Source: a virus. From it: 20,785 nucleotides of DNA. Positions 1 through 20,785 of the stretch are shown here, one piece after another (the first letter of the stretch is position 1; each line of letters opens with the position of its first letter). A program made the position numbers and the translations under genes. The notes under the pieces were generated by a model. It saw nothing but the letters and a program-made list of their open reading frames with translations. It was not told the DNA's origin and made no database searches. The stretch is from the IMG/VR virus record IMGVR_UViG_3300045019_000117, positions 1 to 20,785 of that record. One strand, written 5' to 3'.

Positions 1-115
1 TTTCCGGCAGCGCCGCCATCGCGAACTCGTCGCGCAGGTTGCGGCGAAGGCGGCGGTTCTCCTGCTCAAGCTGACGGTTCTGGATGCGCAGCATGTCTTC
101 GTCGCCGCCGCTCAT
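1..115 (-). CDS. Partial early-region coiled-coil phage protein
   Basis: Only the first 38 codons are visible; the gene runs off the left edge. The ATG overlaps the TGA of the GNAT-like gene upstream (ATGA overlap), so it is the next gene of the same leftward operon. The visible protein begins MSGGDEDMLRIQNRQLEQEN, is rich in Gln, Glu, Arg and Leu with heptad-like spacing, and ends in DEFAMAALPE. A short FA-x-AAL stretch of this kind is common in small phage early proteins of unknown function. No function is assigned. Confidence 0.6.
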   Translation of the reverse strand, partial: MSGGDEDMLRIQNRQLEQENRRLRRNLRDEFAMAALPE

Positions 116-456
116 GCCGTCCGCTCCTGATCGGCCGGAATCATGTCGGCACCGACCACCCACGCCCACAACTCGGTCTGCGTATCGGAGCGCCGGTTAT
201 GAAAGGTGATCAGGCGCTTCCAGCCGGCCCGGGCGAGTACGGCCTTCTGTGCCACGTTTCCGGCATCGACCGTGCAGGTGCCGAGATCGAAGCCGAGATC
301 GTCGAGCAACTCCATCTGCTCGGCCTTGAGCACATGGCCAAAGCCTTGGCCACGGCTCTCCGGGAAGACGAACAGGCCATGGCAATGCGCGATCTGCGCC
401 TGGCCGGGGACGGGGTCGACGTGGAATACGCCGGTCGGGTGTGCGTAGCGGGTCAT
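112..456 (-). CDS. GNAT-like acetyltransferase-fold protein, early region
   Basis: A 114-residue protein starting MTRYAHPTGVFHVDPVP. Residues about 30-85 carry a GNAT-like acetyl-CoA-binding pattern: FVFPESRGQGFGHVL (the R-G-x-G-x-G loop followed by a helix), then ELLDDLGFDLGTCTVDAGN and a QKAVLARAGWKRL helix, as in the N-acetyltransferase core. It is shorter than typical free-standing GNAT enzymes (about 140-180 residues), so it may be a minimal core, and its substrate is unknown. The ATG was chosen because a GGAGGG ribosome site lies just upstream and the start sits 2 bases after the stop of the preceding gene. Its 3' end overlaps the next gene by ATGA. It sits among small early genes, where host-takeover and anti-defence functions are common. 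Confidence 0.72.
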   Translation of the reverse strand: MTRYAHPTGVFHVDPVPGQAQIAHCHGLFVFPESRGQGFGHVLKAEQMELLDDLGFDLGTCTVDAGNVAQKAVLARAGWKRLITFHNRRSDTQTELWAWVVGADMIPADQERTA

Positions 457-458
457 AC

Positions 459-893
459 TCAACCCTCCACCGCTTCGCCAAGGCTGCCGGTCGGGTAGCT
501 GACCGTCGCCGGCTGGCGGTCGATGCGGTTGGCCGGGTGATTGGTATCGACCTGCCACCCTGCCGCCAGCAGGGCGCGTGCTGCGTCGATCTCGGGGGAC
601 AGCGATTCGCTGTCGAGAAACCCGTTCAGTTCGTCGGCGTGGCGTTCGATAGCGCCCAGCAGATCGCGCAAGGTCTGCTCGATCTTGCTCGAACGCTCCA
701 GCTCGGCCACGGCGAAGGTCGGCAGCGGATCGGAATGCAGGAAGCGGTATTCCGTCTGCTTTCCGTTCGGTTCGCTGATCGTCATGCACGCACCCGGCGC
801 GCCGAGGTCGTGGAAGAAAAACACCTCCATGCCCACCGGCATGGTGAGGCCGATGGTCTTGATGGCATCGGCGAGAATCTTCTTGGTGTCCAT
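459..893 (-). CDS. Hypothetical early phage protein
   Basis: A 144-residue protein beginning MDTKKILADAIKTIGL. I do not recognise a family. The first 60 residues contain a possible beta-rich segment (MEVFFFHDLGAPGACMTI, then TEYRFLHSDPLPTFAVAEL). The middle (about 65-110) is probably helical (KIEQTLRDLLGAIERHADEL). The C-terminus is polar and probably disordered. No signal peptide or membrane segment is seen. The start has a GAGGTGTG ribosome-site-like run directly upstream and lies 1 base after the stop of the preceding gene, so the two are translationally coupled. An earlier in-frame ATG near 1055 exists but would overlap the preceding gene entirely and is rejected. Confidence 0.75.
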   Translation of the reverse strand: MDTKKILADAIKTIGLTMPVGMEVFFFHDLGAPGACMTISEPNGKQTEYRFLHSDPLPTFAVAELERSSKIEQTLRDLLGAIERHADELNGFLDSESLSPEIDAARALLAAGWQVDTNHPANRIDRQPATVSYPTGSLGEAVEG

Positions 894-894
894 G

Positions 895-1101
895 TCACAC
901 CTCCTCAATCTGGCGGCGGAAGGCGGCGATTTCGGTGTCGATCTCGCGATCAGCCGTGATGACGATGATGGCGACCGTCTTCCCGTTTTCCATGCCGAGC
1001 ACGACCGTATCCATCTTGGGTGCCTCGCGTTTCTCTGCGTCTTCGACGACGTCAACCAGAGTTGTCTTGGACCAGGCTCCGAGATTACAAATGAGTCCCA
1101 T
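895..1101 (-). CDS. Small hypothetical early phage protein
   Basis: A 68-residue protein, MGLICNLGAWSKTTLVDVVE at the start, unrecognised. It has a short hydrophobic strand-like core (KTVAIIVITADREID) and a charged C-terminal helix. The start is placed at the ATG at 1101, which follows the TGA of the upstream DUF3164 gene with exactly two intervening bases (TGA-CC-ATG). A GTG at 1107 is an in-frame alternative that adds two residues. The same TGA-CC-ATG junction occurs twice in the late operon of this phage. No separate strong ribosome site is seen, so translation probably depends on coupling. Confidence 0.68.
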   Translation of the reverse strand: MGLICNLGAWSKTTLVDVVEDAEKREAPKMDTVVLGMENGKTVAIIVITADREIDTEIAAFRRQIEEV

Positions 1102-1103
1102 GG

Positions 1104-1721
1104 TCACACCGCCGCGATATCAAGGCGGATCGGCTTGTACTCATCCTCACCGACCCGTTCGTAAAAGCGCACGTAGGACTTGCTGCCGACCACCTGCAGG
1201 CTTTCGCCGATGGCGTTCATGGCGCGCTGCCATTTCTCATCCTTGATGTCCAGCCGGCGCAGGCCGAGGACGCGACCGGTGTTGATCTTGCCTTCCTTGT
1301 CGGTGTCGAAGGCCGATTGCACCAGCACCTTGATCTCGTCGCGGCTATCGGCGCTCCAGGCGACGATGCATTCGTCGATCAGGTGCTTGGCGGCCTGAAG
1401 TCGCTCGTCGAACACCAGATGCTCGGCAACGGCGACCTGCACCTTGAAGCGGCCGTCGTAGGTATAGAGCGAGAGGTTGCCCTTCTTGCCGCCCAGGGCA
1501 ACGCCGTACTGCTCGCCGGAGAGGTCGACAAAGGCATTGATGTCGGCGAAGACGCCGGCCTTGAACTGGGCGATGAGGTTGCTCATGTCCAGCGCCTTGC
1601 GCGCCAGCTCGGAGACGAGCTGGTCGCGGGTCAGGTCGATGGGCTTGATCATGGATTCCGGCACGAGCCGGCCGTTGGCGTCGGCGCGGTAGCCGGCGGG
1701 GATGATTTGTTGTTGTTGCAT
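1104..1721 (-). CDS. DUF3164 family phage protein
   Basis: A 205-residue protein that matches by eye the DUF3164 family found in the early regions of many Mu-like prophages; its biochemical role is not known. Recognisable parts are an N-terminal DANGRLVPESMIKPIDLTRD segment, a helical stretch about residues 26-60, a central beta segment (GEQYGVALGGKKGNLSLYTY, then DGRFKVQVAVAEHL) and a C-terminal region ending KSYVRFYERVGEDEYKPIRL. The ATG at 1721 has an AGGAG ribosome site 8-9 bases upstream; the A of that site follows the T of the TAG stop of the preceding gene. In-frame starts further upstream would run through the neighbouring gene. No transmembrane segments are seen. Confidence 0.85.
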   Translation of the reverse strand: MQQQQIIPAGYRADANGRLVPESMIKPIDLTRDQLVSELARKALDMSNLIAQFKAGVFADINAFVDLSGEQYGVALGGKKGNLSLYTYDGRFKVQVAVAEHLVFDERLQAAKHLIDECIVAWSADSRDEIKVLVQSAFDTDKEGKINTGRVLGLRRLDIKDEKWQRAMNAIGESLQVVGSKSYVRFYERVGEDEYKPIRLDIAAV

Positions 1722-1729
1722 GGTTTCTC

Positions 1730-1996
1730 CTAAAAATCGAACGGGGTTTTCTCTTTGCTGCGGCAGCGGCCGCACAGGCGGTTGTGCGGGCCGTCGCTGG
1801 TAAAGGGGTTTCGGCAGCACATGCAGGCACGCGTGGTGGTGCGGGCACGGGTCAGCGTCTCGATACGGCGAGTGACGGAGGATTCGGCTCGGCCAAGGGC
1901 TTGGGCGATGGCCCAGGTGGTCCGGCCGGCGGCCAGCCCCTGGCGGATCGCGGCGCCATCGGCGGCCGACCAGCGGCTAGGGGTGCCGGTCGTCAT
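1730..1996 (-). CDS. HTH plus zinc-ribbon DNA-binding protein
   Basis: An 88-residue protein with two parts. Residues about 8-50 look like a helix-turn-helix (SAADGAAIRQGLAAGRTTWA, then IAQALGRAESSVTRRIETL). Residues 58-78 form a likely zinc-binding knuckle pair: C58-x2-C61 and C75-x2-C78, separated by NPFTSDGPHNRL. An HTH followed by CxxC-F-S-G-CxxC is a pattern seen in GcrA-like and small phage regulators, so a transcription-regulator role is plausible but unproven. Its ATG overlaps the TGA of the upstream gene (ATGA). Its TAG stop merges with the AGGAG ribosome site of the DUF3164 gene. C60 is an additional cysteine. Confidence 0.75.
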   Translation of the reverse strand: MTTGTPSRWSAADGAAIRQGLAAGRTTWAIAQALGRAESSVTRRIETLTRARTTTRACMCCRNPFTSDGPHNRLCGRCRSKEKTPFDF

Positions 1997-2325
1997 GCAT
2001 CCACCTGCAGGAAGCTGACCTGCACGCCCATGAACTCGCCGCTGACCAGCGTGCCGCCCTCGACAGGATGAAAACTGCGCGGCCCCATGCGGTCCAGCAG
2101 GCGGGCGACCGACACGCCGTCATCGCGGCGGATGTGCGCCTGCGGCAGCGGCCCGGCCATCTTCGACCAGACGACATGCAGGCCCATGGCGCGCAGTTCG
2201 CGGGTGGCATCGTTGAGGGTGGTCAGGCGATCCTTGAACGACTGGGTGAGTACCGTAGGCACCGGCATCGCGGCGGCAGCAGCCAGGGGCGAGAGGGCGG
2301 CGAGGACAAGGCGAAGGTTGGCCAT
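1993..2325 (-). CDS. Hypothetical early phage protein
   Basis: A 110-residue protein of unrecognised family. The N-terminus (MANLRLVLAALSPLAAAAAM) is hydrophobic and Ala-rich and could act as a signal or membrane anchor, although an Ala-rich helix of a soluble protein is equally possible. The remainder looks like a small alpha/beta domain with GLHVVWSKMAGPLPQAHIRR and a C-terminal beta segment (GGTLVSGEFMGVQVSFLQVD). The start is well supported: TAGGAG, formed from the TAG stop of the ATPase gene, lies 9-10 bases ahead. It is the first gene after the transposition ATPase in the leftward operon. Confidence 0.75.
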   Translation of the reverse strand: MANLRLVLAALSPLAAAAAMPVPTVLTQSFKDRLTTLNDATRELRAMGLHVVWSKMAGPLPQAHIRRDDGVSVARLLDRMGPRSFHPVEGGTLVSGEFMGVQVSFLQVDA

Positions 2326-2334
2326 GGTGGTCTC

Positions 2335-3279
2335 CTAGGCGAGCGATTGCAGGCACAGGGCCTGTTTGGCGACCGCGTCGACCAGCTTCACGTCGAGCGG
2401 GCGGTTCTTGCGGAATTCCTTGATGCCGGCGACCAGGCCTTCGACCAGCATCCGCGCGCTGCCCTTGCAGTAGGCGAACAGGCGGGCGATCACCTCCTCG
2501 GCGACTTCCTCGCTGCCGAAGGCGGACTGCACCAGGGCGGCGGCATCCTCGGCGGTGATGCCGGTGACCGTGCCCGGCCAGAAGCCGGTGCGGCTGCGTA
2601 TCTGGTCGAACTGGCCGTGCTGCGGCTTGATCAGGCCGGAGAGGTGTTCGGTACCGGCGAGCACGATGCCGATGCCGGCCAGGTCGCGCACGCGGCGGAT
2701 GGTGTGCAATTGATTCGGCGTCAGCGTCTCGGCCTCGTCGACGATGAGCAGCGCATCGGTGTTCTTCAGGCTGGCCACCAGTTCGTCGAACTTGTCGGCG
2801 ATGCTGCCCTTGCCGGTGCCGACGATCAGGCGATACAGCTGCTTGGTCAGGCTGGCCTGCGTCATGGTCGGCGCCGCTTCGATGAAGTAGGTGTTCGGGT
2901 GGGTGCTGACGTAGTACTTGAGCGCGAAGGTCTTGCCGGTGCCGACGAAGCCGGTTATTATCGCGAAGTTGCGGTAGCGCCGGGCCATGTCGCAGGCGGT
3001 GTTCACCAGCTTGAACACGCTGGTCTGCACCGGTGCCATGGCGTGGCCGCTGGTTTCGTCGGCATGGCGCATGGCGCTTTCAACCGAGGCGAGCAGCTTG
3101 GTCGGGCTGGTGGCATACACCCCCTTGATGATCTGATTCAGGCTGCTGCCGCTGATGCGGGCCAGCCGAGCCAGCGCAGCCTGGGTGTAGTCGCGCTCGG
3201 CGATCCAGCCCTTGACGGCTTCGATCAGCTTCACGTCGGCAGCGGTGTAGTGGGCCGGCCAGTTGATTTGTTCAGTCAC
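2335..3279 (-). CDS. AAA ATPase, MuB-like transposition protein
   Basis: A 314-residue AAA ATPase in the position of Mu B (target-DNA capture and transposase activation). Residues about 10-60 resemble an N-terminal helix-turn-helix (YTQAALARLARISGSSLNQI). The Walker A motif is G110-FVGTGKT-117, Walker B is LLIVDEAE at 177-184, and the sensor-1-like strand is VLAGTEHL at 206-213. This agrees with the TniB/MuB-type ATPases that work with DDE transposases. I place the start at the GTG at 3279 because AAGGGG lies 6-8 bases upstream and the codon falls just after the transposase stop. An in-frame ATG at 3321 would overlap the transposase by 32 bases and is less likely. Confidence 0.93.
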   Translation of the reverse strand: MTEQINWPAHYTAADVKLIEAVKGWIAERDYTQAALARLARISGSSLNQIIKGVYATSPTKLLASVESAMRHADETSGHAMAPVQTSVFKLVNTACDMARRYRNFAIITGFVGTGKTFALKYYVSTHPNTYFIEAAPTMTQASLTKQLYRLIVGTGKGSIADKFDELVASLKNTDALLIVDEAETLTPNQLHTIRRVRDLAGIGIVLAGTEHLSGLIKPQHGQFDQIRSRTGFWPGTVTGITAEDAAALVQSAFGSEEVAEEVIARLFAYCKGSARMLVEGLVAGIKEFRKNRPLDVKLVDAVAKQALCLQSLA

Positions 3280-3289
3280 GGTTTTCCCC

Positions 3290-4948
3290 TTATTCAAAAA
3301 TGTCGATTTCGTCGCTGCCATCCGGCAGCAGGCGTGTGGCCTGGCCTTCCAGGGTGGCGGCGTCGGCGATGGCTTCGGCGTCGATCATTCGGCCCGAGCG
3401 CGCCAGTTGTTCGTCCATCTTCTTTTCCAGGCGCTTGATGGCGTCTTCGACGCGGGCCTGGCGCTTCTCTTCGAGGCGGTTGGTCTCAATGGCCGGCATT
3501 TCGCTGACCAGGTGCGCGTCGCAAATCCACCGGCCGTCCGGCGTGCGGATGACACCGACCGCGTTGTCGAACAGGTCGTACTCCAGGACCAGCTTCTGGC
3601 CGTTGAAGGCAATCAGGTCCGGGTGCTTGTAGAAGCGTTTCCCCTGCTTGACCATCGACCGGGCAACAGTCAGCACCACTGCCTGGCGCTTGAGTTCGGC
3701 CACGTTGGCGGCGGCCGGTATCGGTACGAGATCGGACCACACCTGGGCGCGGGTAAAGCGCTCGTCCTCCGGGTGCGGCCGGGCGTGATAGCGCTCCAGC
3801 CAGGCATTGAAGGCCCGGGTGAACTCTTCGATGCTGGGCAGGCTCAGCCGACCGGCCTTCACCTCCGCCACGGTGCGGTTCAGCGCTTCCGGCGCCATGT
3901 CGTCGCCGCAGTACAGCTCGGGATGCCACAGCTTGAAGAAGTCGTCGCGCACGATGCGGAAGAAGCGCTCGATCCACCCCTTGCCGTGCGGGTTGCCGGG
4001 AATGGCATGAATCACCTGCTGGATGCCGGCCCGGGCATAGAAGCCGGTGCATTCATCGCTCATCAGGCGGTTCTTGTGGCCTGAGCCGTTGTCGACGTAC
4101 AGGAAGGGCGGCACATGGTTATGGCGGCCAAAGCACTCGGCCCACATGTTCTGCACGGCGTAGGTGCCTTCGTGTTCGTCGGCACGCCAGCCGACAATGA
4201 AGCGGCTGCGCATGTCCATGGCGACCGTCAGTTCCGGACGCCAGATGTCGCCGGTCAGCGGGTGAGCCAGATACACGTCGGCGCGGTAGCCGTCGGCCAC
4301 GTAGACATCGCCGGGCAGCGCGTTGTCGGTGGAGCGCTTGATGTAGGCCTTCTCGGTCAGCTTGTAGAGGTTGCGGCCCAGACGCGCCGGACTGTTGCGC
4401 CCCAGCATGGCCGGCACACCGGTCAGGTAGTTGCGCACCTGGTCGTAGCTCACCGCGAAGTGATCGACTTCGACCAGGTGGCGATGCACCGCCGCCATAT
4501 CCGGCTTGCTCGGCGCGTTGAAGTATTCCAGCGCCGGCCCCCACCAGCCGGCCGCCTCGACGACCCTGCCCTTGTGGCTGGGCAACAAGGCGGTGATGCC
4601 TCCCTCCCGGTAGGCCGCGCACCAGTCGCAAATTGCGCTACGACTGGGTGCGACGCGGCCGGCCTTGGCTGCCCCCTTGAGGACGGCCGCCACATGCGGC
4701 GGCAGGCGGCCGGCTTCGCCCCGTTCGATCAACAGGCCGACGGCGTTGTTTTGCGTTACCCCTTCATCGGTCATGGCGCGGACGTACAGCACCAGGGTTT
4801 CCCGATACAGCGCCGTTTGACGGGCGCGGTCGGTCGATTCGCGCCAGGGGTCGCGCTGGCGCAGGGCCAGCACCTGAGCGGTGGGCATCACCGCCGGAGT
4901 CGCCACCGTGCCGGTCTGGATGTGTTTCACCATCGCATTGCCCTTCAT
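3290..4948 (-). CDS. DDE transposase, MuA-like (rve integrase core)
   Basis: A 552-residue transposase that performs strand transfer of phage ends during integration and replicative transposition. The N-terminal about 180 residues are DNA-binding/HTH-like (SRSAICDWCAAYREGGITAL). The catalytic core follows: D219 in VADGYRADVYLAHPLTGD, matching the MuA region around its first Asp, then IVGWRADEHEG; D286 in FLYVDNGSGHKN; and E327 in GNPHGKGWIERFFR. The C-terminal part has the Mu-type beta-barrel-like segment (KRFYKHPDLIAFNGQKL) and a charged helical tail (about 485-530) that may contact the ATPase. All three catalytic residues are present and the frame is intact. The ATG follows GAGGA 8 bases upstream, inside the end of the preceding gene. 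Confidence 0.95.
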   Translation of the reverse strand: MKGNAMVKHIQTGTVATPAVMPTAQVLALRQRDPWRESTDRARQTALYRETLVLYVRAMTDEGVTQNNAVGLLIERGEAGRLPPHVAAVLKGAAKAGRVAPSRSAICDWCAAYREGGITALLPSHKGRVVEAAGWWGPALEYFNAPSKPDMAAVHRHLVEVDHFAVSYDQVRNYLTGVPAMLGRNSPARLGRNLYKLTEKAYIKRSTDNALPGDVYVADGYRADVYLAHPLTGDIWRPELTVAMDMRSRFIVGWRADEHEGTYAVQNMWAECFGRHNHVPPFLYVDNGSGHKNRLMSDECTGFYARAGIQQVIHAIPGNPHGKGWIERFFRIVRDDFFKLWHPELYCGDDMAPEALNRTVAEVKAGRLSLPSIEEFTRAFNAWLERYHARPHPEDERFTRAQVWSDLVPIPAAANVAELKRQAVVLTVARSMVKQGKRFYKHPDLIAFNGQKLVLEYDLFDNAVGVIRTPDGRWICDAHLVSEMPAIETNRLEEKRQARVEDAIKRLEKKMDEQLARSGRMIDAEAIADAATLEGQATRLLPDGSDEIDIFE

Positions 4949-4951
4949 GGC

Positions 4952-6235
4952 TTATTCCTCGGCGGCCTTGTTGGTTGAGCCCTTCGGGCGCCCCGGTCCC
5001 TTGGGGCGGGCGGCTTCCCGGCGCGATTCGCGCACGGCGGATTCGGCGGCAAAGCGGTTTTCGATGAGCGGGTAATCCTGCAGCCAGCGGATGGCTTCTT
5101 CGGGGGTCAGCATGTGCTGCGTCATCGGCCGGTCCGGCATGCCATCCGGCACCCTGGCGCTCATGAATGCGAGCAGGTCGAGCGCCCGTGCCGCCAGCGT
5201 GTTCGCCACCACCCACAGCTGCTCCACCTGCAGGGTGCCTTCCGGGGCTTGCGGGTCGGTCTCTTCAAAGAGCCGTTTTAGGCTGTTCAAATGCAGTTCG
5301 GCACCCAGTTGCAGGGCCATACACTCTTCGCGCAATTCCTCGGTACGCAGCAGGAAATCCGTGGTGCGCTTCTTGGCTTCGGAGAGCCGCTTGATCTGGA
5401 TATCCTTGCGCTCGCACTCGGTGTCCAGGTTCTTGGCCCGCCGCTCAGCCAGCTTCAGGTCTTCGCCCAGCTCGGCGTTCTTGACCACCAGTTCGTCAGC
5501 CTTCTTGCGCTCGGCTTCGATGGCGTCGTAGGCGGCTTCGAGGACATCTTCCTTGCTGCCGGTCGTGGCGATCTGTGCGAGGGCTTCGCGCTGTTCCTGA
5601 GGCAGCTTTCTCCATTGCCGCAACTCCCGGTAACCAGCGCCAATCCGTGAAAGGTTTTCCAGAGCTTGCTCACCAAAGGCGCGCAGGTTGGTCAAATCTT
5701 CATCGACCTTGCTGACGGACATTCCGAGAGCCGAACAAAAGCCTTCCCAAGTCCCGACGTCGGCAATTTCGCCACTCGCCAATTTGACCTCAACACCCTT
5801 GGAAGCCTTGTAGGCCTTGGTTTCCTTGATATGAGCCAACTTCTGCAAACTCACGACGTCGGCAAAACGGGCGAACGAATTCGCCATTTGAATTTGCCCG
5901 ATCAACTGATTGATCTCGGCAAAACCAACCTCGGGGTATTCGACAACCTCACCGGAAACCACAATGGCTGGCACGGCCTCGGCGCGCGGCCGAACGACAT
6001 CCAGATCGGGGTCGGTCAGGCCACCGATGCCGAGGTCGATGCCTTCCGAACCCATCTCTGCGGCATCAAGTGCATCGTCGAGGCAATCCATCTCAGTCCT
6101 GAACTGAACCGAAACATCCAGGCTGACCAGCGAACCGCCGTTGGCGATGTACGCCTCAACCCACTTCGGCTGACGCCCCTTGCCGGACCAAGACAAGTCG
6201 TGATTGGCCGGGTGGCGGTATTTGATTTCACTCAT
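4952..6235 (-). CDS. H-NS-motif / coiled-coil / AT-hook early protein
   Basis: A 427-residue protein with an unusual architecture. Residues 5-36 match the H-NS DNA-binding core: YRHPANHDLSWSGKGRQPKW, with the Trp-x-Gly-x-Gly-Arg-x-Pro-x-Trp signature. Residues about 115-215 match a segment seen in Mu-like early proteins (LIGQIQMANSFARFADVVSL, TWEGFCSALGMSVSKVDEDL). Residues about 235-320 are a long Glu/Lys/Leu-rich coiled coil. The C-terminus (410-420) is RPKGPGRPKGS, a classic AT-hook with the GRP core. Two DNA-binding ends joined by a coiled coil suggest DNA bridging or silencing. It lies directly between the Ner-like gene and the transposase, with AGGTGAG before its ATG. The N-terminal half is visibly more AT-rich than the neighbouring genes. 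Confidence 0.87.
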   Translation of the reverse strand: MSEIKYRHPANHDLSWSGKGRQPKWVEAYIANGGSLVSLDVSVQFRTEMDCLDDALDAAEMGSEGIDLGIGGLTDPDLDVVRPRAEAVPAIVVSGEVVEYPEVGFAEINQLIGQIQMANSFARFADVVSLQKLAHIKETKAYKASKGVEVKLASGEIADVGTWEGFCSALGMSVSKVDEDLTNLRAFGEQALENLSRIGAGYRELRQWRKLPQEQREALAQIATTGSKEDVLEAAYDAIEAERKKADELVVKNAELGEDLKLAERRAKNLDTECERKDIQIKRLSEAKKRTTDFLLRTEELREECMALQLGAELHLNSLKRLFEETDPQAPEGTLQVEQLWVVANTLAARALDLLAFMSARVPDGMPDRPMTQHMLTPEEAIRWLQDYPLIENRFAAESAVRESRREAARPKGPGRPKGSTNKAAEE

Positions 6236-6243
6236 CGCTCACC

Positions 6244-6480
6244 TCACGCTGCTTTCAGACCGACGAGCACATCGTCAATGGTCATATCAAGACGGCCATC
6301 GACAATTCCCAGGGCGACAGCAACCTTGCGGGAATTCCCGCGCTTGCCTGGACTGTTCCCACTAAGAACCTTGCTGACAGTCGACTCCGGAACCTCAAGA
6401 CGGCGGGCAATAGAGGACTGCGCAATCCCGGCGTCCTTTATCCGCTTATTTACTTGTGCTAGCCTTTCGTTGTCTTTCAC
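6244..6480 (-). CDS. Small HTH regulator, Ner/Cro-like
   Basis: A 78-residue protein with an XRE/Cro-type helix-turn-helix at about residues 19-43 (IAQSSIARRLEVPESTVSKV) followed by a basic loop (SGNSPGKRGNSRK). It is the first gene of the leftward transposition operon, divergent from the repressor gene, which is the place and size of Ner in Mu, where Ner turns down early transcription. The start codon is GTG, with AGAGGTG 7 bases upstream. The next gene starts 8 bases after its stop. The two inverted repeats in 6511-6560 lie immediately upstream and could be its operators. Confidence 0.86.
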   Translation of the reverse strand: MKDNERLAQVNKRIKDAGIAQSSIARRLEVPESTVSKVLSGNSPGKRGNSRKVAVALGIVDGRLDMTIDDVLVGLKAA

Positions 6481-6510
6481 TTTATTTCACCTCTTCCGTT
6501 GTTCGTGGTT

Positions 6511-6560
6511 GAGAATTTAAGTTCATTCGATTTGTTTCAATTATGAGAACTTGAGTTCTC
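6511..6560. promoter_or_regulatory. Divergent control region with two operator-like inverted repeats
   Basis: Two related dyads lie between the Ner-like and repressor genes. One at 6545-6560 reads GAGAACT-TG-AGTTCTC, a perfect 7-base inverted repeat with a 2-base spacer. The other at 6511-6526 reads GAGAATT-TA-AGTTCAT, a degenerate copy. Their starts are 34 bp apart, close to three helical turns. The region is AT-rich. On the minus strand TTGAAA (6540-6535) followed by a TTAAAT-like box gives a possible but short-spaced promoter overlapping the second dyad. Operator function for the repressor and/or Ner-like protein is inference from position and symmetry. Confidence 0.68.
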
Positions 6561-6578
6561 GTTGTCAACGGATTGCCC

Positions 6579-7028
6579 ATGGATTTTTCTACTGTTTGTG
6601 CGCCTCGGATTTCCGAGGAAAGGAAGCGCCTGAAGCTCTCCCAAGATCAGGCCGGGGATTTTTGCGACGTTAGTCGCGAGATGTGGGGGAAGTACGAGCG
6701 GGCTAAGGCAGCCATGGGGAGCGACGTACTTTTCATGTTTGCCCAGGCGGGAGCGGATGCCCAATACATCCTGACCGGAATCCGCTCTGGTACAGCATTG
6801 GCGGCCGATGAGCAGATATTGCTTGATGGCTATAGAGCACTCGATCCGGCGACTAGGAAGCGCATGCTTGCCTTCGTACTCACCGAGTCCGGACCAGCCG
6901 AAGTCAGCCGACAGATCAAAGAGAAATTGAATGGAAATGGCAGCAAGACCATAACCGTTACGGCAACTGGGAATGGTGCTCAGGCAGCCGGTAGAAACAT
7001 CGTAAACAAGGGGAAAAATGAGCAATAA
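6579..7028 (+). CDS. XRE-family phage repressor with QAAGR tail
   Basis: A 149-residue protein with an N-terminal XRE-type HTH (about residues 9-57: RISEERKRLKLSQDQAGDFC, SREMWGKYERAKA) and a segment AQAGADAQYILTGIRSG typical of small repressors. It has no S24-peptidase part, so RecA-stimulated self-cleavage is not expected. The C-terminus changes character: Gly/Asn/Thr-rich, ending in GNGAQAAGRNIVNKGK, a motif repeated at the N-terminus of the next protein. Divergent position from the Ner-like gene and the operator dyads support a lysogeny repressor role. The start is placed at the ATG at 6579; TTG at 6573 is an alternative. The ribosome site is weak. Confidence 0.85.
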   Translation: MDFSTVCAPRISEERKRLKLSQDQAGDFCDVSREMWGKYERAKAAMGSDVLFMFAQAGADAQYILTGIRSGTALAADEQILLDGYRALDPATRKRMLAFVLTESGPAEVSRQIKEKLNGNGSKTITVTATGNGAQAAGRNIVNKGKNEQ

Positions 7029-7509
7029 CTACGGTTCAAACGGCGGGCAGGCAGCCGGCCGAGATATCAACAACGTCAATCTTCATCTCGGCCCTCCAAA
7101 GCCGGAATCCCAATTGCAGGTGGAATTTGCCCAGCTCACTGGAATTTGGTGCCCGAAGCCGGCACGCGAGTGGCTGGAAAGCTTGATGGAACATCATCGT
7201 TTCACTGCGCGCGAACTGGTTGTCAGCTGGAAAGCCGGATCAATTGGTTGGAATGCCGACAAAGATACAAAACGAGTAATCACGCCATGGATAGAGGCAG
7301 TTTTTGCCTACGGTATCGCTGGCCTTGTTGGAATTTATTTCCTCGCTGTCGCATGGCACACCATTTGGGGGAACGGTGCTGATCAAAAGTGGGGTATGGC
7401 CGTCGTTTATGGGACCGGCGCGATGTATCTGGGTATGTGCTGGATGGCCAATCGGTTCATGCTTTGGCCGCGCCGGGTGGCGCTACGAATCAAACGACTT
7501 GCCGAGTGA
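7018..7509 (+). CDS. Membrane protein with N-terminal QAAGRDI motif
   Basis: A 163-residue protein overlapping the repressor gene by 11 bases and preceded by AAGGGG. Residues 6-19 are GSNGGQAAGRDINN, nearly the same motif as the repressor tail. A soluble segment follows (about 30-88, LTGIWCPKPAREWLESLMEH), then two hydrophobic helices at about 92-117 and 125-150, and a basic tail (PRRVALRIKR), which predicts cytoplasmic N- and C-termini. I do not recognise a named family. Overlap with the repressor gene predicts expression in the lysogen. A role in sensing or superinfection exclusion at the inner membrane is possible but not shown. Confidence 0.78.
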   Translation: MSNNYGSNGGQAAGRDINNVNLHLGPPKPESQLQVEFAQLTGIWCPKPAREWLESLMEHHRFTARELVVSWKAGSIGWNADKDTKRVITPWIEAVFAYGIAGLVGIYFLAVAWHTIWGNGADQKWGMAVVYGTGAMYLGMCWMANRFMLWPRRVALRIKRLAE

Positions 7510-7539
7510 AGCGTTTCACGAACGACACAGGGATACAAG

Positions 7540-8151
7540 ATGAAAAAAATAGTCTGGACGATGCTGGCCTGTATTGCCATATCCGCTTGCGGCAACTCAT
7601 CGAACCTGCCCGCAGTGGCAGAAGCAGGAAAGTCGACGGTGCCCGAGGCTAAGCCGACCGAGCAACAGACACCCAAGGCGCCGCCGCCACCAAAAAACCT
7701 GATAGAGGCCATCGAAACGGCTAAGCCGCACATGACAGATATCTCCGGCGGGAATGTCGATGTTGGCGCAGCAGCATTGGCGATCTGGCGCGCGGAGTAT
7801 ATGAAGTGGTCCGAATTGCAAGAGCTGCCACCCGGAAAGTACGCATTGGTGATGAAGGACTCCGAATCACAACGCGGGAACAAGCTCTGCGTGAGCGGAA
7901 ATATCATTGAGATCGCAGTCGACAAAAGCATTCCGGGGAAAAAAATCTTCTTGGGCGGTCTCTTTGATGAAGTCGGTCGTATCTATCGATTTATTGCGGT
8001 CCGTTCTACGGGTGAAATCGTTGCGAATAGCCGGGCGAAATTCTGTGGTGTTATCACCGGCCAACAGAGCTATCCGAACAGCGCTGGCGGCGTAGCTCAT
8101 GCCGTCCACCTGGTCGGCATGTTCGACCTGGCAGAGAACAAGCGTCCGTGA
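7540..8151 (+). CDS. Predicted lipoprotein, lysogen-expressed
   Basis: A 203-residue protein with a lipoprotein signal: MKKIVWTMLACIAISACGNS, where the ISAC lipobox puts the lipidated Cys at residue 17. A Pro-rich linker follows (about 38-52, KAPPPPKN), then a globular domain of about 150 residues with GKYALVMKDSESQRGNKLCV and a C-terminal SYPNSAGGVAHAVHLVGMFD. The family is not recognised. Two Cys in the mature domain (in KLCVSG and KFCGVI) could form a disulfide in the periplasm. It begins 30 bases after the membrane-protein stop and overlaps the next gene by 4 bases (GTGA), so it is part of the repressor-led operon. Phage-encoded lipoproteins are often lysogenic-conversion or exclusion proteins; that is inference here. 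Confidence 0.8.
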   Translation: MKKIVWTMLACIAISACGNSSNLPAVAEAGKSTVPEAKPTEQQTPKAPPPPKNLIEAIETAKPHMTDISGGNVDVGAAALAIWRAEYMKWSELQELPPGKYALVMKDSESQRGNKLCVSGNIIEIAVDKSIPGKKIFLGGLFDEVGRIYRFIAVRSTGEIVANSRAKFCGVITGQQSYPNSAGGVAHAVHLVGMFDLAENKRP

Positions 8152-8441
8152 CAGCTAAACATACGCATCATGAGAATCGACGGCAGCAAATGCTGGCGCT
8201 GATTCATCTGAGGCCTTATTGGCAACTTATCGGCCCATGTGCAGGGGAAAGTACTGACCGCAAGACACTGCACTTCAGCGACCCTTTTTGGAGCAGCAAT
8301 AACGCTCCCTGGAATTGCTCCAAAGAGGATTGCGATTGCCGAATTTATTCACTCTCCCGAATCGAGTTGAAACGGTACGTCGAAGGTGGCTGCTCCAAAG
8401 GCGACGAAGCAGCAGCTTCATTCGAGATCACCTATCCATAA
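8148..8441 (+). CDS. Small Cys-rich protein resembling part of a Mu-F-like head domain
   Basis: A 97-residue protein starting at GTG, overlapping the lipoprotein stop. Its central part lines up by eye with residues 118-171 of the Mu-F-like head protein encoded at 14869-16158. Both have LRPY, then DP[FW]W (45-48 here, 148-151 there), then C-x-C-R-x-YSLSR (62-71 here, 162-171 there). In the head protein this is the Cys-containing end of the Mu-F domain. Extra Cys at 31, 57 and 82 make it Cys-rich. The nuclease domain and the N-terminal half of the head protein are absent. The gene is more AT-rich than the late genes. It may be a stand-alone relative or decoy of the head protein; a chance match of a short metal-binding motif cannot be ruled out. 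Confidence 0.65.
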   Translation: MTAKHTHHENRRQQMLALIHLRPYWQLIGPCAGESTDRKTLHFSDPFWSSNNAPWNCSKEDCDCRIYSLSRIELKRYVEGGCSKGDEAAASFEITYP

Positions 8442-8446
8442 TCTTG

Positions 8447-8466
8447 GGCTGGAAACGTTTCCAGCC
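8447..8466. promoter_or_regulatory. Perfect 20-bp palindrome between repressor and late operons
   Basis: Arms GGCTGGAAAC and GTTTCCAGCC meet without a spacer. It lies 6 bases after the last gene of the repressor-led operon and about 67 bases before the holin gene. As RNA it could fold with an ACGT loop, but no T-run follows on the plus strand (TAACCCCCC), so it is a poor intrinsic terminator. The continuous dyad equally fits a binding site for a dimeric regulator of the late promoter. No clear -35 box is seen between it and 8533, as expected for an activator-dependent late promoter. Confidence 0.55.
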
Positions 8467-8532
8467 TAACCCCCCGCAGCACCCCCGCGTAACCTCCAAT
8501 CGTCCTTTGAACGATATTTACGGAGGTTTCGC

Positions 8533-8892
8533 ATGCAACTCCCCCGCCTGTTCTGGTGGCTGGTCGCCACCATCGTGCTGCTGGCCGTTATCGGCCTGAT
8601 GTACCCGCAGCAACTCCCCGTCAGCCTTTACAAGCTGTCGCTGCTGACCATGGCCGGCGTCATCGGCTATTGGTTCGACCGCTCCCTGTTCCCCTACGCC
8701 CGGCCCGATTCGTTCATCGTCAAGATCGAGCCGGGGGATGAGTGCTGCGATATCGACCTATGCGAGAAAGGCGACTGCAAGCTGATCCCGTTCGAGATGG
8801 TCGACGGCGACGGCTTCGTGTTCGCCATGGCCATGCTGCGCCGGGCCATCATCGTCGGCTGCGCCATGCTGGCCATTGGGCTGGGGGCCTGA
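8533..8892 (+). CDS. Holin-like membrane protein
   Basis: A 119-residue protein with three hydrophobic segments: about residues 7-23 (FWWLVATIVLLAVIGLM), 30-47 (SLYKLSLLTMAGVIGYWF) and a C-terminal one at about 98-118 (LRRAIIVGCAMLAIGLGA). A conserved-looking RSLFPYARPDSF segment and a Cys/acidic patch (DECCDIDLCEKGDC) lie between the second and third. This matches the putative holins that open the lysis cassette in BcepMu-like and related prophages. It starts 3-6 bases after a GGAGG site and leads directly into the lysozyme gene. Holins make the inner-membrane lesions that release or activate the endolysin. Confidence 0.8.
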   Translation: MQLPRLFWWLVATIVLLAVIGLMYPQQLPVSLYKLSLLTMAGVIGYWFDRSLFPYARPDSFIVKIEPGDECCDIDLCEKGDCKLIPFEMVDGDGFVFAMAMLRRAIIVGCAMLAIGLGA

Positions 8893-8893
8893 C

Positions 8894-9538
8894 ATGAGCC
8901 GCCCCCGGGAGGAGCAGCACGGCGAGCTGCTGATCGTTTTGCTGGTCGGCGCCTTGTTGCTGCTGGCCGGATTTTTATGGCCGTCCAGCGCCCAGGCGCA
9001 GGAAACACCGGCCAGCGCCGTTCGCTACCGCGCCGAACTGACCCGCATTGCCCATGCCGAAGCCGGGCTGGATGCGCCGATTGCGCTCTTCGCGGCGCAG
9101 ATTCATCAGGAGAGCGGCTGGAACCCGCAGGCGGTATCGCGGGTCGGGGCGCTGGGCATGGCGCAGTTCATGCCGGCGACGGCGCAGTGGTGGTGCAAGC
9201 TGCAGGGCTTGTCGGCCGAGGCTTGCCAGCCGGCCAACCCGGCGTGGGCCATGCGCGGCATGATCGGTTACGACCGCTGGCTGTCGGCCCGCGTTCGGGG
9301 CGACAGCGAATACGACCGGTGGTGGGCAACGCTGCGTTCCTATAACGGCGGGCTGGGCCATTGGCAGGCGGAAGCGGCACTGGCGCGGCCGGCGAAGGAT
9401 CGACAGAGCATCGACAACGCTTGCGGCAAGGGCCGTCGGCACCCCAGCCATTGCCGGGAGAACCTGGCTTACCCGCAGCGCATCCTGGATCACTTGCAGC
9501 GGCGCTATCTCTCATGGGGCCGGGGGGTGAGCGCATGA
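8894..9538 (+). CDS. Endolysin, lytic transglycosylase (SLT fold)
   Basis: A 214-residue peptidoglycan-cleaving enzyme. Residues 11-29 are a hydrophobic segment (ELLIVLLVGALLLLAGFLW) followed by SSAQAQ, which can be read as a cleavable signal or a signal-anchor. The SLT-type catalytic domain follows: HQESGWNP with E73 as the likely catalytic acid, then GALGMAQFMPATAQWW and RSYNGGLGHW. The C-terminal part (about 175-205) has two Cys (NACGKGRRHPSHC) and ends in YPQRILDHLQRRYL. The ATG at 8894 starts 1 base after the holin stop. An N-terminal export signal means the enzyme may reach the periplasm through Sec, with the holin triggering by depolarisation. Confidence 0.9.
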   Translation: MSRPREEQHGELLIVLLVGALLLLAGFLWPSSAQAQETPASAVRYRAELTRIAHAEAGLDAPIALFAAQIHQESGWNPQAVSRVGALGMAQFMPATAQWWCKLQGLSAEACQPANPAWAMRGMIGYDRWLSARVRGDSEYDRWWATLRSYNGGLGHWQAEAALARPAKDRQSIDNACGKGRRHPSHCRENLAYPQRILDHLQRRYLSWGRGVSA

Positions 9539-10092
9539 ATCCGCGCCTGATCAACGTGCTGGCCGGGCTGATTACGTCGGTTTTGCTGGTCGCCGCTATC
9601 GCTGCATCGATCAAGTCATACGGCAGCCATCGTTATGACCAGGGAAAGCTGGCCGAACTAACGGTCTGGCAGCAGCGCGAAAACGACGAACTGGCATGGG
9701 CCAATGCCCGGATTGTCGCCCAGGAGGCCGCCGCCCGCGCCCAGGAACAGCACAACGCCCAGCAACTGGCCGCCGCTTCCCAAACCTATCAGGAGTCCCT
9801 GCAGCATGAAAAAGCTACTCACGACCGCACTGTTGCCGATCTGCGCACTGGCGCTTTGCGCCTGCGCATCGAACTTGCCCGCCGCCAAACAGCCGATGGC
9901 GGTAGCGCCGCCGGTTCTACCCCCGGCCCCGGCCGATGTGATGGTGAAACGCGAGCCGAACTTTCAACAGCGGCTGCTGAATTTCTTGTCGGACTCGCCG
10001 CCGAGGCCGACACCGTAGTGCACCAGCTCACGGCCTGCCAGGCCGTGGTGATTGCCGACCGCCAGATCAACCAACCCCAGGGGGAACCATGA
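9535..10092 (+). CDS. Rz-like inner-membrane spanin subunit
   Basis: A 185-residue protein overlapping the lysozyme by ATGA. Residues about 7-25 form a membrane helix (NVLAGLITSVLLVAAIAASI), followed by a long Gln/Ala/Glu-rich coiled coil (about 38-110), the signature of i-spanins (Rz), which span the periplasm and fuse inner and outer membranes in the last lysis step. The second half (about 125-185) is less helical. A lipoprotein gene with Rz1 features is embedded in the +1 frame, which is the classical Rz/Rz1 arrangement and supports the call. GGGGTGAG upstream serves as ribosome site. Confidence 0.86.
   Translation: MNPRLINVLAGLITSVLLVAAIAASIKSYGSHRYDQGKLAELTVWQQRENDELAWANARIVAQEAAARAQEQHNAQQLAAASQTYQESLQHEKATHDRTVADLRTGALRLRIELARRQTADGGSAAGSTPGPGRCDGETRAELSTAAAEFLVGLAAEADTVVHQLTACQAVVIADRQINQPQGEP
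9806..10018 (+). CDS. Rz1-like outer-membrane spanin lipoprotein, embedded in Rz
   Basis: A 70-residue lipoprotein entirely inside the Rz gene in another frame. It begins MKKLLTTALLPICALALCAC; the lipobox (LCAC) places the lipidated Cys at residue 20. The mature part is Pro-rich (AVAPPVLPPAPADV), typical of Rz1 o-spanins, and ends SDSPPRPTP. It would pair with the Rz-like protein across the periplasm. The same reading frame extends upstream to an ATG at 9704, but only the start at 9806 gives a proper signal peptide, and an AGGAG lies at 9791-9795, 10 bases upstream. Confidence 0.87.
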   Translation: MKKLLTTALLPICALALCACASNLPAAKQPMAVAPPVLPPAPADVMVKREPNFQQRLLNFLSDSPPRPTP

Positions 10093-10454
10093 GCAACACG
10101 AACACGCCGACCGATCACGCCCAGGTGATGCACAGCATCGGCCAACTGACCGGCGCGGTACAGGCCATGCACCAGGGCCTGACGGCCCGCATCGACGACA
10201 TCAAGGATGATATCCGCCGGCTGGAAGCATCGCAGGGCGAACGCATGACGCGCATCGAAGAGAACCTCGGCAAGCGGATCGACGGCGTGGAAACGGCGGT
10301 CAGCAAGCGGATCGACGAAATGGGCGAACGGATCACCGACCTCGAAAACGAGGACAAGCAGCAGAGCACCCAGATCGCCAAGCTCAGTGCCATGGGTGGC
10401 GGTATCGGCGGTGCCATGGCGGCCGGCGTCGTCGAGCTGCTGAAGCGGATGTGA
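10089..10454 (+). CDS. Coiled-coil phage protein with C-terminal hydrophobic segment
   Basis: A 121-residue protein overlapping the Rz gene by ATGA with GGGGGAA upstream. Residues about 28-98 are a continuous Glu/Arg/Asp/Ile-rich coiled coil with two related stretches (RIEENLGKRIDGVETAVSKR, then RIDEMGERITDLENE). The C-terminus is GGGIGGAMAAGVVELLKRM, Gly/Ala-rich and mildly hydrophobic. Small coiled-coil proteins of unknown role occupy this place between Rz and the DUF1804 gene in Mu-like phages. No enzymatic motif is seen. It is probably a morphogenesis accessory protein, which is inference from position. Confidence 0.75.
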   Translation: MSNTNTPTDHAQVMHSIGQLTGAVQAMHQGLTARIDDIKDDIRRLEASQGERMTRIEENLGKRIDGVETAVSKRIDEMGERITDLENEDKQQSTQIAKLSAMGGGIGGAMAAGVVELLKRM

Positions 10455-10456
10455 CC

Positions 10457-10951
10457 ATGGCGCACAGCCAGGAAACCCGCGAGCGCACGCGCCAGATGTA
10501 CATCGAGGGTATGCCCTTGAACGGCGCGGCGATCACCTGCGGCGTCAGCTACGACACGGCGCGGGAGTGGAAGCGCATCGCCAAGGCCAAGGGCGACGAC
10601 TGGGATACGGCCCGCGCCGCCTATCGCATCAGCGACCAGGGCATGGACGAACTTAACAAGCAACTGGTCGAGGACTTCGCCCGCCAGGTGATCACGACCA
10701 CGCGGGAACTGGAAGAAGCCAAGATTCCGGCCGCCGCCAAGGCGGCGCTGCTCGCCCAGTTGGCCGACGGCTACGCCAAGTTCAGCAAGGCCTTTGGGCG
10801 GTTGAATCCGCAGTTTTCCGGGCTGTCGGTGGCGCTGGATACGCTGAAGGTGATCGCCGAGTTCTTGAAGAAGACCGACCCGGCGGCACTGCGGGCCTTG
10901 CAGCCGCATGTCGAGGATATCGGGGCGGTGCTGGGGAAACGGTATGCGTAA
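10457..10951 (+). CDS. DUF1804 protein, probable small terminase
   Basis: A 164-residue protein of the DUF1804 family, placed before the large terminase in Mu-like phages and therefore probably the DNA-recognition (small) terminase subunit; this role is inferred from position. The N-terminal 60 residues contain a helix-turn-helix-like part (RQMYIEGMPLNGAAITCGVS, YDTAREWKRIAKAKGDDW). A helical middle follows (about 65-115), then GRLNPQFSGLSVALDTLKVI and a C-terminal ALQPHVEDIGAVLGKRYA. The start at 10457 follows the previous stop as TGA-CC-ATG; a GTG at 10451 is the in-frame alternative. Confidence 0.86.
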   Translation: MAHSQETRERTRQMYIEGMPLNGAAITCGVSYDTAREWKRIAKAKGDDWDTARAAYRISDQGMDELNKQLVEDFARQVITTTRELEEAKIPAAAKAALLAQLADGYAKFSKAFGRLNPQFSGLSVALDTLKVIAEFLKKTDPAALRALQPHVEDIGAVLGKRYA

Positions 10952-11066
10952 GCCGCTGCTGTCCGCCCCTACAGAACAGGTTCTCAACCTGATCGCCCAC
11001 GTGGTCATGGCTGACGCCTTTGCCAAGAACGTAGGCGGCAGCCGTGCAGGATCGGTGGATTACTGA
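10944..11066 (+). CDS. 40-residue mini-protein between terminase genes
   Basis: A short frame, MRKPLLSAPTEQVLNLIAHV at its start and ending SRAGSVDY, too short for routine gene calls. Its ATG lies inside the last codons of the DUF1804 gene and its TGA is followed by CC-ATG of the large terminase, which is the same junction seen at two other phage gene borders. Without it there would be a 117-base gap in an otherwise gapless operon. The predicted peptide has one amphipathic helix (EQVLNLIAHVVMADAFAKN). Function is unknown; it may serve mainly to carry ribosomes to the terminase start. Confidence 0.55.
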   Translation: MRKPLLSAPTEQVLNLIAHVVMADAFAKNVGGSRAGSVDY

Positions 11067-11068
11067 CC

Positions 11069-12820
11069 ATGCGTGAATTCGACTGGTCCGACGACTACGA
11101 AGACTTGGCCGAGGTGAAGAACCTCGGCGACTTCCAGCGCCGGATGGAATCCTTCGCCGAGGAATTGCGCCAGACCATCGAGCTGGAGTGCGAGGCCTTC
11201 CCCATCGATCCGGCCGCCAGCAAGGCGCGGCGCGAGCGGGCGGTGGTGGATTACGAATTCTTCTGCAAGACCTATTTCCCGCACTACGTGCCGACGCCGC
11301 ACTTCTCGCAATTCCATCGTTACATCTTCGAATGCTTCCCGGAGCGGATCGACGGCGCGGCCGATGCCCGCGAGGTGCACCAGGCGCCGCGCGGCGAAGC
11401 CAAGTCGACCTACGAAACCCAGCTCGGTTCGCTGTGGTGCATCTGCCGCGCCAACTACCTCACCGAACTGGTGCCGCATGCCAGCCCGAAGGCCCGCAAG
11501 TGGCTGATCGGCATCATCATGAACACGCTGGAGCAATCGATTGAAATGCTCGAAGCGATCAAGGCCGAGCTGGACAGCAATCCGCGCCTGGCGGCCGACT
11601 TCCCGAAAGCAATCGGGCGCGGCCGCATCTGGCAGGCGGCGACCGTCGTCACGGCCAACGGCATCAAGGTCCGCGTCGGCGGCGTCGGCAAGAAGATGCG
11701 CGGCATGCGCCATGGTCCGCACCGCCCCGGCCTGATCTTCCTGGACGATCTGGAAAACGACGAGAACGTGCGCAACAAGGAACAGCGCGACGCGGTTACG
11801 AACTTCGTCATCAAGGCCGTGGTCGGCCTGGCCGGGCCGGCGGGCGGGCTGGATATCTTCTGGGTCGGCACCAGCCTGCACTACGACGCTGCGATCAACC
11901 GGGTTTCGCGCAAGCCGGGCTGGCGGCGCAAGGTGTTCAAGTCGATCATGAAGTGGCCGGATCGCCTTGACCTGTGGGAGCAGTGGGAAGGCATCTACAC
12001 CTCGGCCTCGGCCAGCGATGAGGATGGCGCCCAGGAACGCGCCGAAGCCGAAGCCTTGGCCTTCTACCAGGCCAACAAGGATGCGATGGATGCCGGCGCC
12101 GTGGTGTCGTGGCCGGATGTGCGCCCGCTCTACCGGCTGTATTGCATGTACGCCAGCGACCACGATGCCTTTAACCAGGAACAACAGAACGAGGCCGGCA
12201 ACGACGATACGGCGCCGTTCAAGAGCATCCATTTCTGGGTGGATCGGCGGTCTGACTGGCTGTTCTTCGGCGCGCTGGACCCGTCGCTTGGCAAGGCCAA
12301 CAAGAAGCGTGACCCGTCGGCCATCCTGATCGGCGGCCTGAACCGCGAAAAGATGATGCTCGATGTGGTCGAGGCCGACATTGCGCGCAAGGTGCCCGAC
12401 CTGATCATCGCCCGCGCCATCGAGTTCCAGGCCGAATACCGCTGCCTGGCCTGGACGGTGGAGGCGATTGCCTTCCAGGAATTCCTCTATACCGAGTTGA
12501 TCAAGCGGGCGGCGCTGGCCGGCATCGCCTTCCCGGCTTACCCGGGCGAGACCGGGCGCGACAAGGATTTGGCGATCATGTCGCTGCAGCCTTATGTCGG
12601 CAACGGCCAGATTCGCCTGCACCGCAGCCAGACGACGCTGATCGAGCAGCTCAAGTTCTACCCGGAGGCCGACCACGAAGACGGCCCGGATGCGCTGGAA
12701 ATGCTATGGAAGCGGGCGCAGACCTTTGCCGGCGACTGGCTCTATACCTCGGCGGCTACTTCGCGTCGAAACCACGCGCCGGGCAATACCTTCGATTCAT
12801 GGGATGACGACGATGATTAA
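11069..12820 (+). CDS. Terminase large subunit, Mu gp28-like
   Basis: A 583-residue packaging motor and nuclease. The ATPase part has a Walker-A-like APRGEAKST at 106-114 and Walker B LIFLDD at 222-227, followed by the coupling segment DIFWVGTSLHYD at 262-273. The nuclease part begins at FFGALDPSLGKANKKRDPSA (about 399-418), with D404 as the first metal-binding Asp; the C-terminal ADHEDGPDALEML carries a further likely acidic residue. Length and domain order are normal for the Mu family and the frame is intact. The start follows the mini-gene stop as TGA-CC-ATG. It packages phage DNA through the portal encoded by the next gene. Confidence 0.94.
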   Translation: MREFDWSDDYEDLAEVKNLGDFQRRMESFAEELRQTIELECEAFPIDPAASKARRERAVVDYEFFCKTYFPHYVPTPHFSQFHRYIFECFPERIDGAADAREVHQAPRGEAKSTYETQLGSLWCICRANYLTELVPHASPKARKWLIGIIMNTLEQSIEMLEAIKAELDSNPRLAADFPKAIGRGRIWQAATVVTANGIKVRVGGVGKKMRGMRHGPHRPGLIFLDDLENDENVRNKEQRDAVTNFVIKAVVGLAGPAGGLDIFWVGTSLHYDAAINRVSRKPGWRRKVFKSIMKWPDRLDLWEQWEGIYTSASASDEDGAQERAEAEALAFYQANKDAMDAGAVVSWPDVRPLYRLYCMYASDHDAFNQEQQNEAGNDDTAPFKSIHFWVDRRSDWLFFGALDPSLGKANKKRDPSAILIGGLNREKMMLDVVEADIARKVPDLIIARAIEFQAEYRCLAWTVEAIAFQEFLYTELIKRAALAGIAFPAYPGETGRDKDLAIMSLQPYVGNGQIRLHRSQTTLIEQLKFYPEADHEDGPDALEMLWKRAQTFAGDWLYTSAATSRRNHAPGNTFDSWDDDDD

Positions 12821-14354
12821 AGAGATCAAGGCGGCGCTGGCCGGCATCGCCAAGCGCGGGCTGGATGCCCTGCAGGCCGGGCCGCGTACCTCGAACGGCG
12901 ACACGGCCAACTATCTGTCGGTGCAGACGCTGGACCCGGCACGCCTGGCAGCGGCCTTCATGCAGGCCGATCAGGGCCATATCACCGACCAGGCGCGCTT
13001 GTTCAACCTGATCGAACAGCACGACACGCATGTCTTCGCCGAGATGGCCAAGCGCCGCCGGGCAGTGACCGGCCTGGGCTGGAAACTGACGCCGCGCGAC
13101 GATGCCAGCGAGAGCGAAATCGCTCGCACGGCCGAACTGGATGACATGTTGCGCAAGATTCCGGATTTCGAGGGCTTCCATTACGACCTCACCGACGGCA
13201 TCGGCAAGGGCCTGGCCTGTCATGAAATCGAGTGGCAAACCGGTTCGACGTGGCTGCCAAAGCGGTTCCTGTGGGTACCGCAAACCGATTTCCGCATCGA
13301 GCGGGAAACAGGTGTGCTGCAATACCTGAAGCACGGCATGCCGGAGCCGTTGCGCGAGGGCGGCTGGGTGATCCACCAGCACAAGGCGCTGTCCGGCTAC
13401 ATCGAGCAGGCTGCCTTGTTCCGCGTGATCGCCTGGGCCTACGCCTACAAGTCGTACAACTCGCTGGACATGCAGCGCTTCCTCGAAAAGTACGGCCTGC
13501 CGCTGCGCCTGGGCAAGTACCCGGCCGGAATCGATGCCAAGCAACGCGACCAGCTGCTCAGGGCCGTCCGCAACATCGGCAACGACGGTGCGGGCGTGGT
13601 GCCGAGCACGATGTCCATCGAGTTCATCCAGGCCATGAAGACGGGATCGATTGACGACTTCCTCAACGCCATTGCCTACTGGGAGAAGAAGCAATCCATC
13701 GCCATTCTCGGCGGCACGCTGACCAGCCAGGCCGACGGCAAGACGAGCACCAATGCCTTGGGCGAGGTGCACGAGAAGGAACTGCGCAAAATCCTGCTCG
13801 ACGATGTGGTGAAGATCGACCCGACAATGAACGCGCAGGTGGTGCGGCCGATTGCCCTGATCAACGGCATGTTCCCGCCGGATCGTGTGCCGGTTTTCGG
13901 GCACCTGACCGAGGAAACGCCGGACCAGGCCAAGATGGTCGACGTGCTCGACAAGGCGGCCGGCATGGGCATGGAGATCGACGTCGACTACGCCCACAAG
14001 ATCATGCAGATTCCGCGCGCCAAGGAAGGCGCGATTCTGCTCAAGGCCAATGCCAAGGCCACCCCACCGGCGACCGACACGCCGCCGGCCGACGCCGCGC
14101 TGACCCGCTTTGTGGCACTGACCGGCGACGACATCACCACCGCTTACGGCGCCCAGCTCGCCCAACTGTGCGCGCCGTTCGAACAGCAGGTGATTCAACA
14201 GGTGTCGAAGATCGTCGCCGAGTCCGGCAGCTTCGATGAAGCTATGGAACAGATCGACGCCCTGCGCGCCGATCCGAAGTGGGCCGAGGCGCTGGCCAAC
14301 GGGCTGATGGCGGCGCATTTGGCGGGGCGGGCTGAGGTTGGGGATGGGGAATAG
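12813..14354 (+). CDS. Portal protein, DUF935 (Mu gp29-like)
   Basis: A 513-residue portal-family protein that forms the dodecameric DNA channel at the capsid vertex. Diagnostic stretches are DTHVFAEMAKRRRAVTGLGW (about 70-90), GWVIHQHKALSGY, FLEKYGLPLRLGKYP and SIAILGGTLTSQADGKTSTN (about 295-315). The C-terminal part (about 415 onward) has a TPPATDTPPADA linker and helices typical of DUF935 members. It overlaps the terminase end by 8 bases. An ATG at 12804 is an alternative start adding three residues. No disruption is seen. Confidence 0.93.
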   Translation: MIKEIKAALAGIAKRGLDALQAGPRTSNGDTANYLSVQTLDPARLAAAFMQADQGHITDQARLFNLIEQHDTHVFAEMAKRRRAVTGLGWKLTPRDDASESEIARTAELDDMLRKIPDFEGFHYDLTDGIGKGLACHEIEWQTGSTWLPKRFLWVPQTDFRIERETGVLQYLKHGMPEPLREGGWVIHQHKALSGYIEQAALFRVIAWAYAYKSYNSLDMQRFLEKYGLPLRLGKYPAGIDAKQRDQLLRAVRNIGNDGAGVVPSTMSIEFIQAMKTGSIDDFLNAIAYWEKKQSIAILGGTLTSQADGKTSTNALGEVHEKELRKILLDDVVKIDPTMNAQVVRPIALINGMFPPDRVPVFGHLTEETPDQAKMVDVLDKAAGMGMEIDVDYAHKIMQIPRAKEGAILLKANAKATPPATDTPPADAALTRFVALTGDDITTAYGAQLAQLCAPFEQQVIQQVSKIVAESGSFDEAMEQIDALRADPKWAEALANGLMAAHLAGRAEVGDGE

Positions 14355-14356
14355 CG

Positions 14357-14866
14357 ATGTCTGGGATGTTTGGCGAACAGCGCACGATCGCGAAACACAA
14401 AAGTGTTGAGTGGTACACGCCAGCGTGGATCTTCGACGAACTCGGGATCTCGTTCGACCTCGACCCGTCTAGTCCGCATGACATGGCGACAGTCGTTCCG
14501 GCAGCAGTCAAATACACAGTGTTTGATGACGGTCTTAAAAAGCCATGGTTTGGTCGGGTATGGATGAACCCACCCTATGGTGCAGAAACCACCCTATGGA
14601 TGCGGCGCTTTATCGAACACGGAAACGGCCTCGCACTAGTTTTCTCGCGGACGGATACAACTTGGTGCCAAGAGGCCATGCAGAAGGCCTCGGCGATGCT
14701 TTTTGTATCAGGCCGAATCGAGTTCGTACCCGGAAAAGAAAATGAGCACAAAAAATCGCGGTGCGGGGCCGGTACCGTCATGTTCGCTTTTGGTCTCGAA
14801 TGCGCAACTGCGTTGAAGAAGATTGCCGCCCGTGGCGTGTTCATTGAACGAACAGAAGGGAAATAA
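14357..14866 (+). CDS. Phage Dam-type N6-adenine DNA methyltransferase
   Basis: A 169-residue protein of the phage N6-adenine methyltransferase (Dam) family. The catalytic motif NPPY is at 71-74 within VWMNPPYGAET, DLDPSSP at 34-40 fits the start of the cofactor/target part of this family, and LALVFSRTDTTWCQEAM follows the catalytic motif. It would methylate adenine in phage or host DNA, perhaps against restriction or for regulation. It sits between portal and head protein, where Mu has no such gene, and is visibly more AT-rich than both neighbours, so it looks like a later insertion (a moron). Start: ATG after GGGGA, just past the portal stop. Confidence 0.9.
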   Translation: MSGMFGEQRTIAKHKSVEWYTPAWIFDELGISFDLDPSSPHDMATVVPAAVKYTVFDDGLKKPWFGRVWMNPPYGAETTLWMRRFIEHGNGLALVFSRTDTTWCQEAMQKASAMLFVSGRIEFVPGKENEHKKSRCGAGTVMFAFGLECATALKKIAARGVFIERTEGK

Positions 14867-14868
14867 CC

Positions 14869-16158
14869 TTGGCTAACCCCGCCAATCTCCCTTTCTCTGA
14901 AGCCATCGACTTCTTTCAACAGAAGATCAAACTGCCATCGTCCGGCTGGACGGACATCTGGCAGGAACAGAACTCGCACGCCTTCGTCGTCGCCGGCGCC
15001 ACGCATGACAGCCTGGTCGAAGACCTCTACAACGCGATTGCCAAAGCCAAGGAATCCGGCGGCTATGCCGAATTCCAGAAGGCCTTCCCGGAGATCGTCA
15101 AAAAGCACGGCTGGGCGCACAACGGAACACCTGGCTGGCGCTCCAAGGTCATCTACGACACCAACGTCACCCAGTCCTACAACGCCGGCCGTGAGAAGCA
15201 GATGCAGGCCGTCAAGCACCTCCGACCGTATGCGATGTATCGACACACCAGCATTGAGCATCCGCGCTTGATGCACAAATCGTGGGACGGCATGGTTCTG
15301 CCGCTCGACGATCCGTGGTGGGATACGCATACGCCGCAAAACGGTTGGGGCTGCAAGTGCCGTAAATACTCCCTCTCCCGCGTCGAAGCCGAACGGGAGT
15401 GGAAGAAGAAAGGCCAGGACGGCCCCGACCAGGCGCCCCCCATTGAGTGGGAAGAACGCATCGTCGGCAAGACCGGCAGCAACCCGCGCACGGTGCAGGT
15501 GCCGAAGGGTATCGATCCCGGCTTCGCTTACAACCCTGGCAAGGCCTGGCTGGAACCGCACACCGTGCCGCCGCTGCAGGGCTACGATGCAGTGCTCAAG
15601 GAACGCGGCATCGATGCGCCAGCGATCAAGCTGCCTTTGCCATCGCCAAGCAAAGTGCCGCCGCACGTCATCCTGCCGGCCGGCACGGCGCCGGAAGTCG
15701 CAGTGGCTGACTTTCTCGATGTGTTCGGCGCAACGGTCACCGAAGGTTCGGCCTTCACCGACGTGATCGGCAGCACGCTGGCGATTACCCGGGCGCTGTT
15801 CGAGGATGGCACAGGCGAATACAAGTGGCTGGCGAAGCCGGAAAAGCAGGACCGGCTGCGCTACATCAACCTGATTGCCATGACCCTGGCCGAGCCGGAC
15901 GAAATCTGGTGGGCATGGGAAGAGGACCGCGCCCACAGCAACGCCAATCCGGATGCACCGAAAAACTGGCGCCTGAAGCGCCGCTATCTGCGGGCTTTCG
16001 AGGTCGAAGGCACCGGCGAATACGGTATCTCGGTCTTTGAGTGGTCGCGCGGCGGATGGACAGGATCAACAGCTTTCATCGCCGAGCCGAGCAACGAACG
16101 CGCTCGGCTGAAGTACTTCGATAAACAGCGCGTCGGCCGTTTGCTGTTCAAGAAATGA
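14869..16158 (+). CDS. Mu-F-like head morphogenesis protein with C-terminal PBECR2-like nuclease
   Basis: A 429-residue two-part protein. Residues about 40-175 are the Mu-F (SPP1 gp7-like) head domain: TQSYNAGREKQMQ at 101-113, YRHTSIEHPRLMHKSWDGM at 124-142, then the Cys-bearing GWGCKCRKYSLSR at 159-171. A Pro-rich linker follows (about 205-275). Residues about 280-429 match the PBECR2 type of phage Barnase/EndoU/ColicinE5-D/RelE-like nuclease domain, including YKWLAKPEKQDRLRYINLI, PDEIWWAWEED, RRYLRAFEV and a final RARLKYFDKQRVGRLLFKK. Such fusions are described as polyvalent phage proteins whose toxin part may enter the cell with the DNA. The start is TTG with GAAGGGA 8 bases upstream. Confidence 0.88.
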   Translation: MANPANLPFSEAIDFFQQKIKLPSSGWTDIWQEQNSHAFVVAGATHDSLVEDLYNAIAKAKESGGYAEFQKAFPEIVKKHGWAHNGTPGWRSKVIYDTNVTQSYNAGREKQMQAVKHLRPYAMYRHTSIEHPRLMHKSWDGMVLPLDDPWWDTHTPQNGWGCKCRKYSLSRVEAEREWKKKGQDGPDQAPPIEWEERIVGKTGSNPRTVQVPKGIDPGFAYNPGKAWLEPHTVPPLQGYDAVLKERGIDAPAIKLPLPSPSKVPPHVILPAGTAPEVAVADFLDVFGATVTEGSAFTDVIGSTLAITRALFEDGTGEYKWLAKPEKQDRLRYINLIAMTLAEPDEIWWAWEEDRAHSNANPDAPKNWRLKRRYLRAFEVEGTGEYGISVFEWSRGGWTGSTAFIAEPSNERARLKYFDKQRVGRLLFKK

Positions 16159-16160
16159 AA

Positions 16161-16183
16161 AACCCGGCTCCATGGGCCGGGTT
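16161..16183 (+). terminator. Hairpin, possible terminator after the head gene
   Basis: AACCCGGC and GCCGGGTT form a perfect 8-base stem with a 7-base loop, starting 2 bases after the head-protein stop and preceded by an A-run. The downstream T-run is weak (TCGGTGGTTTT), so termination may be partial. It lies between the Mu-F-like and gpG-like genes, where it could lower expression of the following genes. Confidence 0.55.
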
Positions 16184-16249
16184 CGGTGGTTTTGATTGGG
16201 TCTGCTCTCATGGGAGCCAGTCTTCTATCGCCACACAGGAGTTCATCTT

Positions 16250-16765
16250 ATGCAATTCGATATCGAATTTCAAGCCGACCATATCACCAGGATGATGGAG
16301 GCCGTCCGCCGCGAGGTGGCCACGCCACAGGAAATGCTCGGCAGCATGGGCGAGTCGCTGTTACGCGTGAATCAAGAGCGCCATGCCCAGGGCGTCGATC
16401 CTGAAGGCCAGAAGTGGAAGGAACTGGCCGACTCGACCAAGGCCGCCGGCAAGCGCAAGGGCGGACCGTTGAACCGAACCGGCCGCATGCTCGCCAATTT
16501 CCACTACCAGGTGCAGAACGATGCCTTGCGTCTCGGCTTCGATGATGGCGATGGATTCCCGGCCATATTCCATCAGGGCGGTTCGCGCCCTCATGTGATC
16601 ACGGCGCGCAAGGCCAAGGCGCTGCACTTCGGTGGGATGTTCCGCAAGCGAGTGAATCACCCCGGCTTGGAAGCCCGACCCCTTGTCGGCTTCCCTGCCT
16701 CCGATCAGAAACTGGTCGCCGATGTTGTAACCGATCACCTGTCGCTGGCAATAAAGGGGCTGTGA
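16250..16765 (+). CDS. Phage virion morphogenesis protein, Mu gpG-like
   Basis: A 171-residue protein of the phage virion morphogenesis family (Mu gpG), needed for joining heads and tails. Typical parts are an N-terminal helix region with MGESLLRVNQERHAQGVDPE and GQKWKELADSTKAAGKRKGG, then LNRTGRMLANFHYQ, FPAIFHQGG and RPLVGFPASDQKLVADVVTD near the end. The length is complete for the family. The ATG at 16250 has AGGAG 9 bases upstream; in-frame starts upstream lie within the hairpin spacer. This is the last phage gene in the window; the protease/scaffold and capsid genes that follow it in Mu-type phages are missing. Confidence 0.92.
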   Translation: MQFDIEFQADHITRMMEAVRREVATPQEMLGSMGESLLRVNQERHAQGVDPEGQKWKELADSTKAAGKRKGGPLNRTGRMLANFHYQVQNDALRLGFDDGDGFPAIFHQGGSRPHVITARKAKALHFGGMFRKRVNHPGLEARPLVGFPASDQKLVADVVTDHLSLAIKGL

Positions 16766-17114
16766 TCGCTGAATAAATGCCCTTCAAAGTAGGAATAAAT
16801 CCGCACTGCCCGCCGTAATTTCCCGGACATTCCTCCCGAAATCCCCGTACTTTTACCCTAGAACTGTCCGGAAATCAGAATTCTGAAGCCCCGCCCCGAA
16901 ATGGCTCAACCACGGCCCGCGCGGGTGGATTTCCCGGCCTCCCGACTGTCCGATTTCTCCCCCCTCCCTACTTGTGGCGTTCATCGAAGTTCTATTTCTA
17001 CCGGGTGGGGTGCTGACAGGCGCGATACCTCGGGAATCGCTACGCCGTCTAAGGTTCAAGGAGCTTCGATGTTCGCTGCCGGGTTTGGTTCAGTTCGTTA
17101 TGGCCGTAATGAGG
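16766..17114. other. Gene-free junction between prophage remnant and chromosome
   Basis: I see no convincing gene in these 349 bases. The first part (about 16815-16960) has repeated short words: ATTTCCCGG at 16818-16826 and 16929-16937, ACTGTCCG at 16863-16870 and 16945-16952, and the imperfect inverted pair TTTCCCGGACA (16819-16829) / TGTCCGGAAAT (16865-16875). There are also two perfect palindromes, TCAGAATTCTGA (16875-16886) and CCCGCGCGGG (16916-16925). The second part has an imperfect dyad CGTTATGGCCGTAATG (17096-17111) just past the stop of the next gene, which might act as its terminator. The phage-to-host boundary should lie here. Confidence 0.6.
16818..16952. repeat. Cluster of short direct and inverted repeats
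   Basis: The word pair ATTTCCCGG ... ACTGTCCG occurs twice in the same order (16818/16863 and 16929/16945), and TGTCCGG/CCGGACA also gives an inverted pair. Candidates are transposase-binding sites of a phage end, a promoter or regulatory region ahead of deleted capsid genes, or chance in GC-rich DNA. The phage left end is not in the window, so no comparison can be made. Confidence 0.45.
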
Positions 17115-18329
17115 CTATTTGTTGAGGGCGAACAAATCTTCGACCTCCTGACGCAGGGGAGACGGGGTATCGAAGAGTGCCAGGACGCGACGGCGGTCTT
17201 CCGTCAGCCAGGCATCGACATTTCCGGCATCCAGTTTCATGCCGAAGCTGCCGGGCTTGCCAAGCAGACGGGCTATCACCTGATCTCCAAGTTCTTTCTT
17301 GAAATGTCCTGCCTCCCAGTAATACGCAAGATGCGTTTTCCTGTCGCCCTTGGAGGGTATGGCCTCGAGGGTTTCCGGTCCGATGCCGCTGAAGTCCCAA
17401 AGCTGGACAAGCGCTCCCTGCGCCGCGCTCTTTTCCGCGATGCCGACCAGCATTCGCTTCCATTCTGCAAACAGCTGTCCAGCTCCAAGTCGCTCCAGCA
17501 TCATGCGAATTTGTGCGTGGTACGGGTAAATGACGATGTATGTGCTGCTACCGGCTTGTGCCGTGCGCAGGAGAATTGTTTCAAGGGTTGCTTCGTCGTC
17601 GGAGACATCTCCGTCTGGGGGCCTTAGCCGCATTGGCTTGCGTTTCCAGTTGCGCAGGTTTTCTTCCGCACGCTGGCGAAAGAGGATGTAATGGCCACTT
17701 TGCTCGACTTCCGATACGTAGTTGAGCAAAGGATTGAAACCGCGGTCGGTCAAGGTGGCGGGGTAGCGCGCACTCTGCAGGGCGACTGTGACCAGTGAAT
17801 CGCGGAGCCCGTTGATGGAGAAAACCGACTCGGCGAAGAACTTGGCGTCGCGTCGTGGCGGAAGCTTATTCGTCGATGTGTTTGTCGGCTTTGGTTCTGA
17901 TCCGCCGAGAAAGTCGAAAAAGTCGACGCCCAGCAAAATGGTCTTGGGCAAACATTTTGCTCTCTGGAGCCAAATAATCTGCTCTAGGGAAGACCTTGGG
18001 CCTCTACCGGGAATCGCATTGTTGAACGCGGATAATCCGTTGGCTGCCCACGAGGCACTATCCGGGTCAAAGCCGATTTCGGCGCGAGAGTTGCCGAAAA
18101 TGCCGGTGTTCGCACACGCATGAACGGCCCTTTCATGGCGCGCAAGCTCCCGGTGATGGTCCAGATAGGGTTTTACGGTGTTAATCCGTGGCATTCTGGG
18201 TGAGTCAAATACGCCCAGTGGATCGATGGTGACGTTGATCAACCCTGTCACGACAATCACGATGAGGAGCGTCGCAAGCATCCATCGCAAATATCCAGAC
18301 CAAGGTAGCGTCAATGGTGGTGTGTGCAT
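17115..18329 (-). CDS. SGNH-type AlgX/AlgJ-like polysaccharide O-acetylation protein
   Basis: A 404-residue protein with an N-terminal membrane anchor at about 13-33 (YLRWMLATLLIVIVVTGLIN) and a periplasmic domain. FGNSRAEIGFDP puts a candidate nucleophile Ser at 81 (GxSR motif), NNAIPGRG at about 103-110 fits the second SGNH-like block, and the C-terminal WDFSG (311-315) and EAGHFKKELGD (339-349, H342) provide the Asp and His side. Such proteins transfer acetyl groups to exported polysaccharides, working with an MBOAT partner, which is exactly the gene upstream; its TGA overlaps this ATG. Family membership is by motif and partner; the polysaccharide is unknown. It appears complete. Confidence 0.83.
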   Translation of the reverse strand: MHTPPLTLPWSGYLRWMLATLLIVIVVTGLINVTIDPLGVFDSPRMPRINTVKPYLDHHRELARHERAVHACANTGIFGNSRAEIGFDPDSASWAANGLSAFNNAIPGRGPRSSLEQIIWLQRAKCLPKTILLGVDFFDFLGGSEPKPTNTSTNKLPPRRDAKFFAESVFSINGLRDSLVTVALQSARYPATLTDRGFNPLLNYVSEVEQSGHYILFRQRAEENLRNWKRKPMRLRPPDGDVSDDEATLETILLRTAQAGSSTYIVIYPYHAQIRMMLERLGAGQLFAEWKRMLVGIAEKSAAQGALVQLWDFSGIGPETLEAIPSKGDRKTHLAYYWEAGHFKKELGDQVIARLLGKPGSFGMKLDAGNVDAWLTEDRRRVLALFDTPSPLRQEVEDLFALNK

Positions 18330-19873
18330 CAGAATTGAAAGTACAGGAATTCAGTTGGACGGCTCAAGGCGAGCATGCCAAACGCGAACAATACCCCGAT
18401 GGCGATGGCACTCCGCCGCATCGGGCGCCAGGCGATACCTGGTATTGGTTTCGATTTGGACTTGCCTTCTTCGATTAGCGCTGGCTCGAAGTTCCGCATG
18501 ATTTCCTGGGTATTCGGGGCGAAAAACGCGATCAGGCCACCCACCGCAATCCAGCACCAAGTTTCGACAAAGAATGCTCCACCGCCGAGGGTGCTCTGCA
18601 CCCCCATATTGTCGATAACACTTCGGAGCGGACCGAGGCGCGACAAGATCGGTTCGGGCAGGGCGACGCCAAAGCTTCCCAGCATGCCGAGTACGAGTCG
18701 ATTTGCGGTAGCGAGATCGGGGGCGCGGAAATAGACCCAAGCAAAAACAACACACAAGAAGGTAATAGTTACGCAAAGAAAACGGCTGAGTCGAACCGGT
18801 AAGCGGAACGGACTCCAACAGGATAGTTTCTGCCATAGCTGATTGATCACCAGATAGCTGCCATGGAGGGCGCCCCAAATAACGAAATTCCATCCGGCGC
18901 CGTGCCAAAGACCACCAAGCACCATAGTGGTAGCAAGGTTTACCTGGCGACGAATGTTGCCATGCCGGTTGCCGCCCAGCGGAATGTAGAGGTAGTCGCG
19001 CAAGAAGCGCGACAAGGTCATATGCCAACGCCGCCAGAATTCGGCGATGTTTCGGGATTTGTAGGGAGAGTTGAAATTCAGGGGCAGGCGCACGCCGAAC
19101 AGCCTCGATAGTCCGATAGCCATATCCGAATAACCGGAGAAATCGAAATAGAGTTGGAAGGCATAGGCCAACGCGCCGCCCCAGGCAAAAAAGAAAGATG
19201 GCGAGTCGACCCCTGTCGCAAATGCCGGGGCGGCATAAATCGCGAGGTTGTCGGCGATCAGCACTTTTTTCGCCAAGCCGATCGCGAAAATGGTGAGGCC
19301 GATTGCGAAATTGGATGCCGCCGGCCGGTAATTCTTGTCCTCGTCAAACTGCGGCATCATCTCCTTGTGATGCAGGACCGGACCGGCGATCAGGTGGGGA
19401 AAATAGGTAACGAATAGAACGTAATAGACAAACCGGTATTCCTTGACCTTGCCTACGTAGGCATCAGCCAGAAAGGCAATCTGCGTGAAGGTGAAGAAGG
19501 ATATACCGATGGGAAGAACGACGCCGAGAATCGGCCAGTCCGTACTCAATACGCTGTTGGCGGACGAGATGAAAAAATCGACGTATTTGTAGTAGCCAAG
19601 GAGAAGCAGGTTGGTAATGATGCCGGCGGTTAGCCCCAGGCGGCCTTTTGCACTTGTGGAATGCCTGGCGATGAAACTGCCGAGCAGATAGTTGGCGCAA
19701 ATGGAAGCGATCAGCAAAATCAGGTAGCGATAGTCCCACCAGGCATAGAAGAACAGTGAGCATGCGGCCAGCCAGACAGATCCGGCGGTCTTGCCAAGAC
19801 GTCCTGCGAGAAAAAAACCGAGGACGGTAATCGGCAAAAATAGCAGCAAAAATGAATAGGAGTTAAAAAGCAC
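18329..19873 (-). CDS. MBOAT O-acyltransferase, AlgI-like
   Basis: A 514-residue polytopic inner-membrane protein of the MBOAT family, which passes acetyl groups across the membrane for polysaccharide O-acetylation. It starts with the family-typical VLFNSYSFLLLFLPI. It contains FDFSGYSDMAIGLSRLFG (about 243-260), the FWRRWHMTLSRFLRDYLYIP block with LGGNRHG (about 279-304), and LGGLWHGAGWNFVIWGALHG (about 319-338) with the conserved His at 324 and 337. I place the start at the GTG at 19873 because homologues begin with [MV]LFNSY and GGGGA lies upstream; an ATG at 19897 would add eight residues. It is co-transcribed with the AlgX/J-like gene. It is more AT-rich than the phage genes. Confidence 0.9.
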   Translation of the reverse strand: MLFNSYSFLLLFLPITVLGFFLAGRLGKTAGSVWLAACSLFFYAWWDYRYLILLIASICANYLLGSFIARHSTSAKGRLGLTAGIITNLLLLGYYKYVDFFISSANSVLSTDWPILGVVLPIGISFFTFTQIAFLADAYVGKVKEYRFVYYVLFVTYFPHLIAGPVLHHKEMMPQFDEDKNYRPAASNFAIGLTIFAIGLAKKVLIADNLAIYAAPAFATGVDSPSFFFAWGGALAYAFQLYFDFSGYSDMAIGLSRLFGVRLPLNFNSPYKSRNIAEFWRRWHMTLSRFLRDYLYIPLGGNRHGNIRRQVNLATTMVLGGLWHGAGWNFVIWGALHGSYLVINQLWQKLSCWSPFRLPVRLSRFLCVTITFLCVVFAWVYFRAPDLATANRLVLGMLGSFGVALPEPILSRLGPLRSVIDNMGVQSTLGGGAFFVETWCWIAVGGLIAFFAPNTQEIMRNFEPALIEEGKSKSKPIPGIAWRPMRRSAIAIGVLFAFGMLALSRPTEFLYFQF

Positions 19874-20084
19874 GATTCCCCAAGCCTGTGAAAACACCCG
19901 AAAATCAGCGCTAGGCTAACACATACGAATAAGCAGAAATCCACCCGATGACTGACTTCTGTGAGGTCTGAAGAAAAGAGGGGGGAGATAACGGGCGTAC
20001 CCGACCTCTCAGATTCTGATGCGCTTACGTAGCGCCTTGGCACTAAATGCGGCCTGTTCTGCGATGAATAGCACCCGCAAACGA

Positions 20085-20785
20085 TCAGGCCTGAACCTTG
20101 GCCCGCGCGCCATGCAGCTTGCGGTAGCTGTCGATCAGCCGCTGGTGACGGTCCAGGCCTTCCAGTTTCATGCTCGTCTCCGTCAGACCATGGAAGCGGA
20201 TGCTGCCTTCCAGCGAGCCGATGACGGCATCCATGCGTTCATTGCCGAACATGCGGCGGAAATTCGGTTCGTAATCGGAGAAATCCATCTCGTCGTCGAG
20301 TTCGACGGTCAGCGCCGCGCTCATTGCCTGATAGAAGAGGCCACGATCGACGGTGTTTTCGTTGTACTGCAGGTAGGCCTCGACCTGATCCTTGGCCGAT
20401 TCAAAGTCCTGCAGGGCGAGGTTGATCAGGAGCTTGAGTTCGAGAATGGTCAGCTGGCCCCAGACCGTGTTTTCGTCGAACTCGACACCGATCAGCGTGA
20501 TGATGTCGGTGTAGTCGTCGAGTTCGCTTTCTTCCAGGCGTTCGAGCAGGTCGGCCAGCGCGTCGTCGTCGAGGCGGTGCAGGTTGAGGATGTCTTCGCG
20601 GAAGGCCAGTGCCTTGTTGGTGTTGTCCCAGATCAGGTCGTCCACCGGATAAATCTCGGAGTAACCGGGCACCAGAATGCGGCAGGCGGTGACGCCGAGC
20701 TGGTCGTAGAGCGCCATGTAGGCTTCCTTGCCCATGGCCTCGAGGATGCCGAAAAGGGTGGCGGCTTCGTCGGTGTTCGAGTTTT
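20085..20785 (-). CDS. ycaO: YcaO-like protein, C-terminal part (5' end outside window)
   Basis: The frame is open to the right edge (in-frame codons from 20783), so this is a 5'-truncated view of a longer gene; the ATG at 20735 is internal. The 233 visible residues closely match the C-terminal region of E. coli YcaO: ILNLHRLDDDALADLLERLE, DDYTDIITLIGVEFDENTVW, GQLTILELKLLINLALQDFE, FRRMFGNERMDA and MKLEGLDRHQRLIDSYRKLH. E. coli YcaO is about 590 residues and is linked to beta-methylthiolation of ribosomal protein S12 together with RimO. The catalytic YcaO domain is in the missing part. It is a typical chromosomal gene and marks this side as host DNA. A 211-base gap separates it from the MBOAT start. 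Confidence 0.92.
   Translation of the reverse strand, partial: NSNTDEAATLFGILEAMGKEAYMALYDQLGVTACRILVPGYSEIYPVDDLIWDNTNKALAFREDILNLHRLDDDALADLLERLEESELDDYTDIITLIGVEFDENTVWGQLTILELKLLINLALQDFESAKDQVEAYLQYNENTVDRGLFYQAMSAALTVELDDEMDFSDYEPNFRRMFGNERMDAVIGSLEGSIRFHGLTETSMKLEGLDRHQRLIDSYRKLHGARAKVQA

Follow-up and report, generated by a model that had tools for sequence, protein, structure and literature searches.

Exclusion genes beside a prophage repressor, prophage-made blockers of virion assembly and solitary domains of head proteins are already known. The small gene hex of phage 434 is cotranscribed with the repressor, overlaps it and excludes the heterologous phage P22 (PMC3564112); it has no known virion-protein origin, and its product reportedly prevents the RecA-driven cleavage of the repressor. 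In the transposable phage Fc02, the exclusion genes sie1 and gene 10 lie in the repressor region, upstream of the repressor and with no reported relation to MuF, and the lysogen transcript runs past the repressor (PMC9936078). Tab, the tail assembly blocker of the Mu-like prophage JBD26, stops virion assembly of related phages; it is encoded between the terminase genes with its own promoter and an anti-Tab, and its target is a virion protein, the tape measure protein (PMC10884400). The MuF head protein itself (PF04233; TIGR01641 SPP1 gp7; phrog_220) has been studied in SPP1, where gp7 enters the procapsid via the portal, supports infectivity and is inessential for assembly, virions that lack it being only about 25% infectious (PMC6316719). 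Stand-alone copies of the PBECR domain of such head proteins (PF18810) occur in phage genomes (Iyer et al. 2017, PMC5512222), and the available text of that study does not describe these solo PBECRs as repressor-coupled.

Here we describe mini-MuF, a 97-residue homologue of part of the Mu-F domain whose gene lies behind the repressor of a Mu-like phage and does not adjoin the portal gene. The gene is small and in several relatives overlaps the repressor, as with Hex, from which it differs in its virion-protein ancestry. As the Fc02 genes do, it lies near the repressor of a transposable phage, on the other side of that repressor, and it would share with Tab the use of a prophage-expressed factor against a virion protein of relatives. 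Like the solo PBECRs it is a head-protein domain on its own, but the MuF domain to which it corresponds is the other one. The open-access literature searched yielded no repressor-coupled family of Mu-F descent.

The repressor-holin slot and its MuF-like protein

The window, that is the whole stretch of DNA analysed, is an IMG/VR record of 20,785 bp with a gene order typical of a Mu-like transposable phage. Leftward transposition genes are followed by a rightward repressor at 6573, a short accessory slot and a holin at 8533, beyond which lie the lysis, terminase, portal (PF06074) and MuF genes. The operon is opened by an HTH regulator, the presumed lysogeny repressor (6573-7028, plus strand; phrog_8 transcriptional regulator, E 1.4e-7; weak PF13560/PF01381), and a small Ner-like HTH gene diverges from it (6244-6480, minus strand). 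A protein of 163 aa, probably with two membrane segments (7018-7509, plus strand), overlaps the repressor end and matched no family in Pfam or PHROG searches. It is followed by a 203-aa putative lipoprotein with an ISAC lipobox (7540-8151, plus strand), which has six related loci in IMG/VR, part of them in the same repressor-holin slot. Mini-MuF (8148-8441, plus strand) begins with a GTG, and this start (GTGA) overlaps the lipoprotein stop. The initial annotation had placed the gene in an operon behind the repressor, and these four genes are indeed on one strand and adjacent or overlapping. Between mini-MuF and the holin lie the perfect palindrome CTGGAAACGTTTCCAG (8449-8464), kept before the holin in many relatives, and an RNA hairpin in which the ribosome-binding site of the holin is buried (8487-8532, plus strand; -16.8 kcal/mol, z -3.5). 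The holin (8533-8892, plus strand; PF13272, 110.8 bits) opens the lysis cassette and forms the downstream border of the slot.

The MuF minor head protein, the parent family of mini-MuF, is encoded at 14869-16158 (plus strand), 6.7 kb downstream as claimed. Pfam placed PF04233 at residues 80-165 (49.6 bits) and a C-terminal PBECR2 nuclease-like domain, PF18810, at residues 281-428 (100.1 bits), and the PHROG match was to phrog_220 (E 1.5e-80). Between portal and MuF, a 169-aa ORF (14357-14866) that resembles a phage DNA adenine methyltransferase (NPPYG motif) was found in only some relatives. Downstream of the head genes, 17115-19897 holds two minus-strand genes, for an alginate-O-acetylation-type MBOAT-like protein and a partner, which are possibly host flank or cargo.

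The likeness to MuF had been noticed as an ordered set of landmarks, LRPY, DP[FW]W and C-x-C-R-x-YSLSR. This set was correct (LRPY 21-24, DPFW 45-48 and CDCRIYSLSR 62-71 in mini-MuF; LRPY 118-121, DPWW 148-151 and CKCRKYSLSR 162-171 in MuF), and the real homology is longer, with 31 of 95 positions identical to MuF residues 102-193 (BLASTP, 40.4 bits, E 1e-9). Chance similarity was ruled out by 1000 shuffled 97-mers, the best of which reached 22.3 bits. A profile of six stand-alone proteins matched 48 MuFs over MuF residues 98-185 (hhalign, 98.2% probability, E 3.8e-14), so that a likeness limited to the Cys knuckle was ruled out as well. Landmarks common to mini-MuF and the Phage_Mu_F family are R-x-x-Q, RP[YF]W, CxC, L-S and E. 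As stated earlier, the rest of MuF is missing: the alignment opens at MuF residue 102, the N-terminal helices are absent, and mini-MuF covers no more of the Mu-F domain than its C-terminal half.

Single-sequence searches were far weaker. When mini-MuF was compared with 50,697 phage records by tblastn, 33 individually weak matches were obtained (E 0.02-0.6), those with a functional name being MuF, minor head or virion-morphogenesis proteins, and phrog_220 matched at E 0.055. There was no match in Pfam PF04233 or NCBIfam. The PF04233 gathering score (29.6 bits) was not reached by the window protein or by its relatives L037, L025, L137, L140 and L163, and was passed solely by an independent copy in L124 (72.1 bits; see below). 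No nucleotide similarity to phage DNA was found for window positions 6560-8530, tblastn of mini-MuF against plasmids gave no match, and in PADLOC it matched no catalogued defence system.

The AlphaFold2 model of the 97-mer (pLDDT 84.7, pTM 0.74) has a helix at 2-17, strands at 24-28 and 38-42, a short helix at 46-49, a strand at 65-69 and a helix at 71-79. The MuF model (pLDDT 68.8 overall, higher across the region matching mini-MuF) has the same order of elements, with a helix at 90-114, strands at 121-125 and 143-145, a short helix at 151-154, a strand at 165-169 and a helix at 171-180, and an additional helix at 134-139 that bears the last H of HPRxxH. The shared order of predicted elements is consistent with homology and not independent evidence of it, because MuF rows were present in the alignment behind the 97-mer model. 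In Foldseek searches of BFVD the best named matches were head-morphogenesis proteins, at weak E values of 0.24-0.5 (best unnamed, 0.009); matches in the PDB were short and non-significant, and a sequence search of solved structures found no MuF homologue.

A family behind the repressors of related prophages

Scans of IMG/VR and genome contigs that were anchored on MuF or run with alignments gave seven relatives. Querying with an alignment and looking beside MuF matches succeeded where scanning viral and genome contigs with mini-MuF alone gave no match, the sequence being too divergent. L037, L017, L025, L137 and L008 are in IMG/VR, L140 is on a contig of a Hydrogenophilales MAG, and L163 is on contig 28 of G867, a genome in the same taxonomic family. 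All eight members belong to related Mu-like prophages and sit, wherever both flanking genes can be seen, between the repressor and the holin, with MuF 6-9 kb downstream in every member whose MuF was visible. The family was absent from the cultured phages searched (the same 50,697 records) and was therefore reached through metagenomic and prophage sequence alone. In a tree the eight formed one group (support 100/100) beside the MuF-PBECR2 proteins of the same phage group; the tree is rough because the alignment is short and the branches are long.

The family has changed much faster than its parent, with a mean identity of 38% for mini-MuF vs 75% for the same MuF region in the same phage pairs, and mini-MuFs were hardly more similar to the MuF of their own phage than to other MuFs. 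This points to an old, fast-changing and exchangeable gene and not to a recent literal copy, a pattern to be expected of a conflict gene. In a codon-position comparison, amino-acid identity was about 48-57%, and nucleotide identity was 65-79% at second and 33-40% at third positions, with synonymous sites saturated. The high second-position and low third-position identity argues for purifying selection on the protein, and a dead remnant was ruled out by this test.

Cysteines are a further mark of the family, with four to six in every member and five in the window protein (C31, C57, C62, C64 and C82). C31, C57 and C64 are common to all eight, and C31 and C57 are new relative to MuF. The HPRxxH, W and G of MuF are missing in 8/8 members, and the CxC (C62, C64) is retained in the window protein; in L017 and L008, C62 has become F and W55 has become C, so four cysteines are kept. 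A Cys4 metal (Zn) site is likely from this pattern. The initial annotation had offered as an alternative a separate metal-binding protein sharing only the Cys knuckle with MuF; the word "only" falls with the profile homology, and the Cys-rich metal site stands as likely. A metal site and a MuF-derived decoy do not exclude each other.

Repressor coupling was seen in five of the eight members. The mini-MuF start overlaps the repressor stop by 1 nt in L037, L017 and L137 and by 11 nt in L025, and it lies 38 nt after it in L140; intervening genes separate the two in the window (1119 nt) and in L008 (981 nt). Judged by their sequences, the repressors differ in type, that of L037 being S24-type. On the other side of the slot, many phages of the group have a palindrome of consensus C[TG]GGAAA[CT][GA]TTTCC[AC]G some 40-70 bp ahead of their holin ORF, a candidate late-operon control site. 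Because this palindrome and the holin-RBS hairpin precede the lysis cassette, the slot gene falls on the lysogeny side of the boundary. An inverted repeat resembling the hairpin was also visible in L017. The lysogen of Fc02 transcribes the stretch that follows its repressor (PMC9936078). The link to lysogeny is strong by position, and the coupled starts, the boundary and the Fc02 transcript make expression of mini-MuF in the lysogen likely. The coupled start codons give good support to the earlier suggestion of production in the lysogen, and the gene proved to be kept behind repressors in related prophages.

Four members carry extra N-terminal domains. In L025 (682-978), L137 (7692-7988) and L140 (9638-9985), an N-terminal domain of about 100 residues (LPGHSF...WAC), for which Pfam gave no match, is fused to mini-MuF, and a shortened copy without mini-MuF occurs in L038 (2442-2666). 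In L163 (8166-9263, minus strand) the partner belongs to a repressor-slot family, also present in L009 (2707-3462), L036 (1826-2938), L029, L039 and L005 (1499-2332), that usually combines two membrane segments with a winged-helix-like C-terminal part; its C-terminus is mini-MuF in L163 and a different domain in L036.

Other MuF pieces in the same slot

Mini-MuF was not the only MuF piece found in this position. In another Mu-like lineage, L124 encodes a 96-aa stand-alone protein that matches positions 49-111 of the 112 in the PF04233 profile and is 61% identical over 85 aa to residues 166-250 of the MuF of the same phage, a MuF whose C-terminus gives a weak PBECR3 match. It grouped in the tree with that MuF and apart from the eight-member clade (dN 0.25 and dS 1.40 between the two; dN/dS about 0.18), and by its sequence it is an independent copy, the ninth case. 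In cultured phages the L124 fragment had 301 MuF-domain matches, always at one place per record, so that no second MuF copy was found; the MuFs of Mu and D108 are 58-60% identical to this fragment over 77 aa.

The other half of MuF was found as well. Solo PBECR2 proteins occupy the slot in L010 (1903-2307, 28.6 bits), L178 (9971-10414, 31.1 bits) and L025 (1244-1636, 25.6 bits, below the Pfam cut-off of 27.1). In L178 the ATG overlaps the repressor stop (-4), and in L025, which carries both pieces, repressor, mini-MuF and PBECR2 are consecutive. All three are without the GWxGxTxF motif conserved in the MuF-PBECR2 versions, so the catalytic alcohol residue is probably absent in at least two of them, and the proteins are possibly inactive. 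No further solo PBECR2 was found in 516 genome searches. When 20 slots were compared with the rest of each fetched region (mostly terS to gpG), no terminase, portal or gpG piece was found; the matches were to MuF alone, apart from chance ones in overlapping frames. Of 13 MuF loci whose whole slot could be seen, picked regardless of fragment presence, four (L010, L017, L025 and L037) had a MuF-derived piece in it. On this evidence, pieces of the same head protein are repeatedly kept beside the repressor in related prophages.

A different setting was seen in L183 (G128:C13), a chromosomal integron with an integrase at 3405-4376 (TIGR02249, 482 bits). An apparent single two-gene cassette (599-2057, minus strand) lies between attC-like sites at 2077-2142 and 502-588. 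One gene encodes a 309-aa protein with a Mu-F domain at its end (PF04233, 38.8 bits) and the other a winged-helix-like protein akin to the N-terminal portion of the L163 fusion (E 5.8e-23). The surroundings gave no match to the window's phage genes.

Possible roles of mini-MuF

The reading we prefer, tentatively and as one that falls a little short of probable, is that mini-MuF is a lysogen-expressed, MuF-derived superinfection-exclusion factor that would interfere with the MuF of heteroimmune relatives. It takes homology, fold order, selection, recurrent capture and repressor coupling in relatives from the sequences and infers expression, metal binding, the binding partner and the exclusion phenotype. 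The C-terminal half of a Mu-F head domain would have been captured into the repressor operon and then have evolved as a separate family. Made in the lysogen from the repressor transcript, as its position suggests, the folded MuF-like domain would engage a partner of MuF, which may be the portal, MuF itself or an injected MuF-PBECR protein, and would leave incoming or newly assembling virions without working MuF. The MuF attacked would be that of relatives whose repressor differs, heteroimmune phages that share MuF and not the repressor. Because SPP1 gp7 is inessential for assembly, blocking MuF should lower the number of infectious particles or make an injected function fail, rather than prevent head formation, and might exclude only weakly. 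A decoy that disturbs head assembly, as first suggested, may be at work, and its literal form is weakened by the loss of HPRxxH/W/G and by the own MuF being no more similar than others; for the same reasons the binding surfaces may have changed. The extra N-terminal domains of L025, L137, L140 and L163 suggest a role beyond simple competition.

The tight coupling to several repressor types would also suit a co-opted Zn-binding module that is regulatory in lysogeny, for example by stabilising the repressor as with 434 Hex, and does not act on MuF. Such a module would fit the four to six cysteines of all members, the C62 loss that W55 to C offsets in L017/L008, the lost conserved His of MuF, the absence of co-divergence with the own MuF, and the partners to which it is fused, a membrane and winged-helix-like protein in L163 and, in L025/L137/L140, a soluble N-terminal domain. 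We consider it rather doubtful, as it leaves unexplained how PBECR2, an unrelated second domain of this head protein, came to enter the slot and how L124 arrived at an independent copy of the MuF of its own phage. That two different domains of a single head protein were captured repeatedly speaks more for a MuF-directed role than for a purely regulatory one. Self-protection would also be directed at MuF: mini-MuF or a probably inactive solo PBECR2 made in the lysogen would neutralise MuF-PBECR2, whose RNase-like domain presumably enters the cell with the DNA, so that lysogens survive superinfection or protect siblings. The MuFs of slot-bearing relatives are of the MuF-PBECR type (full-length matches), that of L124 ends in the weak PBECR3 match, the solo PBECR2s probably lack, in at least two of three, the catalytic alcohol residue expected of PBECR domains (PMC5512222), and MuF toxins have been proposed to require immunity and to be confined to temperate phages (PMC5576092). 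This explanation is unlikely in our view, because immunity genes normally come after the gene for the toxin and have no relation to it, mini-MuF resembles a delivery domain and not an inhibitor, and PBECR2 of MuF is without demonstrated toxicity, Mu's own PBECR being thought inactive (PMC5512222).

Two further explanations fare worse. An accessory virion protein, made late and packaged via its MuF fold, would suit a capsid-targeted domain encoded on the late strand 90 bp before the holin in the window; the repressor-stop overlaps in relatives, and the conserved palindrome and RBS hairpin that separate the slot from the lysis cassette, make it highly improbable. A non-functional remnant of recombination or duplication would account for the silence of Pfam on the single sequence and for the patchy distribution, but eight divergent open frames that keep about 48-57% identity at saturated synonymous sites, together with translational coupling, leave it next to no credit.

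Under the preferred exclusion reading, the slot suggests that kept MuF pieces are used by the resident phage against rival phages. In a broader and doubtful form, pieces of the injected Mu-F head protein would repeatedly have become a lysogen-expressed anti-phage module, with which the prophage guards its host using its own virion parts; in some cases the module would be joined to a membrane/winged-helix-like partner, and in one it would travel as a two-gene integron cassette. Exclusion genes of prophages are established, whereas recurrently captured, repressor-coupled virion-protein paralogues were not found in the literature searched. If the family acts on MuF, it would offer a testable handle on the post-injection role of the MuF/PBECR head protein and would represent a new source of phage-derived defence.
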